Positions 1 to 64,000 of a DNA stretch of 64,000 nucleotides are shown here, in pieces. This DNA is from Flavobacteriaceae bacterium MAR_2010_72 (GTDB taxonomy: Bacteria; Bacteroidota; Bacteroidia; Flavobacteriales; Flavobacteriaceae): NCBI GenBank assembly GCA_003550275.1, contig QXCW01000002.1:1178001-1242000 (forward strand), in the 5' to 3' direction. The first letter of the stretch is position 1, and each line of letters begins with the position of its first letter. The translations under genes were made by a program, and so were the position numbers. Below the pieces are notes generated by a model. That model ran no database searches and was not told where the DNA came from. It worked only from the letters and a program-made list of their open reading frames with translations.

Positions 1-674
1 TTATAGGTTGGAATGAGTCCATCAATCTGTGCTTCATTGGTGAATGGGTTAAGATAGCCCGAAAAGCCCATGTAGGTCAATTGCAAACTGTAAATAGAAC
101 GTTTTAAACTTTTTGGTTGATAGTCCAAATGCGGAAATTCTTCAGCTAGCTTATGATAGCCTTCAGGAACCATATTCAATAATTCCGTTTTGGAATAGGG
201 CATCTCAACTTTCAACGTGTCGTTGCCCGTTAGGGCCAATTGTAAGGTGTTGGATTTGGCAATCAGTTGTTCGGTAAAGCTCACTAAAGCTTCAGTACTA
301 TAGGCATCATTAATTTGAAGTGATTTATGAAGGGGTAAGCGGTAGTAATTAATGGCCCAAAGCAGATGGAATGCAAAATAACCAATCGAAAAAGCCGATA
401 ACACATCAAGTATGAAGTTTTTGGTATCCTTAACGATGCGTTTTCTATGTAAAACCAACCACCTTATGATATATATGGCAAGCAGTGTATATAATACGTC
501 CCCAACTGAAAATGGAACCCATCCAAAACTATATCGCATCAATTTGGAAATAAAAATATATAGGCCATTGCTGTAATACCGTTCCACAAGCTCGGGAAAG
601 TTTGCTAGGATTTTAAGGACTATAATTTGAATAATGAAGGAAAACCCTATAATTAGTTTCTTATATTTCAGCAT
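1..674 (-). CDS. DUF3810 family membrane protein (5' part only, runs off the left edge)
   Basis: I translated this by hand from an ATG at 674 on the minus strand; the frame stays open to base 1, giving 224 codons without a stop. The N-terminus has hydrophobic segments at roughly residues 5-20, 45-75 and 95-120, so it is a multi-pass membrane protein. The last visible residues, NPFTNEAQIDGLIPTY, match what I recall of DUF3810 proteins of Bacteroidota, in which a zinc-peptidase-like HExxH motif follows shortly after; that part lies outside the window. It is divergent from pepD, with 73 bp between the two starts. Function is unknown. The family call rests on recall of this motif. Confidence 0.72.
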   Translation of the reverse strand, partial: MLKYKKLIIGFSFIIQIIVLKILANFPELVERYYSNGLYIFISKLMRYSFGWVPFSVGDVLYTLLAIYIIRWLVLHRKRIVKDTKNFILDVLSAFSIGYFAFHLLWAINYYRLPLHKSLQINDAYSTEALVSFTEQLIAKSNTLQLALTGNDTLKVEMPYSKTELLNMVPEGYHKLAEEFPHLDYQPKSLKRSIYSLQLTYMGFSGYLNPFTNEAQIDGLIPTY

Positions 675-719
675 AGTCCAAAAATAGAAAATTGTTTCGG
701 TATCCTTACATTGAATAAT

Positions 720-727
720 TACCTTTG
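720..727 (+). promoter_or_regulatory. candidate -7 box for pepD
   Basis: TACCTTTG fits the Bacteroidota -7 consensus TAnnTTTG and ends 20 bp before the pepD ATG. No good -33 TTTG element lies at the usual 19-bp spacing, so support comes from the -7 box and its position alone. Confidence 0.45.
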
Positions 728-747
728 TGCATTAAGACAAAAAAACT

Positions 748-2208
748 ATGAGTTCAGACATCAGACAATTACAGCCAACAGCACTTTGGAACAAGTTTGC
801 GGACCTCAATGCGGTGCCTCGTCCTTCTAAAAAAGAAGAACGCGTGATCCAATTCATGAAAGATTTTGGTAAGCGTTTAGGCTTAGAAACCCAAGAAGAT
901 AAGGTGGGCAACGTTATAATTAAAAAGCCAGCAACTCCAGGAATGGAGGATCGAAAAACCGTGGTGATGCAATCGCATCTCGATATGGTTCACCAAAAAA
1001 ATAATGACACCGTATTTGATTTTGAGACCCAAGGCATTGATATGTACATTGATGGGAATTGGGTAAAGGCAAAAGACACTACTTTAGGAGCGGATAACGG
1101 ATTGGGAGTCGCAACCATTATGGCAGTTTTGGAAAGTACGGATATTGCACACCCTGCAATTGAAGCCTTGTTTACCATAGATGAGGAAACAGGAATGACA
1201 GGAGCAAAAGGTCTTGAGGCAGGATTGTTGTCGGGTGATATTTTGTTAAATCTTGATACGGAAGAAGATGATGAAATAGGCGTAGGCTGTGCGGGTGGTT
1301 TAGACGTTACGGCTACGAGAAGCTACAAAGAAGAAGAAACACCAGAGTTTAAAACAGGTTTTGAAATTACCGTTAAAGGCTTGAATGGCGGACACTCTGG
1401 TATGGATATCCATAAAGGGTTAGGGAATGCCAATAAGATCATGAACCGACTTCTATTTGATGGTTTTGAAAACTATGGGTTGCGTATTGCCGAAATTAAT
1501 GGGGGTAGTTTACGTAATGCCATTCCGCGTGAGAGTAGGGCGATTGTTGCTATAGATGACATGCATTCAGAGACCTTTATAACTGAAATGAAGGATTTGG
1601 CCAATAGCATTAAAACAGAGTTGAAAACCATGGAGCCAAAGTTGGAGATCTTGTTAGCACCAACCGAAACTCCAAAACATATTATGGATCTTGGTGTTCA
1701 GGAAGGTTTGACGCGAGCTATTTACGCTGCCCATAATGGTGTGTACCGCATGAGTGCGGACATTCCTGAATTAGTTGAAACTTCAAACAATATAGCCAAA
1801 GTGGTGGTAAAAGATGGTGAAATAAAAGTAGCGTGTTTAACGCGTTCTTCTGTTGAAACCTCTAAAAGGGATTTGGCTAATGCTTTACGCGCCACCTTTG
1901 AATTAACCGGATGTGAAGTGGAGTTCTCTGGTGACTATCCTGGATGGACGCCTAATATGGAATCACCAATTTTAAAGGTACTGACACAAATTTACAAGGA
2001 CCTCAATGGTCAAGATGCTCATGTTGCTGCCTGTCATGCAGGTCTTGAATGTGGTATTTTAGGAACCAATTACCCTACTATGGATATGATCAGTTTTGGA
2101 CCAAACATTAGAGGTGCACATTCGCCAGATGAGCGTGTACAAATTTCTTCAGTACAGAAATACTGGGAATTTGTATTGAAAATCCTAAAAGCTATTCCAA
2201 AAAAATAG
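748..2208 (+). CDS. pepD: aminoacyl-histidine dipeptidase, M20 family (PepD)
   Basis: A 486-residue cytosolic M20 metallopeptidase that hydrolyses Xaa-His and other dipeptides. The di-zinc site is visible: H77 and D79 in QSHLDMV, the bridging D116 in LGADNG, and the E146-E147 pair in IDEETG. The lid/dimerisation insert carries GGHSGMDI, and the C-terminal ligand region reads FGPNIRGAHSPDE. Length and motif order match bacterial PepD (about 485 residues). The ATG follows the -7 box at 720 with a short leader, typical for this phylum. It is a single-gene unit closed by a strong bidirectional terminator shared with the convergent PPIase gene. Confidence 0.95.
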   Translation: MSSDIRQLQPTALWNKFADLNAVPRPSKKEERVIQFMKDFGKRLGLETQEDKVGNVIIKKPATPGMEDRKTVVMQSHLDMVHQKNNDTVFDFETQGIDMYIDGNWVKAKDTTLGADNGLGVATIMAVLESTDIAHPAIEALFTIDEETGMTGAKGLEAGLLSGDILLNLDTEEDDEIGVGCAGGLDVTATRSYKEEETPEFKTGFEITVKGLNGGHSGMDIHKGLGNANKIMNRLLFDGFENYGLRIAEINGGSLRNAIPRESRAIVAIDDMHSETFITEMKDLANSIKTELKTMEPKLEILLAPTETPKHIMDLGVQEGLTRAIYAAHNGVYRMSADIPELVETSNNIAKVVVKDGEIKVACLTRSSVETSKRDLANALRATFELTGCEVEFSGDYPGWTPNMESPILKVLTQIYKDLNGQDAHVAACHAGLECGILGTNYPTMDMISFGPNIRGAHSPDERVQISSVQKYWEFVLKILKAIPKK

Positions 2209-2214
2209 AGACAT

Positions 2215-2244
2215 AAAAAAAGCAGCTAACGAGCTGCTTTTTTT
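2215..2244. terminator. bidirectional intrinsic terminator between pepD and the cyclophilin-FKBP gene
   Basis: A perfect 7-bp stem AGCAGCT / AGCTGCT with a 4-nt loop (2221-2238) is flanked by an A-run on the left and a T-run on the right, so it can end transcripts from both convergent genes. Confidence 0.88.
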
Positions 2245-2261
2245 GTTATGAGTGACCGTGA

Positions 2262-3485
2262 TTATTCGGTAATTGAAACCATTTCTAGTACAAATACAAT
2301 ATCCGTATTAGGCTCAATTAATGGCGGTGCGCCCTGTTCGCCATAGGCTAAATGGGATGGCATATAGAAAAATGCTTTATCTCCAACCCTTAAACTAGCA
2401 GCCGCTTCTTTAAAACCAGCAATCATGCGGGCGTCTGGACTAATAGTCATTGGCATAGGTGAATACATTTGACGTTCAATTTTTTGTTGGTTGAATTTAC
2501 CATGACGCTCTTCAACGGCTTGGATGTTACTATCAAATAAACGACCATCAGTAAAGTACCCTTCATAGTTTACCGTTACATTATCGCCAGCTTTAGGTTT
2601 CGCTCCTGTACCTTTAGTGATATAATGAACTTTAAGTCCTGAAGCTAATGTGTTGGCTTTGCTTAAATACCCGTCAAGAATTGGTTTTTGGGTTACAGCA
2701 GCTTCTGCATTTTTGGCATCGATTGCTTTTTGCTCTTCTTCCGCTTTTAGGCGTGCTTCTTCACGAATGGCGTCCTGTCTTTCTCTTATCTTGGGCAGTT
2801 CTTCCTCAAATACTTTTGGCGCATTGAAGTTATTTGCTGCCGATCCTTTTCGGATGATATTAACGTGTTCAATTATAACAGGTTCTATAGGTTTGTTTCC
2901 TGGCCCGGTTGCAACATTAGAAATAGAATCTTGAATCTCTAAACCTTCAACCAACACACCAAAAACAGCATGACAGCTTACTCTGGGATTATCACAATTT
3001 TTAAGGTTGCCTTGTTGATCGTAAGCATCAAGATTTGGATAAGGCACTTCAGTGATAAAAAACTGACTTCCATTGGTAGAAGCTCCGCCATTAGCCATGG
3101 ATAAAATACCAGGTTTGTCATGTCTTAAATCGGGATGGAATTCATCTTCAAAACGATACCCTGGATCGCCCGAACCTGTTCCTGTAGGATCGCCGCCTTG
3201 GATCATAAATTGATCCATAACACGGTGAAAGGTTAAACTGTCAAAATATTTTTTTCCTTTGTATTCTTCTTTAACCATCGGGTGATTACCTTCAGCAAGT
3301 GCTACGAAATTAGCTACGGTTACAGGCACTTTTTCAAATTCGAGTTTGGCAATCATGTTGCCTTTATTCGTGATAAATTCGGCATAAAGGCCATCGTCTA
3401 AATTAGGATATTTGTCTTGACAAGACGAGCTGCTCATTAAAAGCACCAAAGCTAATAAGTGTAATGGTTTACTAATCAATTTCAT
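2262..3485 (-). CDS. lipoprotein peptidyl-prolyl isomerase, cyclophilin-FKBP fusion
   Basis: A 407-residue envelope PPIase with two unrelated isomerase folds in one chain. The lipobox SSSSC puts the lipidated Cys at position 22. Residues about 30-215 are a cyclophilin domain with FHRV (R88), MIQGGDP (Q95) and NGSQFFIT (139-145). A Glu/Lys-rich probable helical linker covers about 228-265. Residues about 285-405 are an FKBP domain with DNVTVNYEG and FYMPSHLAYGE. It sits 12 bp downstream of gldI, itself an FKBP lipoprotein, suggesting a joint role in folding surface or gliding proteins. The two-domain architecture is common in Flavobacteriia; substrates are not known to me. Confidence 0.92.
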   Translation of the reverse strand: MKLISKPLHLLALVLLMSSSSCQDKYPNLDDGLYAEFITNKGNMIAKLEFEKVPVTVANFVALAEGNHPMVKEEYKGKKYFDSLTFHRVMDQFMIQGGDPTGTGSGDPGYRFEDEFHPDLRHDKPGILSMANGGASTNGSQFFITEVPYPNLDAYDQQGNLKNCDNPRVSCHAVFGVLVEGLEIQDSISNVATGPGNKPIEPVIIEHVNIIRKGSAANNFNAPKVFEEELPKIRERQDAIREEARLKAEEEQKAIDAKNAEAAVTQKPILDGYLSKANTLASGLKVHYITKGTGAKPKAGDNVTVNYEGYFTDGRLFDSNIQAVEERHGKFNQQKIERQMYSPMPMTISPDARMIAGFKEAAASLRVGDKAFFYMPSHLAYGEQGAPPLIEPNTDIVFVLEMVSITE

Positions 3486-3497
3486 AGATGTTTGTGT

Positions 3498-4043
3498 TTA
3501 GTTGTTTTGTGTTTTTGTTATTGAATTTACGGTTACTTTACATATTAATGGAATATTGGTACCAATACGCTTGGTGTCTCCATAGTAACCATAGGCTTTT
3601 TGCGATGGGAATAAAAAGGTGACCGTTTCACCGGGTTTCATAAGTTTTAAGCCTTCACGAAGTCCTGTAAAAAGTTCTTCCTGATCCATGGCATAATTTT
3701 GTGTTGGAATATCATTGAAGGAATAAATCTCATTTCCTCGTAAATCCTTGATATTATAATTGAAGTTGACAATATCTCCAAAGTCAGCCATAATGGTGTC
3801 TTGCTCTACTTTGGTGTCATATGAGTACCAAAATCCGCTTTCTGAAGCAATAAACTCTTTTTCAGGTTGCTTTTCTATTATAGCAAAAATCTGTTTTTGC
3901 TCACGTTCGTTTAATTTTATATTGCGTTCGGCAGATTCCTTGATAAAAGAACCTGATTTTTTTGAGATAGGTTGGCGTGCTTCAGGGGTTTTGCAACTGA
4001 AGGCCATACAAGCTATTACGATTATGATTATAGGTTTCATCAT
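3498..4043 (-). CDS. gldI: gliding motility-associated PPIase lipoprotein GldI
   Basis: A 181-residue lipoprotein (lipobox AFSC, Cys17) with a single FKBP domain over about residues 85-178, including FGDIVNFNYNIKD and PGETVTFLFPSQKAYG. GldI is needed for gliding in Flavobacterium johnsoniae and is thought to help fold gliding/T9SS components in the periplasm. Its ATG overlaps the nrnA stop by 4 bp (ATGA), showing translational coupling, and the cyclophilin-FKBP gene follows. The nrnA-gldI pairing is what I remember from other flavobacteria and supports the assignment. The presence of gldI suggests, but does not prove, that the organism glides. Confidence 0.9.
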   Translation of the reverse strand: MMKPIIIIVIACMAFSCKTPEARQPISKKSGSFIKESAERNIKLNEREQKQIFAIIEKQPEKEFIASESGFWYSYDTKVEQDTIMADFGDIVNFNYNIKDLRGNEIYSFNDIPTQNYAMDQEELFTGLREGLKLMKPGETVTFLFPSQKAYGYYGDTKRIGTNIPLICKVTVNSITKTQNN

Positions 4044-5056
4044 AAGTTCAGGACATGTTTATAGGTGGGTAATATACGTATAAATTTTTCAACTGTGGCT
4101 TCCATTGTTAAATCACTTTTTCCACCAGCCGCGTTGATATGGCCGCCACCTTCAAAATGCGCTCTTGAAAATTCGTTGACTGAAAAATCACCCTTACTGC
4201 GCAACGAAACCTTAATAATTTGGTCTTGCTGGCTTTCAATAAAAATAGCAGCAAACACAATGCCTTTTAGCGATAGACCATAATTGACAAAACCTTCAGT
4301 ATCTCCTTTTTTGAAATTATAGGTATTAAGCTCGTCTTGGCTTAAGGTAATATAGGCGGTGTTATACTCTGGCAATACTTTTAAATTTCGTAAGGCACAG
4401 CCAAGTAATTGTAGCTGGTTATAACTACTGGTGTCGTAGATGTTAGTATGAATTTGTGCATTATTGGCACCTTTTTCTATAAGGGCGGCAATCACCTTAT
4501 GGGTTTGGCTTGTGGTTGATGGAAACCTAAAAGATCCGGTATCGGTCATAATACCGGTATAAAGACAAGTGGCAATTTCGGCGTTGATATGATCTGTATC
4601 CTCTAACATGTTTATGAAATTGTAAACCATTTCACAGGTCGAGGACATCGACACATCCGAATAGGTATAGGTGGCATAACCATCAGGTTGCTGGTGATGA
4701 TCGATCATGATTTTTACAGCTCTGGATTTGGTTACAACTGCTTCCATATTCCCAATTCGGTTTAGGGCATTGAAATCCAAAGTGAAAATAACATCAGCCT
4801 GATCAATGATAAGATCGGAAGCTTCAGTTTGGTTGTCGTAGATCATGACAGATTCTTCAGCAGGCATCCATTTTAGAAAGTCGGGATAGTCGTTTGGTGC
4901 AATAATAACAATCTTGTGTCCAAATTGTTTGAGATAATGGTAAAGCCCTAAGCTAGAGCCAATGGCATCACCATCTGGGTTTTTATGAGGTACAACAACA
5001 ATAGACTTTGGTTCGCTTAACAGTTGTTTTATGTGCTTAATATCGTCTTTTTTCAT
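4040..5056 (-). CDS. nrnA: DHH-family nanoRNase / pAp phosphatase (NrnA-like)
   Basis: A 338-residue cytosolic phosphoesterase that finishes RNA turnover by degrading short oligonucleotides, and in many species also dephosphorylates 3'-phosphoadenosine-5'-phosphate. The manganese-site motifs are clear: HKNPDGDA (H24, D28, D30), D94, and the signature IDHH (D119-H121). The C-terminal DHHA1 domain has GGGHINAAGG. First gene of a minus-strand operon with gldI and the PPIase fusion. It is divergent from ndk, so the roughly 130-bp gap holds both promoters; I could place only that of ndk. Confidence 0.92.
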   Translation of the reverse strand: MKKDDIKHIKQLLSEPKSIVVVPHKNPDGDAIGSSLGLYHYLKQFGHKIVIIAPNDYPDFLKWMPAEESVMIYDNQTEASDLIIDQADVIFTLDFNALNRIGNMEAVVTKSRAVKIMIDHHQQPDGYATYTYSDVSMSSTCEMVYNFINMLEDTDHINAEIATCLYTGIMTDTGSFRFPSTTSQTHKVIAALIEKGANNAQIHTNIYDTSSYNQLQLLGCALRNLKVLPEYNTAYITLSQDELNTYNFKKGDTEGFVNYGLSLKGIVFAAIFIESQQDQIIKVSLRSKGDFSVNEFSRAHFEGGGHINAAGGKSDLTMEATVEKFIRILPTYKHVLNL

Positions 5057-5138
5057 CGAGAGCGAAGATACAATTTAATAGCAAATGCGTTGCAATTTAA
5101 AACTCACTTTTGTAAAAATATCCTAATCCTATTTATAG

Positions 5139-5168
5139 TTGTAAATATAGATAAAAGCCTTATTTTTG
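5139..5168 (+). promoter_or_regulatory. ndk promoter (TTG-N19-TATTTTTG)
   Basis: A TTG at 5139-5141 is followed by exactly 19 bp and the -7 box TATTTTTG at 5161-5168, a textbook flavobacterial sigma promoter, ending 19 bp before the ndk ATG. Confidence 0.82.
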
Positions 5169-5187
5169 CACGAAATTTAAAAATACT

Positions 5188-5607
5188 ATGGCAACAAATA
5201 GAACATTTACAATGCTAAAGCCAGATGCTGTTGAAAAAGGACACATTGGCGCAATATTAGAAAAAATCAATACTGCTGGTTTTAGGATCGTAGCAATGAA
5301 ACTTACTCAAATGACAACGGCCGATGCGCAAGCATTTTACGCCATACATAAGGAGCGTCCGTTTTTCCCAGATTTAGTGGAATATATGACGCGCGGCCCT
5401 ATTGTAGCTGCAATTTTAGAAAAGGATAATGCGGTTGAGGATTTTAGAACTCTTATTGGTGCTACTAATCCTGCTGATGCAGCTGAAGGGACTATTAGAA
5501 AATTGTACGCGGCCTCTATTGGTGAGAATGCTGTACACGGAAGTGACAGTGATGAAAATGCTGCTATTGAAGGCGCATTTCATTTCGCTGGAAGAGACAT
5601 GTTTTAG
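5188..5607 (+). CDS. ndk: nucleoside diphosphate kinase
   Basis: A 139-residue enzyme transferring the gamma phosphate between nucleoside triphosphates and diphosphates through a phospho-histidine. The catalytic His117 lies in NAVHGSDS, and the N-terminal [10 protein letters not shown] with K11 is the family signature. Length equals the bacterial norm (about 140). The start is fixed by the promoter at 5139-5168 with a short leader. Single-gene unit with its own promoter and terminator. Confidence 0.97.
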
Positions 5608-5630
5608 AACCTAATATTGAATAATGATAT

Positions 5631-5662
5631 AAAGCCTGTACCTAGTTGCAGGCTTTTTTTTT
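5631..5662. terminator. intrinsic terminator after ndk
   Basis: Stem AAAGCCTG / CAGGCTTT (5631-5638 and 5649-5656) with a 10-nt loop runs into nine T residues (5654-5662). The T-run overlaps the stop codon of the convergent DUF721 gene. Confidence 0.85.
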
Positions 5663-5957
5663 AGCGAAGCACCAGTTTTTTAATAACGTCTTTTCCTAGA
5701 GACTCATTAAGCATTTTGATGATTTTTTCGGTGCCGTAGCTTAATTCTTCTCGAAGTACACTAGAACTCAATTGCACATAAAGCGTATCTCGCTCTAATT
5801 TTATGGCCGTGGTGTAATTATTTACGCCATTACCCATCATGCTTTGCCAAGCATCTTTAACATTCACCTTGTCAAGACCGTCTTGCAGTTTGTTTGCTTC
5901 AACAAACTCTTTTAGCACATCATTAATGCGTAAATGGTCATTCTGGCGTTTAGTCAT
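5661..5957 (-). CDS. DUF721 protein, DciA-like
   Basis: A 98-residue soluble protein of the DUF721 family, whose best-known member DciA loads the replicative helicase in bacteria lacking DnaC/DnaI. The central DAWQSMMGNGVNNYTTAIKL followed by a basic strand-rich stretch (TLYVQLSSSVLREEL) is typical of the fold. It lies at the 3' end of the recF operon, overlapping the lipoprotein gene by 8 bp, fitting a DNA-replication role. The helicase-loader function is an inference from the family. Confidence 0.82.
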   Translation of the reverse strand: MTKRQNDHLRINDVLKEFVEANKLQDGLDKVNVKDAWQSMMGNGVNNYTTAIKLERDTLYVQLSSSVLREELSYGTEKIIKMLNESLGKDVIKKLVLR

Positions 5958-6375
5958 GGGTTATCGACAAAGGTTCATAGCGTTTATAAAGATAACGAAC
6001 ATTATTGGTATTTAAGATCAAAAGTTCGTCTTTTGTTGCCGATAATACCGTTTCTTTCCAAGTAGCGAAGTCGGTGCTGTAATATAAATTGAGGCTGTCG
6101 TTTTCAATTTTTAAAAGAAGAGTTTCCGCGTCATTGGATGCTTCAAAACCACCGATGAGATTAGGTTTTAATTTTTTTCTGAATCCAGTAAGGCTATCAC
6201 CAATATGAATATAATCTATGGTGTCACTAAAACTGTATATTTTTTTAACGCCGTTTGGAAGCGTAGCTTCTTTGATTTCCCAATACCCATTGATAAAAGG
6301 GATGTAATCCGCTGTGGGTTGTTTGCATCCAACCAAAGTCATAATTGCAATTGCGAACACTACTAGCTGTTTCAT
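5950..6375 (-). CDS. small lipoprotein of unknown function
   Basis: A 141-residue protein with a lipobox (LVGC, Cys17) and a probable beta-rich lipocalin-like body: [15 protein letters not shown] near the start, then several short strands. It starts inside recF (4-bp overlap) and its end overlaps the DUF721 start, so all three are co-translated. Genes of this kind sit between recF and DUF721 in related genomes as far as I recall, but I know of no assigned role. The lipocalin-like guess rests only on the G-x-W pattern (GYW) and predicted strands. Confidence 0.8.
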
Positions 6376-7451
6376 AACTTGAAAATCTTGTAGGATTGAT
6401 GAATTTGTTTTACGACAGTTTCAGTACGATCGGCATGGGTGTCGCTGATAAAGAGCTGGCCAAAATGTTCGTCATCGACCAACTGAATGATTTGGGCTAC
6501 CCTGGTTTCATCCAACTTATCAAAAATATCATCGAGCAATAAAATAGGAGCCACACCACTTTGTTGTTTTATAAAATCGAATTGCGCCAATTTCAAGGCA
6601 ATCAAAAAGGATTTTTGCTGCCCTTGACTACCAAACTTTTTTATCGGGTAACTTTCAATTTCAAAATTGAGATCATCTTTGTGTACACCAACGCTAGTGT
6701 AATGCAAAGCCTTGTCTTTATTGAGATTGGATTTTAAAAGCTCATCAAGTTCAGCGTCAAACAAATCACTTTTATAGCTTAAATTAACAATTTCATTTTC
6801 GTTACTGATAGCATTGTATCGTGTTTTAAAAATAGGGATGAAGGCATTTAAAAACGCTTCACGGGTTTTAAATATCTTGGTACCATAGGTGTGCAATTGT
6901 TGATTGTATACCTCTATGGTTTGGGCATTGAATGTATTGTTTAATGCAAAATATTTGAGAAGTGCATTTCGTTGTCCTAGAACTTTATTGTAGTTGATAA
7001 GGTTGGTGAGATAGGTTTTATCACTTTGAGAGATGACACTATCAATAAACTTGCGTCTTGTATCACTACCTTCAATTATTAAATCCCGGTCGGCAGGAGA
7101 AATGATGACCAAAGGTATGAATCCAATATGGTCACTGAATTTTTCATAAGCTTTGCTATTGCGCTTTATGACTTTTTTCTGACCTTTTTTATAGGACACA
7201 ATAATTTTTTCCTCCCGATCGTCTTTGTCAAAAACACCATCAACAACAAAAAAGTCTTCATCATGCTTTATGTTTTGAGTGGTCACAGGATTGAAATAGC
7301 TTTTTCCGAACGACAAATGATAAATAGCGTCTAAAACATTGGTTTTACCGACACCATTTTTACCAACAAAACAATTTATTTTTGAATCGAAGCTAAAGGT
7401 CTGACTTTCAAAATTTTTATAATGAATTAATGAAAGCGTTTTTAAGATCAT
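6372..7451 (-). CDS. recF: DNA replication and repair protein RecF
   Basis: A 359-residue SMC-like ATPase that binds gapped DNA and helps RecOR load RecA. Walker A is GKNGVGKT at 30-37, the signature loop is [10 protein letters not shown] near 280, and Walker B is [11 protein letters not shown] around 304-314. The N-terminal [14 protein letters not shown] is the usual RecF opening. It heads a three-gene operon. Length fits the family. Confidence 0.95.
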
Positions 7452-7559
7452 GGATAAATAATGTGAATGCTTTTGATTTTAGTGAGCAATTGTAACAAAA
7501 GATGTGCAAATTATTGAAAAATAACAAATAATTTACCTTTTATTTACCAATAAAAATTT

Positions 7560-7567
7560 TATTTTTG
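7560..7567 (+). promoter_or_regulatory. candidate -7 box for the TPR-ribH operon
   Basis: TATTTTTG lies 20 bp before the ATG at 7588. The -33 position at 19-bp spacing reads TTT rather than TTG, so this is a partial match. Confidence 0.55.
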
Positions 7568-7587
7568 CGGGCACAAATAGAGAATAC

Positions 7588-8352
7588 ATGGCAACATATA
7601 AAAAAAGAGGGCATAAACCAAAAACCAAAGCAGAAAAGGAAGATAGTATTGAACAAAATTCAACTACAGCTGAAGTTTTTAATACTTTAGATGAAACTGC
7701 TTCCAAGACCGAAGAATGGGCAATTAAAAACCAAAAGTACATTTTTGTGATTGTTGGTTTGGCTGCTGCCATTGTTTTGGGATACTTGGGGTTTGACAAG
7801 TTTATTGCACAACCAAAGGCTAGTGAAGCTATGAACGAGATGTATACAGCCCAAACCTATTTTGATCAGGCTGTAAATGCTACTGAAAAAGATTCGCTCT
7901 TTACCTTGGCCTTGAATGGAGGTGAAGGAAAGTTTGGTATGTTAGATATTATTAATGAATATGGCGGAACTCCAGCAGCCAACTTGGCTAACTACTATGC
8001 CGGAATGTCCTATTTAAACCTTAGGGATTATACCAATGCCATTACTTACTTGGAAGACTTTTCAAGTGATGATGTGGTTTTAAATGCTATTGCAAAAGGT
8101 GGTATTGGCGATGCCTTCGCACAATTGAACCAGCAAGAGAATGCTTTAGAATATTATGAAAAAGCAGTTGCCGTTTCTGATAATGAATTCACGGCGCCTT
8201 TATATCTGTTCAAAGCAGGAAGTGTGGCTATGGTTTTAGAGAATTACGACAAAGCACTTAAATACTTTAATCGCATTAAGGATGAATTTCCAAATTCAAC
8301 TGAAGCGACCAATATTGAAGTCTTTATAGGTAAGGCTGAAGCAAGCATGTAA
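7588..8352 (+). CDS. membrane-anchored TPR protein
   Basis: A 254-residue protein with a basic cytoplasmic N-terminus (KKRGHKPKTKAEK), one transmembrane helix at about 50-68, and a periplasmic tail with tetratricopeptide-like repeats, best seen in YYAGMSYLNLRDYTNAITYL and EYYEKAVAVSDN. The architecture resembles YfgM-type ancillary proteins that work with SecYEG and periplasmic chaperones; orthologues next to ribH are typical of Flavobacteriaceae. The stop codon is 1 bp before ribH, so the two are co-transcribed. The molecular role is inferred from topology only. Confidence 0.83.
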   Translation: MATYKKRGHKPKTKAEKEDSIEQNSTTAEVFNTLDETASKTEEWAIKNQKYIFVIVGLAAAIVLGYLGFDKFIAQPKASEAMNEMYTAQTYFDQAVNATEKDSLFTLALNGGEGKFGMLDIINEYGGTPAANLANYYAGMSYLNLRDYTNAITYLEDFSSDDVVLNAIAKGGIGDAFAQLNQQENALEYYEKAVAVSDNEFTAPLYLFKAGSVAMVLENYDKALKYFNRIKDEFPNSTEATNIEVFIGKAEASM

Positions 8353-8353
8353 C

Positions 8354-8839
8354 ATGGCAACGATAAACCAAAATTTATCAGACTACGATAAAACTGCAAT
8401 CCCAAGCGCGAAAGATTTTCGGTTTGGGATTGTTGTTTCAGAGTGGAATTCCAAAATTACGGATGGGCTTTTAAAAGGGGCTTATGACACACTTTTAGAA
8501 CACGACGTAACTTCAGAAAACATTAATGTTTGGCATGTGCCAGGGAGTTATGAACTCATTTATGGCAGTAAAAAAATGCAGCAACAAGATGTAGATGTGG
8601 TCATTGCTATTGGTAGTGTCATTCAAGGAGAGACCAAACATTTTGATTTTGTTTGTGAAGCCGTTTCTCAAGGGATTAAAGACTTAAACGTGCAGAGTGA
8701 AACTCCCGTAATGTTTTGTGTGCTAACCGATAACACCATGCAACAGGCTATTGATCGTTCGGGTGGGAAGCATGGCAATAAGGGTGTTGAAGCCGCTGTG
8801 GCCGCAATTAAAATGGCCGCGCTTCGGAAGAATTCATAA
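8354..8839 (+). CDS. ribH: 6,7-dimethyl-8-ribityllumazine synthase
   Basis: A 161-residue enzyme for the penultimate step of riboflavin synthesis, condensing 5-amino-6-ribitylaminouracil with dihydroxybutanone phosphate; it assembles into pentamers or 60-mers. Family marks are VVSEWN (W31), VPGSYEL (63-69), the phosphate-binding GSVIQGETKHFDFV with catalytic H96, and the C-terminal GNKGVEAA. No other rib gene is in the window, so riboflavin genes are scattered. It is coupled to the preceding TPR gene. Confidence 0.95.
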   Translation: MATINQNLSDYDKTAIPSAKDFRFGIVVSEWNSKITDGLLKGAYDTLLEHDVTSENINVWHVPGSYELIYGSKKMQQQDVDVVIAIGSVIQGETKHFDFVCEAVSQGIKDLNVQSETPVMFCVLTDNTMQQAIDRSGGKHGNKGVEAAVAAIKMAALRKNS

Positions 8840-8927
8840 GGCATCCCAATCCACATAAGTGGCGGTTTTCATTAGGATTGTTAACAATTTTTAGGAATTC
8901 TAAAGTCATTTTTCCTTGTAATTTAAG

Positions 8928-8935
8928 TACATTTG
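8928..8935 (+). promoter_or_regulatory. candidate -7 box before the small membrane protein pair
   Basis: TACATTTG matches TAnnTTTG and lies 24 bp before the GTG at 8960. It overlaps a TTG (8933) that would otherwise be an upstream start, which argues for the GTG. No clear -33 partner. Confidence 0.4.
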
Positions 8936-8959
8936 AGCATAACAAAGGGAATTGTAATT

Positions 8960-9181
8960 GTGACTTTATTTAAGCAGCGAAAACATAAGCAATTTAAATA
9001 TACGCCTAGACACCTAGATGAGAAACAAAACACCAAACAGGGTTTAGAAGCACAATGGAATGAAGTTAGAGCTTCAAGTAAACGTAAGCGCAATATATTA
9101 ACGCGGCTCCCTTTTTTGGTCTTATTTTTGATTTGTGTATTGATATTAATATACATTTTAAATCAATACCAAACAACGTAA
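8960..9181 (+). CDS. small single-pass membrane protein, paralogue of the next gene
   Basis: I place the start at GTG 8960, giving 73 residues; the longer frame from TTG 8933 runs into a candidate promoter box. The protein has a basic soluble N-terminal part containing QFKYTPRHL and a C-terminal transmembrane helix (LPFLVLFLICVLILIYIL) followed by a few polar residues. The KFxYTPR motif and the overall plan recur in the adjacent 9186-9473 product, so the two are tandem paralogues. Function unknown; both precede mutL and may be co-transcribed with it. Confidence 0.7.
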   Translation: MTLFKQRKHKQFKYTPRHLDEKQNTKQGLEAQWNEVRASSKRKRNILTRLPFLVLFLICVLILIYILNQYQTT

Positions 9182-9185
9182 TATT

Positions 9186-9473
9186 ATGGGAATCTTTAGT
9201 ACACGCCAAAACAAGAAGTTTGATTATACACCACGTTATTACAAAGGTGAAGGCAATCCATATGCCATAAAGCATAAGTTTGATGATTTTCGGGTTACGG
9301 CTGGAAGTAACAAAGGCTTGAAAACTAAATTGAATAATGCAGTAGACGATTATAAGAATAATCCAGACAAATACGGAGCCAATAGGCGGGTATTAATTAT
9401 TATTGGAATTTTAATTTTACTCTTTTTAATCATTATTGAATTCGATTTGTCAATTTTCTTTCAGGAGCGCTAA
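9186..9473 (+). CDS. small single-pass membrane protein upstream of mutL
   Basis: A 95-residue protein with a soluble basic N-terminal region (KKFDYTPRYY near the start) and one C-terminal membrane helix (VLIIIGILILLFLIII). Relatives are often labelled 'riboflavin synthase subunit beta', apparently because of the neighbouring ribH; nothing here supports an enzymatic riboflavin role. Its stop TAA shares one base with the mutL ATG, so it is translationally coupled to mutL. It is a paralogue of the 8960 gene. Function unknown. Confidence 0.82.
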   Translation: MGIFSTRQNKKFDYTPRYYKGEGNPYAIKHKFDDFRVTAGSNKGLKTKLNNAVDDYKNNPDKYGANRRVLIIIGILILLFLIIIEFDLSIFFQER

Positions 9474-11326
9474 TGGCAGACATCATTCAATTATTACCAG
9501 ATCATGTTGCTAACCAAATTGCAGCTGGAGAGGTCGTACAGCGTCCTGCCTCGGTTGTAAAAGAATTGCTCGAAAATGCCATTGATGCTGGTGCTTCTCA
9601 AATCAAATTAATCGTAAAAGATGCCGGCAAAACCTTGATTCAGGTTATTGATGATGGTAAAGGCATGAGCGCTACCGATGCCAGATTGAGTTTTGAGCGT
9701 CATGCCACTTCAAAAATTCGTACGGCCGAAGATTTATTTAGTTTGCATACCAAAGGTTTTAGGGGCGAAGCATTGGCCAGTATTGCCGCAATTGCCCACG
9801 TAGAATTAAAGACCAAACAAGATCAGGATGAACTCGGTACCCAAATTACCATTGAAGGCAGTGAAGTGGTATCACAAGATCTTACCGTAACGCCAAAAGG
9901 TACGGCCATAGCTGTAAAGAATCTATTTTTCAATATTCCTGCGCGACGCAATTTTTTAAAATCCAATACCGTTGAGCTCCGCCATATTATTGACGAGTTC
10001 CATCGTGTGGCTCTGGTGCATCATAGCATCGCTTTTATCATGTATCATAATGGAAGTGAATTATTTAATCTGCCAACAAGTAATTACAGGCAGCGTATTG
10101 TTAATGTGTTTGGAGGGAAAACCAATGAAAAATTAGTGCCTGTAAATGAAGCAACCGAAGTTTTGAAAATTTCAGGTTTTGTTGGTAAACCCCAATTCGC
10201 CAAAAAATCCAGAACCGAGCAGTTTTTCTTTGTCAATGATCGTTTTATTAAAAGCGCCTATCTCAATCACGCCATCAATTCGGCCTTTGAGGGCCTTGTA
10301 AAGGATGGAAGTCATCCTAGCTATTTTTTAAATCTTCAGGTGGATCCAAAATCCATAGATATCAATATTCATCCTACAAAAACGGAAATAAAGTTTGATG
10401 ATGAACACACGCTTTATGCCATTTTAAGAAGTTCTGTAAAGCATAGTCTAGGGCAATTCAATATTGCACCTGTACTTGATTTTGAATCTGATGCCAATTT
10501 AGAAACCCCTTATGACTTCAAAAATAAAACGGCTGCTATGCCGCATGTTGAAGTCGATCGCTCCTTTAATCCGTTTCTTGATGAGCAAGTTTCCAAAGGG
10601 TCATCTTCATCGGGTTATAAAAAAGAACCTGTTGGTCAGTGGGAAAGTCTTTATGTGGGTTTAGAATCTAAAGGAACGCGAGTTAACCAAAGTTTTAGTG
10701 AGCTACAGCTTGAAAGCGATGACGAACTGCAGAGCATGTTTGATAATGAGCCTTCTGAAACGGCTTCGCGAAGTACCTACCAGTTTCAAAATAAATATAT
10801 CATAAGCGCCATTAAATCGGGCATGTTGATTGTTGACCAAAATCGAGCTCATCAACGTATTCTATATGAAGGACTACTAAAAAGTATGACTATTAAAGAA
10901 GCTACGAGTCAACAGTTGCTATTTCCGTTGGAGTTGCATTTTTCAATTACTGAAACAAATATTCTAAAACAACTAAAAGAAGATTTAGAACATACCGGCT
11001 TTATCTTTTCAGAATTTACTGAAGACAAAATTAGCATTACTGGAGTTCCGGTGAATGTGCCTCATAGTGAGGTGTCCATTATTCTGGAGCAGTTGATCAG
11101 TGATGTGGAGCAGGAAGTACCCGACAGCAATTTTAGTGCTGTCGATTTATTAGCAAAGTCAATGGCCAAAAGTTTGGCTATTAAAAGCGGACAGTCTCTA
11201 ACGTTTATGGAGCAGGAACATTTGGTGAACAGTTTGTTTGCATGCAAAGAACCCAATATGTCCCCAGCCAACAGAATCGCCTTTATTACCATGGGCGTTG
11301 AAGAACTGGACAAAAAATTTATGTAA
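9473..11326 (+). CDS. mutL: DNA mismatch repair protein MutL
   Basis: A 617-residue GHKL ATPase linking MutS mismatch recognition to downstream repair. N-terminal motifs are complete: ELLENAIDAGA with catalytic E34, DDGKGM (60-65), ATSKI (78-82) and GFRGEAL (95-101). The C-terminal dimerisation domain follows a Ser/Gly-rich linker (about 365-400). At D455 it reads DQNRAHQRILYE where endonuclease-type MutL has DQHAxxExxxxE, so the nicking motif is degenerate. Neighbours are a one-base-overlapping small membrane protein upstream and a rhomboid 3 bp downstream. Confidence 0.95.
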   Translation: MADIIQLLPDHVANQIAAGEVVQRPASVVKELLENAIDAGASQIKLIVKDAGKTLIQVIDDGKGMSATDARLSFERHATSKIRTAEDLFSLHTKGFRGEALASIAAIAHVELKTKQDQDELGTQITIEGSEVVSQDLTVTPKGTAIAVKNLFFNIPARRNFLKSNTVELRHIIDEFHRVALVHHSIAFIMYHNGSELFNLPTSNYRQRIVNVFGGKTNEKLVPVNEATEVLKISGFVGKPQFAKKSRTEQFFFVNDRFIKSAYLNHAINSAFEGLVKDGSHPSYFLNLQVDPKSIDINIHPTKTEIKFDDEHTLYAILRSSVKHSLGQFNIAPVLDFESDANLETPYDFKNKTAAMPHVEVDRSFNPFLDEQVSKGSSSSGYKKEPVGQWESLYVGLESKGTRVNQSFSELQLESDDELQSMFDNEPSETASRSTYQFQNKYIISAIKSGMLIVDQNRAHQRILYEGLLKSMTIKEATSQQLLFPLELHFSITETNILKQLKEDLEHTGFIFSEFTEDKISITGVPVNVPHSEVSIILEQLISDVEQEVPDSNFSAVDLLAKSMAKSLAIKSGQSLTFMEQEHLVNSLFACKEPNMSPANRIAFITMGVEELDKKFM

Positions 11327-11329
11327 GTT

Positions 11330-12088
11330 ATGATGAGAATATCGGATACGGTTAAGCATTTAATCATTATCAACGTTATCGTTTTTATTGGGGCCAAAAC
11401 CATTGGCGACGGACAATTGTTTTACAAATGGTTTGCTTTATATTTTCCAAAGAATGTTCTATTTGAGCCTTGGCAGGTCATTACACATATGTTTATGCAT
11501 GCCGATTTGATGCATATTTTATTTAATATGTTTGCCCTTTGGATGTTTGGCTCTGCGGTTGAATATCAGTTGGGTGCAAAAAAGTTTCTGTTTATTTATT
11601 TTTCAGCAGGACTTGGCGCCGTATTGTTTCAATTAGGTTATTATTATTTCGAATTTTATCCAAGTTTTACGATGCTCACCAACCAAGGTTTTGAACCCAA
11701 TCAAATTATGGAAACCTTAAACTCTGGTTTTGGCATGCGCGACACACGTTGGGATCAATTCTTTTCTGGTGATGGACTTAAAGATTTTTTAAGAGCCTTT
11801 AATGCTTCAATGGTTGGTGCTTCGGGTTGTATTATGGGTGTTTTGGCTGCCTTTGGTATGATGAACCCTGAAGCCAAACTGATGCTCATATTCTTACCTA
11901 TTCCTATTAAAGCCAAATACTTTATACCCGGTATTATTATTCTGGATTTAATATCAGGAATTACTGGTCAGTCCTTTTTTAGTCCAAGTAACACCGCCTA
12001 TATGGCTCACGTTGGAGGAGCTGTGGTAGGCTTTATTATCATGTGGTATTGGCGCAAAAATCAATTTAATAACCATCGCTGGAATTAA
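11330..12088 (+). CDS. rhomboid family intramembrane serine protease (first of two)
   Basis: A 252-residue six-helix membrane protease. The catalytic dyad is present: S165 in GASG (163-166) and H227 in AHVGG; the HILFN motif with H62 and N66 completes the oxyanion region. An extra loop (about 110-155) separates helices 3 and 4. It cleaves membrane-spanning substrates, unknown here. It follows mutL by 3 bp and precedes a second rhomboid by 1 bp. The start is the first of two adjacent ATGs. Confidence 0.93.
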   Translation: MMRISDTVKHLIIINVIVFIGAKTIGDGQLFYKWFALYFPKNVLFEPWQVITHMFMHADLMHILFNMFALWMFGSAVEYQLGAKKFLFIYFSAGLGAVLFQLGYYYFEFYPSFTMLTNQGFEPNQIMETLNSGFGMRDTRWDQFFSGDGLKDFLRAFNASMVGASGCIMGVLAAFGMMNPEAKLMLIFLPIPIKAKYFIPGIIILDLISGITGQSFFSPSNTAYMAHVGGAVVGFIIMWYWRKNQFNNHRWN

Positions 12089-12089
12089 T

Positions 12090-12965
12090 ATGACCTCACT
12101 TACACAGGACATACAGGACAAGATCAAACGTCTCAATGTTTTTGAAAAAATCATTATTGTCAATGCGGTAATATTTAGTATGGGTTGGTTGATTGCTCGC
12201 TTGAGACCGATGGCCAGAGAAGAGAGTTTGGTGTGGTTAGAACTTCCTAAACAGTTTTCAGAATTTATTGTAAAACCATGGTCATTGCTAACTTATGGCT
12301 TTGCCCATTATGGCTTTTTTCATCTAGTGTTTAATTTGTTGGTGCTGTATTTTGTAGCCAGAATGATGGTTAATCTGTTCAGTACTAAAATATCTTTAAA
12401 CGTTTACGTTCTCGGTATTTTGGCAGGTGGTTTATCCTATTTATTGGTTTATAATTTATTACCAGCATCGTATTCTGAACAAATAGGAAGTTTGGTAGGA
12501 GCATCGGCTGGCGTAAGAGCGCTGCTTATTTTTATTTGTGCATATATGCCCAACAGGGAAGCACGTTTTTTTGCCATTCATATTAAATTGTGGCACATTG
12601 GTGCCGTACTTGTGGCTTTGGATGTGATTGGTTTATTTAGTTTGAATCAAGGTGGAAGTGTGGCACATTTAGGAGGCATAGCTTTAGGATACATTTATGC
12701 CGTCCAATTAACAAAAGGCCGTAATATTGGAAAACGTTTTGAACGCTTTACAGGAATGATCGAAAATCTTTTTAAAGCAAAATCGCCTTTAAAAACGGTT
12801 CATAAAAGCCGAAAGAAACCTTTTGCAGGGCATAATAAAAATGAGTTTAATGAGTTTACTAAACAAAAACGAATTGACCTTATTTTAGATAAAATCAGTA
12901 AGAGTGGTTATGACAGTTTAACCAAAGAAGAAAAGGAGTTTTTATTTAAGGCAGGAAAGGATTGA
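12090..12965 (+). CDS. rhomboid family intramembrane serine protease with C-terminal tail (second of two)
   Basis: A 291-residue rhomboid. Active-site residues are S139 in GASAG, H193 in AHLGG, and H78/N82 in HLVFN, so it looks catalytically competent. After the last helix (about residue 206) comes a soluble basic tail of about 85 residues with IDLILDKISKSGYDSLTKEE, a short helical module seen at the C-terminus of many Bacteroidota rhomboids. It is only distantly similar to the upstream copy, so the pair is an old duplication or two different subfamilies. Same operon. Confidence 0.92.
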   Translation: MTSLTQDIQDKIKRLNVFEKIIIVNAVIFSMGWLIARLRPMAREESLVWLELPKQFSEFIVKPWSLLTYGFAHYGFFHLVFNLLVLYFVARMMVNLFSTKISLNVYVLGILAGGLSYLLVYNLLPASYSEQIGSLVGASAGVRALLIFICAYMPNREARFFAIHIKLWHIGAVLVALDVIGLFSLNQGGSVAHLGGIALGYIYAVQLTKGRNIGKRFERFTGMIENLFKAKSPLKTVHKSRKKPFAGHNKNEFNEFTKQKRIDLILDKISKSGYDSLTKEEKEFLFKAGKD

Positions 12966-12972
12966 GCCATTT

Positions 12973-13992
12973 ATGAAAAAACTTAAGTTAATAGACAAGG
13001 TCATTTGGATTGCTAATATTTTGGCGGCGACCATGTTGCTATTATCCTATAGTTTGCCTTTCATTGCACCCAAAAAGTTTGCCTTTCTATCGGTATTGAG
13101 TCTCGCAGTTCCACTTTTAATTGTTCTTAATATTTTATTTTTGGTCTATTGGCTGCTGACCGTAAAACGACAATTATTGTTGTCCTTACTCGTGCTTGTG
13201 ATTGGTTATAGCCATGTGTTTTCTTTATATAAATTCTCGTCTTCAAAAAACATCGAGGATACCGAAAATATCTCGGTGATGAATTTTAATGTGCGGCTTT
13301 TTAATTTATTTGAATGGATACCAAAAAGCTTGGTAAAACAACAGATTGTTGATTTTATAACCGAAAAACAGCCCGATATCTTGAGTATGCAAGAGTATCG
13401 TCCTGATGAATCGGTCAATCTTAAGGGGTATTATAGGTATGAGGAATTGTCTGGGCAAAAAGTAAAGAACGGACAAGCCATTTTTTCTAAATATCCAATC
13501 ATACATAGTGGTTCCATTGAGTTTCCAAATACCTCAAACAATGCCATCTATGTTGATATTGTAAAACATAAAGACACCATTCGTATCTATAATGTGCATT
13601 TGCAGTCACTAGGGATTAATCCGGCTACTGAAAAGTTGGATATTGAGACTTCAGAAAACTTGATAAAACGGGTAGGGACCGTATTCCGATTACAGCAGGC
13701 CCAAACCGAATTATTTTTGGAACACAAAAACCGTTGTCGTTATGAAATGATCATCTGCGGTGATTTCAATAACACGGCCTATTCTTATGTGTACAAGGAA
13801 ATTAAAGGTGATTTAAAGGATGCTTTTGTAGAAGCAGGTAATGGATTTGGACGAACGTTTAAATTTGATTTTTTTCCAGTTCGTATTGATTTTATCATGG
13901 TAGATGAAGCCTTTACGATCAACAGTTTTAAAACTTTTGATGTAGAATTGTCTGACCATTATCCCATCATGACCAAGGTGAAACTCAATTGA
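12973..13992 (+). CDS. membrane-anchored endonuclease/exonuclease/phosphatase (EEP) family hydrolase
   Basis: A 339-residue protein with three N-terminal transmembrane helices (about 10-30, 36-62, 66-86) and an EEP domain from about 98. Metal and catalytic residues: N104 in MNFNVR, E141 in SMQEYR, the GDFNN motif, and SDH at 327-329. The fold covers phosphodiesterases acting on DNA, phospholipids or inositol phosphates; the membrane anchor suggests a periplasmic lipid or nucleotide substrate, which is a guess. Last gene of the plus-strand run starting at the TPR protein. Confidence 0.87.
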   Translation: MKKLKLIDKVIWIANILAATMLLLSYSLPFIAPKKFAFLSVLSLAVPLLIVLNILFLVYWLLTVKRQLLLSLLVLVIGYSHVFSLYKFSSSKNIEDTENISVMNFNVRLFNLFEWIPKSLVKQQIVDFITEKQPDILSMQEYRPDESVNLKGYYRYEELSGQKVKNGQAIFSKYPIIHSGSIEFPNTSNNAIYVDIVKHKDTIRIYNVHLQSLGINPATEKLDIETSENLIKRVGTVFRLQQAQTELFLEHKNRCRYEMIICGDFNNTAYSYVYKEIKGDLKDAFVEAGNGFGRTFKFDFFPVRIDFIMVDEAFTINSFKTFDVELSDHYPIMTKVKLN

Positions 13993-14005
13993 AGATTGGA
14001 ATGAC

Positions 14006-14314
14006 TTACATGAGCAAGCAATCAACGGCATCTGCTAGGATATGAATTAATAAACCAATACCTAAAAGTCGGGTTCTTTTAAATATAGCCATCACGATAT
14101 AAATGGCCACAGCATAATAATGATGTAGGGGATGAAAATTGATGCTACAGCGGCCGGGATCAAATATAGGATTGGCCAAAAGGTGATCCAGATCGATCAG
14201 CATGCCGCAGATCATAAGTAGATAAGCAAACTTCCAATTCGTTTTAAAAAACACTAATGCCACAATGAGTGGTAGCCCAAAATGTAAGCTGTAATGGATA
14301 AGTGTTTGTAGCAT
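14006..14314 (-). CDS. DUF6122 membrane protein
   Basis: A 102-residue four-helix membrane protein with a conserved set of acidic and histidine residues: DLDH (41-44), HPLHH (61-65) and H91ILAD95. The arrangement resembles the YdjM/DUF457 family of membrane-bound putative metal-dependent hydrolases, so a metal site within the membrane is plausible. It begins on the last base of the wbqC stop codon, hence co-translated with that gene. No function is established. Confidence 0.8.
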   Translation of the reverse strand: MLQTLIHYSLHFGLPLIVALVFFKTNWKFAYLLMICGMLIDLDHLLANPIFDPGRCSINFHPLHHYYAVAIYIVMAIFKRTRLLGIGLLIHILADAVDCLLM

Positions 14315-14934
14315 TACAAAGTAAGTTGCTGTGACTCCAGATACATTTCGGCATTTGGACCTTCGTTACAAATCAAATCAAGAATACTCAAGTTTGGGAT
14401 AAAACCATGTTTGTCATCAAATACTTGAACGTAGGGTGTAAAGTTGTAGGTGGGTTCTTTTCGACTTTCAACCAACGGTCGACAATCAAAATAGGAGTCG
14501 GTGGCTTTAGTAAATACTGATGAGGTTTTGAACTCAAAAGGCATCTGTAAGCATTCATAAATTACTTCCAGACATTTAAAATTAAAGTCTAGCAAAAATT
14601 TATAAGGTTGATTGAATAAAGGTTCCAGATCGTCCATATAAAACTCAAAAAATGGCGAACTGCTATAGGCAGAAGTGATCGATTTCCAATGTAAATCTTG
14701 CCAGTTGGTATCATTAGCAATTACAATGTCTTTATACAATTGCCTATTGCGTTGAGAATACACCACGGGTATAGTTAAAGCCAGTAAGCCGTTCGCACCA
14801 AAAATATGCGTGCGATTGCGATAGGTTTGTTTTTGGTAATTATCACAGACTTCAAAGGTCACCGCATTGGCTTGAGCAATGGCCACAAAACTAGCTATGC
14901 TTGGGAAATAGGTGGGATGTAAAAGAATGTTCAT
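14314..14934 (-). CDS. WbqC-like family protein
   Basis: About 206 residues from the ATG at 14934 (MNILLHPTYFPS). A longer frame exists upstream to 14970, but its extra residues come from a dispersed inverted repeat, so I reject that start. WbqC-like proteins occur in O-antigen and other polysaccharide loci and in flavobacterial housekeeping clusters; their reaction is not settled. Typical features here are the opening HPTYFPSIASFVAIAQ and KQTYRNRTHIFGANG. It lies downstream of lepB in the dapB-lepB cluster. Confidence 0.82.
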   Translation of the reverse strand: MNILLHPTYFPSIASFVAIAQANAVTFEVCDNYQKQTYRNRTHIFGANGLLALTIPVVYSQRNRQLYKDIVIANDTNWQDLHWKSITSAYSSSPFFEFYMDDLEPLFNQPYKFLLDFNFKCLEVIYECLQMPFEFKTSSVFTKATDSYFDCRPLVESRKEPTYNFTPYVQVFDDKHGFIPNLSILDLICNEGPNAEMYLESQQLTL

Positions 14935-14946
14935 AAGAATGCTGTC

Positions 14947-14966
14947 ATTCCTGCGAAGGCAGGAAT
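14947..14966. repeat. dispersed 8-bp palindromic repeat upstream of wbqC
   Basis: ATTCCTGC-GAAG-GCAGGAAT forms a short hairpin within a sequence that recurs across many bacterial genomes and is often mis-translated as 'CLRRNDS' or 'IPAKAGIH'. Here it sits between lepB and wbqC and creates a spurious N-terminal extension of wbqC. Confidence 0.65.
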
Positions 14967-15020
14967 CCATGTTTTAAACTTTCAATTTGTGTAGATTCCT
15001 ACTTTAGGAGCAACAACACG

Positions 15021-16613
15021 TTATTTTGCTTTTTTCCGTTTTCTCCATTTGCTGTAACCAATACCTGCAAATAACACCACTAAAAATGGAATAAAATAAG
15101 AAACAGGTTTTCCACTGCCACCAACGGTTGTGAACATTCGTTCCCAACGTATTTTGTCGAAGCCTTTACCGTTTGTATTCCAGCTCATCCATATAAATAC
15201 AGGTTTCCCTACTACATGGTCAAAAGGCACAAAGCCCCAAAACCTAGCGTCAATGGAGTTGTTTCTATTATCACCCATCATCCAATAATAATTTTTGGCA
15301 AAAGTGTAAGTCGTTGCGGGTTGATTATCAATATAAATCTGGTTGCCTTTAATTGAAAGTTGATGGCCTTCATATTCGGTAATGACGCGTTTGTAAAGCG
15401 GAAGTACCTCCAATTTGAGAGCGATGGTTTTTCCTTGTTCTGGAATATAAATAGGCCCAAAATAATCGGTATTCCAATTATAATTGGGATCATGTGGAAA
15501 AATACTTGGGTCACGACGACCTTCGGTATCTTTTCGTAAGGTGATATTAGCTATATTGGGGTGGTTTTTGGCTTTGGTTGCAGCTTCTTCAGTAGCTTGA
15601 ACAAAATAGGATTCTGTGGTAGGGTCATAACCAATTCCATCTGTAATATCATAGCGCCTTAAAATGCTATAGACCTGTTCATTAGAGGATAGCTGTCCCT
15701 TAAATTCAATAGTATAAGAAAATTGCAATTTAGCTCTATCGGGTAATTCATTCTTTTCACCATTAATGTAGACCTGGCCTCCACGCAGCTCTAATGAATC
15801 CCCTGGAACTCCGACACAACGTTTTACCAAATTGGTTTTTTTGTCAATGGGCTTATAATAGTTTCTGTCTGGATGAAAATCGTTCATATCCAGCAAGGTG
15901 TCTGCTGGTTGGTTAAATACCACTATATCGTTACGCTCAATACTTTCAAAACCCGGTAGCCTTAAATAAGGGAGTTGTAATTTATTTTTCCAAGAATTGC
16001 TTCCCTTGTGATCATCAAACAAATACGATTTTGATTTTAGGATTGGAATAGTGTCATGGACCATGGGTGCCGCCACTGTGGTCATTGGAACTCTTGCGCC
16101 ATAGTGAAACTTACTCACAAATAGAAAATCACCTACCAATAACGACTTTTCAAGTGATGATGACGGAATGGTGAAAGGTTGAATAAAATAGGTATGGACT
16201 ATCGTTGCAGCCACTACTGCAAATAAAATAGAACTTACCCAATCCCCTGAACTCGATTTGGGATGTAGATCTCTGTTTTCAACATAGTTAAGGTTGGTAA
16301 AATAATTCAGGTAGTAATTATAAAAACCTAAAGTAACAACCGCCAAAAAGGTATCCAAATAAGTATTCTTGCCAAAGCTTCTAGCGGTCTCCACCCAAAC
16401 CACAGGAAACATAATTAGGTTGACTACTGGCACAAAAAGTAAGATCGTCCACCAACGAGAACGATTTATAATAGTCATTAAAACGACCGCATTGTAAATA
16501 GGAATAAAAGCTTCCCAAGCTTGTCGCCCAGCTTTTGTATATAATTTCCAAGTACCCAATCCGTGAATCAACTGAACAACGAGTAAGAAAATTAACCAAT
16601 GTGATAAAGTCAT
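15021..16613 (-). CDS. lepB: signal peptidase I, long Bacteroidota form
   Basis: A 530-residue inner-membrane protease removing Sec/Tat signal peptides. The N-terminal 110 residues form several membrane helices of the DUF5684 type (AWEAFIPIYNAVV). The catalytic serine is S153 in PSSSLEKS, the general base K264 in VKRCVGVPGDSLEL. Box E is MGDNRNNSIDARFWGFV near 440, and a final membrane helix lies near 510. The roughly 110-residue insertion between Ser and Lys and the total length far above the usual 250-320 are characteristic of the phylum. Its neighbour dapB is separated by an inserted four-helix-bundle gene. Confidence 0.93.
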   Translation of the reverse strand: MTLSHWLIFLLVVQLIHGLGTWKLYTKAGRQAWEAFIPIYNAVVLMTIINRSRWWTILLFVPVVNLIMFPVVWVETARSFGKNTYLDTFLAVVTLGFYNYYLNYFTNLNYVENRDLHPKSSSGDWVSSILFAVVAATIVHTYFIQPFTIPSSSLEKSLLVGDFLFVSKFHYGARVPMTTVAAPMVHDTIPILKSKSYLFDDHKGSNSWKNKLQLPYLRLPGFESIERNDIVVFNQPADTLLDMNDFHPDRNYYKPIDKKTNLVKRCVGVPGDSLELRGGQVYINGEKNELPDRAKLQFSYTIEFKGQLSSNEQVYSILRRYDITDGIGYDPTTESYFVQATEEAATKAKNHPNIANITLRKDTEGRRDPSIFPHDPNYNWNTDYFGPIYIPEQGKTIALKLEVLPLYKRVITEYEGHQLSIKGNQIYIDNQPATTYTFAKNYYWMMGDNRNNSIDARFWGFVPFDHVVGKPVFIWMSWNTNGKGFDKIRWERMFTTVGGSGKPVSYFIPFLVVLFAGIGYSKWRKRKKAK

Positions 16614-16636
16614 AAGGATTGATTATTGTTGAATTG

Positions 16637-16999
16637 TTATTGATTAGTTTTGACGCCCAATTTAGCTGTTTTTCGTGAGGAAATAAAAATTCTTGTTATT
16701 TCATCTGCTTCTTTTAACAAAGAATTACAAGTTTCTTTTGAAAGGAGATTTTCCTCAACAAGAAATTCAATCCAAAAAAGACTTTCGTCTACTTCTTCAA
16801 TTACAATACTGATTTTAGATATGAAACTATTTTTAGATTGCGCCAAACAAGCTGCTCGATAATTGGCAGCAACAGAAGTAGAACATCTAATTAACTGACT
16901 TTTTATATGATTACCTAAAAAAGAATTAGGGAGTTCTAAAGCAAGCTTAACACAACTATGCGCAAATATGTTAGTCCTCTTTTTTAGCTCAATAGTCAT
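16637..16999 (-). CDS. four-helix bundle protein (23S rRNA intervening-sequence / S23 family)
   Basis: A 120-residue all-helical protein of the S23/IVP family, including IFAHSCVKLALELPN, QLIRCSTSVAANYRAA (the S-x-P/S-x-A-x-N block) and EEVDESLFWIEFL. Members were first found in intervening sequences inserted in 23S rRNA genes; free-standing copies are scattered through genomes and are related to the Avd accessory protein of diversity-generating retroelements. Here there is no rRNA and no retroelement nearby. It is inserted between dapB and lepB, and its start codon lies inside a 14-bp tandem repeat. Function unknown. Confidence 0.87.
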   Translation of the reverse strand: MTIELKKRTNIFAHSCVKLALELPNSFLGNHIKSQLIRCSTSVAANYRAACLAQSKNSFISKISIVIEEVDESLFWIEFLVEENLLSKETCNSLLKEADEITRIFISSRKTAKLGVKTNQ

Positions 17000-17055
17000 T
17001 AATCAATAGTCAATAATCAATAGTCAATAATCAATAGTCAATAATCAATAGTCAT
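16990..17055. repeat. 14-bp tandem repeat, 4.7 copies, linking dapB end and the four-helix bundle gene
   Basis: The unit CAATAGTCAATAAT is repeated at 16990, 17004, 17018, 17032 and (partly) 17046; the first and last copies have CAT instead of CAA after GT. The array contains the start codon of the four-helix bundle gene at one end and the last codons plus stop of dapB at the other. Similar AT-rich TTGATTATTG words also follow the gene at about 16618-16652. Confidence 0.85.
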
Positions 17056-17749
17056 TTAAATTGAGTACGTCTTTCATCGAAAACACACCCTGCTTCCCTA
17101 TAATCCACTCTGCGGCAATTACCGCACCTAAAGCAAAGCCTTCACGACTGTGCGCTGTATGCTTAATATCTATAGAATCTACTTGAGAGGTATAGCTAAT
17201 CTCGTGTGTACCGGGTACATTCTCAATGCGCTTGGCGACAATACCAATCTCATTATCTTTTGGCGTGTTTAAGGTCCAGTTGCTGTAGTCCGATACTTCA
17301 ATGATCCCTTTGGCTAAAGTAATGGCGGTGCCACTTGGCGAGTCTAGCTTTTGGGTATGGTGAATTTCTTCCATACTTACTTTATATTGTTTCAGGGTAC
17401 GCATCATTCGCGCCAAGGTCTTATTAAGTTCGAAAAAAATATTAACCCCCAAACTATAATTTGAAGCATAGATAAAAGCGCCTTTATTGGCTTTGCATAA
17501 ATCCACAGCTTTATCGTAAGCGTCCAACCATCCAGTAGTTCCTGAAATTACAGGTACGCCATTATTAAGACATTTTGAAATATTTCCAAAGGCGGCCTGT
17601 GGAACACTAAAGTCGATCGCAACATCTGCTTCCGTGATATCATAAGCGGTTCCAACATCTGCTTTGATTACAATGGTATGGCCACGTTCTATAGCTAGTT
17701 TTTCAATGGTTTTACCCATTTTACCGTAACCTAATAATGCAATTTTCAT
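17045..17749 (-). CDS. dapB: 4-hydroxy-tetrahydrodipicolinate reductase
   Basis: A 234-residue NAD(P)H-dependent enzyme of the diaminopimelate/lysine pathway. The nucleotide-binding GYGKMG is at 7-12. The active-site motif EIHHTQKLDSPSGTA gives H130/H131 and K134. It is shorter than the E. coli enzyme (273 residues), as is usual in this phylum. The stop codon lies in the 14-bp tandem repeat, so the last residues (NDY) are encoded by repeat sequence. Same operon as the upstream DUF5683 gene (2 bp). Confidence 0.94.
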   Translation of the reverse strand: MKIALLGYGKMGKTIEKLAIERGHTIVIKADVGTAYDITEADVAIDFSVPQAAFGNISKCLNNGVPVISGTTGWLDAYDKAVDLCKANKGAFIYASNYSLGVNIFFELNKTLARMMRTLKQYKVSMEEIHHTQKLDSPSGTAITLAKGIIEVSDYSNWTLNTPKDNEIGIVAKRIENVPGTHEISYTSQVDSIDIKHTAHSREGFALGAVIAAEWIIGKQGVFSMKDVLNLNDY

Positions 17750-17751
17750 GT

Positions 17752-18366
17752 TTAGAATTTAAAATTTAACGTCAAGCCCAAGTCCGAACTATTAGTCGTG
17801 TCATTATACTTATAATGTGGTTTTAATGCTAGATTTTCATCCACATTATATTGCAATAAATGTGCATCAACATTGGCATCTACAATGTTAAGGGCATATA
17901 GACCAAGCGTTACTAAAATAGAGATCTCTCTACTACGATTGGCGGCACGTTGTGCCCTAATAAGTGCTTCATTGGTTATTCGAGGGGACGCCAATGGCTT
18001 ACCTTCCGAATCGACACCCCAATATTCATCGGTATTAAATCCTGCCAAACGACTTTTGTAGGCATCTCTAAAACCTTTATACTGCTTGTTGTTATAATCA
18101 TAGATGAGGACACCTGTAGTTAAAGCGCCTATAACGATGGGGATTTTCCAGTACTTTTTATTGTAGGCCTGACCCAAACCCGGTAATATAGCCGAATAAA
18201 ATGCCGCTTTTGCTGGTGCCAACGCATCAATCTCCTGACGTGCAATAGTGTCTTGAACTACCATTAGGTCTGTTGCTACTGCGGTGCTATCTGTAGGTGT
18301 TTGTGAAAAACCGACCAACGGAAACAGAAGGATTAAAAGCGTTTGTACAACAAATTTATTTGGCAC
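17752..18366 (-). CDS. DUF5683 protein, secreted
   Basis: A 204-residue protein with a signal peptide (cleavage near VGFSQ, residue 22) and the DUF5683 core AAFYSAILPGLGQAYNKKYWKIP, followed by two short hydrophobic helices and a beta-rich end. It is found beside parB and dapB across Bacteroidota; function unknown. It overlaps parB by 11 bp, so it is part of the parA-parB-dapB-lepB transcript. Confidence 0.85.
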   Translation of the reverse strand: MPNKFVVQTLLILLFPLVGFSQTPTDSTAVATDLMVVQDTIARQEIDALAPAKAAFYSAILPGLGQAYNKKYWKIPIVIGALTTGVLIYDYNNKQYKGFRDAYKSRLAGFNTDEYWGVDSEGKPLASPRITNEALIRAQRAANRSREISILVTLGLYALNIVDANVDAHLLQYNVDENLALKPHYKYNDTTNSSDLGLTLNFKF

Positions 18367-19258
18367 TTTTTACAAGTTTTTGAATGCGATTAAAGTCTTC
18401 TTCAGAATGAAACGGAATGGTAATACTTCCTTTCCCGCTTTTTGATACTTTAACGCTTATATGGTGCCCAAAGTATTCTGAAAAGGCCTTAACGCCTTTT
18501 TTTATATAAGTTGGAAGTTCTTCAGGTTTAGCTTTAGGTTGTGGAGTGGTATCATTTTGATAATGTCTTACCAACGCTTCGGTATCTCTAACCGACAGTT
18601 TGTTGGTGATGATCTTTTCGTAAATCTCGAGTTGTTTGCTCTGCTCATCAATATTAATGATAGCCCTACCATGTCCCATTGAGATAAACCCATCGCGCAT
18701 ACCGGTCTGGATAATTGGGTCTAACTTTAGTAAGCGTAAATAATTAGCAATGGTCGAACGTTTTTTACCCACACGTTCGCTCATTTGTTCTTGGGTTAAT
18801 TGGATCTCGTCGATTAAACGTTGGTAGGATAAAGCGATCTCTATCGGGTCAAGATCCTGACGCTGAATGTTTTCCACCAAGGCCATTTCAAGAGATTCCT
18901 GATCATTGGCAATTCTAATATATGCAGGAATGGTTTTAAGTCCAATAAGTTTTGAAGCTCTAAAACGACGCTCACCAGACACCAATTGGAAGGCATTAAA
19001 CCCCAGTTTTCTAACGGTGATGGGCTGAATCACACCAAGCTCTTTTATCGAGGATGCTAATTCGCGAAGGGTTTCTTCATTGAAATTGGTTCTAGGTTGA
19101 AACGGATTGATCTCAATTGTATCGATTTCCAGTTCAACAATATTACCTATAACCTTATCTGCATTCTTATCCTGTACCGAAGAAATATCATTAGAAGGGT
19201 CTTTTAAAAGTGCCGATAACCCTCGTCCTAGTGCTTGTTTTTTCGTTGCCTTCGCCAT
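18356..19258 (-). CDS. parB: chromosome partitioning protein ParB
   Basis: A 300-residue CTPase/DNA clamp of the ParB/Spo0J family binding parS. The N-terminal GRGLSALL is the usual ParA-interacting start. The ParB catalytic box is present around 60-115 with NPFQPR and GERRFRA. A helix-turn-helix (LTQEQMSERVGKKRSTIANYL) follows, and the C-terminal dimer region is short. Starts on the last base of parA. I found no convincing parS palindrome nearby. Confidence 0.94.
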   Translation of the reverse strand: MAKATKKQALGRGLSALLKDPSNDISSVQDKNADKVIGNIVELEIDTIEINPFQPRTNFNEETLRELASSIKELGVIQPITVRKLGFNAFQLVSGERRFRASKLIGLKTIPAYIRIANDQESLEMALVENIQRQDLDPIEIALSYQRLIDEIQLTQEQMSERVGKKRSTIANYLRLLKLDPIIQTGMRDGFISMGHGRAIINIDEQSKQLEIYEKIITNKLSVRDTEALVRHYQNDTTPQPKAKPEELPTYIKKGVKAFSEYFGHHISVKVSKSGKGSITIPFHSEEDFNRIQKLVKSAK

Positions 19259-20022
19259 TACGCATTCTTTTTAATAATTTCCTTTGCCAAACTTAAGTAA
19301 TTTGTGGCACCTTTGCTACTTACATCATAATTTATGATGCTCTCGCCGTAACTTGGAGCTTCACCTAATTTTACGTTTCGCTGTATAATAGTTTCAAAAA
19401 CCATATCACTAAAGTGCTTTTGAACCTCTTCAACGACCTGATTGGATAGGCGTAAACGCGAATCGTACATCGTTAATAGCATACCTTCAATATCCAAGGC
19501 CTTATTGTGTATTTTTTGTACACTTTTTATGGTATTGAGCAATTTACCCAAGCCTTCCAGTGCAAAATATTCACATTGAATAGGAATAATGACCGAATCT
19601 GCCGCAGTAAGGGCATTCAGGGTCAATAAGCCCAAAGAAGGCGCACAATCGATAAGTATATAGTCATAACGATCTTTAAGATGGGTAATAGCCTTACGCA
19701 ACATATATTCGCGCTCATCTTTATCGACCAGTTCAATCTCAATAGCTACAAGGTCTATATGGGCAGGAATAATATCTACATGGGGCGCATTGGTACTTAC
19801 GATACATTCTTCTGCAGTTGCCGAGTGCTCTATAAGTTGGTAGGAACCCACTTCTACACTTTCAACATCAACACCTAACCCCGATGTAGCATTGGCCTGC
19901 GGATCGGCATCGATAAGCAATACTTTTTTTTCTAATACACCTAAAGAAGCCGCTAAATTTACAGAGGTTGTGGTTTTACCTACACCACCTTTTTGATTGG
20001 CAATTGCAATGATTTTACCCAT
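19258..20022 (-). CDS. parA: chromosome partitioning ATPase ParA (Soj)
   Basis: A 254-residue deviant-Walker ATPase that moves the ParB-parS complex. The P-loop KGGVGKTT is at 11-18 with signature K11, and the switch IIDCAPSLG lies near 126 (read as ILIDCAPSLG). Length is that of chromosomal Soj. Its leader and first six codons are duplicated about 8.6 kb away at 28601-28688. The leader contains a TATTTTTA box on the minus strand, close to the -7 consensus. Confidence 0.95.
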   Translation of the reverse strand: MGKIIAIANQKGGVGKTTTSVNLAASLGVLEKKVLLIDADPQANATSGLGVDVESVEVGSYQLIEHSATAEECIVSTNAPHVDIIPAHIDLVAIEIELVDKDEREYMLRKAITHLKDRYDYILIDCAPSLGLLTLNALTAADSVIIPIQCEYFALEGLGKLLNTIKSVQKIHNKALDIEGMLLTMYDSRLRLSNQVVEEVQKHFSDMVFETIIQRNVKLGEAPSYGESIINYDVSSKGATNYLSLAKEIIKKNA

Positions 20023-20091
20023 TAAATGATTTGGTTTTAAGAGTGTAAAAATACGATTATTTGTGAGTAAAGAAAACGGAAGTTGTTAACA
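20004..20091. repeat. 88-bp direct repeat, copy A (parA leader)
   Basis: This stretch, covering parA codons 1-6 and about 70 bp of leader, recurs in the same orientation at 28601-28688 with 84 of 88 positions identical by hand alignment. The mismatches are at 20011, 20043, 20054 and 20059 (approximately for the last). Confidence 0.92.
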
Positions 20092-20162
20092 ATACCTTGT
20101 AAATAGTAGTCCTATACTAATTGGAAAGAAATTGTATATTTAAAATCTAAAACCCATACTAA

Positions 20163-23100
20163 ATGACCATCAATTTTTGTAAAGTTATTTTATTCATTTT
20201 ATACGTTCAGTCATCTTTCGCCCAAAACATTGATTTTTCTAGTTTAGAAAACCTAAACATTCGTAATGTTGGTCCAGCCAATATGAGTGGTCGTATAACA
20301 GCTATAGACGTTGTTGAAAACAATCCAAAAATTATTTATGTTGGAGCGGCTTCAGGAGGTGTTTGGAAATCAGAAAATGGAGGCTCATCTTGGAATCCTA
20401 TATTTGATAATCAACCAACCCAAAATATTGGAGCTATAGCAATACAACAAAGCAATCCAGAGGTAGTTTGGGTAGGCACCGGTGAAGGAAACCCACGTAA
20501 TTCTATGAATTTAGGTATGGGGATTTTTAAAAGTGATGATGGCGGTAAAACTTGGTTGCGAATGGGGTTAGAAAGAACCAAAACAGTTCACCGTATTAGT
20601 ATTGATCCAAACAATCCCAACACGGTTTACGTTGGAGCAATGGGAGATCCATTCAGCCCTAATGAACATAGAGGTCTTTATAAAACGACAGATGGAGGGT
20701 TAACTTGGAAGCGTATTTTATCAAAAAACAATACAACTGGAGTCGCTGATTTAGTTAGGGATCGACAAAATCCTAACAAACTTTTTGTAGCCCTTTATGA
20801 ACACAAAAGAACACCTTATTACTTTACATCTGGAGGTTCTGGTTCTGGTTTATATATGACACTTGATGACGGGGAAACTTGGAAGCAAATTGAGGAAGCC
20901 GATGGGTTTCCAACAGGTGAACTCGGTAGGATTGGAATTGCTATTGCTCCTAGTGATTCAAACAGAATATACGCCAAAGTTGAGGCTAAAAAAAATGCAC
21001 TGTACAGAAGTGATGACGCTGGAGTTTCCTGGTATCTCGTTAATGACGACCCTAAATTTACAAATAACCGTCCTTTTTATTTTCAAGATTTAGCTGTGGA
21101 TTCGAAAAATCCTGATAGACTCTACAACATTTACCAACCATTGTCGGTGAGTTATGACGGAGGGAAAACTTTTGATCCAAATCCAATGATACCAGCTGAT
21201 GAAACTAAAGGGATTCATGCTGACTTTCATGCTTTTTGGGTCAATCCTAACGACCCAGAGCATTTTATAATTGGAGGTGACGGCGGTTTAGGAATAACCT
21301 ATGATCAGGGTAAGAGTTGGTATTTCCCCGAAACCATTCCGGTCGCTCAATTTTATCAAATAAATGTTGACAACGATATGCCTTATAATGTTTATGGTGG
21401 AATGCAAGATAATGGTAATTGGTCTGGCCCCGGCTATACCTGGAAGCGTGGAGGGATTAGAACATTATATTGGCAGTATTTGGTTGGAGGAGATGGATTT
21501 TATATCTCGCCAGACAAGGAAAATTCTCGTTTTGGTTATGGAACGTCTCAAAACGGGAATATTTATCGCTATGATAAGTTAACGGGGTACTATGTGAATA
21601 TACAACCACCTTCCCCTAGTTTAACGATGAGATTACGTTTTAATTGGAATGCAGGATTTGCTCAAGATCCATGGAATTCGAGCACGGCGTATTACGGTTC
21701 ACAATTTGTTCATGTAACTCATGATAAAGGTCAGACTTGGGATATTATATCACCTGATTTAACCACAAATAATCCAGAACATCAACAGGCCGATTACGGT
21801 GGTTTAACCTTAGATGTATCTGGAGCTGAAATCTATAATAGTATTTTATCAATAGCACCAAGTCCAGTTGATCAAAATGTGATTTGGGTTGGGACAGATG
21901 ATGGTCAAATACAGTTAACCAAGAATAAAGGAAAAAGCTGGGTTAATCTGACTAAAAATGTAGAAGGAATGCCTAAAGAAGCATGGATAGCAAGATTAAA
22001 AGCATCTAATTATTCTGCAGGTACCGTTTGGATGGTTGTCAACAATTATAGAAAAGGGGACTATAATCCCTATGTATTTAAAACTGATAACTTCGGCCAG
22101 ACGTGGACATTAATGGCGGATAAAAACAAAGTTAAAGGGTATGCATTAGCAGTCATCCAAGATCCTAAAGAACCCAATCTTGTATTTCTAGGTACTGAAA
22201 ATGGCTTGTGGATGAGTTTTGATAAAGGCAATTCATGGACTCAAGTTAAAAATGGATTTCCTTCAGTATCGACCATGGATTTAACAATTCAGGAGCGGGA
22301 GTCGGCTTTAATAATTGGCACTTTCGGTAGGGCAATTTGGATACTAGATGATTTATTGAGTTTAAGAGAAATTGCAGGTAACAGAATTAAAAATGGAATC
22401 ACGGCTTTACCTGTTATTGATGCGGTACAAGTCAAAGGGTTGTTTATCGCGCCACCTGGGAATATATGGACTGGATTTCACACAACATTTGAAGGTGAAA
22501 ACAGAGTGTTTCAAAAAACCAAAATTCCTTTTTATATAAATGAAAAACCAGACGCTACAAGTAGAGTAAAAGCCGAAATTTACGATAAAAAACAAAGATT
22601 AATTAATACGGTTGAGGTAAAAAGCTTGGTTAAGGGGCTTAATTACCTGATTTGGAATTTGGATGAACGTGCAAACAGCTTATCTAAAGCAAAACTGGAG
22701 GAAGGATCTAGTGGAATTAAGGTGCTTCCTGGGGAGTATACTATTGTATTAAATTATAAGTCCTTTAAAGATTCAACAGCTATTAAAGTTATAAATGATC
22801 CTCGTTTTGAACTTGATGAGATTGTAGATGTAAAGTTATACGAATATAGGAAACTTGCTGATGTTCAAGTTGGAAAATTATTTAGTTTACTAAATGATAT
22901 TGATGTAAAAACGAAAAAAGTTGAAAAGATAAAACAGAGCTTAAAAGAAAATATAACATCTTTTAAAACTGTAAATGACGCTATTGAACATATGCTGTTA
23001 AGTTTAGACGACTTAAGATCTAAAGGCCAAACACCCAGACCAAAGCATAGGCAAGTTGGTGCTTGGCAATCATTTGAAGTTTCACCTTACTCCAAATTGG

Positions 23101-23291
23101 CCTATGTATTGCGTATTGCAGCGGCAAGAACAACATTGCCATCGTCACAAGACTTGAAACAATTAGAAGACGCTACAAAATTAATTGACAATTTTGAGTT
23201 AAATGTCAATAGATTTTTGTCTAATGATTGGAATTCATTTGTAAAACTATTAGAAATAAATAATATTATTGATGAAACGCATCAAGATTGA
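20163..23291 (+). CDS. secreted Asp-box (BNR) / sortilin-like beta-propeller protein
   Basis: A 1042-residue exported protein with a signal peptide ending near QSSFAQ (residue 21). At least ten Asp-box motifs S/TxDxGxTW recur along the first 700 residues (SENGGSSW, SDDGGKTW, TTDGGLTW, SDDAGVSW, THDKGQTW, SFDKGNSW and others), which build one or two beta-propellers like those of sortilin/VPS10 and 'WD40/YVTN/BNR-like glycosyl hydrolases'. A beta-rich domain (about 750-870) and a helical tail follow. No T9SS domain is seen. Substrate unknown; sialidase or xyloglucanase activity cannot be claimed from Asp boxes. Its 3' end overlaps the convergent fusion gene by 10 bp. Confidence 0.88.
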   Translation: MTINFCKVILFILYVQSSFAQNIDFSSLENLNIRNVGPANMSGRITAIDVVENNPKIIYVGAASGGVWKSENGGSSWNPIFDNQPTQNIGAIAIQQSNPEVVWVGTGEGNPRNSMNLGMGIFKSDDGGKTWLRMGLERTKTVHRISIDPNNPNTVYVGAMGDPFSPNEHRGLYKTTDGGLTWKRILSKNNTTGVADLVRDRQNPNKLFVALYEHKRTPYYFTSGGSGSGLYMTLDDGETWKQIEEADGFPTGELGRIGIAIAPSDSNRIYAKVEAKKNALYRSDDAGVSWYLVNDDPKFTNNRPFYFQDLAVDSKNPDRLYNIYQPLSVSYDGGKTFDPNPMIPADETKGIHADFHAFWVNPNDPEHFIIGGDGGLGITYDQGKSWYFPETIPVAQFYQINVDNDMPYNVYGGMQDNGNWSGPGYTWKRGGIRTLYWQYLVGGDGFYISPDKENSRFGYGTSQNGNIYRYDKLTGYYVNIQPPSPSLTMRLRFNWNAGFAQDPWNSSTAYYGSQFVHVTHDKGQTWDIISPDLTTNNPEHQQADYGGLTLDVSGAEIYNSILSIAPSPVDQNVIWVGTDDGQIQLTKNKGKSWVNLTKNVEGMPKEAWIARLKASNYSAGTVWMVVNNYRKGDYNPYVFKTDNFGQTWTLMADKNKVKGYALAVIQDPKEPNLVFLGTENGLWMSFDKGNSWTQVKNGFPSVSTMDLTIQERESALIIGTFGRAIWILDDLLSLREIAGNRIKNGITALPVIDAVQVKGLFIAPPGNIWTGFHTTFEGENRVFQKTKIPFYINEKPDATSRVKAEIYDKKQRLINTVEVKSLVKGLNYLIWNLDERANSLSKAKLEEGSSGIKVLPGEYTIVLNYKSFKDSTAIKVINDPRFELDEIVDVKLYEYRKLADVQVGKLFSLLNDIDVKTKKVEKIKQSLKENITSFKTVNDAIEHMLLSLDDLRSKGQTPRPKHRQVGAWQSFEVSPYSKLAYVLRIAAARTTLPSSQDLKQLEDATKLIDNFELNVNRFLSNDWNSFVKLLEINNIIDETHQD

Positions 23292-24733
23292 AGTATTGCT
23301 TTTGCTTCGATTTCAACAAGGTAACCTTCGCCAACTAATTTCGCTTCCACTAGTGTATTAGCTGGATTTATACCGCTAAAACGTTTTCCGTGTGCTCTTG
23401 CAACCGGTTCCCAATCATTGATGTTATTAACAAAAATGCGGGTTCTCACAACATCAGTTAAGTTGCCGCCAAACGATTCTAGAGCTGCTTCAATTTTATC
23501 AATAATAAAATGTGTTTGCGCTGCTGGGTCATTGCCACCTATCATTTTAGCCTTGTGTGTGGCTGTTGTTCCAGATACATAAATACAATTTCCTTCTTTT
23601 ACTGCTCTCGAATAGCCAGCAAACTCTTCCCAAACAGTGCCGCTATAAATTTGTGATTTAGTGTTAGAAATGGGTATAATGTCAAAAACTTTAGGAATGC
23701 TTTCTAAATGATGACTTAAATCACCCGAAGCAGTTAAAAAAGGAGGTTTACGATATTCATCACCACAATCACCAGGAATAGGTTTAAGTCTATTTTGAGC
23801 ATTTTGAATGGTTTGTATGTCTTCAGTATCTAAATCTATGCTTAAAATTCGTTTATTATCGGTAATATGTTCGCTTTTTCCTAAACGGGCACCTATAATA
23901 ATAGAAGCTACTTCAGGATTTTCTAAAATAAATCGACTTGAAATATTAGCAATAGAAACTTGGTGTTTGTCCGCAACTTGTTTTACTTCATTTAAAAGAT
24001 GTTGATAGACTTCCCAACCACCTGCGGCATCTATAAAACGTTTGTATTTCATCTCTGACCAAGTTGATAATTCGCTTGTGGATGGTTCTGGTTGACCTAA
24101 CCATTTATCGGTTAAAAATCCACCGGCCAAGGTCCCAAAAGCCAAAATTTTTGTGCCATATTGCTTACATAGGTTGACCATGTCCTTATTGGCCCGCTGG
24201 TCTATTAACGAATGGCATATTTGATTACTAACAATTGGAATACCACTGGCCAAGGCAATTTGTAAATGTGATGTATCAAAATTTGTAACGCCAATATGCT
24301 TGATTAAACCTTCCTCCTTTAATTCTTTTAAATAAAATAAACCATCTAACCAACTAGGATCTGGATAATGCCAAGCATGAAATTGCATTAAATCAATATG
24401 CGATTGTTGCATGCGCTTTAAAGCTTTAGTTACAGCCTCTTTAACGTCTACTTTACTTATGCTGCCAGGACTTGGAACCCATTTAGTAAATAATTTGATC
24501 TTATCTTTTTGATTGTAATTATTTTTAAAAGTACCAGCAATAATTTCACTCGAACCATAATGATCTGCCATATCAAATGAGGTCAATCCTGCGTCGGCAT
24601 AGGGCTTCATATGCACCGATGTTTCTAATGGGTCTAGTAGGTTTCCATGCCGCTCCATGTCTGCAATTTGCCATAAACCGGTTATAATGCGAGAAATTTG
24701 TAAGTCAGGTGCCAATTGTATTGAATGTTGCAT
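23282..24733 (-). CDS. aldo-keto reductase fused to a Rid (YjgF) domain
   Basis: About 483 residues from ATG 24733, 1 bp after the permease stop; a longer frame to 24781 would overlap the permease and is less likely. Residues about 3-320 are an aldo-keto reductase with a complete tetrad: D54 and Y59 in DMADHYG, K84 in LFTKW, H119 in MQFHAW. Residues about 360-483 are a Rid/YjgF domain (CIYVSGTTA, DVVRTRIFVNNI, LVEIEAKAIL). The Rid active-site Arg of PARxxVE is replaced: the chain reads PANTLVE. The fusion suggests sequential handling of a reactive imine/carbonyl intermediate, probably from an amino compound brought in by the adjacent APC permease; that is inference. Confidence 0.88.
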   Translation of the reverse strand: MQHSIQLAPDLQISRIITGLWQIADMERHGNLLDPLETSVHMKPYADAGLTSFDMADHYGSSEIIAGTFKNNYNQKDKIKLFTKWVPSPGSISKVDVKEAVTKALKRMQQSHIDLMQFHAWHYPDPSWLDGLFYLKELKEEGLIKHIGVTNFDTSHLQIALASGIPIVSNQICHSLIDQRANKDMVNLCKQYGTKILAFGTLAGGFLTDKWLGQPEPSTSELSTWSEMKYKRFIDAAGGWEVYQHLLNEVKQVADKHQVSIANISSRFILENPEVASIIIGARLGKSEHITDNKRILSIDLDTEDIQTIQNAQNRLKPIPGDCGDEYRKPPFLTASGDLSHHLESIPKVFDIIPISNTKSQIYSGTVWEEFAGYSRAVKEGNCIYVSGTTATHKAKMIGGNDPAAQTHFIIDKIEAALESFGGNLTDVVRTRIFVNNINDWEPVARAHGKRFSGINPANTLVEAKLVGEGYLVEIEAKAILQS

Positions 24734-24734
24734 A

Positions 24735-26222
24735 TTATTCTTTTGGTAATGTTTTAAATTTTTTATTAAGGTTACCTTCATTTGAACCTAAACGTTTCCA
24801 TTTGTAGATAAAAATAAGACTTGCAATAACCATGACAAGAATCCAAATTAGGGTCGAATGAAAATACCAAGCATCTGCGTTTGAAGTTAAATCCTTATAC
24901 GTGTGAATACAAAGGAAGCCAAATAAAAAAAAGATACCTAACCATCCAATACACAATTGAAGGCCTCTGTTTTTTAACACTGATATTTTGCTGGCTAATT
25001 GTGGGTTAAAGCGCTTAATGGTGATTAATGTAATACACATCAATAAAAAATTCACCATCATAGAGGTAACCATAATATCAATACCCAAAAAAAAGTCACC
25101 GGCAAAATGCGATCCTAAAACACCAATACTAGCCATAACACCAGCTACAATAAGTGCGATATATGGGGTGTGGTGTTTGTTATGAACTTTGGATATTATA
25201 GATGGAAAAATGCCGTCTTCTGCCCAAGCAAACATAAGTCGTGAAACTGAAAGAAGCATGGCAGGAAGATCATTTATTAAGGCTATTGTAGCTCCTAAAA
25301 TAATAGCTACCCCTAGACTTGGGGGTAATACATAACTTAATAACCCGGGTGCTGTAATATCTGTTGTTTGAGCTTCTGATGCAACAAAACTCCAAGGGAC
25401 GGTATTATACACTGCCCCTGAAAACAAAAAATAAAAAACACCCACACCAATAATAGCAAACATAATAGCCTTTGGTAATGATTTGTTAGGGTTTTTAGCT
25501 TCGCCTCCTGCCTGGGCAATTGAATCAAAGCCTATGAAACTAGAAAATAATAAGGCAGCAGCAGATAAAAATATGCGCCAATCAAAATTTGTAGTTGGTG
25601 TAGGAGTAAATAAACGACCTTCTTTTTCTTGTAGGGCAGTTATAAAATCATTTTGTGTATAACTAAAACCTGCAATAATTACAATGCCTCCTAATACAAA
25701 CATTAAAATCATCATAGGAATGAGGATGCGTTCATATGACTTTATACCATTGATATTTACAAGTATAAACCCCCAAATCAAGACTAAAGCAATACTAACA
25801 CGTATCCAAGCAATTTCAAGTAGTATGGCTATTGAATCCCATCCTAATCCTATGGCCACGTCTCTCATAAACGGAACCGTTATATAAGCAATAACCCCAA
25901 TAACTATTGATAGTCCAAACCACTGCGAAAAACTAGCAACAAACCCTAAATAAGGGTTTAGTCCACGGCTTGCGTAAATATAACTTCCACCGGCTCTAGG
26001 CATCGCCGATGCTAATATAGCGTAAGCCAATGCTGCTAATAAGGCAGGTATTGCAGCAAAAGCAAAAGCAGGCAAAACATAAGGACCTATACCTGCAACA
26101 TTTCTTTGAATCATAAACGGCACCACATTAATTGAAGCACCTAACATAGAACATATTCCAGTGGCCGTAAGGGCCAAAACACCCATTTGTCTATTGAGTT
26201 TGGTTGGTTTAAGGATCGCCAT
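24735..26222 (-). CDS. APC superfamily amino-acid permease
   Basis: A 495-residue inner-membrane transporter with about 12 helices. The first helix has the APC start pattern LALTATGICSMLGASINVVPF (here GICSMLGAS in place of the usual GxG-x-GIF), and the loop after helix 6 has SFIGFDSIAQAGGEAKNPNKS, a strong APC signature. The substrate is probably an amino acid or amine. Middle gene of a three-gene minus-strand operon (lipoprotein, permease, reductase/Rid), with 3-bp and 1-bp gaps. Confidence 0.92.
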   Translation of the reverse strand: MAILKPTKLNRQMGVLALTATGICSMLGASINVVPFMIQRNVAGIGPYVLPAFAFAAIPALLAALAYAILASAMPRAGGSYIYASRGLNPYLGFVASFSQWFGLSIVIGVIAYITVPFMRDVAIGLGWDSIAILLEIAWIRVSIALVLIWGFILVNINGIKSYERILIPMMILMFVLGGIVIIAGFSYTQNDFITALQEKEGRLFTPTPTTNFDWRIFLSAAALLFSSFIGFDSIAQAGGEAKNPNKSLPKAIMFAIIGVGVFYFLFSGAVYNTVPWSFVASEAQTTDITAPGLLSYVLPPSLGVAIILGATIALINDLPAMLLSVSRLMFAWAEDGIFPSIISKVHNKHHTPYIALIVAGVMASIGVLGSHFAGDFFLGIDIMVTSMMVNFLLMCITLITIKRFNPQLASKISVLKNRGLQLCIGWLGIFFLFGFLCIHTYKDLTSNADAWYFHSTLIWILVMVIASLIFIYKWKRLGSNEGNLNKKFKTLPKE

Positions 26223-26225
26223 TGA

Positions 26226-27890
26226 TTATTTTTTAATCATATTTAGGTGTTTGTCACTTCCAGTCATTTCCCAATGACCAAGCGAGATAGGAATATTACC
26301 TATAGCGTTAAGTTGATCAAAAAAGGGTTTAATTTCAAATGGTTCACCCAGTAACTCCTTTTGTCTGCCAAAATCGGCTAAAGCACTTTCAACTAAATAT
26401 TTTCCGGTAATATAACTGGTGCCATATCCTGGTTGGCGTAAATACAGATGTTGTTCAAATAACAGTAATTCTTTTTCAGTTGTCATCCAACCACGTGGGG
26501 TGTAATCTGAATGTATGCTACCAGCTTCTTCCATACTCATTTCATTGGCATGAGCATAAAGCGAGCCCAAGCCTCTTGCCGCGCGCTGCGCGATCATAAT
26601 GTATACAATTTCTCGTACTCTAGGATTGTCATCATATAAGCCAGCCTGCATAAATAGCTCTTCTACTGCTGTAGCTAAGCCTTCATTCCTCGAATCAAAT
26701 ATATTGTACAATAAAGGTCCACGACGAATATAATTTTCGTGAGGCTCTAATTCCATCCTCGCCAATTCAAACCAATGATAAAAATGCGAGTACAAAGGCC
26801 TTTGGTCATAATGTGCGGTGATCCAAAAAAAGTTACGTTGGTCTTTAGGTACAAATACACCCAAATGTTCGTTAAGCGCTGGTTCAAAATAATCTTTTAC
26901 TGTAACAATATTAGATTTATCTAAAAAGGTGATAAGACTTTTTGCAGACGCTTCAGCAGTTTTTTGATAAGCCTCTGGTGAATCTACATCTAATAATGGA
27001 GGCAAGCTCCTGTTACGATGCTCTTCAAGCTTAAGGGACGCCCATGCTCTCGCTAATTCACGCTTTAAAAGTAGCACTTCATCTTCCCATGTTAACGGGA
27101 CTAAATGTACATTTTGGAGGTGCCAAGTATAATTGTCTTTGCCAATTCCTGATGGCCCAGTTTTTGTCTTTGCCTTGGTTTCTAACCAATCCACCAATTC
27201 ATTTGTAGAATTCAATGCGTTTTCGATGACGATTACTAAATCGGTTTCATTTTTTACACCAGTGTTTTCCAGTAAAGCTTGTAAGGTTTCACTTTGTTCT
27301 TTGATGTCTCTAATCCCTGCAATCCATAAGTCCTTGGCATTACCGGTTAAATTTATTTTTGCTTGTTCATTCAAAGAAGGGATAACGTTTAAATCCGAAA
27401 TTAAATGGTCTTTGGCTTCTTGAGTTAACGGAAAGTCATACATCCACAATTCAGTAATGCCATGATGAGTTGGGCCTTCGTGTGCCGGGACATCACTTTT
27501 ATAAGTCCAGATTGACTTATAAAATGCCGGATCGCGTTGCCATGGTTTTAAAATATGGTGATTAAAATCATAACCATTCATTTCTGCCCAAATAATGATC
27601 CAGTCAACTTTGTTAGGGATCGACCAACCTGAAGTATCTATAGCCTTGAGTTGAGATTGAAGTGTTTTAAACATTGGCCAGCGCTTTTCAAAGGTTTCGG
27701 CAGTGTAGTCTGGTGCGCCATTGTTAAGTGGAGGGCTTTCAAATTGGCGCCATTCTTTGAATAAACTTACTAAAGCCTCATAATTAGAGTGCGTGAATGT
27801 AGTGGATTGAACAGACGCATCTGTTTTATTTTGACAACTTGTTAGTAGGATTATTATGAAAATTGATAGTAGTGATTGTTTAAGCTTCAT
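26226..27890 (-). CDS. DUF885-like lipoprotein (putative degenerate gluzincin peptidase)
   Basis: A 554-residue lipoprotein (LLTSC, Cys19). The C-terminal half resembles DUF885 proteins: [16 protein letters not shown] with E403 in the position of the family's EGWA motif, and [12 protein letters not shown] (486-497). The expected zinc motif HExxPGHH is not clear; the nearest is [10 protein letters not shown] at 382-391, and HEGPTHHG at 137-144 lies far upstream. It may therefore be non-catalytic or use other ligands. First gene of the operon with the APC permease, so it could bind or cleave the transported compound in the periplasm. Family assignment moderate. Confidence 0.72.
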
Positions 27891-28188
27891 TAAAATTGAT
27901 TAAGAGAGTTTGGAATTTAGTGTAGAAAGATACTTAATTTAAGAAAATATCCGAAAGATGATTTCATATAGATATTCTAAACAGCCATTATTAGTCATTC
28001 GCTTTAGGCCTTTTTGGTTTAATAAGTGAATATATCAGTTTCTACATATGACCACTTGTGTTTTTTTGCAAGAACAGATAAATCAAATGAAAAAATGAAT
28101 CCTTAAAAATGATTAAAAAACCATATTGAAGTCATTAAAATTATGCAGCCTTTATTCAGGACGGGTCAAAATTGTGTACAACGTGTGT

Positions 28189-28248
28189 GTGTATGGCTTC
28201 GTTGCGGAAAATGTTCAACGGACTTTTCAGCCGCAATGAGCTATACAC
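28189..28248. repeat. long imperfect hairpin
   Basis: Arms 28189-28207 and 28231-28248 pair through GTGTAT/ATACAC and TTGCGG/CCGCAA, with a nested GAAAA/TTTTC near the loop. The flanking GTACAACGTGT on the left gives it the look of a mobile-cassette recombination site, but a matching right-hand box is degenerate. Confidence 0.6.
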
Positions 28249-28294
28249 GGCTTAAGTTTACAATTCATTAAATTTATTAGATATCCAGAAAGAA

Positions 28295-28370
28295 CAAAAG
28301 AGAGGATTAAGGTTAGTATACACGGTGAAGCTCAAGACTTCGGCAACATTGATAATCCCCTCTCTTTTCT
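28295..28370 (+). ncRNA. candidate IS110 bridge-RNA-like hairpin (remnant)
   Basis: AAAAGAGAGG-ATTA (28296-28309) pairs with TAAT-CC-CCTCTCTTTT (28353-28368), a 14-bp stem with a 2-nt bulge enclosing about 43 nt that includes GAAG...CTTC. It lies 90 bp upstream of an IS110 transposase start, where IS110-group elements encode their target-choosing bridge (seek) RNA. The RNA role is inferred from position and foldability only. Confidence 0.4.
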
Positions 28371-28459
28371 ACTTTTATTTCGTTCAGTTCTGTGAGACCT
28401 AGATCTCGATTTCAAGTTGTTGAAAGCAAAGTAGAATGTCCTTTCAAAATAGAGTTCTT

Positions 28460-28600
28460 ATGAATAAAAATACAGAATATTTTGGAATAGACATCAGCAA
28501 AGGGGCATTTGATGTTTATGGTCTGGAATTGGGACACCACCAGTTTGCAAACAATGAAAAGGGATTTAAGCAATTCATTAAAAAACTTTTGGTCTCGCTT
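28460..28600 (+). pseudogene. IS110 family transposase, N-terminal fragment
   Basis: From ATG 28460 about 44 residues resemble the start of IS110 DEDD transposases: YFGIDISKGAFDVYGLE with the first catalytic Asp, then HHQFANNEKGFKQFIKKL. Similarity stops near 28595, where the frame runs into the copy of the parA leader. A complete transposase has 300-400 residues, so this is a truncated, inactive remnant. Its 5' non-coding end appears to be kept. Confidence 0.82.
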
Positions 28601-28688
28601 TTGCAATTATTTTACCCATTAAATGATTTGGTTTTAAGATTGTAAAAATATGATTCTTTGTGAGTAAAGAAAACGGAAGTTGTTAACA
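28601..28688. repeat. 88-bp direct repeat, copy B (displaced parA leader)
   Basis: Near-copy (84/88) of 20004-20091. It keeps a minus-strand ATG and six parA codons with one synonymous change (ATC to ATA) before the sequence diverges into the IS110 fragment. It marks the far end of the 8.5-kb accessory segment. Confidence 0.92.
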
Positions 28689-28796
28689 GTTGGTTAAAAC
28701 AAAAGTTCTTATTTGCTAAAGTTGCATTTCTATTAGTTTTGATCAGGGGCGTATTACTTTTCAAAAAAAACTATTGGAGTTTCAGATATTTTTTTT

Positions 28797-28827
28797 AAAT
28801 TGGTTTACCAGTATGGTTAACCAATTT
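28797..28827. promoter_or_regulatory. inverted repeat before the alginate lyase, candidate operator
   Basis: Arms AAATTGGTTTACC (28797-28809) and GGTTAACCAATTT (28815-28827) match as inverted repeats at 12 of 13 positions around a 5-bp spacer. It ends 29 bp before the start codon. The symmetry fits a dimeric repressor or activator site controlling the lyase; a role as an mRNA hairpin is the alternative. Confidence 0.55.
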
Positions 28828-28856
28828 AAAGAACACTAATTAAATACACTAAAACA

Positions 28857-30527
28857 ATGAAACGGAAATTAACACAACCAAGATTATTCAGAAGTTACAT
28901 TAAACTTCTCCGACTTCGATCGTGTCTGAAATCTACCTTGATTTTGGTCTTGATACTAACAAGTACAATAGGTTTTAGCCAGCCCTATAATGCGCCTTAT
29001 GAGATACCTAGATTTCAAGATTTTATAGGTGAATGTAAGCTTCAAGCACCCACCAGCTCAACGGCTGCAACCCAATCTGAACTCATAGCTGGATATACCT
29101 CGAGTTGGTTTTATGTGGCAGATGGGGATAAGGTGGCGTTTAATCAATCAGGCTCGCTCAACAGGACCGAACTTCGAGATCTTAGAAACTGGACCATATC
29201 ACAAGGGGATAGGTCCCTTCATGGTAGGATAGATATTGTACAACAAACCTGTGATCAGGTTACGGTCATGCAAATACATGATGATGCTAATGCAGGAAAC
29301 GGTCCCAATAAACCCTTATTGCGAATTTATAAACATCAAACCAAATCGCCAGTAAACCATCTGTGGGCTGCCGTTAAAACGGATGCTGGTGGCCAGAATA
29401 CCACACACATTGATTTGGGGCCAGATCCAGGCGGGTATTTTAATTGTGATATCAAACTGGTTGGAGGCAATATGATCATCGATTTAGATGGTGTTGAAAA
29501 GCTTAATATGGATGTGTCTTTCTGGACCTTTCCTAGCTATTGGAAAGCAGGTGTATATCTTCAAGATAATGGTGAAGCTACAGCTTATTTTGACCAATTG
29601 TTTGAAGGCACAGGAGGAGGTACTGGAAATAATTCACCTTCAGTTAACATAAGCTCGCCTTCTAATGGTGCTAGTTTTAATGATGGGGATACTGTAACGA
29701 TTTCTGCTAATGCTTCTGATAGCGATGGGTCTGTGACTCAAGTTGAATTTTTTGTCAATGGAAGTAGTGTGGGGATTGACACTTCAAGTCCCTATTCCAC
29801 TAATTGGGCTATAGGTGTGGGATCTTATACAATTACTGCTGTAGCCACCGACAACCAATCGGCATCGACCACCTCGTCGAGTATCACAATTACGGGGAAT
29901 AGTGTTGGTCAAGGGACAGATTTATATGTAGCAAACATAGTTACGGGCACGCAAAATGCATCGAAAGGGAATAAGCACGGTTTGGCGACAGTAACAATAT
30001 TGGATGATTCAGGGAGTCCTGTGGCCGGGGCTAATGTTACTGGTACATTTTCAGGTACGTTTAACGAAACGGTAACAGGAACAACCGGAAGTGATGGTAC
30101 GGTTGATCTGGTCACTTCTGCTACAGCAAAGGGAGGTGTCACCGTAAATGTATGTGTTGATGATGTGACACATTCTACTTTAGTATATAATAGTACTTTA
30201 AATGTGATGACTTGTACAGGGTCTTCCGCACGAATGGCCCAATCAAATAGCATAGAACAGCCAAAGAGCCAAATGGGTGCCTTTTCGGTTTATCCCAATC
30301 CGTCGGTAACATCCATTACTGTAAACTTTAATTTGGATACAAAAAGCCAGTTTAGTGCTAAAATTATGAATGTTAATGGCAAAGTGTTAACAACACTAGA
30401 ACCTCAAATTTTGAGCAAGGGCCATCATCAAATAGAATTGGATGTATCACATTTGCCTACAGGGATTTATATGATTGAATCTTCTTTAAATGGGAAAAAA
30501 CGAATGAGTAGAGTCATTAAAAACTAA
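28857..30527 (+). CDS. secreted alginate lyase, PL7 family, with Ig-like domains and T9SS sorting domain
   Basis: A 556-residue modular enzyme depolymerising alginate by beta-elimination. After a signal peptide (to about GFSQ, residue 42) the PL7 domain spans about 48-250 with all three signature motifs: RTELR (103-107), QIH (139-141) and YWKAGVY (228-234). QIH rather than QVH usually goes with guluronate-containing blocks. An Ig-like domain (about 262-347), a second beta domain (about 352-455, AGANVTGTFSGTF type) and a type A T9SS C-terminal domain (about 477-556: VYPNPS, GKVLTTLE, LPTGIYMIE) follow, so it is exported across the outer membrane and probably surface-attached. It stands alone, without a SusCD pair. 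Confidence 0.93.
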   Translation: MKRKLTQPRLFRSYIKLLRLRSCLKSTLILVLILTSTIGFSQPYNAPYEIPRFQDFIGECKLQAPTSSTAATQSELIAGYTSSWFYVADGDKVAFNQSGSLNRTELRDLRNWTISQGDRSLHGRIDIVQQTCDQVTVMQIHDDANAGNGPNKPLLRIYKHQTKSPVNHLWAAVKTDAGGQNTTHIDLGPDPGGYFNCDIKLVGGNMIIDLDGVEKLNMDVSFWTFPSYWKAGVYLQDNGEATAYFDQLFEGTGGGTGNNSPSVNISSPSNGASFNDGDTVTISANASDSDGSVTQVEFFVNGSSVGIDTSSPYSTNWAIGVGSYTITAVATDNQSASTTSSSITITGNSVGQGTDLYVANIVTGTQNASKGNKHGLATVTILDDSGSPVAGANVTGTFSGTFNETVTGTTGSDGTVDLVTSATAKGGVTVNVCVDDVTHSTLVYNSTLNVMTCTGSSARMAQSNSIEQPKSQMGAFSVYPNPSVTSITVNFNLDTKSQFSAKIMNVNGKVLTTLEPQILSKGHHQIELDVSHLPTGIYMIESSLNGKKRMSRVIKN

Positions 30528-30548
30528 TTAAAAAACGTTATAATGAAG

Positions 30549-30573
30549 AGGCCGTTTATAAGTGGCCTTTTTT
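30549..30573 (+). terminator. terminator after the alginate lyase
   Basis: AGGCC / GGCCT stem with a 10-nt loop (30549-30568) followed by a run of six T residues. Confidence 0.75.
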
Positions 30574-30848
30574 AATTGGTTGGTTATCGATGCAGAGGCT
30601 TAAGCGTAGGAATCAAGCCCCTATAAAAATACTATTTCCTCTTAATATTTAGCAAGTAATGACGTAATCGAAAGGACTGACACAGGATAATTACGGTTAC
30701 ACATCTTCAGTTTGTCTTTTGTTTAATTGATGTATTAATCAGAAAGAACAAAAGATAGTACTCTTTTTTATTTGAAAACTTCCATATCATTCTTCTGATA
30801 TGTTGTTTATATAAAGATCATAACTACCAATTACTATAGAACTACAAA
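30574..30848. other. gene-free stretch holding one copy of a 58-bp direct repeat
   Basis: No coding potential seen. The repeat copy at 30606-30663 is paired with 31393-31449 on the other side of the next gene. Confidence 0.7.
30606..30663. repeat. 58-bp direct repeat flanking the NTF2-like gene, left copy
   Basis: Begins GTAGGAATCAAGCCCCT and ends AGTAATGAC; about 80% identical by eye to 31393-31449 in the same orientation. Confidence 0.8.
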
Positions 30849-31274
30849 TCAGCGAACCCGAAATAAAATATTGACGATCTGCCATCCGTCATTAGTTTTC
30901 ACCAAATGGAGATAATCAAGATACTCTGGTGATAAGACTCTTGCTGTGGCTATATCTTTTTCGATGTCATCAACGAAGATTTTATATTCTGCATCTGGAT
31001 TTTCCCCGCCGCCTTTGCTAGTCAATTCAACCATTCTTGATTTTGGTATCATTCGCAACTTTATATCGATGTCAGAGCTATCCTTCATAGGGATTCGTTT
31101 TACAAGATCGTCGTGTAGGGAGCGATCTATACGTAGAGTATCACCTTTATACCAGCCCTCAATATAATCGCGGAGAGCGTTTTCAACTGCTGTGTTTTCT
31201 TCTACTTTGTCATAATTTTGTGAATTTGCGGTAAAGTAGAATGTCATGACGAAAATAAGAATTAAGTACTTCAT
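30849..31274 (-). CDS. NTF2-like / putative lumazine-binding family protein, exported
   Basis: A 141-residue protein with a signal peptide (MKYLILIFVMTFYFTANSQ) and an NTF2-like fold: AVENALRDYIEGWYKGD near the start, LHDDLVKRIPM, and the C-terminal LVKTNDGWQIVNILFRVR typical of the 'putative lumazine-binding' group. Such proteins act as small enzymes or binding domains; no catalytic residues can be named here. It stands alone between two direct repeats, which suggests acquisition as a unit. Confidence 0.82.
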   Translation of the reverse strand: MKYLILIFVMTFYFTANSQNYDKVEENTAVENALRDYIEGWYKGDTLRIDRSLHDDLVKRIPMKDSSDIDIKLRMIPKSRMVELTSKGGGENPDAEYKIFVDDIEKDIATARVLSPEYLDYLHLVKTNDGWQIVNILFRVR

Positions 31275-31392
31275 TGTTATAGTTTTTGTTTAAGACATAA
31301 TTAGTGCATGTAGGTAGCGGATTACCTATGATTCCATTGCTAGACACGAGCAGAGCTAACTGTTCGAAGCAAGCCTCCGTAGGACATTTAGA

Positions 31393-31449
31393 GTAGGAAT
31401 CAAACCCCTGTAAAAATACTATTTTTTCTTAACTTTTAGAAGCAATGAC
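31393..31449. repeat. 58-bp direct repeat flanking the NTF2-like gene, right copy
   Basis: Begins GTAGGAATCAAACCCCT and ends AGCAATGAC. See the left copy at 30606-30663; one base shorter. Confidence 0.8.
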
Positions 31450-31492
31450 ACGAGTGACGCGAACTAGCGTAGTAACTATAGGCTTTGTGTAA

Positions 31493-31948
31493 TTAATGAT
31501 TCAATCTGCGTTCAAACTTTATTTTTCTAATGCCATGGTCAGTATCCCATTGTTTGGTTTCTTTAAAACCTAGTGTTTTATACAATGCTTTGGCGGGTTC
31601 ATTGGCCAGTCCAGTTTCTACTTCAAAAAGTGCTGATTTAAAAGTATTAAAAATGAACTCCATTAACATTTTGGCAATTCCTTGTCTAAAAAACTTTGGG
31701 TGCACCACCAAACTATGAATAGAGGTTAGGGTATGGTTATGTTCTATTTCAATTACTCCTGCGAGTTCCCCATCTTTAATATATCCAAAAAATTGCGTAG
31801 GGCTATTGACATAATTGTGTAGAGACCGTTTTAAAGGCGGAAAGTCAGTAGCATTTAATAATTTAGCTTCTACTGCATAGGAGAGCTGAAAAACTGAACG
31901 GATTGTTTTAGAGACTTCAATATCACGATGTTGTAATTTTTCAATCAT
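31493..31948 (-). CDS. GNAT family N-acetyltransferase
   Basis: A 151-residue acetyl-CoA-dependent transferase. The acetyl-CoA-binding motif A is VVHPKFFRQGIAKMLMEF (the Q/RxxGxG/A loop reads RQGIAK), followed by VETGLANEPAKALYKTLGFKE, the usual motif B. Substrate unknown. Monocistronic, in the accessory region. Confidence 0.9.
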   Translation of the reverse strand: MIEKLQHRDIEVSKTIRSVFQLSYAVEAKLLNATDFPPLKRSLHNYVNSPTQFFGYIKDGELAGVIEIEHNHTLTSIHSLVVHPKFFRQGIAKMLMEFIFNTFKSALFEVETGLANEPAKALYKTLGFKETKQWDTDHGIRKIKFERRLNH

Positions 31949-32045
31949 AGGTTAAGGGTTTTGTTTATCTAGCCAAGTTAAACGTACTATTTTTGGATTA
32001 ACTTTTTGTGAGCAATGGATTATAGCCGGTGCTATGTTTAGTTTT

Positions 32046-32813
32046 TTATAGTTTGTGCAAAGTAAATTCTCCACTGTAACCAGCTAAACTCATAGATTCT
32101 AGATTAGTAACTATTGTGAAAGATTCCTCTGTTTGTTTTTTATTTATATCTGAATATTTGATTTTTGTTGTAATTGGTGGTATAGAATAATCTAAATCTT
32201 TTTTATGATTAGTCATAAAATTGTAGACGTAAACATTTAGAAGCTCTAAATAGTGAGAAGGTAATTTAACTTGCACAGGGTCATTTTTTATATTAACGGG
32301 AAGAACGTATGTTATATAATGCTTCAAACTATTCTCAATTGAAATACCGAAATTCCTAAATGGCTTTTCTTTGTTTTTGTTTGAGAAAGATAGGAATGCA
32401 CTATTTTTTTTAACAGTTATTTGGTCATTTTCTGGGATATCCTTTTCTAATTCAAATATTTTTGAAAGGAATAAATCAATATCATAGTAGAACTCAATAC
32501 TTACGTTAGTAGCTGTTCCAAACCCTATATTATAGCACTGCAAATAAAATTCTGAAATAATAACTTGATTAGGAAATTCAGTTACAATTGAATTCATTTT
32601 TTCAGTTGTCCATTTTATAGGCATCATATACTTTCCATTTGTCAGACCTTGAACATTGAAATATGTTTTGTCAATGAATAATTGAGGTCTAGCAGTATTT
32701 TCTCTTTGCTTTTTTAATTCTTGTAGAGTCAGGTAATAAATAATTGCTGCTACAACTGTCGCAAGTGCACTTATAATGGCTATTGTTATATTTATAGTAG
32801 TTGGTTTCATCAA
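32046..32813 (-). CDS. membrane-anchored protein of unknown function
   Basis: A 255-residue protein with one N-terminal transmembrane helix (about 8-28, ITIAIISALATVVAAIIYYL), a short charged coiled stretch (LQELKKQRENTARPQLFIDK) and a beta-rich remainder. The TM-helix plus R/K-x-x-N-x-R-P-Q-L pattern is a common design of small membrane proteins in accessory DNA. I recognise no domain. It and the next gene to the right are separated by a hairpin-bearing spacer. Confidence 0.7.
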   Translation of the reverse strand: MMKPTTINITIAIISALATVVAAIIYYLTLQELKKQRENTARPQLFIDKTYFNVQGLTNGKYMMPIKWTTEKMNSIVTEFPNQVIISEFYLQCYNIGFGTATNVSIEFYYDIDLFLSKIFELEKDIPENDQITVKKNSAFLSFSNKNKEKPFRNFGISIENSLKHYITYVLPVNIKNDPVQVKLPSHYLELLNVYVYNFMTNHKKDLDYSIPPITTKIKYSDINKKQTEESFTIVTNLESMSLAGYSGEFTLHKL

Positions 32814-32882
32814 ATTTCAGGTAACGTGTAACGCGACATTGCGTGGTTTGGTACTAAAATAGCTAAAAAAAACACTGCATTT

Positions 32883-32928
32883 CACGCTTGCGAGGATTTT
32901 CCACTTTGAAAATCAGAAGCAATGCGTG
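32883..32928. repeat. imperfect hairpin at the end of the small membrane gene
   Basis: CACGCTTGC pairs with GCAATGCGTG (one bulge), then GATTTTC with GAAAATC around a CACTTT loop. Together with GTAACGTGTAAC about 55 bp to the left it resembles the hairpin at 28189-28248 in layout. It overlaps the last codons of the gene at 32913-33359. Confidence 0.55.
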
Positions 32929-33359
32929 TTAGTAGGTTTTGCATTCGGTGCTTTCTTTATCAGTTGTTCTAATTTGCTTGTCTTTATAGTCATTGACTTG
33001 TTTAGCAGGAATAATTTGTCCAATAAAATCTTGTTGGTAGCCCAGAGTATTCCGCCTAGGACAATAGAGGCAATTTTGGAGTCTTGGTAAATCCAAGTGT
33101 TATGAAAAGATTTTTCAAGCACCACTAGTTCTATTGTCCACAAAATAAAGTTTATGATGAAACTCGAAATTGTCCAGCCAATTTTAAAATTTGTCGTTAA
33201 ATAGTAAAATGTCACCTGAAGAGCAAAAAGGGTTAAGTAGGCGATTGACAGTATGTGCCAACCAATGTCAGGAAATAGCCGTTCCGTCCCCAAAGTAATA
33301 CCCTTGAGTGTCAATGTTAGTCCGATTACTAAAATGTATTGGCTAATTATTGTTTTCAT
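32913..33359 (-). CDS. four-helix integral membrane protein, unknown function
   Basis: A 148-residue protein with four predicted membrane helices (about 5-22, 30-52, 60-80, 95-118) and a basic tail (KLEQLIKKAPNAKPTNTHCF). The last codons and stop are provided by a hairpin element, suggesting it lies in a small mobile cassette. No recognised family. Confidence 0.65.
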   Translation of the reverse strand: MKTIISQYILVIGLTLTLKGITLGTERLFPDIGWHILSIAYLTLFALQVTFYYLTTNFKIGWTISSFIINFILWTIELVVLEKSFHNTWIYQDSKIASIVLGGILWATNKILLDKLFLLNKSMTIKTSKLEQLIKKAPNAKPTNTHCF

Positions 33360-33546
33360 CCCATTGTTCCCAACTCGTTATATCCAAACCTTTAATTCGA
33401 TATAAACAAATATTTGTATCCGTTTAAAAGTAAATGTAAACTTTTTTTATAAGTTGTACTATACGTAACCTTACGTATTTTTTTTGCCTATAGGTGAGTT
33501 GAGTTTACTCTTAAAAATCTCCGATTTTAATAAGGAGCTGAACTCC

Positions 33547-33655
33547 AGTTCTCGATACTTCATCCCGATATCTTGGGATTCAACTCGAACTGACAGTAGT
33601 TTTGCTTTTGTCACTTCGAGTGATTCCGAGCCTGTGAGGAATTGTATCGAGAAGT
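33547..33655. repeat. REP-like nested palindromic element
   Basis: Outer arms AGTTCTCGATAC (33547-33558) and GTATCGAGAAGT (33644-33655) match at 11 of 12 positions. Inside are ATCCC...GGGAT (33562-33579) and ACTCGAACTGACA / TGTCACTTCGAGT (33583-33621). The words TTCTCGATAC and TGTCACTTCGAGTG are, as I recall, common dispersed intergenic repeats in Flavobacteriaceae. Confidence 0.75.
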
Positions 33656-33779
33656 CAACTTAACACAGCAACGATTAAACAAATTAACGATTCAACGCTT
33701 CAACAACCATTCACCATTCGGCTTTCCTTCGAGACTCGTCCCAAAAACTCAAATTTTTAAAAAATACAGCAAAACGGTT

Positions 33780-33810
33780 CTCGAACAATCCTCGAACAAG
33801 TCTCGAACAA
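33780..33810. repeat. three CTCGAACAA repeats at 11-bp period
   Basis: Exact copies start at 33780, 33791 and 33802. They lie 20 bp before the 10-bp array. Confidence 0.85.
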
Positions 33811-33830
33811 AACCCCCTTAAAATCACTAA

Positions 33831-33980
33831 AAGTGTGTCAATAGCGGTCAGCATAGGTCAACTAACGTCAAATGCGGTCAGTATAGGTCAGCGTAGGTCA
33901 ACTAACGTCAACCATAGTCAAATGCAGTCACTATAGGTCAGCATAGGTCAACTAACGTCAACTACCGTTAGCACATGTGA
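33831..33980. repeat. 10-bp periodic GTCA array, 15 units
   Basis: GTCA occurs at exactly every tenth base from 33837 to 33960 (13 perfect units), followed by GTTA and GTGA in phase. Unit variants include ACTAACGTCA (three times) and GCATAGGTCA (twice); a four-unit block at 33871-33910 recurs nearly intact at 33921-33960. Noncoding on inspection. Confidence 0.93.
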
Positions 33981-34020
33981 ATATAAAGGTGCAGTTATTT
34001 AAAAATCAGTAGCTTGGGCT

Positions 34021-34581
34021 TTAGCGAGTTTTCCACTTGATATTACAGCCTATGCTGGGCTTTTGATCCGTAAAAATAGGTTCTTTTGCCACTAATTGAC
34101 TAATCGCCCGCCTTAAGTCCTTACCATCAACGGGTAGGCCATTGCTAGGTCTCGAATCGTCCAATTGGCCGCGATAGACCAGTTGTAACTGTGCATCAAA
34201 CAGATAAAAATCGGGTGTGCAGGCAGCATCATAGGCTTTGGCGACCTCCTGGGTCTGGTCATACAGGTAAGGGAAGATAAACTCCTGCTCCAATGCATTC
34301 TGCTTCATGTATTCGGGACCATCTTGCGGATAATGCGCAACGTCATTACTGCTAATGGCAATACAGTTAATGCCTTTGGCCTTTACATCTTTGGCCAGTT
34401 GACTTATTTGGGCATTCACATGCTTTACAAAAGGGCAGTGGTTGCAGATGAACATGATGAGGGTGCCTTTGAGACCTTTAAGTTCGTCTAACGTGAGCAT
34501 AGTGTCACTAACTGTATCCAGTAAACTAAAATCGGGTGCCTTGGTGCCAAGGGCTAACATATTTGAAGGTGTTTGTGCCAT
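34021..34581 (-). CDS. thioredoxin-like / AhpC-TSA family protein
   Basis: A 186-residue redoxin without a signal peptide. The redox motif is CNHC (C46, C49) in MFICNHCPFVKH, followed by VNAQISQLAKDVKAKGINCIAIS. The cis-Pro region reads CTPDFYLFD. This subgroup is found next to various transporters; its partner is unknown. Its start lies 38 bp from that of the divergent csaA, so the two may share control. Downstream is the GTCA array. Confidence 0.9.
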   Translation of the reverse strand: MAQTPSNMLALGTKAPDFSLLDTVSDTMLTLDELKGLKGTLIMFICNHCPFVKHVNAQISQLAKDVKAKGINCIAISSNDVAHYPQDGPEYMKQNALEQEFIFPYLYDQTQEVAKAYDAACTPDFYLFDAQLQLVYRGQLDDSRPSNGLPVDGKDLRRAISQLVAKEPIFTDQKPSIGCNIKWKTR

Positions 34582-34584
34582 GGG

Positions 34585-34615
34585 TTTGTCTATTACGTTT
34601 TATAATGTATTTTTA
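34585..34615 (+). promoter_or_regulatory. candidate csaA promoter, possibly leaderless
   Basis: TTTG at 34585-34588, exactly 19 bp, then TATTTTTA at 34608-34615 (one mismatch to TAnnTTTG). It ends only 4 bp before the csaA ATG, which would make a leaderless or nearly leaderless mRNA. Confidence 0.5.
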
Positions 34616-34619
34616 ACCT

Positions 34620-34955
34620 ATGGATAATATAATAACATTTGAAGACTTTACCAAAGTCGATTTACGTGTCGGAACCATTATTGAGGTTAATGACTTCCCC
34701 GAAGCACGCCAACCTGCCTACCAGCTTACTATTGATTTTGGGGCTTTGGGTGTTAAAAAATCTTCAGCACAAATAACGACTCTTTATAAAAAGGAGCAAC
34801 TCCTCAACCGACAGATCGTGGCGGTAGTTAACTTCCCTAAAAAACAAATTGCCAAGTTTATGAGTGAATGTTTGGTGCTTGGAGCAGTACATGGTAAAGA
34901 TGTGATCCTCCTCAACCCAGAACAGCGGGTGAAAAATGGAAGTACAGTAGTTTAG
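34620..34955 (+). CDS. csaA: CsaA-type tRNA-binding domain protein
   Basis: A 111-residue OB-fold protein like the C-terminal domain of MetRS/Trbp111: FTKVDLRVGTI at the start, the KKSSAQITTLY segment, and VVNFPKKQIAKFMSECLVLGA. CsaA binds tRNA and has been described as a chaperone-like protein assisting secretion in Bacillus. Followed after 4 bp by a BASS transporter gene, so probably co-transcribed with it. Confidence 0.92.
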   Translation: MDNIITFEDFTKVDLRVGTIIEVNDFPEARQPAYQLTIDFGALGVKKSSAQITTLYKKEQLLNRQIVAVVNFPKKQIAKFMSECLVLGAVHGKDVILLNPEQRVKNGSTVV

Positions 34956-34959
34956 GCCT

Positions 34960-35868
34960 ATGGAACCATTAGATGCAGCTCAAATTAATTTTGATACTAA
35001 CGGACTCTGGATACTTAACATCGCACTAGCGGTGGTGATGTTTGGGGTAGCCTTGGGTATTAGCGTGCACGATTTTAAAGCGCTTTTGCATCAGCCCAAA
35101 CTACTATGGGTGGGTTTGTTGTCGCAATTTGTGGCCCTGCCATTGGTCACGTTCCTTCTTATTATAATCACACAGCCACAACCCAGCATCGCCTTGGGGA
35201 TGATGATGGTAGCGGCCTGCCCAGGAGGCAATATTTCTAATTTTATGACTCATATGGCAAATGGTAATACGGCTCTTTCTGTAAGTTTGACGGCTATGGG
35301 TACCTTTTTAGCCATCATCTTTACACCTTTAAATTTTCAGCTCTACGGAAATTTATACGAGCCTACTGCTCAACTATTACAAGCGGTGGCTTTGGACCCA
35401 TTAGAATTGGTCAAGCTAGTATTGCTTATACTAGGGATTCCACTTGTTTTAGGCATGCTCTTGAGGTACTATCGTGATGCTTTGGCCATACGCTTATCCA
35501 AGGCTTTAAAGCCTATCTCCATCCTTGTATTTGTGGCAATCGTTGTGATGGCCTTTTCAAATAATATAGACGTGTTCAATACCTATATCCATCATGTATT
35601 AGGTTTGGGTATTATGCATAATATCCTAGCCATTGGGCTGGGTTGGTGGATTGCAAAAAGCTTTAGCTTATCACTAAAAGACCGAAGGACGATTGCTATT
35701 GAAACTGGGATACAGAATTCGGGTCTGGGCTTGTTGCTCATTTTTAGCTTTTTTAATGGCTTGGGTGGCATGGCTATTTTGGCGGCCTTTTGGGGCATTT
35801 GGCATATTGTTTCAGGATTGAGTCTAGCCTTATTTTGGTCTTATAAAACTTCAAAAGTCTACGTATGA
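34960..35868 (+). CDS. BASS family (bile acid:sodium symporter-like) transporter
   Basis: A 302-residue inner-membrane protein with about nine to ten helices. The conserved signature CPGGNISNFMTHMANGNTALSVSL (given here as CPGGNISNFMTH...) and ETGIQNSGLGLLL in the second half are BASS hallmarks lining the sodium and substrate sites. Real substrates of bacterial members are usually organic acids, not bile acids. Overlaps the next gene by 4 bp (ATGA). Confidence 0.9.
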   Translation: MEPLDAAQINFDTNGLWILNIALAVVMFGVALGISVHDFKALLHQPKLLWVGLLSQFVALPLVTFLLIIITQPQPSIALGMMMVAACPGGNISNFMTHMANGNTALSVSLTAMGTFLAIIFTPLNFQLYGNLYEPTAQLLQAVALDPLELVKLVLLILGIPLVLGMLLRYYRDALAIRLSKALKPISILVFVAIVVMAFSNNIDVFNTYIHHVLGLGIMHNILAIGLGWWIAKSFSLSLKDRRTIAIETGIQNSGLGLLLIFSFFNGLGGMAILAAFWGIWHIVSGLSLALFWSYKTSKVYV

Positions 35869-36896
35869 AACTCCTTTGGCTACATATCGTTCGGGCTTAT
35901 ATCAACCTTGGTTTATTTTTTTACTATAAGAAGCTCACTATAGTCTATAAGGAACGGCTCCCAAAACACGGTGCTGTACTTTTTGTGGGCAATCACCAAA
36001 ATGCCTTGATGGATGCGCTTTTGATAGCCACTAAAAGCGGACGTTTCTGTTACTTTTTAACCCGAGCCAACGTTTTTAAAACGCCTTGGGTAGCCGCTTT
36101 TTTAAAGAGTTTACGTATGTTGCCCGTGTACCGCATGCGCGACGGGTGGAACGAACTCTCTAAAAATGAAGATATTTTTGACCACTGTGCGAAGTTGCTA
36201 AAGAAAGAACAGGCGATAGCCTTATTTCCCGAAGCCACTCATAACCTCCAACGCCGTGTGCGACCCTTGAGTAAAGGATTTACTCGCATCATTTTTGAGG
36301 CCTTTAATCAAAGTCCTGACCTGCAATTACAGTTAGTACCTGTAGGATTCAATTTTAGCAAAGCTGATGCCTTTGGAGATGCGGTTGCCGTGTATATTGG
36401 ACATACCATACCCTTAACGGCTGAAGATTGTCGCGATCAGCATACGAGTGTGCAGACTTTAAAAGAACAGGTGTCTAATCAATTGTGTGAGCTAACCACG
36501 CATATTCCTTTGGAAAGCTATGAGACCACTATAGAACGTTTGGAAGCTCTACACGTCGATTTTCTTAATCCCGAAGACGTCAATGCGTGCATACAAACTC
36601 AATTTAAAGCGTGTAAATCGCATAAGCCTAAAGACCACACCTTATTGAAGAAAGGGTTTAAATTGGTATTAATTATGTGTTTACTCTTACCTTATACCAT
36701 TTGGAAGTTATTAATTCAGCCAAAAGTTGTTGAGCTCGAATTTATGGCGACCTTTCGCTTTGCAGTCATCCTAACACTAGTGCCCTTATATCTGCTTTTA
36801 GTGACTGTAGCTCTGTTTTTTACAGTCGGCAGTATATGGGCACTAGGCTATCTTTTTTTGACTTTGCTTTTTGCTCTTCTAGCGGTTAAATTATAG
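35865..36896 (+). CDS. PlsC-like lysophospholipid acyltransferase
   Basis: A 343-residue membrane acyltransferase. The acyltransferase block has NHQNALMD (H44 to D50, one residue longer than the classic HxxxxD spacing), MLPVYRMRDG, FPEATH (121-126) and a V-P-V-G motif (LVPVGFNFS). Two to three C-terminal membrane helices (about 265-340) are additional to the basic PlsC fold. It probably esterifies a lysophospholipid or related lipid; substrate not known. Translation-coupled to the BASS gene, convergent 6-bp overlap with the M14 peptidase gene. Confidence 0.86.
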   Translation: MKLLWLHIVRAYINLGLFFYYKKLTIVYKERLPKHGAVLFVGNHQNALMDALLIATKSGRFCYFLTRANVFKTPWVAAFLKSLRMLPVYRMRDGWNELSKNEDIFDHCAKLLKKEQAIALFPEATHNLQRRVRPLSKGFTRIIFEAFNQSPDLQLQLVPVGFNFSKADAFGDAVAVYIGHTIPLTAEDCRDQHTSVQTLKEQVSNQLCELTTHIPLESYETTIERLEALHVDFLNPEDVNACIQTQFKACKSHKPKDHTLLKKGFKLVLIMCLLLPYTIWKLLIQPKVVELEFMATFRFAVILTLVPLYLLLVTVALFFTVGSIWALGYLFLTLLFALLAVKL

Positions 36897-39395
36897 TTGC
36901 TCCCTAAAGAATATAGCGTTCATCAGCAACTTATTAGTACCGTACCAAAACGCTCTAAAGTTCGTGTTATCAGTAAACCCAACCACTTTTCCACGCTTTA
37001 AGCGACCCACTTTAAACGGTACTGTACTTGCCAAACTGTCTAAATTAGGTTTTGATATATACCCACTCAATAAAGGGTTCTTCGTATATTGAATCGGGTT
37101 GTTATAGCTTTGTTTGTCCGCCGGAATAAAGATAGTGGTATCTCTAAATAAGGCTAAAGTATTGTTTTTATACCCAAAGTTGATAGGGTGGGAGCGGTCT
37201 AATTTAGCTTCAAAAATAGCACCACCAATCACCTGGGCACCAAAGTAATCACCACGCTCTTCAAAGCTGATGTCTTTCGCTACACGTTCAGACTTTTTAA
37301 AATCAATTTTCATGAATTCGTTACTGCTTAACCAGTTAAGTGCGCTGCCATAACCAATTAAGGTGCCGCCATTTTCCACCCATGTTTTTAGGTGTTTCGC
37401 ATTGGCTTCTGATGTTGAACCGCTCACCATAATGATGGTGTTATAACGGCTTAAATCGGCTCTAGATAAACGGTCGGTATCTAACTTGGTAACCACAATG
37501 TCGTAACGTTGGTCAAACAAATGCCAGATTTCACCACCATCATAGCTAGAAATACCATCACCTACCAACAATCCTATTTTTGCAGGTTCCAAGGTTTTAA
37601 ATTCGGTACTTCCTAGATCGATTCCTTGGGTTAGGCCAGTGGAAACTCCGTTAATCTGTAAGTGGTTGGCTTGTGCAACTTCACTTAAAAACCTATGAAG
37701 CTCGTCAGGAGTTTTACTCTGATTATACACAGGAATCAAGATCGTTCCATAGTCATAGCGTTTACCATCGATGCTAAATTGCTTTAAGGCGGCTTTAGCT
37801 CTAATCCCACTATTCAATATGTGGTTTAAAGCTTTAGGCGTATAATATTCATGCCATTCCATTAAATAGGCATAATTGCTTTTTGAGGAGACTGTTCCGG
37901 TTTTCTGTTTAAGTTCCTTAACCTGCTCACCTGCGGTAGAGGTCGAAACGCCTTCGGCATAATCTAAATTAAAGGCCAGAGGAAAGGTCCAAGCCGATAT
38001 ATCGTAAAACAGACTGTCTTCAAACGTAGTGCGTTTTTCAAACATCGCATTGATCAAACGCGTATTCTTTTGATTTTTTGGTACCACATAACTGTAGCCT
38101 TTTTTAAAGGATTTACCATTAAGGGTCACATCGTTTTTAAGTTCATGGAATGTAATCTTATGACGGTTAAGGATTTCGGCTAAATGGTAGGTTTTAGCAG
38201 CATCTTTTTCGTCTCCAAACACAATGGCCTTTCCTTGTTCTTTTGAACCTTCATTACGTGCATTTTTGTAGAAATTGTGTTGGTATTGCAACAAATCTTC
38301 ACGCATGTTTAGGGCCGCTTCCAATGTAGATAGAGCGGTGGTTAACTGATTGCGAATCGTAAACGGAAAGGTTAGAATGCCATTGGCACTTTCCTGAATA
38401 TGACCGCGTGAGCTGGCCTGTTCGAACAAGATGCCTATACTTCCGTTGATATCTGGAAAGGTAGAACCCTTGCCATAATAAAAGTCGTCGTAATCTTCTT
38501 CGGTATAATATAAAGAGCCAATTTGATCTAAAGCTTTGGCATGGAAATTACCTATTTGTTTGGTAAGCTCCTGATTTAGTTTTGGGGTTAAGGGATGCGT
38601 TCTGGATTGAATTCCTGGTTGAAAGAAAAAGGTAGAATTGGTACCCATTTCATGATGGTCGGTCAAAATATTTGGCAACCACTTATGAAAGGTCACTAAA
38701 CGTGCTCTAGATTCGGGCATTTGTACAGGCAACCAATCTCTGTTCAAATCAAAATGATAGTGGTTAGTTCTGCCTCTTGGCCAAACTTCATTGTATTCAC
38801 GGTCATTTGGATCTGGGTTTAGGTTTTTACTTTTATTGGTATTAGCCCAATAAGCAAAACGCTGTAAACCGTCAGGATTAAAACTAGGATCGAATAGAAT
38901 CACGGCGTTATCTAAAAGGGTATTGACCTCATTACTTTGTGAAGCCGCTAAATGATAAGCTGCTAATAATGCGGCATTAGATCCACTAGGTTCGTTACCA
39001 TGAATAGAGAAGCCTTGATACACGACAATAGGCATACCTGACGTGTCAACCGAGTTGCTTTCGGTTGAAGCGATATGCGCCTGACGTATGGCTTCTAAAT
39101 TTTGATGGTTTTGAGGCGAAGTAATGGTCAATAATAAAATGGGTCGCCCTTCAAACGAAGATCCTCGATTTTCAATGCTAATACGATCAGAAGCTTCTGC
39201 CAGTGCATACATGTACTGTACAAGCTTGTCGTGGGTTACATGCCACTCACCAACCTCATGACCAATCACCGATTTTGGTGTAGGAATAGTTTGATTGTAA
39301 GTGTTGTGTTGCGGAAGGTAGTAGGACAAATCGGTTTGCGAAAACATGGTCGCTGTCGCCATAAACATCATGGCCAAGGTGTAAATTAGTCTCAT
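36891..39395 (-). CDS. secreted M14 family zinc carboxypeptidase
   Basis: An 834-residue exported peptidase with a signal peptide (to MFSQ, residue 20). The peptidase domain covers about 35-360 with HGNE (H132, E135), FDLNRDW (214-221), TDHHEMG for the third ligand (H247/H248), and FEQASSRG near 333 with the catalytic Glu. The remaining 470 residues include a Rossmann/DJ-1-like region from about 620 (IGLLVGDGISSYDGGE, TIIMVSGSTSEANAKHL), which is typical of large Bacteroidota M14 proteins. It takes part in extracellular peptide degradation. A terminator separates it from DUF3276. Confidence 0.9.
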   Translation of the reverse strand: MRLIYTLAMMFMATATMFSQTDLSYYLPQHNTYNQTIPTPKSVIGHEVGEWHVTHDKLVQYMYALAEASDRISIENRGSSFEGRPILLLTITSPQNHQNLEAIRQAHIASTESNSVDTSGMPIVVYQGFSIHGNEPSGSNAALLAAYHLAASQSNEVNTLLDNAVILFDPSFNPDGLQRFAYWANTNKSKNLNPDPNDREYNEVWPRGRTNHYHFDLNRDWLPVQMPESRARLVTFHKWLPNILTDHHEMGTNSTFFFQPGIQSRTHPLTPKLNQELTKQIGNFHAKALDQIGSLYYTEEDYDDFYYGKGSTFPDINGSIGILFEQASSRGHIQESANGILTFPFTIRNQLTTALSTLEAALNMREDLLQYQHNFYKNARNEGSKEQGKAIVFGDEKDAAKTYHLAEILNRHKITFHELKNDVTLNGKSFKKGYSYVVPKNQKNTRLINAMFEKRTTFEDSLFYDISAWTFPLAFNLDYAEGVSTSTAGEQVKELKQKTGTVSSKSNYAYLMEWHEYYTPKALNHILNSGIRAKAALKQFSIDGKRYDYGTILIPVYNQSKTPDELHRFLSEVAQANHLQINGVSTGLTQGIDLGSTEFKTLEPAKIGLLVGDGISSYDGGEIWHLFDQRYDIVVTKLDTDRLSRADLSRYNTIIMVSGSTSEANAKHLKTWVENGGTLIGYGSALNWLSSNEFMKIDFKKSERVAKDISFEERGDYFGAQVIGGAIFEAKLDRSHPINFGYKNNTLALFRDTTIFIPADKQSYNNPIQYTKNPLLSGYISKPNLDSLASTVPFKVGRLKRGKVVGFTDNTNFRAFWYGTNKLLMNAIFFREQL

Positions 39396-39418
39396 AGAAA
39401 AAAGTTTGATATAAATAT

Positions 39419-39450
39419 AAAAAAAACCGTTACGGTTGTAGTAACGGTTT
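39419..39450 (-). terminator. terminator after the DUF3276 gene
   Basis: A 10-bp perfect stem AAACCGTTAC / GTAACGGTTT with a 7-nt loop; on the minus strand it is followed by eight T residues. It isolates the DUF3276 gene from the M14 gene. Confidence 0.85.
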
Positions 39451-39470
39451 ATGATTTTAACGGAAGTTTA

Positions 39471-39863
39471 TTATATGTCTTCAAATTTAATATCGGTAAA
39501 ACTCTCTGTAGAGGTTTCTTCAACATTAACTTCTTCATCAGAAGCATCTCCATATTGATCCTCCTTTTTGAAATCTTTTTGGTGACGCTCACTAATCACT
39601 TCATCACCTTTTTCATCAATAATGTAATCAGTCATTTCATTTAGAATCTCATTAAATTCAGAAAAGTCTTCTTTGTATAAATAGATTTTGTGCTTTTTGT
39701 AGTGAAATGATCCGTCGTCATTTGTGAATTTTTTACTCTCGGTGATCGTAAGGTAATAATCACCAGCTTTAGTCGATCTTACATCAAAAAAATAAGTTCT
39801 TCGTCCTGCTCTTAATACTTTTGAGAATATTTCCTCTTTTTCCATCATGCCTTTATCACTCAT
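39471..39863 (-). CDS. DUF3276 (PUR-domain) nucleic-acid-binding protein
   Basis: A 130-residue acidic protein. The core EEIFSKVLRAGRRTYFFDVRS, DYYLTITESKK and KIYLYKEDFSEF is the bacterial PUR-alpha-like domain, which binds single-stranded nucleic acids in the structurally studied Borrelia homologue. The C-terminal 40 residues are highly acidic (DEEVNVEETSTES). Single-gene unit. Cellular role in Bacteroidota unknown. Confidence 0.88.
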   Translation of the reverse strand: MSDKGMMEKEEIFSKVLRAGRRTYFFDVRSTKAGDYYLTITESKKFTNDDGSFHYKKHKIYLYKEDFSEFNEILNEMTDYIIDEKGDEVISERHQKDFKKEDQYGDASDEEVNVEETSTESFTDIKFEDI

Positions 39864-40001
39864 AGATTTTTGTTTAAATTATTAAGTTAACGTCTCAAAA
39901 ATCTAAAAAAAAAGAATAGTAACCAACAATTTACCTTATTTCTTTTGGTTGGACTTTCTTGAAAAAGTGGTAATCCAAACAACCACAAGGCTTACGACGA
40001 T

Positions 40002-41774
40002 TTATTCATTGTTAAATCGATCCTCATTAGCTTCGGTAAGTTGATTGTTGTAAAGTTCTTTATAATACCCCTCAACATTCATTAGCATATCAGGTGTGCC
40101 TGATTGTATAATTTCACCATTATCCAGCACAATAATGTGGTCGGCATTTTTAGCCGATGAGGCTCTATGGCTTACAATAAGCGTGGTTTTTCCTTGAGAG
40201 ATATTGTTAAGATTTTTAAGGATTTTCTCTTCGGTTTCGGTATCTACGGCCGACAAACAATCATCGAATAATAATATTTCAGGCGACTTAATAATAGCTC
40301 TAGCAATCGATATACGTTGTTTTTGACCTCCCGAGAGCGTAATACCACGTTCACCTAATTTGGTATCATAAGCTTTGGTAAAGGACAGTATGTTTTTATG
40401 GACATCGGCGTTTTTGGCCGCCTGGATGACTTCAGCTTCGGTGGCATCCTCTTTACCAAACATAATATTGTTTTTGATGGAGTCTGAAAACAGAAAGGCA
40501 TCCTGAGGAACATAACCAATGCTATTGCGTAAATCGTCAAGGTTAACCTGATCGATTGGGGTCTGGTCGATGCTAATCTGCCCTGATTCTATATCATACA
40601 AGCGACCAATGAGATCCAAAATCGTGGACTTGCCAGATCCGGTTTTTCCTAATATGGCCAAGGTTTCACCTTTTTTAATCGAGAAGCTCACATCTTTTAA
40701 AGCTTGTATATTGGTGTCGGGGTAAGTGAAGCTGACATGATCAAAAGTGATATTGCCTTCAATGACTGAAGGCGTTTCTACTTTATTTGTAATGCTGGGT
40801 TCTTCTTCCAAGAACTCATTGATACGGACTTGCGAAGCTTCGGCCTGCTGCACCAATGAGGTCACCCAACCCACAGCTGCCACTGGCCAGGTGAGCATAT
40901 TCACGTAGATTAAAAACTCGGCAATGGTACCAATGTCTTTTATTTCACCGTTCATATATTGCATCCCACCAATATAGATAACCAAAATATTACTAATACC
41001 GATGAGCATAATCATAGACGGAAAGAACATAGCCTGTACTTTGGCAAGGTCAATTTGCTTTTGTTTGCTTTCATCCGATAAGTCATAAAAAGCTTGATAG
41101 TTTTGAGCTTCAATACCGTAAGACTTAATGACCGAAATGCCACTGAACGACTCTTGGGTAGAGGCCGAGAGTTGCGATAAATATTGTTGCACTATGGTAC
41201 TTCGCTGATTGATGATTCTACTTAATTTGTAAACAATAATAGAAAGCACCGGTAATGGGGCTACCACGTAAAGTGTTAGTTTTGGCGCAACGCTTATCAT
41301 ATATATCAAGGCCACAACAAAAAGGGTAACCATATTTAAACTGTACATTATAGCAGGGCCAATGTACATACGCACCCGGCTAACATCTTCACTAATACGG
41401 TTCATAAGGTCTCCTGTGCGATTAGACTTATAAAAGCTTAATGAGAGGCGTTGGTATTGTTGATAGACTTCGTTTTTTAGGTCGTATTCAACATAACGCG
41501 ATACATTAATAATGGTTTGGCGCATTAAAAAGGTGAAGATGCCTGAAATTATTGCGGCAATCACCAAATACAGAATATTGAGGCCAAGTTCGGTTTTAAA
41601 GGCTTCATAAGTAATTTCATCCTTGAGCATTTTTGAAATTACGGTAACAGATTCTCCAATTAAGCGCGGTGTAAACAGCGCAAATATTTTTGCCAAAATG
41701 GTGATAAAAACCCCTAAAAGTAAACTGTATTTATATTTTATGAAATATTTATTGAGGTGCTGTAATGCTTTCAT
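40002..41774 (-). CDS. ABC exporter half-transporter (MsbA/MdlB-like)
   Basis: A 590-residue fused permease-ATPase. Six membrane helices lie in 1-310 and the ATPase in 340-575: Walker A GKTGSGKST at 376-384, signature LSGGQKQR, Walker B ILLFDDCLSAVD, and H-loop IVSHRASS. It works as a homodimer exporting a lipid, drug or peptide; the substrate is not predictable from sequence. Divergent from the amino-acid dehydrogenase. 'FDD' in Walker B with C after it (DDCLSAVD) retains the catalytic Asp but has D in the usual Glu place, as is common in the MdlB-type partner. Confidence 0.9.
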   Translation of the reverse strand: MKALQHLNKYFIKYKYSLLLGVFITILAKIFALFTPRLIGESVTVISKMLKDEITYEAFKTELGLNILYLVIAAIISGIFTFLMRQTIINVSRYVEYDLKNEVYQQYQRLSLSFYKSNRTGDLMNRISEDVSRVRMYIGPAIMYSLNMVTLFVVALIYMISVAPKLTLYVVAPLPVLSIIVYKLSRIINQRSTIVQQYLSQLSASTQESFSGISVIKSYGIEAQNYQAFYDLSDESKQKQIDLAKVQAMFFPSMIMLIGISNILVIYIGGMQYMNGEIKDIGTIAEFLIYVNMLTWPVAAVGWVTSLVQQAEASQVRINEFLEEEPSITNKVETPSVIEGNITFDHVSFTYPDTNIQALKDVSFSIKKGETLAILGKTGSGKSTILDLIGRLYDIESGQISIDQTPIDQVNLDDLRNSIGYVPQDAFLFSDSIKNNIMFGKEDATEAEVIQAAKNADVHKNILSFTKAYDTKLGERGITLSGGQKQRISIARAIIKSPEILLFDDCLSAVDTETEEKILKNLNNISQGKTTLIVSHRASSAKNADHIIVLDNGEIIQSGTPDMLMNVEGYYKELYNNQLTEANEDRFNNE

Positions 41775-41826
41775 TTAAAAAAAATAATCTATAAATTTAT
41801 AGTACTTGTTATTTAACAACAATAGT

Positions 41827-41857
41827 TTGTGAAAACTTTAGTAATACTTTATTTTTG
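41827..41857 (+). promoter_or_regulatory. promoter of the Glu/Leu dehydrogenase gene
   Basis: TTG at 41827-41829 (within TTTG), 20-bp spacer, TATTTTTG at 41850-41857. It ends 45 bp before the ATG at 41903. Confidence 0.65.
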
Positions 41858-41902
41858 CACGCTGTTTTCTAATACTTTGCAAAACAGTACTAATTGAAAC
41901 CT

Positions 41903-43009
41903 ATGACGTTTGATGTTTTAAATCCTGACGATCTTTTAAAAGTTGACCCTGTTTTTGGACAACTTTCATTTGATGATCACGAGCAGGTTGTATTTTGCAA
42001 CGACAAAGATACTGGTTTAAAAGCAATAATTGGAATCCATAATACAGTTTTAGGGCCAGCACTTGGTGGCGTTAGAATGTGGGCCTATACTAGTGAATGG
42101 GAAGCCTTGAATGATACCCTGCGTTTATCACGTGGGATGACCTTGAAGTCGGCGATTACAGGGTTGAATTTAGGTGGTGGACAGGCTGTTATCATGGGTG
42201 ACTCCAAAACTCGTAAAACCCCAGAACTTATACATAAGTTTGGTGAATTTGTACATTCATTGAGCGGACGCTATATCACAGCTGAAGACGTAGGTATAGA
42301 ACCAGCAGATATGGACCTGGTAAGAGAAGTAACACCTTATGTTACGGGAATGTCTGAAAGTAAGGGCGGCACAGGAAATCCTACGCCTATTGCGGCGTTT
42401 GGAGTTTTTATGGGAATGAAAGCCGCTGCTCAATTTCAATTTGGAAGTGATGTTTTGGAAGATAAACATGTTTTTGTGCAAGGCGTCGGGAATGTTGGCG
42501 AAGCCCTAGTGGAAAACTTGATAAACGAAGGCGCCAAAGTCACTATAACCGATATCAATAAAGAGCGATTGGATTATGTGGCTTCAAAGTATAGTGTGAC
42601 CATTTATGAAGGCCCTAACTTTTTTAGGGAAGATATGGATATTTACGCACCGTGTGCTTTGGGAGCAACCATTAACGATCAAACCGTCTATAACCTTAAA
42701 GCTAAAGTCATTGCGGGCTCTGCTAACAATCAGTTAGCCATCGAAGCGAAGCATGGTAAAATTTTAAAGGAACGTGGTATTGTTTATGCGCCAGATTTTT
42801 TAATCAATGCTGGTGGCCTGATTAATGTTTATGCTGAACTTGAAAATTATAGCAGGCAGGAAATTATCAGAAAAACCGAAAACATCTTTAATACCACATT
42901 AGAAATTTTGGAACGTGCGCAAACCAAAAACCTTGCAACCAACGAAGCGGCCGTTGAGGTAGCCTACGAACGTATTCTTTCACGGAAAAAAGATAATCAA
43001 GGGAGGTAA
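41903..43009 (+). CDS. Glu/Leu/Phe/Val dehydrogenase family protein (leucine dehydrogenase-like)
   Basis: 368 residues from ATG 41903; a TTG nine bases upstream is an unlikely start. The N-terminal domain has LGGVRMW and SRGMTLKSA (K82), the NAD domain FVQGVGNVGEALV near 195. Family members catalyse reversible oxidative deamination of branched-chain or aromatic amino acids. The second active-site Lys of leucine dehydrogenases, in GGGKAVI, is replaced by Gln94 (GGGQAVI), encoded CAG. TAEDVG with the catalytic Asp is kept. Activity may therefore be altered. Monocistronic with its own promoter. Confidence 0.9.
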   Translation: MTFDVLNPDDLLKVDPVFGQLSFDDHEQVVFCNDKDTGLKAIIGIHNTVLGPALGGVRMWAYTSEWEALNDTLRLSRGMTLKSAITGLNLGGGQAVIMGDSKTRKTPELIHKFGEFVHSLSGRYITAEDVGIEPADMDLVREVTPYVTGMSESKGGTGNPTPIAAFGVFMGMKAAAQFQFGSDVLEDKHVFVQGVGNVGEALVENLINEGAKVTITDINKERLDYVASKYSVTIYEGPNFFREDMDIYAPCALGATINDQTVYNLKAKVIAGSANNQLAIEAKHGKILKERGIVYAPDFLINAGGLINVYAELENYSRQEIIRKTENIFNTTLEILERAQTKNLATNEAAVEVAYERILSRKKDNQGR

Positions 43010-43047
43010 AAGCCCATCATAAACAGGTTCAAATAAGAAAATAATAG

Positions 43048-43055
43048 TATTTTTG
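43048..43055 (+). promoter_or_regulatory. candidate -7 box for nusB
   Basis: TATTTTTG, 55 bp before the nusB ATG. No good -33 element. A hairpin (AGCGAAAAAGC / GCTTTCGCT, 43059-43083) follows immediately and would be in the mRNA leader. Confidence 0.5.
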
Positions 43056-43110
43056 CAGAGCGAAAAAGCAATAAGCTTTCGCTATCTTAATATAAAACAA
43101 GTTCTTACAC

Positions 43111-44055
43111 ATGCTAAATAGACGACACATCCGCATAAAAGTCATGCAAACCTTATATGCCTTAAGTGAAGGAGAAAGTGATGATATTAAAAAGAATGAG
43201 AAATTTCTTTTATATAGTTTAGACAGTATGTATGATCTCTACCTGATTATTCTTTCCTTGTTGGTTGAGGTTCAAAAAAGGGCTGAAGATCAACTAGAAA
43301 AGACTCAAAAGAAGCTTCTAGCAACTAAAGAAGACAAAAATCCCAATTATAAATTTGTCAATAATGAAGTGCTTGCCCTGTTGAAAAACAACGAGTTGTT
43401 GAAACAAGAGTTAGAAAAAAGGAAGTTAGATTATTGGTATTTAGATTTTGAGTACGTCGATATCATTTATAAAGCTATTGTTGATAGTGCTACCTACAAA
43501 GAGTACATGTCAACAAGAACCTCAAATTTTCATGAAGACAAACTTTTCATGATTGATATATTTTCGGAAGTGATTGCACCTAATGAAAAGTTGTATGATT
43601 ACTTTGAAGACAAGAAGCTAACTTGGATTGACGATCTTCCAATTGTAAACACAAGCATATTAAAGCTTCTTAAGAAGGTAAAGCCTAATGTACAGCCCTC
43701 ATACTTTACCCCAAGATTATACAAAGATCTTGACGACAGGGATTTTGCAATAGAATTATTGAAGAAAACGGCACTTAATTGCGCAACTTTCAATGAAGAA
43801 ATTTCAAAAAACACGACCAACTGGGATTCAGACCGAATAGCAGAGTTAGATGCCGTGCTACTTCAAATGGCTCTTTGTGAATTTCAAAAATTCTCTTCTA
43901 TTCCAATTAAAGTAACCATAAATGAGTATTTAGAGATTGCAAAAGAATATTCAACACCCAAAAGTAGCATCTTTATTAATGGGGTTTTAGATAAGATTGT
44001 TAAGGAGTATATGTCGGAAGGGAAGTATCAAAAAACGGGTCGAGGATTGTTGTAA
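43111..44055 (+). CDS. nusB: transcription antitermination factor NusB, extended form
   Basis: A 314-residue version of NusB, about twice the length of the E. coli protein (139). The C-terminal 140 residues contain the NusB fold (ELLKKTALNC, DRIAELDAVLLQMALCEF, INEYLEIAKEYSTPKSSIFINGVLDKI). The start RRHIRIKVMQTLYAL is also the classic NusB beginning, so the fold is split by a long, charged helical insertion (about 55-190). This extended form is normal in Bacteroidota. It binds boxA of rRNA leaders with NusE. Start chosen at the ATG preceding RRH. Confidence 0.9.
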   Translation: MLNRRHIRIKVMQTLYALSEGESDDIKKNEKFLLYSLDSMYDLYLIILSLLVEVQKRAEDQLEKTQKKLLATKEDKNPNYKFVNNEVLALLKNNELLKQELEKRKLDYWYLDFEYVDIIYKAIVDSATYKEYMSTRTSNFHEDKLFMIDIFSEVIAPNEKLYDYFEDKKLTWIDDLPIVNTSILKLLKKVKPNVQPSYFTPRLYKDLDDRDFAIELLKKTALNCATFNEEISKNTTNWDSDRIAELDAVLLQMALCEFQKFSSIPIKVTINEYLEIAKEYSTPKSSIFINGVLDKIVKEYMSEGKYQKTGRGLL

Positions 44056-44148
44056 TAAGGTTAAAAAGTTTTGAATAGACGAAATAATTAGTACATTTAT
44101 CCACTGAAAATACAAACATTTTATAAAATAATAATTAAAATTATAGCA

Positions 44149-44700
44149 ATGAAAAAAGTGATTTTAGGTTTAAGCGCGCTGTGTTTAGTAGCGTTTACGT
44201 CATGTAAGGATGACGCGAAGAGTAAGATAAATTCTGAAAATGTAGCAGCAGCTGCAGAACGCGATGCTAATGCAGGTAACTTGCCTGTAATTACATTTGA
44301 AGAAACAGAGCATGATTTTGGAACCATTGTAGATGGGACGCCAGTTGAAACAGTATTCAAATACACCAACACAGGTAATGCACCTTTAGTTGTAAGTGAT
44401 ATTAAAAGTACTTGTGGATGTACAGTACCTCAAGATTGGAACCGTGATCCGTTAGCACCAGGAGAGTCTGCACAGTTTACAGTGAAGTTTAATGGTAAAG
44501 GCGCAAATCAAGTGACCAAAACGGTAACTTTAACTACCAATACCCAAAACGGTACCGAAACGGTTAAAGTAAAAGCATTTATTCAGGCAGATCCTAACGC
44601 GCCTGCAACAACGACTACTAATAATGGTACGTCAATTATGCAACAACCAGCAACGAAAACAAGTACCCAACCAGGCCACGAAGGTCATAACCACAACTAA
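44149..44700 (+). CDS. DUF1573 lipoprotein with His-rich tail
   Basis: A 183-residue lipoprotein (FTSC, Cys19). The DUF1573 domain (about 50-145) is an immunoglobulin/ASH-like beta sandwich with EHDFGTIVDGTPVE, FKYTNTGNAPLVVSDIKSTCGCTVP and PGESAQFTVKFNGKG. The pair in TCGC is a family hallmark. The Thr/Gln-rich tail ends in HEGHNHN, a possible metal-binding end. 4 bp upstream of yajC, so co-transcribed. Function unknown; the fold suggests an envelope scaffold or binding protein. Confidence 0.9.
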   Translation: MKKVILGLSALCLVAFTSCKDDAKSKINSENVAAAAERDANAGNLPVITFEETEHDFGTIVDGTPVETVFKYTNTGNAPLVVSDIKSTCGCTVPQDWNRDPLAPGESAQFTVKFNGKGANQVTKTVTLTTNTQNGTETVKVKAFIQADPNAPATTTTNNGTSIMQQPATKTSTQPGHEGHNHN

Positions 44701-44704
44701 TTAG

Positions 44705-44989
44705 ATGGGAGAAGGAATAGGTAATTTTTTACCACTTATTGCAATTATCGCCGTTTTTTATTTCTTAATGATTGCACCACAAATGAAGCGTGCAAAACAG
44801 GAGAAAAAGTTTGCTAAAGAACTTCAAAAAGGAGATAAGGTAATTACCAAAAGTGGAATGCATGGGAAAGTTGTAGATCTTAATGATAAGGACGGTAGTT
44901 GTGTTATCGAGACTATGGCTGGTAAAATAAAGTTTGAACGTTCGGCCATCTCAATGGAAATGAGCAAAAAACTAAATGCATCTTCTTAA
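44705..44989 (+). CDS. yajC: preprotein translocase subunit YajC
   Basis: A 94-residue single-pass membrane protein: helix at about 10-27 (PLIAIIAVFYFLMIAPQ), then the conserved QEKKFAKELQKGDKVITKSGMHGKV soluble domain. YajC is part of the SecDF-YajC complex. No secDF is in the window. Terminated by a strong bidirectional hairpin. Confidence 0.94.
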   Translation: MGEGIGNFLPLIAIIAVFYFLMIAPQMKRAKQEKKFAKELQKGDKVITKSGMHGKVVDLNDKDGSCVIETMAGKIKFERSAISMEMSKKLNASS

Positions 44990-45013
44990 GTAAGTAGTAA
45001 AAAATCGAATATA

Positions 45014-45045
45014 AAAGAAGCGCCACAATTATGTGGCGCTTCTTT
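45014..45045. terminator. bidirectional terminator between yajC and the YdeI-like gene
   Basis: A perfect 13-bp stem AAAGAAGCGCCAC / GTGGCGCTTCTTT with a 6-nt loop (AATTAT), flanked by A and T residues. Confidence 0.88.
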
Positions 45046-45047
45046 AT

Positions 45048-45644
45048 TCAGCAGTTTTTATATTTATCGTTCAGTCCTACACCTTTGATGATCATAGGCA
45101 TAATCTTTTCAAGACGCGAGTCTTTGGTCGCTTCGCGTTTAGCAGTCTCAATATATTCACAATATTCACGTTGCTTCCCAGGTGTTAAGAGTTTAAAGGC
45201 ATCAAATAATACAGAGTTACCGTCCAGTTTCTCTTTTAATTCTTTAGGAATCACTACTTTTTTGGGTTTGCGTTCAGGTTTGATTTCCTTTCCTAGTTTT
45301 TGGTTTTCAATGGCTTCCTTTACATAGGCCAAAACTACATTTTTATCAATTTCAGCTTTTGAAGTAAAGCGCATTTGCCGTAGCGCTTTTGTTTTTTCCT
45401 GTGCATTGGTGAGTAACTGTTTCTCATCCTTTAAAAATACCCCATTAAAAAACCAGATTCCAAAGTGATGTTTAAAGGCACCTAGCCCAATCACATTTTT
45501 GCCTTCAAGTTCATAAACGGGTGCACTCCATTTTAAAGTTTCTACTAATTCTGTAGAATTTATGATTGCTCTTAATTGATGTAGTGCATCAGCAAAATGC
45601 GGATGGTTTTCAATATACTCTTCAACTGAAGTTGCTTTTTTCAT
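45048..45644 (-). CDS. YdeI/DUF1801 family protein
   Basis: A 198-residue soluble protein. The N-terminal 115 residues are a DUF1801 domain (ATSVEEYIENHP, ETLKWSAPVYELEGKNVIGL, HFGIWFFNG); the C-terminal 60 residues are the YdeI/OmpD-associated module (IPKELKEKLDGN, LLTPGKQREYCEYIETAKREAT, SRLEKIMPMI). Function unclear; members have been linked to stress responses. Last gene of the pepT-DinB-YdeI series. Confidence 0.88.
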   Translation of the reverse strand: MKKATSVEEYIENHPHFADALHQLRAIINSTELVETLKWSAPVYELEGKNVIGLGAFKHHFGIWFFNGVFLKDEKQLLTNAQEKTKALRQMRFTSKAEIDKNVVLAYVKEAIENQKLGKEIKPERKPKKVVIPKELKEKLDGNSVLFDAFKLLTPGKQREYCEYIETAKREATKDSRLEKIMPMIIKGVGLNDKYKNC

Positions 45645-45671
45645 AGTTCTAATAATTAAATTCCGAATTAT

Positions 45672-46178
45672 TTAATTCCAAGTACCCGCATAACTTAAGG
45701 TGTCGCCACTATGCTGTTCTAGATAATCGTATTTTAAGCCCATGATTTGCTTAATATGTAAATAATCATGTGCTAGCCAATTATTTAGCAGATAATGCGC
45801 CGATAGACGACCCAATTTTGGGTGTTCAAAACTGTTATCCCAATTAACGTCCTTTAAGGATCGAAGCCAGGTTAGGGAACGTTCGCGCTCTTCAATAAAC
45901 TTTGCAAGCATATTGGTGAAATCTTGTTCCATATACTTATGGTCTTTAACCCAAGCAATGGGATCGATAGATGGTGGTAATTCATCTGGCTTACTTAAGG
46001 CCCAATGTATTCTAAATCTAAAATCATCACGTTCTTCATCATATAAATGACAAAGAATTTCTAACAAGCACCAGCTTTCAGGATCTTTTTTCCATAAATA
46101 GATGGCTTCAGGTTGCGTCTTTAAAAGGGCATTATAAACACCCTTATTGATTTGAAGTTGTTCAATTACGGTATTCAT
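45672..46178 (-). CDS. DinB family protein
   Basis: A 168-residue four-helix-bundle protein of the DinB/YfiT family. Putative metal ligands are H44 (ILCHLYDEERD), and two His in the C-terminal HDYLHIKQIMGL. These proteins often bind a divalent metal and some are thiol transferases; the role here is unknown. It ends 1 bp from the pepT stop side and follows pepT in the same direction. Confidence 0.87.
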   Translation of the reverse strand: MNTVIEQLQINKGVYNALLKTQPEAIYLWKKDPESWCLLEILCHLYDEERDDFRFRIHWALSKPDELPPSIDPIAWVKDHKYMEQDFTNMLAKFIEERERSLTWLRSLKDVNWDNSFEHPKLGRLSAHYLLNNWLAHDYLHIKQIMGLKYDYLEQHSGDTLSYAGTWN

Positions 46179-46179
46179 A

Positions 46180-47421
46180 TTAAAATGATTTTGTTGCAGT
46201 TATTTCAGCTATTTTACAAATGACTTGTGTGGCTTTCAAGATGCTTTCAACAGGGACATATTCATATCGTCCATGAAAATTATGACCACCTGCAAATATA
46301 TTTGGACAAGGCAAGCCCATGTAGGAAAGTTGTGACCCATCAGTTCCCCCGCGAATTGGTTTGATGATTGGTTTGATGTGAAGTTGCTTCATGGCCTCTT
46401 CAGCAATGTCAACGATATGCATAACAGGCTCAATTTTTTCCCTCATATTGTAGTACTGGTCCTTGATTTCAATACGAATAACTTCCCGTTCATATTCTGA
46501 ATTAATATCATCAGCCAGTTTTTCAATCGCTTCTTTTCGTGCTTCAAAATGCGTTTTGTCATGATCTCTGATGATATATTTTAGAATAGTTTCATCTACT
46601 TTGCCGTCAATTTGATGTAAATGAAAAAAGCCCTGATAATCTTCGGTATGTTCAGGTGTTTCAAATCGGGGTAAAGCATTGATGAATTCGGTAGCGATAT
46701 ACATGGAGTTGACTAGTTTACCCTTCGCATAGCCAGGATGCACGATCTTGCCTTGAACTTTTACGGTGGCACTTGCGGCATTGAAATTTTCAAACTCCAG
46801 TTCACCCACCTGACTGCCATCCATGGTATAGGCCCAAGCTGCACCAAACTTTTCAACGTCAAATTTATGGGCTCCACGACCAATTTCTTCGTCGGGCGTA
46901 AATCCAACTTTAATCGTACCGTGTTTGATTTCGGGATGTTGGATTAAATATTCCATAGCAGACACAATTTCACAAAGACCAGCTTTGTCATCAGCCCCCA
47001 AAAGGGTGGTGCCGTCTGTTGTGATTAGGGTTTGTCCTTTATATAGTAAAAGGTCTTCAAAATAATCAGGAGATAAAATAACATCAAGTTCCTCGTTCAA
47101 AACAATGTCCTTCCCATTATAGTTTTCAATAATTTGAGGCTTAACGTTTGCTCCCGTAAAATCTGGTGAGGTATCAAAATGTGAAATAAACCCAATAACT
47201 GGAACGTCATGATCGACATTGCTAGGCAGCGTGGCCATGATATAAGCGTTTTCATCAATTGAAACATCCTGCATACCAATAGACTTTAGTTCTTTTACTA
47301 ATGCATTGGCTAAGTCCCATTGCTTTGACGTACTGGGTGTTGTATCTGAATTGGGATCAGATTCGGTGTCTACAGTTACATAACTTATAAACCGGTTGAT
47401 GATATGTTTTTTGTCTAGCAT
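46180..47421 (-). CDS. pepT: peptidase T (tripeptidase)
   Basis: A 413-residue M20B metallopeptidase removing the N-terminal residue of tripeptides. Zinc-site residues: H81 and D83 in [10 protein letters not shown]144 in LGADDKAG, E178-E179 in PDEEIGRGA, plus [10 protein letters not shown] and the last His in [10 protein letters not shown]. Length matches E. coli PepT (408). With pepD it shows active peptide recycling in this strain. Confidence 0.95.
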
Positions 47422-47490
47422 GGTGATGGCTTTAATTCAAGGACTATTATAATCCAAAAGTAATACATAAAAATTATTTTGTTTTTTGAA

Positions 47491-47521
47491 TTGGATGATT
47501 TTTTATTTAAAGCTACTTTTG
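47491..47521 (+). promoter_or_regulatory. pyrD promoter
   Basis: TTG at 47491-47493, 20-bp spacer, TACTTTTG at 47514-47521. It ends 15 bp before the ATG at 47537 and rules out the upstream TTG start. Confidence 0.68.
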
Positions 47522-47536
47522 TGTAAACATTTCTGC

Positions 47537-48574
47537 ATGTACAAGTATATTGTTCGACCTATATTCTTCCTTTTTGACCCTGAAACCATCCATCATTTTA
47601 CCTTTTCTTTGGTGCGTTTTATGTGTAAAGTTCCGGGTGTTCCGTTCCTTCTAAAAAAAAGTTATAGGGTTACTAATCCTTCATTGGAAAAGCAATTGTT
47701 TGGCATAACTTTTAAAAATCCTGTTGGCCTGGCAGCCGGCTTTGATAAAGATGCCAAATTATTTAAGGAGTTGAACCATTTTGGGTTTGGGTTTATAGAG
47801 ATTGGAACCCTAACACCAAAACCACAGGATGGGAACCCTAAAAAACGCCTTTTTCGATTAAAAGAAGACGAAGCTATTATTAATAGAATGGGGTTTAATA
47901 ATGGGGGCGTGGAATTGGCTGTTGAACGTTTAAAGCAAAACACAGGCGTTCTAGTTGGTGGTAACATTGGCAAAAATAAAATGACGCCTAATGAAGAAGC
48001 TGTTGAAGACTACAAACTATGTTTTCACGCATTATATAAGTATGTCGATTATTTTGTGGTTAATGTGAGTTCACCGAACACACCTAATTTAAGAGCGCTT
48101 CAGGATAAAGAGCCGCTCACCAAGTTGTTGCAGGTTTTGAAACAAGAGAATGCACAATATGAAAACCCTAAACCAATTCTTTTAAAAATAGCTCCAGATT
48201 TGAGCAATGACCAATTAATGGATATTATTTCAATTGTGGAGGACACAAAAATTGATGGTGTAATCGCAACCAATACCACTATTTCTCGAGAAGATTTAAT
48301 CTCAAACAATAAAACAGAAACAGGAGGGTTGAGTGGGAAACCTTTGACCAATCGTTCTACCGAGGTCATCAGGTTTTTATCCCAGAAAAGTAACAAGGCA
48401 TTCCCTATAATTGGAGTAGGAGGCATTCACTCGGTTAACGATGCGCTTGAGAAGTTAGACGCGGGCGCAGACCTTATACAGCTTTACACAGGATTTATTT
48501 ATGAAGGACCTGCATTGGTCAAGCACATAAACAAGGCACTTATTAAGCGTAATTTGATGCCTAAAGCGAACTAG
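47537..48574 (+). CDS. pyrD: quinone-dependent dihydroorotate dehydrogenase
   Basis: 345 residues from ATG 47537 ([16 protein letters not shown]). This class 2 enzyme oxidises dihydroorotate to orotate at the inner membrane, passing electrons to menaquinone. Motifs: the N-terminal membrane-associating helices, [41 protein letters not shown], and [11 protein letters not shown] with the catalytic Ser. The FMN-phosphate loop is IGVGGIHSV. Length agrees with E. coli PyrD (336). Confidence 0.95.
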
Positions 48575-48606
48575 GGATTTACTTCAGCAATATTGCAAAA
48601 TAATAG

Positions 48607-48614
48607 TACTTTTG
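48607..48614 (+). promoter_or_regulatory. candidate -7 box for the HMG-CoA lyase gene
   Basis: TACTTTTG, 18 bp before the ATG at 48633. The upstream half is weak (TTC at about 21 bp). Confidence 0.5.
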
Positions 48615-48632
48615 GGAAGATAAACACAATTT

Positions 48633-49496
48633 ATGTCCAACCGCATTAAAATAATTGAATGCCCAAGAGATGCAATGCAAGGCATAAAGGCGTTTATTCC
48701 AACCGAGCGTAAAATACAATACATTCAATCGTTATTAAGAGTTGGGTTTGATACCATAGACTTTGGAAGTTTTGTGTCCCCTCGCGCGATTCCTCAAATG
48801 GTGGATACGGCTGAAGTTTTAGCCGGACTGGATTTATCAAAAACAACAAGCAAGTTATTGGCTATTATTGCCAACACAAGAGGGGCAGAAGAAGCTTCTA
48901 AACATGAGGCTATTGATTATTTGGGATATCCATTTTCGATTTCAGAAAACTTTCAAATGCGAAATACCCACAAAACAATTGCACAGTCTGTTGTGACACT
49001 TGACGAAATCTTGAATATTGCCGCAAAAACGAATAAGGAGGTTGTTGTTTATATCTCCATGGGGTTTGGAAATCCGTACGGTGATCCATGGAATGTCGAT
49101 ATTGTTGGACAATGGACAGAGCGTTTGTCTAAAATGGGTGTGAACATTCTTTCATTAAGTGATACAATAGGCAGTTCAGATCCTGAAAGTATTGACTATT
49201 TGTTTTCTAACCTCATACCAAACTACCCTGAAATTGAGTTCGGAGCCCATCTACATACCACACCTTCTACCTGGTTTGAGAAAATTGATGCAGCGTACAA
49301 AGCAGGATGTAAGCGCTTTGATGGAGCTATCCAAGGATTTGGAGGTTGCCCTATGGCTAAAGATGAACTCACCGGTAATATGCCTACAGAAAAATTGCTT
49401 TCATACTTTACTTCAAAGCAGAATAATAACTTAAATGCTTTAAGTTTTGAGAGTGCCTATAATGAGACCACAAAGATCTTCACCAGTTATCACTAG
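48633..49496 (+). CDS. hydroxymethylglutaryl-CoA lyase
   Basis: A 287-residue TIM-barrel enzyme splitting HMG-CoA into acetyl-CoA and acetoacetate, the last step of leucine breakdown. The N-terminal ECPRDAMQG carries the catalytic Arg-Asp (R12, D13), LSLSDTIGSSDPE and the metal-site HLHTTPSTW follow, and the family loop reads GFGGCPMAKDELTGN with the active-site Cys. It fits with the leucine dehydrogenase-like gene at 41903, though they are not adjacent. Confidence 0.9.
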   Translation: MSNRIKIIECPRDAMQGIKAFIPTERKIQYIQSLLRVGFDTIDFGSFVSPRAIPQMVDTAEVLAGLDLSKTTSKLLAIIANTRGAEEASKHEAIDYLGYPFSISENFQMRNTHKTIAQSVVTLDEILNIAAKTNKEVVVYISMGFGNPYGDPWNVDIVGQWTERLSKMGVNILSLSDTIGSSDPESIDYLFSNLIPNYPEIEFGAHLHTTPSTWFEKIDAAYKAGCKRFDGAIQGFGGCPMAKDELTGNMPTEKLLSYFTSKQNNNLNALSFESAYNETTKIFTSYH

Positions 49497-49667
49497 TTTT
49501 TTTGTAGTCTAAAATATTGTCAATCAGCGCCTTTTGTTTTTGCTTGCAATTTTATTTAAAATTAATCTAAATAAAGTTTGTACAAGTAATATTCTGTTTT
49601 AAATTTGCAACTTCATTTAATATATTATTTATATCAAGTCTAAATAAGAATAACAATCAATCAAATT

Positions 49668-50825
49668 ATGAAAAGAATTTTTTTAGCCGTATCTGTTTTA
49701 ATCACAGCATTTGCAACTGCTCAAACGGTTCCTGATTCCATACCTACTAATCCTCAAAATCAGCAAAACGCCGCACAGCGTATTCTTTCTGGAAATATCA
49801 ATACAGGTGTAACTGTTGGTGGTTATGGTGAGATTACATATAACCAACCCGAGGGTAAAAATGGAGAACTTGATGTTCAACGTCTCGTTTTACTTTTTGG
49901 TTATAAGTTTAATGACAAAGTACAGTTTGTTACAGAGGTTGAGTTTGAACATGTTCAAGAAGTATTTGTTGAACAAGCCTTCTTACAATATAACCTTAGC
50001 GATAATGTAAATTTACGAGGTGGTTTAATGTTGGTGCCAATGGGTATCGTTAACGAATATCATGAACCAACCACATTTAATGGCGTTGAACGACCAAGTA
50101 TAGACGGCAGTATTGTTCCAACTACATGGAGAGAAATAGGTGCTGGAGTTTCTGGACGTTTTAACGAAATTTCTTTAGGCTATCAAGCATATATTTTTAA
50201 TGGCTTTGCTTCAGTAAATGGTACAAAAGTGCTTGGTGGAAGCAATGGTTTGCGCAACGGTCGCCAAAAAGGTATTCAATCAACTATAAATTCGCCTAAT
50301 TTTGCTGCGAAATTAGACTATTATGGTCTACCGGGATTACGTCTTGGTTTGTCTGGTTATTTTGGTCGCACACAAGCAGCTGATGACGTTGACGCTATTG
50401 ATGGTTCAGATGTTGGGATCTCTATGTTAGGCTTTGATGCGCGTTATGCTTATCAGCGGTTTACTGCAAGAGGTCAGTTTATTCATGCTAATTTATCAGA
50501 TACCGAAGCCTATAACACTTTATATAGCACAGATTTGGGAAGTGCTTTACAAGGGTATTATTTAGAAGCCGCTTACAATTTGTTACCAGTGACAAAGCAA
50601 CAACAATTATATGCTTTTACACGATATGAAGATTATGATACTCATGCTTCTGTTGATGGAGTTACTTTGAAAAATGAGAGCTATGACCGTAATGAGTGGA
50701 CCTTTGGTTTGAGTTATAAATTAGCACCGGGTGCCGTTGTAAAGGCTGATTATCAAATTAAAGATAATGCTACCAATGCAGGTGCAATTAACCAATTAAA
50801 TCTTGGTTTAGGTGTTTGGTTCTAA
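49668..50825 (+). CDS. outer-membrane porin (OprO/OprP-like)
   Basis: A 385-residue beta-barrel protein with a signal peptide (to FATAQ, residue 19). After VGGYGEITYNQP come alternating amphipathic strands, including VQRLVLLFGYKFNDKVQFVTE (written as shorter strands), LRGGLMLVPMGIVNEYHEPTTF and the final strand ending in LGLGVWF with a terminal Phe. It looks like the phosphate-selective porin superfamily common in Bacteroidota. It is followed by a hairpin and then the FMN-binding and membrane genes, a conserved-looking cassette. Confidence 0.86.
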   Translation: MKRIFLAVSVLITAFATAQTVPDSIPTNPQNQQNAAQRILSGNINTGVTVGGYGEITYNQPEGKNGELDVQRLVLLFGYKFNDKVQFVTEVEFEHVQEVFVEQAFLQYNLSDNVNLRGGLMLVPMGIVNEYHEPTTFNGVERPSIDGSIVPTTWREIGAGVSGRFNEISLGYQAYIFNGFASVNGTKVLGGSNGLRNGRQKGIQSTINSPNFAAKLDYYGLPGLRLGLSGYFGRTQAADDVDAIDGSDVGISMLGFDARYAYQRFTARGQFIHANLSDTEAYNTLYSTDLGSALQGYYLEAAYNLLPVTKQQQLYAFTRYEDYDTHASVDGVTLKNESYDRNEWTFGLSYKLAPGAVVKADYQIKDNATNAGAINQLNLGLGVWF

Positions 50826-50852
50826 ATGAATTGAGTTAGTTATAGTGGTTTG

Positions 50853-50887
50853 AATAGCTGAAGTGAATTTTTTTCACTTTAGCTATT
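50853..50887 (+). terminator. hairpin between porin and FMN-binding genes
   Basis: A 15-bp stem with one G-T wobble, arms 50853-50867 and 50873-50887, loop TTTTT. There is no T-run after it, so it may be an attenuator or mRNA end-stabiliser rather than a full terminator. Confidence 0.6.
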
Positions 50888-50935
50888 TGGCGTTTATTTA
50901 TGATAAAGAAAAAAATAATTGAATACTTTTGCGTT

Positions 50936-51463
50936 ATGAAATTTAAATCCATTTTTATAATTCTAATTGCATTTATTTGTTTGTCTTTTGGTCTCCCAAA
51001 AGGGATACAGAAAAAGGTGGATAAAGAAATTGAAGAGGTTTTCGAAATTGAAAACTTTCAGTTCAATGCAAAAGCATTCGATTCTAAAATAACCCAAAAC
51101 TTACCATCTACCTTTGGTCCTGATAATTTTTTCGAAATTAAAAACTCCTCCCAACTTTTAGGTTATGCTTATATCTCTAAAGCGCCTAGTAAAACAGATG
51201 AATTTGACTATTTAATAATATTGGATAAACAACTTACTGTTTTAAAGGCAAAAGTACTGGTGTACCGTGAAGATTATGGTGGAGAAATCGGTAGCAAACG
51301 TTGGTTAAAGCAATTTATAGGCAAATCCCAGAATGACGAGCTTAAATATCGAGACAATATTGTTGCTATTTCTGGCGCAACCATTTCGGTGAGATCAATG
51401 ACTACTGCTGTTAATGATCTTTTGAAATCACTAAAAATCCTTCATTCAAAACAATTGTTGTAA
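50936..51463 (+). CDS. exported FMN-binding protein (candidate covalent flavinylation)
   Basis: 175 residues from ATG 50936, preferred over ATG 50900 because it gives a clean signal peptide (KFKSIFIILIAFICLSFG). A TACTTTTG box at 50924-50931 lies so close that the mRNA would be nearly leaderless, so the start is not certain. The FMN-binding domain ends in RDNIVAISGATIS, matching the ApbE flavinylation motif D-x-x-(S/T)-G-A-T; T149 would carry FMN. Related domains occur in RnfG/NqrC and in extracellular electron-transfer proteins. It abuts the next gene without a gap. Confidence 0.85.
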   Translation: MKFKSIFIILIAFICLSFGLPKGIQKKVDKEIEEVFEIENFQFNAKAFDSKITQNLPSTFGPDNFFEIKNSSQLLGYAYISKAPSKTDEFDYLIILDKQLTVLKAKVLVYREDYGGEIGSKRWLKQFIGKSQNDELKYRDNIVAISGATISVRSMTTAVNDLLKSLKILHSKQLL

Positions 51464-51964
51464 ATGAATTTTAACGGGTCGATTTATGCGTTTTCAAAAG
51501 AATTAAAACTATTAATTGGTACATTTATTATTGTATTGAGCATCGGTTTTTTTTCAGGCTTGCTTTTTGTTGAAGAAACTTCTTCTTCTAACCCTGCTGG
51601 AATTGAAGAACAGTATTTAGGCAACGAAACTGATGAGGATGCCGAGGTTATGAAATTCAAAAAAAGTGAACAGGAAATGCTCACTTTAGTGCATAATCAT
51701 ATCCTTTCAATGTCGATTATCTTCTTTTTAGTAGGCATGATTTTAAACACTTGCCAATTCAATAAGAAGCTAAAATTATTTTTAATGATTGAGCCTTTTC
51801 TTTCAGTAGTTCTTACGTTTGGAGGTCTCTTTCTTCTATGGCAAGGTATGCTTTGGATGAAATATATCGTCATGGTTTCGGGGTTTCTTATGACCCTTAC
51901 CTATGGCATTTCCGTTGGCATTATTTTATTTCAGCTTACCAGAAACAAAACCGTTGAGCTTTAA
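51464..51964 (+). CDS. four-helix membrane protein, partner of the FMN-binding protein
   Basis: A 166-residue inner-membrane protein with helices at about 15-36, 73-96, 104-125 and 130-158 and an acidic periplasmic loop (NETDEDAEVMKFKKSEQE). Two histidines, H77 and H79 in LTLVHNHILSMS, lie at the start of helix 2 and could ligate haem or metal. It starts directly after the stop of the FMN-binding gene, so a shared complex is likely. I know no named family. Confidence 0.75.
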   Translation: MNFNGSIYAFSKELKLLIGTFIIVLSIGFFSGLLFVEETSSSNPAGIEEQYLGNETDEDAEVMKFKKSEQEMLTLVHNHILSMSIIFFLVGMILNTCQFNKKLKLFLMIEPFLSVVLTFGGLFLLWQGMLWMKYIVMVSGFLMTLTYGISVGIILFQLTRNKTVEL

Positions 51965-52000
51965 ATTCTCGTATATTTAGCGTTATAGATGCGTTAATGT

Positions 52001-52705
52001 ATGAAAAACTTACTGTTCCTATTTGTTTTACTAATGGCAATCCCCAGTTATGGAAGAGAATGGAATAGCTTAAGAAGTTATCAAAAGGAAACCAATAAGC
52101 CAAATTTATCGCCTTCGGATTGGTTAGCATCTGATAGACGTCAAAATACCTTAACTTGGCAAAAAGCCAATCATTATAATCTTCTAAATAATAAACCTGA
52201 AGAGTATACAACCATTAAGCAACGTCGCGATTTTTATCTATGGTTGCATGACGAATTAGAAAGTAAGGGTCATGAAGTGGTTTGGCCTTATATGGCTTAC
52301 TTTATATCCCATAAATTAAGGTTAGTAAAAAATATACCTTACCGCTGGTTTATATCCAAAGATATAAAGCGATACACCGATATGGGAAGTGAGGAAGTCT
52401 TTATTAGTGCATTCACAAGTCTTCATAAACTCTATAAATCAGAAGACATTTTAGAAGAAAATGAAGCCTATAACTGGGATAAAGCCATGTTGCACAACGA
52501 ACAATTTATTTGGGTCGAACGGGTATATGAGGTCATGGATGATAAAAGCGTAAAACAAATTGGACGTATGGCCAGTGGACATTTATTATATAGTTTTGCA
52601 GTCCCAAATCCTATCAGGTTTCAAGGCGATATTTCAAATCCCCAAGAGCGTTACACTTTTGCGTTAAATACACTTCGAACCTATTGCAAAAAGCAATTGC
52701 ATTAA
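52001..52705 (+). CDS. exported protein of unknown function
   Basis: A 234-residue protein with a signal peptide (LFLFVLLMAIPSYG) and an alpha-rich body with many Trp/Tyr: NLSPSDWLASDRRQNTLTW, RRDFYLWLHDELESKGHEVVW, SHKLRLVKNIPYRWF. The end is LNTLRTYCKKQLH. In flavobacteria similar proteins before guaB carry the label 'insecticidal toxin complex protein'; I see no toxin signature and would not use that name. Confidence 0.75.
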   Translation: MKNLLFLFVLLMAIPSYGREWNSLRSYQKETNKPNLSPSDWLASDRRQNTLTWQKANHYNLLNNKPEEYTTIKQRRDFYLWLHDELESKGHEVVWPYMAYFISHKLRLVKNIPYRWFISKDIKRYTDMGSEEVFISAFTSLHKLYKSEDILEENEAYNWDKAMLHNEQFIWVERVYEVMDDKSVKQIGRMASGHLLYSFAVPNPIRFQGDISNPQERYTFALNTLRTYCKKQLH

Positions 52706-52743
52706 TTTTATGTCTGTATAAATTATAATCTTAATTTTAGTTG

Positions 52744-52751
52744 TACCTTTG
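52744..52751 (+). promoter_or_regulatory. candidate -7 box for guaB
   Basis: TACCTTTG, 25 bp before the ATG at 52777. It overlaps the open frame upstream of that ATG and so supports the shorter start. No -33 partner at the right spacing. Confidence 0.5.
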
Positions 52752-52776
52752 TATGCAATTAATTTCAAATTGCATC

Positions 52777-54249
52777 ATGACAGCACATCAAAATAAGATT
52801 CTAGGTGAAGGGTTAACCTACGATGACGTCCTATTAGTTCCAGCTTTTTCAGAAGTCTTACCCCGCGAGGTCAATATTCAAGCAAAATTTACTAGAAACA
52901 TTACAATCAACGTGCCTATTGTATCTGCTGCTATGGATACCGTAACCGAAAGCAAAATGGCAATTGCCATGGCTCGAGAAGGTGGTATTGGCGTACTTCA
53001 TAAAAACATGACTATTGAGCAGCAGGCTGAAAAGGTAAGGCGTGTAAAGCGTGCTGAAAGCGGAATGATCATAGATCCCGTAACCTTGCCTTTGACCGCT
53101 AAAGTGAAAGATGCTAAACAAAACATGCGAGAGCATAGTATTGGTGGTATTCCAATTGTGGATGATCAAGGAACTTTGAAAGGGATTGTAACCAACAGGG
53201 ATTTAAGATTTGAACATGAAAATGAAAGACCTATTGTTGAGGTCATGACCAAGGACAACCTTATTACTGCTCCTGTTGGGACTTCATTACATGATGCCGA
53301 ATCCATTTTGCAGCAAAATAAAATTGAAAAATTACTTATTGTTGATGACAACTATAAACTAGCAGGTTTAATTACCTTCAGGGATATTACAAAACTTACA
53401 CAAAAGCCTATTGCAAATAAAGATGTTTACGGTCGTTTGCGGGTTGCTGCAGCAATTGGTGTTACTCCAGATGCTGTAGAGCGCACGCAAGCTTTGGTGA
53501 AATCTGGTGTTGATGCTGTGGTCATCGATACGGCTCATGGTCACACCAAGGGTGTTGTGAATGTGTTAAAAGACATCAAGGCTAAGTTCCCAGAATTGGA
53601 TGTCATTGTAGGCAATATTGCAACTGGTGAAGCCGCTAAATATTTGGTTGAAGCAGGAGCAGATGCTGTGAAAGTGGGTATTGGCCCAGGATCTATTTGT
53701 ACAACACGTATTGTTGCAGGTGTCGGATTTCCACAATTTTCTGCAGTATTGGAAGTTGCAGCTGCCATAAAAGGTTCTGGGGTTCCGGTTATTGCCGATG
53801 GAGGTATTCGATATACTGGAGATATTCCTAAAGCGATTGCTGCTGGTGCCGATACGGTTATGTTGGGATCCTTGCTTGCAGGCACTAAAGAAAGCCCTGG
53901 AGAAACCATTATTTATGAGGGACGAAAGTTTAAATCCTATCGTGGTATGGGTTCGGTTGAAGCTATGAAACAAGGCAGTAAGGATCGTTATTTTCAGGAT
54001 GTTGAGGATGATATCAAAAAACTCGTACCAGAAGGCATTGTAGGGCGAGTACCTTACAAAGGCGATTTATTTGAAAGCATCCACCAGTTTGTTGGGGGTT
54101 TGCGTGCTGGTATGGGCTACTGTGGCGCCAAGGATATTGAGACTTTAAAAGAGTCTGGTCGTTTTATAAAAATAACGTCTTCAGGAATTAATGAAAGTCA
54201 TCCGCACGATGTAACCATAACTAAAGAAGCGCCTAATTATTCGAGATAA
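52777..54249 (+). CDS. guaB: inosine-5'-monophosphate dehydrogenase
   Basis: 490 residues from ATG 52777 ([21 protein letters not shown], quoted only in part elsewhere). It oxidises IMP to XMP, the committed step of GMP synthesis. Barrel motifs: ISAAMDT (read as [11 protein letters not shown]), [17 protein letters not shown] with the catalytic Cys, and [14 protein letters not shown]. Two CBS domains (about 95-205) sense nucleotides. Length agrees with the bacterial enzyme (488). Own promoter and terminator. Confidence 0.96.
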
Positions 54250-54277
54250 TTAAGTCATTAAATTATAAAAGTAAATT

Positions 54278-54304
54278 GCCGGACTATATAGTTCGGCTTT
54301 TTTT
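54278..54304 (+). terminator. terminator after guaB
   Basis: GCCGGACTAT / ATAGTTCGGC (54278-54297), one wobble pair, followed by seven T residues. Confidence 0.85.
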
Positions 54305-54405
54305 ATGGTAGAAATATGAATTTAAAATTTCCATAGGGTAAATCGTTTCCATGTTGTCTTATTTATAGAAATGCGAAAAATACATTACTAATTAAAACAG
54401 ACTTT

Positions 54406-54846
54406 ATGAAAACGATTAAAATTTTTTTAATATGCTTTATGGGAAGTGTACTCACTACTTTGAATGCACAAGAAGCGAGTAAATCCAACGAAAAGGAAGC
54501 TACGAGGTCATATTACGAGCAGCGAGCTTATGAAGATGCTGCATATGAACAGGAGTTCAGGTCTAAAAATAAAAAAGAGGAAGAACAATTCTGGCAGGAC
54601 CAGAAATCCTATGAAGACAACTTAAAACAAAGAGACCGTAAGGCCTACAGAGCTTATATGAGAGGTAAGCGAGATGCCTATGCCGAACATTATAATCATT
54701 GTGATCATTCGTGTTATCATAGTGAGCATTATTACCATCATGCCTCATTCTACTACCATAGATATTATTACGAACCTTACCCGAGAAGAACCACAATGCG
54801 TACCAACATTAGAGTAGGTGTGCCAAGTGTACGTATTGGGTTCTAG
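54406..54846 (+). CDS. exported His/Tyr-rich small protein
   Basis: A 146-residue protein with a signal peptide (to LNAQ, residue 22). Residues 23-95 are highly charged, with repeated YE(D/Q) and (D/E)QK words likely to be helical. Residues about 97-130 are packed with His and Tyr (HYNHCDHSCYHSEHYYHH, then a Tyr-rich run), suggesting metal binding. The end TNIRVGVPSVRIGF is short strands. Monocistronic between two terminators. No family recognised. Confidence 0.75.
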   Translation: MKTIKIFLICFMGSVLTTLNAQEASKSNEKEATRSYYEQRAYEDAAYEQEFRSKNKKEEEQFWQDQKSYEDNLKQRDRKAYRAYMRGKRDAYAEHYNHCDHSCYHSEHYYHHASFYYHRYYYEPYPRRTTMRTNIRVGVPSVRIGF

Positions 54847-54872
54847 ATAGTAACTTCTTCATGCTAGGGTTC

Positions 54873-54912
54873 AAAAACCGTTCGTTTCATTTGATGAAAT
54901 TGAGCGGTTTTT
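54873..54912. terminator. bidirectional terminator between the His-rich protein and PAP2 genes
   Basis: Outer stem AAAAACCG / CGGTTTTT (54873-54880, 54905-54912) encloses TTTCAT-TTG-ATGAAA. Confidence 0.72.
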
Positions 54913-54932
54913 AGTTTTTAATAGGTATTCAG

Positions 54933-55526
54933 TTAAAATTCATATTTAAAGCTTAAAACATAAGTGTTTTTTCCGTTCGAATAGAAACCAACACTTACGG
55001 GTTGTTTTTCGTAAGGTGTTGTAAAAATATAAGTACTGCCTATGCCAACGGCCGCACCAGCAAGAACGTCCCATATATCGTGCCAACCATCAGGGCCTTC
55101 CATTCTACTTACACCAACAATAGCAGCACCTAAATAGGCCCATTTCCCATATTTCCAGCCATAGCGACGCTGGATGAATGAAGCTCCAGAAAAGGCTGAT
55201 GTCGTGTGTCCTGAAGGAAAAGCGTCAAAAAGATTTCGGTCTTCAGGGCGCTCTTTTCGAATAATTCGTTTTAAGGAATGGGTGACCACTAGGCTCGTGG
55301 CATATGATAAGGCAAATTGTTTGGTGCCTTTCCAATCTTTTTTAAAGAGTGTCGTTAATCCAGCCGTAAGAGGAATTGCAATTTGTAATACGTCTCCAGT
55401 GTCTTCCAGGACAAATTCCCACTTTTCATGTTTACTTAAACTTCCGTCCTCTGCTTGCCCAAAACCAATAGAAACGCTTCCCAAAAGTAGACATATGAAA
55501 ATTTGCAAAAGTTTGGGAGGAGCCAT
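54933..55526 (-). CDS. PAP2 family membrane phosphatase
   Basis: A 197-residue membrane phosphatase with all three PAP2 motifs: KRIIRKERP (K86-P94), PSGH (104-107) and SRMEGPDGWHDIWD (S140, R141, H149, D153). The N-terminus has a signal-like helix ending near GFGQ. Substrates may be undecaprenyl pyrophosphate, phosphatidate or similar. The C-terminal residues form a few strands unusual for minimal PAP2 enzymes. Monocistronic. Confidence 0.92.
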   Translation of the reverse strand: MAPPKLLQIFICLLLGSVSIGFGQAEDGSLSKHEKWEFVLEDTGDVLQIAIPLTAGLTTLFKKDWKGTKQFALSYATSLVVTHSLKRIIRKERPEDRNLFDAFPSGHTTSAFSGASFIQRRYGWKYGKWAYLGAAIVGVSRMEGPDGWHDIWDVLAGAAVGIGSTYIFTTPYEKQPVSVGFYSNGKNTYVLSFKYEF

Positions 55527-55596
55527 TGGAGGGATGTTTTCTGGTTGTTAACCTTATAACTCTGTAGTTGAAGGCATTATTGTTTGAAATCATGGA

Positions 55597-55833
55597 TTAT
55601 GATTCAAAAATTTGACCACGATGAGGCTTTAGCGCATCCCTAATAGATTTCATGTCGGCTTCAAGAACAACCATATAGGCAATGGCATGCACATTCGATA
55701 TGGCTTCAAAACCTGTGAGATCACAGTTGATGTTTTTAATAGTAATGTATTCCTTTAGATGTATTTCGTGATGCTCGGCAGTTTTTAAAGCATCGGGTCC
55801 GCGAAAGTCCCAAATTAATTTTAGTTTACGCAT
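55597..55833 (-). CDS. small conserved protein, unknown function
   Basis: A 78-residue soluble protein (KLIWDFRGPDALKTAEHHEIHLKEY, shown in part). The layout with a helix-strand pattern and HHEIH suggests a small alpha-beta fold. It overlaps the SRPBCC gene by 8 bp and is translated with it. I recognise no named family. Confidence 0.72.
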   Translation of the reverse strand: MRKLKLIWDFRGPDALKTAEHHEIHLKEYITIKNINCDLTGFEAISNVHAIAYMVVLEADMKSIRDALKPHRGQIFES

Positions 55834-56281
55834 GAGCTACCGATATGCCTTTTTCAGCGAAGTTTTTAAAATCTTTCATATAGCGCAATGATTGTTTTTT
55901 AAATGCTCTAGGCATTAGAACCGTCATCAGACGCATGGTAAAACTCAAGGGAATAAACTCGCTTTTGGAGATCCATTTTGTATGGCCTTCAGGTGTTTCT
56001 TCAAAAAAGTTTTCTTGAATACTCTGAATACCTTTGGCATCATAGGTGCCATGAAATTCATGAGGTAGTTTTCTGTGGGTCACTGTTTCAATGAGTTCCA
56101 TTTCTCGTTTTCCCATTTTATAAACGAGCTTCATTTTTGCACCAAACTCACCTGGGTTGCCTGATAAATGTTCTGTTGAAATCAAGCCTCTTTGCCAATG
56201 CTTCATATTATCGGGATTGTCAAATTTCATAATAAATTCCTTCAAAGGCACTTTCACAATAATCTCAACAGTGTAATTCAT
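55826..56281 (-). CDS. SRPBCC (START-like) family protein
   Basis: A 151-residue single-domain protein of the SRPBCC fold: YTVEIIVKVPLKEF at the start, then KFDNPDNMKHWQRGL, FGAKMKLVYKMGKREMELIETV and a long C-terminal helix (PRAFKKQSLRYMKDFKNFAE). Such proteins bind hydrophobic ligands. Paired with the overlapping 78-residue gene. Confidence 0.88.
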   Translation of the reverse strand: MNYTVEIIVKVPLKEFIMKFDNPDNMKHWQRGLISTEHLSGNPGEFGAKMKLVYKMGKREMELIETVTHRKLPHEFHGTYDAKGIQSIQENFFEETPEGHTKWISKSEFIPLSFTMRLMTVLMPRAFKKQSLRYMKDFKNFAEKGISVAHA

Positions 56282-56416
56282 TCCTTACTAAATTAAAAGT
56301 TTATAAAGGTAAGTAGTTTTTTAAATACATTCGATTCATTTTTATCAAATTTCACTTCCATCAGTAGTTGATTTATATACTAAAGTAAATGGATTCCCGT
56401 TTCGTAAAAAAGCATC

Positions 56417-56446
56417 TTGTTTAATGTTTGAATTGTGTTATTTTTG
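56417..56446 (+). promoter_or_regulatory. promoter of the PPIase-moxR operon (TTG-N19-TATTTTTG)
   Basis: TTG at 56417-56419, exactly 19 bp, TATTTTTG at 56439-56446, ending 56 bp before the ATG at 56503. Confidence 0.8.
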
Positions 56447-56502
56447 CAAGTACCGCAATTAAAAGCAAGTTAGTTTCGACCTTTATAAAATTATAACAAA
56501 TC

Positions 56503-58452
56503 ATGAAATTTAAATCTGTTTCAACCCTGTTGAGTTTGTGTTTTTATCTGTTCAGCTTTGCCCAAAACAATAGTGAGAATGACATTCTTTTTACGGTTGC
56601 AGATGAATCTGTAAAAGCTTCAGAGTTTATTAGGGTTTATAATAAGAATTTGGATTTGGTAAAGGATGAATCCCAAAAGGATGTCGATGCTTATTTAAAT
56701 CTCTTTGTCAATTATCAACTTAAAGTTATGGAAGCCAAAAGGTTGGGCTTGGATAAGGATCCAAAATATTTGCGAGAATTTGATAATTATAAGAAGCAGT
56801 TGACCAAGAATTTCATGTCAGAAAGCAAGGTTACTGATGCTTTGGTTAAAGAAGCTTTTGAACGTTCTCAACAGGAAGTAAAAGCTTCTCATATCTTAAT
56901 AATGATTGAACCTAGTGAACAAGACACTTTGGAAGTCTATAATAGGCTTTTGAATATGCGTCAGCGTGTATTGGACGAAGGCTTTGAAAATGTACAAAAA
57001 GATGTGCACAACGGTACCACTGTTTTTGCTGAAGACTTAGGCTATTTTTCTGCATTTAAAATGGTTTACGATTTTGAAAATGTGGCTTACACGACCAAGG
57101 TTGGAGAAGTTTCCATGCCATTTAGAACACAATTTGGATTCCATATTGTCAAGGTTTTTGATAAACGACCTTCCAGAGGCGAGGTTACTGTGCAGCATAT
57201 AATGGTATCTAATCGTCAAACAGATAGCACTTTGGTTCCAGAAGAACGTATTCGCGAAATTTATAAAAAAGTTGAGCAAGGTGAGAATTTTGAGTCTTTG
57301 GCCAAACAGTTTTCTGACGATAAAAGTACAGCGAGCAAAGGAGGTTTGCTTGCACCATTTAAAGGTGGTCAATTAACTTCTCAAGAATTTGAAGATCAAG
57401 CATTCAGTCTCAATTCACCAGGAGACATTTCTCAACCTTTTAGAACCGATTATGGATGGCATATTGTTAAACTTATTCAAAAACTAGGACTTGAGCCATT
57501 TGAAGACGCTAGAGGAGAACTAGAGGTAAAAGTAAAGCGTGATTCGCGATCCAGCCTAATAAATTCTGCTTTAGTTGAAACCTTGAAATCCAAATACATG
57601 GTAACCCTTAATGATGAGGTTATTCCTTATTTTGAAACGCTCATAAATGAGGATTTTTTCAGAAACAGTTGGAAGTTGCCAGACTATTTAGTAGGCAACC
57701 ACAAAGTGTTGGATATCGATGAAACACAGTATTTATATTCTGATTTCGGTAATTATCTAGTTGGTGTGCAAAGACGCTATTTTGATAAGCCAATAGCGGC
57801 TAAAACGCTAGTCAATAATGAATTGAAAACTTTTGTTGAAAGTATGGTGTTGAAATACCATGAAGACCATTTGGAAAACGAAAATCCAGAATTTGCGCAT
57901 GTGCTTCAAGAATATAGAGATGGCTTGTTACTTTTTGATCTGATGGAACAAAAGGTATGGAATGCTGCCACCAAAGATTCAGTGGGATTAAGGACCTATT
58001 TTGAGGCTAATAAAAACAAGTATTTGTGGAAAGATAGAATTGAAGCCCTAATTATTTCTGGAGCCGATAAAAAAAGTATTGCAGAAGCTAAAGCACACCT
58101 AGGAAAAGGTATGAATGCTAATGATATTAAGGCCAAACTAAATATAAACAACAAACAAAATATCATTGTCACGCAAGGTACTTTAGAGCTTGACAATCCG
58201 TCACTACCCTCTAATTTGGAAGTTAAAAAAGGCATCTCAAAAATTTATGATTACAATGACGCCTTTCATGTGATCCATGTAATTGATGTGCTACCAAGCA
58301 CCACAAAAACGTTTGAGCAAGCCAAGGGTTTAGTCATTAACGATTTTCAAAACAAGATTGAAAAAGACTGGATCAAAACACTTAAACAGCAATTTAAAGT
58401 AACTATTAATCAGGAGGTTTTAGCAAAAGTGAAATCTCAAATCATTAAATAA
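56503..58452 (+). CDS. periplasmic parvulin-type PPIase/chaperone with two rotamase domains
   Basis: A 649-residue exported protein (signal peptide to FSFAQ, residue 21). A SurA-like helical N-domain is followed by two parvulin domains: about 125-225 (VKASHILIMIE, FGFHIVKVFDKRP) and about 230-330 (VTVQHIMVSN, SKGGLLAPFKGG, YGWHIVKLIQK). A C-terminal 300-residue helical part follows, with degenerate parvulin-like IEALIISGADKKSI. It likely chaperones outer-membrane proteins. First gene of a run with two further PPIase-related genes and moxR. Confidence 0.88.
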   Translation: MKFKSVSTLLSLCFYLFSFAQNNSENDILFTVADESVKASEFIRVYNKNLDLVKDESQKDVDAYLNLFVNYQLKVMEAKRLGLDKDPKYLREFDNYKKQLTKNFMSESKVTDALVKEAFERSQQEVKASHILIMIEPSEQDTLEVYNRLLNMRQRVLDEGFENVQKDVHNGTTVFAEDLGYFSAFKMVYDFENVAYTTKVGEVSMPFRTQFGFHIVKVFDKRPSRGEVTVQHIMVSNRQTDSTLVPEERIREIYKKVEQGENFESLAKQFSDDKSTASKGGLLAPFKGGQLTSQEFEDQAFSLNSPGDISQPFRTDYGWHIVKLIQKLGLEPFEDARGELEVKVKRDSRSSLINSALVETLKSKYMVTLNDEVIPYFETLINEDFFRNSWKLPDYLVGNHKVLDIDETQYLYSDFGNYLVGVQRRYFDKPIAAKTLVNNELKTFVESMVLKYHEDHLENENPEFAHVLQEYRDGLLLFDLMEQKVWNAATKDSVGLRTYFEANKNKYLWKDRIEALIISGADKKSIAEAKAHLGKGMNANDIKAKLNINNKQNIIVTQGTLELDNPSLPSNLEVKKGISKIYDYNDAFHVIHVIDVLPSTTKTFEQAKGLVINDFQNKIEKDWIKTLKQQFKVTINQEVLAKVKSQIIK

Positions 58453-59307
58453 TTGACTTATAAAAACTACCTCATATTAGCATTAAGCATTACTGTCAGT
58501 TCATGCGTTTATTTTAAGGAAACAGATGAGAGGGTACCCATAGCAAGGGTTAACGATTCTTACCTTTATGAGGAAGATATTAAAGATCTTCTGGCAGAAG
58601 GTACATCTGTCGAAGATAGCACGCTCATTGTGAACAGTTTTATCAATCGGTGGGCTACTCAGCGTTTACTCATGGAGGGTGCTAATCTCAATCTCCCTGA
58701 ACAGAAGCAAAAAGATTTCAATAAGCTCGTTGACCAATATAAAAATGACTTATTTACAAAGGCCTATTTAGATGCTTTGGTCAATAAAAATCTGGACACA
58801 CGAGTAACACAGGAACAGGCGAAGGAAGTTTACGAAGCTAATAGGGAAACCTTTAAGCTTAACGAAGAGCTCGTAAAGTTTAGATATATAAGTATTCAAC
58901 AGAATGCCTTAAATAGGGATATTGTGGAGCGACGCTTTAAACGGTTTAATGACGAAGACAAACGCTATTTAGACTCCATAGCTGTGCAATTTAAAGCCTA
59001 TTCATTAAATGACTCCATTTGGATAAAAGTTTCTCAAATTGCCAATAAGATTCCGGCCATAAACGCCGATAACAAAAAAGAACTGTTAAAAAAATCTAAT
59101 TTTTTACAACTCAAAGATTCATTAGGGCTATATTTGATGCAAATTAATGACGTCTTATTCCAAAACGATTATGCCCCACTGGAATATGTAAAACCAACTA
59201 TAGATCAAATCGTTATTAATAAAAGAAAACTAGAGCTCATAAAGCAACTTGAAAAAGACATTACCAAAGATGCAATTAAAAACAATCAGTTTGAAATTTA
59301 TAACTAG
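58453..59307 (+). CDS. SurA-like lipoprotein without obvious rotamase domain
   Basis: A 284-residue lipoprotein (VSSC, Cys18), beginning at a TTG directly after the preceding stop codon. The sequence has a SurA N-domain-like helical region (VPIARVNDSYLYEEDIKDLL, shown as motif). The middle aligns by eye with parvulin (EELVKFRYISIQQNAL) but lacks the conserved GGxLG and FGYHI motifs, so it is probably a chaperone or a non-catalytic partner of its two neighbours. The next gene starts within its 3' end. Confidence 0.8.
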   Translation: MTYKNYLILALSITVSSCVYFKETDERVPIARVNDSYLYEEDIKDLLAEGTSVEDSTLIVNSFINRWATQRLLMEGANLNLPEQKQKDFNKLVDQYKNDLFTKAYLDALVNKNLDTRVTQEQAKEVYEANRETFKLNEELVKFRYISIQQNALNRDIVERRFKRFNDEDKRYLDSIAVQFKAYSLNDSIWIKVSQIANKIPAINADNKKELLKKSNFLQLKDSLGLYLMQINDVLFQNDYAPLEYVKPTIDQIVINKRKLELIKQLEKDITKDAIKNNQFEIYN

Positions 59308-60721
59308 AACAGCAGGTCTCGCTGTACTTTTTACCGTATTAAGCAACCCAATTTTGGCTCAAGAAATTATTGAGGAAGAAGCGGTTACCAATCAAAAAAC
59401 AAAGAAGAAGGAGCAACAAAACCCAGACCGTATTAAGGTAGATGGTGTTGTTGCTGTTGTTGGTGACTACGTTGTACTTGATTCAGACATTGACAAGGAA
59501 TTTTTACAATTACAACAGCGAGGTGTTTCTATTGCAGATATTTCGCGATGCGAATTGTTTGGAAAACTTTTAGAGGATAAATTGTACGCGCACCATGCGG
59601 TTCAGGATAGTATTACTGTTAATGAACTAGAAATAAGATCAAATATTGAGCAGCAGATCAGTGCCTTTTTAGAGCAGAAAAATGGTTCTATGCAGGCTCT
59701 TTTAGAACTTTACAATAAGGATAGTGAAGAAAGTTTTAGAGAAGAGCTTTTTGAAATCAACAAGAACATGAAGTTAGCCATGGAGATGCAGCGTAAAATT
59801 GTTGAAGATATTGAGGTGACGCCAGAAGAAGTGAGAGAGTATTTTAACACGATCCCAAAAGAAGAACGCCCTGTATTTGGTACAGAGTTAAAAGTTGCCC
59901 AAATCGTTATCATTCCAAAAGTATCCCAAGAAGAAAAGCAAAAAGCAATTGATAGGTTAAAGGAGTTTAAGGCAGATGTCCTTGAGAATGGTGCAAGTTT
60001 TACAACAAAGGCAGTGTTGTATTCTGATGATATTGCATCGAGAAAAACAGGAGGCTTGTATACACTGAATAGAAAACGCCCTCAAATGGTGAAAGAATTT
60101 AGAGATGTAGCGTTTTCACTTCAAGAAGGTGAAATTTCAGAACCTTTTGAAACCGATTTTGGATATCATATCATCTATTTGGAAAAAATTAGAGGACAGG
60201 AATATGATGTGCGTCATATTTTACTACGTCCAAAAGTAACAGATGCCGCTATTGCTGAAGCAAAAGAAAGAATCAATAAAATTAGAGAGCGTATTGTGGC
60301 TGGCGAAGTAACCTTTGCTGAAGCTGCAAGAGCAACTAGTGACGAGAAAGAAACCAGACAGGATGGTGGACAATTGATCAATCCTTATACCCAGGACTAT
60401 AATTTCGAATTGACCAAAATGGATCCAGAATTGTATTCACAAATTCAAAATTTAAAAGATGGGGAAGTCAGTTTGGTTTTGCAGGATGAAGATCGAATCA
60501 ACCCAATTAAATTTAAACTCTTGATGGTTACGGATAGGATAGATGAACATGATGCTGATTTTTCTCGCGACTATCTTAAAATAAAAGGTTTGGCAGAACA
60601 AGATAAACAGTATAAGGCCATTGCTAAATGGCAAGAGGAAAAAATCATGGACACCTATGTTAAAATTAATAGCCAGTATCGTGATTGTGAGTTTAATAGT
60701 AATTGGCTAAAAAATCAGTAG
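59270..60721 (+). CDS. SurA-type periplasmic PPIase/chaperone
   Basis: 483 residues from ATG 59270, overlapping the previous gene by 38 bp; a TTG at 59249 is possible but less likely. Signal peptide to NPILAQ. SurA N-domain (VDGVVAVVGDYVVLDSDIDKE, partly quoted), then two parvulin domains: ELKVAQIVIIPK...GGLYTLNRKRPQ...FGYHIIYLEKI and YDVRHILLRPK...DGGQL. It escorts outer-membrane proteins through the periplasm. Its stop is 1 bp from moxR. Confidence 0.9.
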   Translation: MQLKTISLKFITRTAGLAVLFTVLSNPILAQEIIEEEAVTNQKTKKKEQQNPDRIKVDGVVAVVGDYVVLDSDIDKEFLQLQQRGVSIADISRCELFGKLLEDKLYAHHAVQDSITVNELEIRSNIEQQISAFLEQKNGSMQALLELYNKDSEESFREELFEINKNMKLAMEMQRKIVEDIEVTPEEVREYFNTIPKEERPVFGTELKVAQIVIIPKVSQEEKQKAIDRLKEFKADVLENGASFTTKAVLYSDDIASRKTGGLYTLNRKRPQMVKEFRDVAFSLQEGEISEPFETDFGYHIIYLEKIRGQEYDVRHILLRPKVTDAAIAEAKERINKIRERIVAGEVTFAEAARATSDEKETRQDGGQLINPYTQDYNFELTKMDPELYSQIQNLKDGEVSLVLQDEDRINPIKFKLLMVTDRIDEHDADFSRDYLKIKGLAEQDKQYKAIAKWQEEKIMDTYVKINSQYRDCEFNSNWLKNQ

Positions 60722-60722
60722 G

Positions 60723-61676
60723 ATGTCTGACGTAGCTGCCGTAGAACAATTTGTAAAAAAATATAATGCATTAAAGACAGAAGTGGCTAAAGTCATTGTT
60801 GGTCAGGATATCGTTGTAAATCAAATTCTAATCTCAATATTTTCTGGTGGTCATGCCCTTTTAATTGGTGTGCCTGGGTTGGCAAAAACCTTAATGGTCA
60901 ATACCATTGCACAGGCTTTAGGTCTTGATTTCAAACGCATACAATTTACGCCAGATTTAATGCCAAGTGATATTTTAGGGAGTGAAATTTTAGATGAAAA
61001 CAGACATTTCAAATTTATAAAAGGACCGGTATTTGCTAATATTATTTTGGCTGATGAAATCAACCGAACGCCTCCAAAAACGCAAGCTGCCTTGTTGGAA
61101 GCCATGCAGGAGCGAGCAGTTACAGTGGCCGGTCACCACTACAAATTGAATTTGCCTTATTTTGTTTTGGCAACTCAAAACCCAATAGAGCAAGAAGGAA
61201 CTTATCCGTTACCAGAAGCACAATTAGATCGGTTCATGTTTGCTATTAATTTAGATTACCCTTCATTTAAAGAAGAAGTTGAAGTCGTTAAAACTACAAC
61301 TACCGATGTTCAGGCATCTGTGAATGCGTTGTTTACTGCTGAAGAAATTATAGCATTTCAAAATTTGATTCGTAGAATTCCTGTTGCAGATAATGTGATT
61401 GAATATGCCGTAACAATGGTTGGTAAATCCAGACCAGATGGCGTATCTGCAACTAATTTGGTGAAAGAATATGTCGATTGGGGTGCAGGTCCAAGAGCCT
61501 CGCAAAATTTAATTTTGGCTGCTAAAACCCATGCTGCAATCCATGGTAAATTTTCACCAGATATTGAAAATGTACAAGCGGTAGCTTCGGGCATTTTGCG
61601 ACATAGAATCATAAAAAACTACAAGGCAGAAGCAGAAGGAATTTCTGACGAGCAAATTATAAAAAGTCTGTTTTAA
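60723..61676 (+). CDS. MoxR family AAA+ ATPase
   Basis: A 317-residue cytosolic ATPase. Walker A GVPGLAKT (49-56), Walker B IILADEINR (108-115), and the MoxR block LLEAMQERAVTVAG, FVLATQNPIEQEGTYPLPEAQLDRF. MoxR proteins act as chaperones for assembling metal centres or membrane complexes, often with a VWA-domain protein; none is visible here. It is coupled to the SurA gene, an unusual partner that recurs in related flavobacteria as far as I recall. Confidence 0.93.
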   Translation: MSDVAAVEQFVKKYNALKTEVAKVIVGQDIVVNQILISIFSGGHALLIGVPGLAKTLMVNTIAQALGLDFKRIQFTPDLMPSDILGSEILDENRHFKFIKGPVFANIILADEINRTPPKTQAALLEAMQERAVTVAGHHYKLNLPYFVLATQNPIEQEGTYPLPEAQLDRFMFAINLDYPSFKEEVEVVKTTTTDVQASVNALFTAEEIIAFQNLIRRIPVADNVIEYAVTMVGKSRPDGVSATNLVKEYVDWGAGPRASQNLILAAKTHAAIHGKFSPDIENVQAVASGILRHRIIKNYKAEAEGISDEQIIKSLF

Positions 61677-61722
61677 GAGTTTATTCAGACTAGTTTCTGC
61701 TAGAAATCGAATACTAATTTGA

Positions 61723-62859
61723 GTGCAAACTAATCGAATTTTTGGTCTCGATGCATTACGCGCAATTGCTATTACTTTAGTTGTTGTTTCCCACTGTACC
61801 TATATTTTTTATGAAACAACCGAAAACCCAATGATCATTGGTATACGTTCATTGGGAGCTATCGGTGTGGATTTGTTCTTTGTTTTAAGTGGGTATTTAA
61901 TTGGAGGCATCTTATTAAAGCATATTGACCAAAACAGAACCAGTTTCAAGGATTTAATACGATTTTGGAAACGACGATGGCTGCGAACCTTACCAAACTA
62001 CTATTTGGTACTATTGATTAATATTGGCTTACTTGTTTTGTTTGCTGAACAGTTGCCTGACATGATCCTATTGTACATTCCATTTTTACAAAACTTTACT
62101 GTAGCACACCCCGACTTTTTTAGCGAAGCATGGAGCTTATCAATTGAAGAATATTCATATCTCATTTTACCTTTGCTGCTCTTTTGTGGACTGCAATTGG
62201 TGCAACGGCATCAATCAAAAACGATTATTTTTTTAATGGTAACTCTGGCACTTATTGGTTTTCAATATGTAATTAAATCTCGTTTTTACATTGATGCAGA
62301 CGTAAGTAGTTATAAAGACTGGAGCACTATGTTTAGAAAAGTGGTTATCTATAGATTAGATGCTGTGTATTATGGCTTTGTCTTAATTTATTTATGTCGT
62401 TTGTATCCAAACATAATCAGGAATTATGATAAACTGTTCTTAACCATCGGCTTGCTTTTATTTGGGAGTACTCATGTGTTTATATTTGTGTTTTCTATAT
62501 TACCTCAAACACATTTAGGATTTTATGTGTTTGGATATTTAACATTGATTGCAACCTGTTGTGCCTTGGTCTTTCCTGCATTTTTAAAGCTAAAAAAGCA
62601 AGGTTGGTTCGGTGGGCTCATCTACTTTTTAAGTACAAGGTCTTATGCTATTTATTTGTTGAATTATTCCATTGTGCTTTTAAGCTTGCAAAAGTTAATC
62701 AACTTTGAGGAAATGTCATTCTCAATTAAACTAGGAGTTTTAGTTTTATTTTTGGTCTTGACTTTAATTTTTTCAAATATACTATATTGTTATTTTGAAA
62801 AGCCAATCTTAAATTATCGGGATAAAACCTATTCAAAATCAAAAATAACATCTAAATAG
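61723..62859 (+). CDS. acyltransferase 3 family membrane protein
   Basis: A 378-residue, about ten-helix O-acyltransferase of the OafA/YrhL type, beginning at GTG 61723. Marks are RIFGLDALRAIAI, the catalytic H24 in VVSHCTY, FFVLSGYLIGG, RRWLRTLPNYY and SEAWSLSIEEYSYL. It probably acylates a surface sugar. It interrupts the moxR-aconitase order that I would expect in flavobacteria, so it may be an insertion. A hairpin (62844-62872) overlaps its stop. Confidence 0.9.
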   Translation: MQTNRIFGLDALRAIAITLVVVSHCTYIFYETTENPMIIGIRSLGAIGVDLFFVLSGYLIGGILLKHIDQNRTSFKDLIRFWKRRWLRTLPNYYLVLLINIGLLVLFAEQLPDMILLYIPFLQNFTVAHPDFFSEAWSLSIEEYSYLILPLLLFCGLQLVQRHQSKTIIFLMVTLALIGFQYVIKSRFYIDADVSSYKDWSTMFRKVVIYRLDAVYYGFVLIYLCRLYPNIIRNYDKLFLTIGLLLFGSTHVFIFVFSILPQTHLGFYVFGYLTLIATCCALVFPAFLKLKKQGWFGGLIYFLSTRSYAIYLLNYSIVLLSLQKLINFEEMSFSIKLGVLVLFLVLTLIFSNILYCYFEKPILNYRDKTYSKSKITSK

Positions 62860-62872
62860 AAGAGATGTTATT
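62844..62872 (+). terminator. hairpin spanning the end of the acyltransferase gene
   Basis: AATAACATCT (62844-62853) and AGATGTTATT (62863-62872) form a perfect 10-bp stem around a 9-nt loop that contains the stop codon TAG. There is no T-run; a weak terminator at best. Confidence 0.4.
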
Positions 62873-63017
62873 CAATAATAAAATTGTTGAATTGCAATTT
62901 TTGTCTATTTATATTTATGGATTATTCAATAATAGTATGCAGAAATAAGGTTTATTTGGCAGATATTTAGTAATTACCAGATTTTGTTACATATTTTCAA
63001 ATGCCACTAAAAATTTG

Positions 63018-63025
63018 TAATTTTG
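63018..63025 (+). promoter_or_regulatory. candidate -7 box for aconitase
   Basis: TAATTTTG matches TAnnTTTG, 53 bp before the ATG at 63079. The 19-bp upstream position reads TTC. Confidence 0.5.
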
Positions 63026-63078
63026 CAGTCCTATGATTATAGGAGTTTAACTATTAAAACAACCTTTAAAAAACTAAT

Positions 63079-64000
63079 ATGGCATTCGATATTGATATGA
63101 TAAAAAAGGTGTATTCAACAATGGCAGAGCGTGTTGATAAAGCCCGCGAAGTTGTTGGTAAGCCTTTAACGCTTTCAGAAAAGATTTTATACTCTCATTT
63201 ATGGGATGGAACGCCAACCACCGCTTACAGAAGAGGAAAAGATTACGTTGATTTTGCACCAGACCGAATTGCATGTCAGGATGCAACAGCCCAAATGGCC
63301 TTATTGCAGTTTATGCAAGCAGGAAAATCTAAAGTTGCTGTACCAACAACGGTACATTGTGATCACTTGATTCAGGCAAAACAAGGTGCTGTTGCAGATT
63401 TAAAACGTGCAAATGAAACGAGTAATGAAGTCTTCGACTTTTTAGCATCAGTATCAAACAAATACGGTATTGGTTTTTGGAAACCAGGAGCAGGAATTAT
63501 TCATCAAGTGGTGTTAGAAAATTATGCATTTCCAGGTGGAATGATGATTGGCACAGATTCTCATACGGTTAATGCTGGAGGATTGGGCATGGTGGCCATT
63601 GGTGTTGGTGGAGCAGATGCAGTAGATGTTATGGCTGGTATGGCTTGGGAACTTAAATTCCCTAAACTTATTGGGGTTAAATTAACTGGTAAACTGAATG
63701 GCTGGACCTCTGCAAAAGATGTGATCTTGAAGGTAGCCGGTATTTTAACCGTTAAAGGTGGTACGGGAGCAATTGTAGAGTATTTTGGTGAAGGTGCCAA
63801 AAATTTGTCATGTACAGGAAAAGGAACCATTTGTAACATGGGTGCCGAAATTGGAGCAACAACTTCTACCTTTGGTTATGACGATTCTATGGAGCGCTAT
63901 TTAAGAGCTACTGATAGAGCCGAAATTGCAGATGAAGCTAATAAAATTAGACCTTATTTAACAGCAGATTCTGAAGTATATGCAAACCCAGAAACCTATT
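63079..64000 (+). CDS. acn: aconitate hydratase (5' part, runs off the right edge)
   Basis: Translated by hand from ATG 63079, open to the window end (307 codons). It isomerises citrate to isocitrate in the TCA cycle. The visible N-terminal part has [40 protein letters not shown] and [14 protein letters not shown], all strong marks of the mitochondrial-type aconitase A of Bacteroidota. The remaining iron-sulphur ligands and the swivel domain lie beyond the window. Confidence 0.95.

Follow-up and report, generated by a model that had tools for sequence, protein, structure and literature searches.

A 10-bp-phased GTCA array in a flavobacterial genome as a probable orphan operator of a BldC-like HTH_17 protein

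The array of thirteen GTCA words at 33837-33960 of the window (the whole stretch of 64,000 nucleotides analysed here, from Flavobacteriaceae bacterium MAR_2010_72) is probably an orphan copy of an operator for a BldC-like HTH_17 protein, which belongs to a module with a DUF6266 gene in related genomes. The array is preceded by a conserved leader, ends in relatives in fixed helical phase with a promoter, is better kept than its surroundings between two related species, and has a core word that covaries with the helix of the neighbouring HTH_17 protein.

The GTCA array and its leader

A sequence-only reading had counted thirteen GTCA words at exact 10-bp spacing with zero slips (33837, 33847 ... 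33957), with GTTA (33967) and GTGA (33977) continuing in phase after the thirteenth, and the count is correct. The near-duplication that it described is also present, 33867-33916 recurring at 33917-33966 with six changes, none of them inside a GTCA word, and GTCAACTAACGTCA occurs three times within the array, as it had reported. The picture of a fixed core with variable spacers, all GTCA words facing one side of the helix, likewise holds, and so does the view of the array as non-coding, with no ORF of 80 aa or more across it. We rejected a coding repeat, as ORFs of 66-70 aa enter the arrays of single copies only and are not common to the copies. No other 4-mer in the window, at any of the periods 5-30, has a run as long as 13; the next independent run has 7 words and lies at 17003, and the longest run was at most 3 in ten first-order Markov samples of the window (periods 7, 10, 11 and 13). 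The array sits between minus-strand genes, the right-hand one convergent. The window also holds a second tandem array at 16989-17054, consisting of 4.7 units of TCAATAGTCAATAA with a 7/14-bp period. The features of the locus are as follows.

33462-33482, plus strand: TACGTAACCTTACGTATTTTT block, found 5' of all three leader copies by a mismatch search of the genome
33540-33659, no strand assigned: dispersed REP-like repeat (TTCTCGATAC ... GTATCGAGAAG) separating the TACGTAACCYTACGTATTTTT-like block from the leader, by sequence comparison
33728-33836, plus strand: leader with a 5' arm TTCGAGA, an AT-rich middle, three CGAA words 11 bp apart and AACCCCC, 29 bp lying between the last CGAA and the array, by alignment of the copies
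33782-33807, plus strand: three CGAA words in 11-bp phase (33782, 33793, 33804), by pattern search
33837-33960, plus strand: thirteen GTCA words in exact 10-bp phase, by direct count
33961-33980, plus strand: two degenerate in-phase units, GTTA and GTGA, where homology to copies B and C stops
33981-34020, plus strand: site of the promoter and then DUF6266 in gene-bearing copies, neither of which is here, by locus comparison
34021-34581, minus strand: next gene, convergent, redoxin-like by eye, from the ORF list

Exact five-unit GTCA arrays occur at three places in the 3.41-Mb genome (the window copy, C2:1536493 and C2:2257558, the latter two referred to as copies B and C), and the true start lies about 105 bp further left, where a leader of that length directly precedes the array in all three copies. 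When the leader (33731-33836, self-match 100%) was used as query, its positions 8-106 were matched by copy C at 96% and by copy B at 95%. Copies B and C have no REP-like repeat between block and leader; sequence similar to it splits the partial leaders at C2:1139010 and at C2:1144070 and is also found 3' of copy B. Long flanks are common to copies B and C, the end of an anti-sigma-like gene among them; these two copies are thus a segmental duplication, and they differ in unit order and number. The TACGTAACCTTACGTATTTTT block occurs at 12 places in the genome with up to two mismatches and at 6 with up to one (among them C2:1211462, which is window 33462), the reversed control giving 0. Two of the six two-mismatch places have the form TACCTAACCCTAGGTATTTTT, one of them about 440 bp 5' of the only DUF6266 gene of the genome. 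A near-palindrome, TACGTAACCYTACGTATTTTT, is found with up to one mismatch at six places, namely window 33462-33482 and C2:1137452, 1138770, 1144029, 1536345 and 2257808.

Element anatomy, promoter phase and DUF6266 in relatives

The search of related genomes for 10-bp-spaced GTCA arrays that had been proposed as a check found the five-unit array in 9 of 397 Flavobacteriaceae genomes, and the reversed pattern in 1. Among the 19 five-unit arrays in these nine genomes, 8 lie directly upstream of a DUF6266 gene and 11 are orphans. The gene behind the arrays has about 213 codons, and the two members scanned match PF19781 with E-values of 5e-39 and 6e-41. PF19781 is present in 70 of the 397 family genomes and in none of 14 control genomes, and it is commoner among the array genomes (8/9 array genomes vs. 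62/388 others, p = 5e-6; the exception is G318). The sole DUF6266 gene of the present genome (C2:1760527-1761117) lies away from its three arrays and has neither a GTCA array nor a nearby HTH gene, but has CGAAG-type repeats and a hairpin arm.

The element consists, in this order, of three CGAA words 11 bp apart, a gap of 28-30 bp, n core words at 10 bp, and a promoter in fixed helical phase. We aligned 17 of the 19 five-unit arrays by their first GTCA (all except G201:C148 and G244:C12), and the distance from the last CGAA to the first GTCA is 32 bp in 12, 33 in 3 and 34 in 1 (16/17 arrays); the leader exceptions among the 17 are G129, without the third CGAA, and G261b, without the middle one. 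The composite pattern of three CGAA, gap and GTCA occurs at 16 places in 9/397 genomes, and its reversed control in 0/397. The gap in this pattern, which itself allowed only 28-30, is 28 in 12, 29 in 3 and 30 in 1. Window 33782-33850 matches the pattern exactly, the G244:C12 array does not match it, and an orphan composite element in G273 has two units only. A DUF6266 gene lies behind 4 of the 16 composite elements within the 3-kb locus.

In the gene-bearing copies, a flavobacterial promoter of the form TTTG-N20-TAnnTTTG follows 3' of the array and is in turn followed by DUF6266; we take TTTG to be the -33 box. TAnnTTTG is the flavobacterial -7 consensus as published (PMC9723704). We collected 68 distinct DUF6266 genes, labelled as A-type (28) or B-type (40) from their N-terminal pattern, the 28 A stretches being the best-scoring loci plus two fetched rather than all A matches. 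The set is without the L202 and L264 fragments, duplicate proteins, G082:C9 and G104:C18, and L096 alone is known from the GTCA scan only. For 37 of the 40 B-type genes, upstream self-similarity is highest at lag 10, 11 or 20-22; it is significant at lag 10 against first-order Markov samples in 18/40 B-type vs. 0/28 A-type genes; 17 of the 28 A-type genes peak at 10 or 11, and only 1 is significant at its best lag. The A-type genes at L207-L233 often follow a gene that is RteC-like by eye, and are possibly in conjugative elements; two 11-bp AAGTCCGTACC repeats lie just 5' of their start codon.

The best promoter match has a 20-bp spacer in 27 of the 40 B-type genes (17-22 allowed), and promoters beat simple shuffles one by one in only 8 of the 40. 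With the spacer set at 20, the distance between the -33 box and the core words is 8 modulo 10 in 17 of 18 DUF6266 genes, kinship ignored, L246 being the sole break of the rule, and in 13 of the 14 with a core run of at least 5. These 18 of 40 B genes have a core run (NNCA) of at least 3 and a scorable promoter, 8 B genes without a promoter score of 7 and 14 without a core run of 3 being left out. The measurement of phase starts where the longest NNCA run ends, a point 68-98 bp away from the -33 box in L080, L061, L096, L243 and L240. The distance from -7 to ATG varies between 36 and 61 while the phase from core to -33 stays fixed. Growth in 10-bp steps preserves the phase by itself, a point against the operator reading.

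Constraint on the element was estimated from one species pair of a single genus, G039 and G261. Their linked array has changed at 4/114 sites vs. 25/77 fourfold sites (p = 5e-8), with 9/95 changes in the leader, 23/77 between array and ATG, and 47/426 at codon positions 1 and 2. Both genomes also have an orphan array at a matching place, and it has changed at 2/64 sites, its leader at 14/119 and its flanks at 38/180 and 17/136 (array vs. flanks 2/64 vs. 55/316, p = 0.002). The sequence-only reading had suggested that the array is more than a minisatellite drifting by slippage, and the retention of units one by one between related species agrees with this, as do the changes in core words, 0/76 vs. 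6/102 in spacers (one-sided p = 0.033).

A sequence search of the PDB found no relative of DUF6266 itself. For the C-terminal half, a weak model (mean pLDDT 62.8, the N-terminal half being disregarded) predicts an FN3-like sandwich, and the literature searched contained no paper on the family. Neither A-type nor B-type DUF6266 matched any phage or plasmid record, and a first scan of viral contigs found 0 DUF6266, while an alignment-based second scan found two contigs. These look chromosomal or integrated, as Cas1/Cas2 lie beside one and a tyrosine recombinase is in the other; a mobile carrier for DUF6266 was therefore rejected. We also considered DUF6266 as the array binder, with nothing in support. 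On two Bacteroidales-like contigs (L278:290-2253 and L279:810-2757), the genes that come after DUF6266 encode a holin (PF05105 in L278) and, judged by eye, proteins resembling a lysozyme and a spanin lipoprotein, an arrangement like that of type 10 secretion or lysis cassettes.

A wider scan of genome contigs gave at least 119 GTCA-array stretches, with 50 Bacteroidota, 24 of these Dyadobacter, among the matches listed (phyla assigned by eye, two 'uncultured bacterium' records being counted as non-Bacteroidota). Outside ORFs of at least 150 codons lie 44/50 Bacteroidota loci vs. 32/69 others, again among the matches listed. The Dyadobacter arrays share the GTCA word at 10-bp phase with the element described here, but encode no DUF6266 at their loci and have an inverted partner array within 300 bp in 17 of the 24 among the matches listed. 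Such inverted pairs are seen at L097, L104, L136, L140, L146, L164, L169, L175 and L196, and at the two loci read (L104 and L196) the genes on either side converge by eye, and the paired arrays could fold into hairpins of great length. Bacteroidales Tobar18m-G2 (L105, L125, L177 and L202) has a dispersed element between genes, in which a conserved leader and tail of its own flank a short array, mostly of GTCATTNNTN. Three of the at least 119 GTCA-array loci (L108, L130 and L151) lie within 100 bp of a four-helix-bundle gene, which resembles the 23S rRNA intervening-sequence protein. We found no earlier description of the element among the literature matches listed on repeats of this kind in Bacteroidetes and Flavobacteriaceae and on HTH_17 proteins at direct repeats, subscription journals being mostly outside the search.

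The HTH_17 neighbour gene and its likeness to BldC

A small HTH gene adjoins DUF6266 in most array loci, and the two members scanned match HTH_17 (PF12728, E-values of 1e-12 and 9e-12). It is present at 17/18 B genes with a significant lag-10 array vs. 4/17 without (Fisher p = 2e-5, kinship ignored), counted with extended flanks and leaving out five B genes (L259-L263) with a 300-bp 3' flank. Fourteen of the 17 are convergent and 3' of DUF6266 (84-168 bp away in 11 and 576-889 bp in 3), 2 lie 5' on the same strand, and 1 is at 2.45 kb. Among the genes with such an array, the HTH gene is missing only from L096; it is found without a significant array at L243, L240, L241 and L234, of which L243, L240 and L241 have short in-phase cores. 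A-type loci often show a weaker HTH match, 1.4-1.8 kb upstream. Further neighbours are common to few loci only (survey cut-off 90 aa). A search for such an HTH gene in the window, beside copies B and C, near the DUF6266 gene of this genome and in the orphan loci scanned found none. In G039, the HTH gene (L282:6309-6591) reads as two overlapping frames and may be broken in that strain, where the array is intact.

When a profile of nine HTH members was compared with PDB, the best match was the BldC-DNA complex 6ama (E 0.007), followed by RacA (0.015), chance-like matches to Ataxin-1 (0.017-0.019), BldC 6amk (0.02) and RdfS (0.59). A fold search also placed 6ama best (E 0.029, TM 0.78 by target, rmsd 1.5 over 51 columns); RdfS, RacA and phage Xis also ranked near the top, and no fold or profile match reached E 0.001. 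The model used, made from one sequence, is poor (mean pLDDT 58.7, core 75-82). BldC, RdfS and Xis are placed together in the HTH 17 group (PMC11963761).

The core words in relatives are GTCA, GACA, CTCA, TGCA and CACA, and they covary with the helix of the neighbouring protein. Where the commonest core is GACA, the helix reads R-T-[LV]-[RK]-R in 4/4, and where it is GTCA or CTCA, S-[ST]-[LVI]-[YH]-R in 14/14 (p = 3e-4, kinship ignored, with L239, L246 and L234 left out of the table). In a rough tree of the HTH proteins, the GACA type appears in two separate positions. Of the three loci left out, L246 has Asn in place of a conserved Arg and a CACA core, and L239 has a TGCA core with S-C-L-Y-R. 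The varying helix residue aligns with BldC Lys26, and the Arg invariant in HTH alignment A4 aligns with BldC Arg30; in BldC, both contact bases and Arg30 reads a YpG step (PMC5859096). Every core retains CA, which is TG on the opposite strand, and such a step is what an Arg30-type contact of BldC reads.

BldC of Streptomyces oligomerises head to tail, as a directional filament, on direct repeats, for example at whiI and smeA-sffA, protecting tracts one helical turn apart with one molecule per turn on the longer site; the spacing at smeA-sffA is one turn (PMC5859096). The likeness is that of a small winged-helix protein of the HTH_17 group with direct repeats of varying number upstream of promoters. 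Variable-number direct repeats about one helical turn apart are found in our arrays, and a small winged-helix protein without further domains is found beside DUF6266 in relatives (with weak E-values), though not near the window copy. BldC sites, however, are described as 2-4 loosely conserved 9-bp repeats, AATTXXXX(C) (PMC5859096), whereas the arrays here consist of 5-14 exact 4-bp words at 10 bp. Unlike BldC sites, the element also has a second, 11-bp CGAA set, the fixed partner gene DUF6266 and orphan arrays, and occurs in a different phylum. The cores do not show the BldC consensus AATTXXXX(C), and we therefore class the array as resembling BldC sites in its way of working, without being one of them.

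The cooperative protein scaffold that had been suggested from the sequence gains support from the BldC-like HTH_17 gene adjoining the array-bearing gene in relatives, from which we infer that its product binds the array.

Proposed mechanism and alternative explanations

We propose that the BldC-like HTH_17 protein would line up head to tail as a filament, with one 4-bp core word per helical turn, and would control the DUF6266 promoter, by activation or repression. The complete module would comprise three CGAA, 28 bp, n core words, an in-phase promoter and DUF6266, the HTH_17 gene usually being convergent from the 3' side. The window copy, in which leader and array are kept and promoter, DUF6266 and HTH gene are absent, could then be a relic, a decoy, or a site with another role, and a protein of this type may persist elsewhere in the genome. 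Among the points against the operator reading is that DUF6266 is absent from 11/19 five-unit arrays and 12/16 composite elements.

An alternative only somewhat short of an even chance is that the three copies in this genome are dead relics without present function, left from a once regulatory array that segmental duplication and unit slippage have spread and for which no binding protein remains. The internal 50-bp duplication in the window array would fit this, as would the flanks and anti-sigma-like gene end shared by copies B and C with their differing units, and the truncated leaders elsewhere in the genome. The window copy also lacks the in-phase promoter, DUF6266 and HTH_17 gene that mark the DUF6266 upstream element: its best promoter score is 6 of 10 and out of phase, and those of copies B and C are 5 and 7. 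Elsewhere, the orphans G133:C1 and G244:C11 retain well-scoring promoters (9) 7 and 18 bp away, and G179:C15 and G261:1907768 weak ones 8 bp away, as if the genes had been lost from behind them. Against dead relics stand the thirteen exact words still in phase in the window, and the orphan array in another genus that is better kept than its flanks (p = 0.002). Decay would concern this genome only and can be compatible with the operator reading. It is improbable that the array binds some other regulator, with the HTH_17 gene a mere companion. The operators of OmpR/PhoB-type response regulators likewise consist of direct repeats spaced by about one turn, close upstream of promoters, usually two to a few of them, and this genome has five Trans_reg_C genes; none of the five is linked to an array, however, and the covariation between core word and HTH helix speaks against this reading.

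A MITE-like mobile repeat with an internal minisatellite, sometimes carrying genes, would account for the dispersed intergenic copies, many without genes, and for the few neighbours common to the loci, but we saw no terminal inverted repeats or target duplications in the three copies compared (no empty site being at hand), the copy number is low, and the array end is in phase with the promoter, which leaves this origin with a small probability. The BrickBuilt MITE of Porphyromonas gingivalis is a similarly dispersed intergenic Bacteroidota element with leader, tandem repeats and promoter activity, but has 23-bp repeats without spacers and inverted-repeat ends (PMC4596501). TAACTGA heptamer repeats also form intergenic direct-repeat arrays, in some Bacteroidetes among others, but with a 7-bp period, near start codons and with a suggested translational action (PMC4679880). 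The leader contains an inverted repeat (fold z = -1.86), and this and the persistence of orphans would suit an RNA element; yet the array folds like its shuffles (z = -0.55), the putative promoter lies 3' of the array, and Rfam gave 0 matches above gathering score in the window, so that we regard an RNA element as very unlikely. A partition centromere bound by a ParR-type adaptor, raised in the sequence-only reading, is the least credible explanation of all. The parC sites of R1 and pB171 do have 11- and 10-bp direct repeats beside a promoter, but parC is a plasmid locus with parM and parR (PMC9426499). Here the element is dispersed in several chromosomal copies, and its neighbours in relatives are DUF6266 and HTH_17, or neither, in place of adjacent parM and parR. 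The ParM profile StbA_N has 0 matches in this genome, yet also 0 in all 14 controls, and is thus no sign of absence.

Taken with the evidence from relatives, an operator for a BldC-like HTH_17 protein remains the explanation we favour. It is conceivable, though we consider it doubtful, that the elements form a self-contained Bacteroidota switch, in which the CGAA words would set the start of the filament, the array end would be locked to the promoter face, array length would tune DUF6266, and orphans would act as threshold-setting decoys. An unexplained repeat is hereby joined to a probable protein and a probable mechanism. Rows of a 4-bp word, phased with a promoter and covarying with the helix of a neighbouring protein, would lend themselves naturally to tests of filament-forming regulators from outside Streptomyces, and the module may give a first handle on DUF6266.
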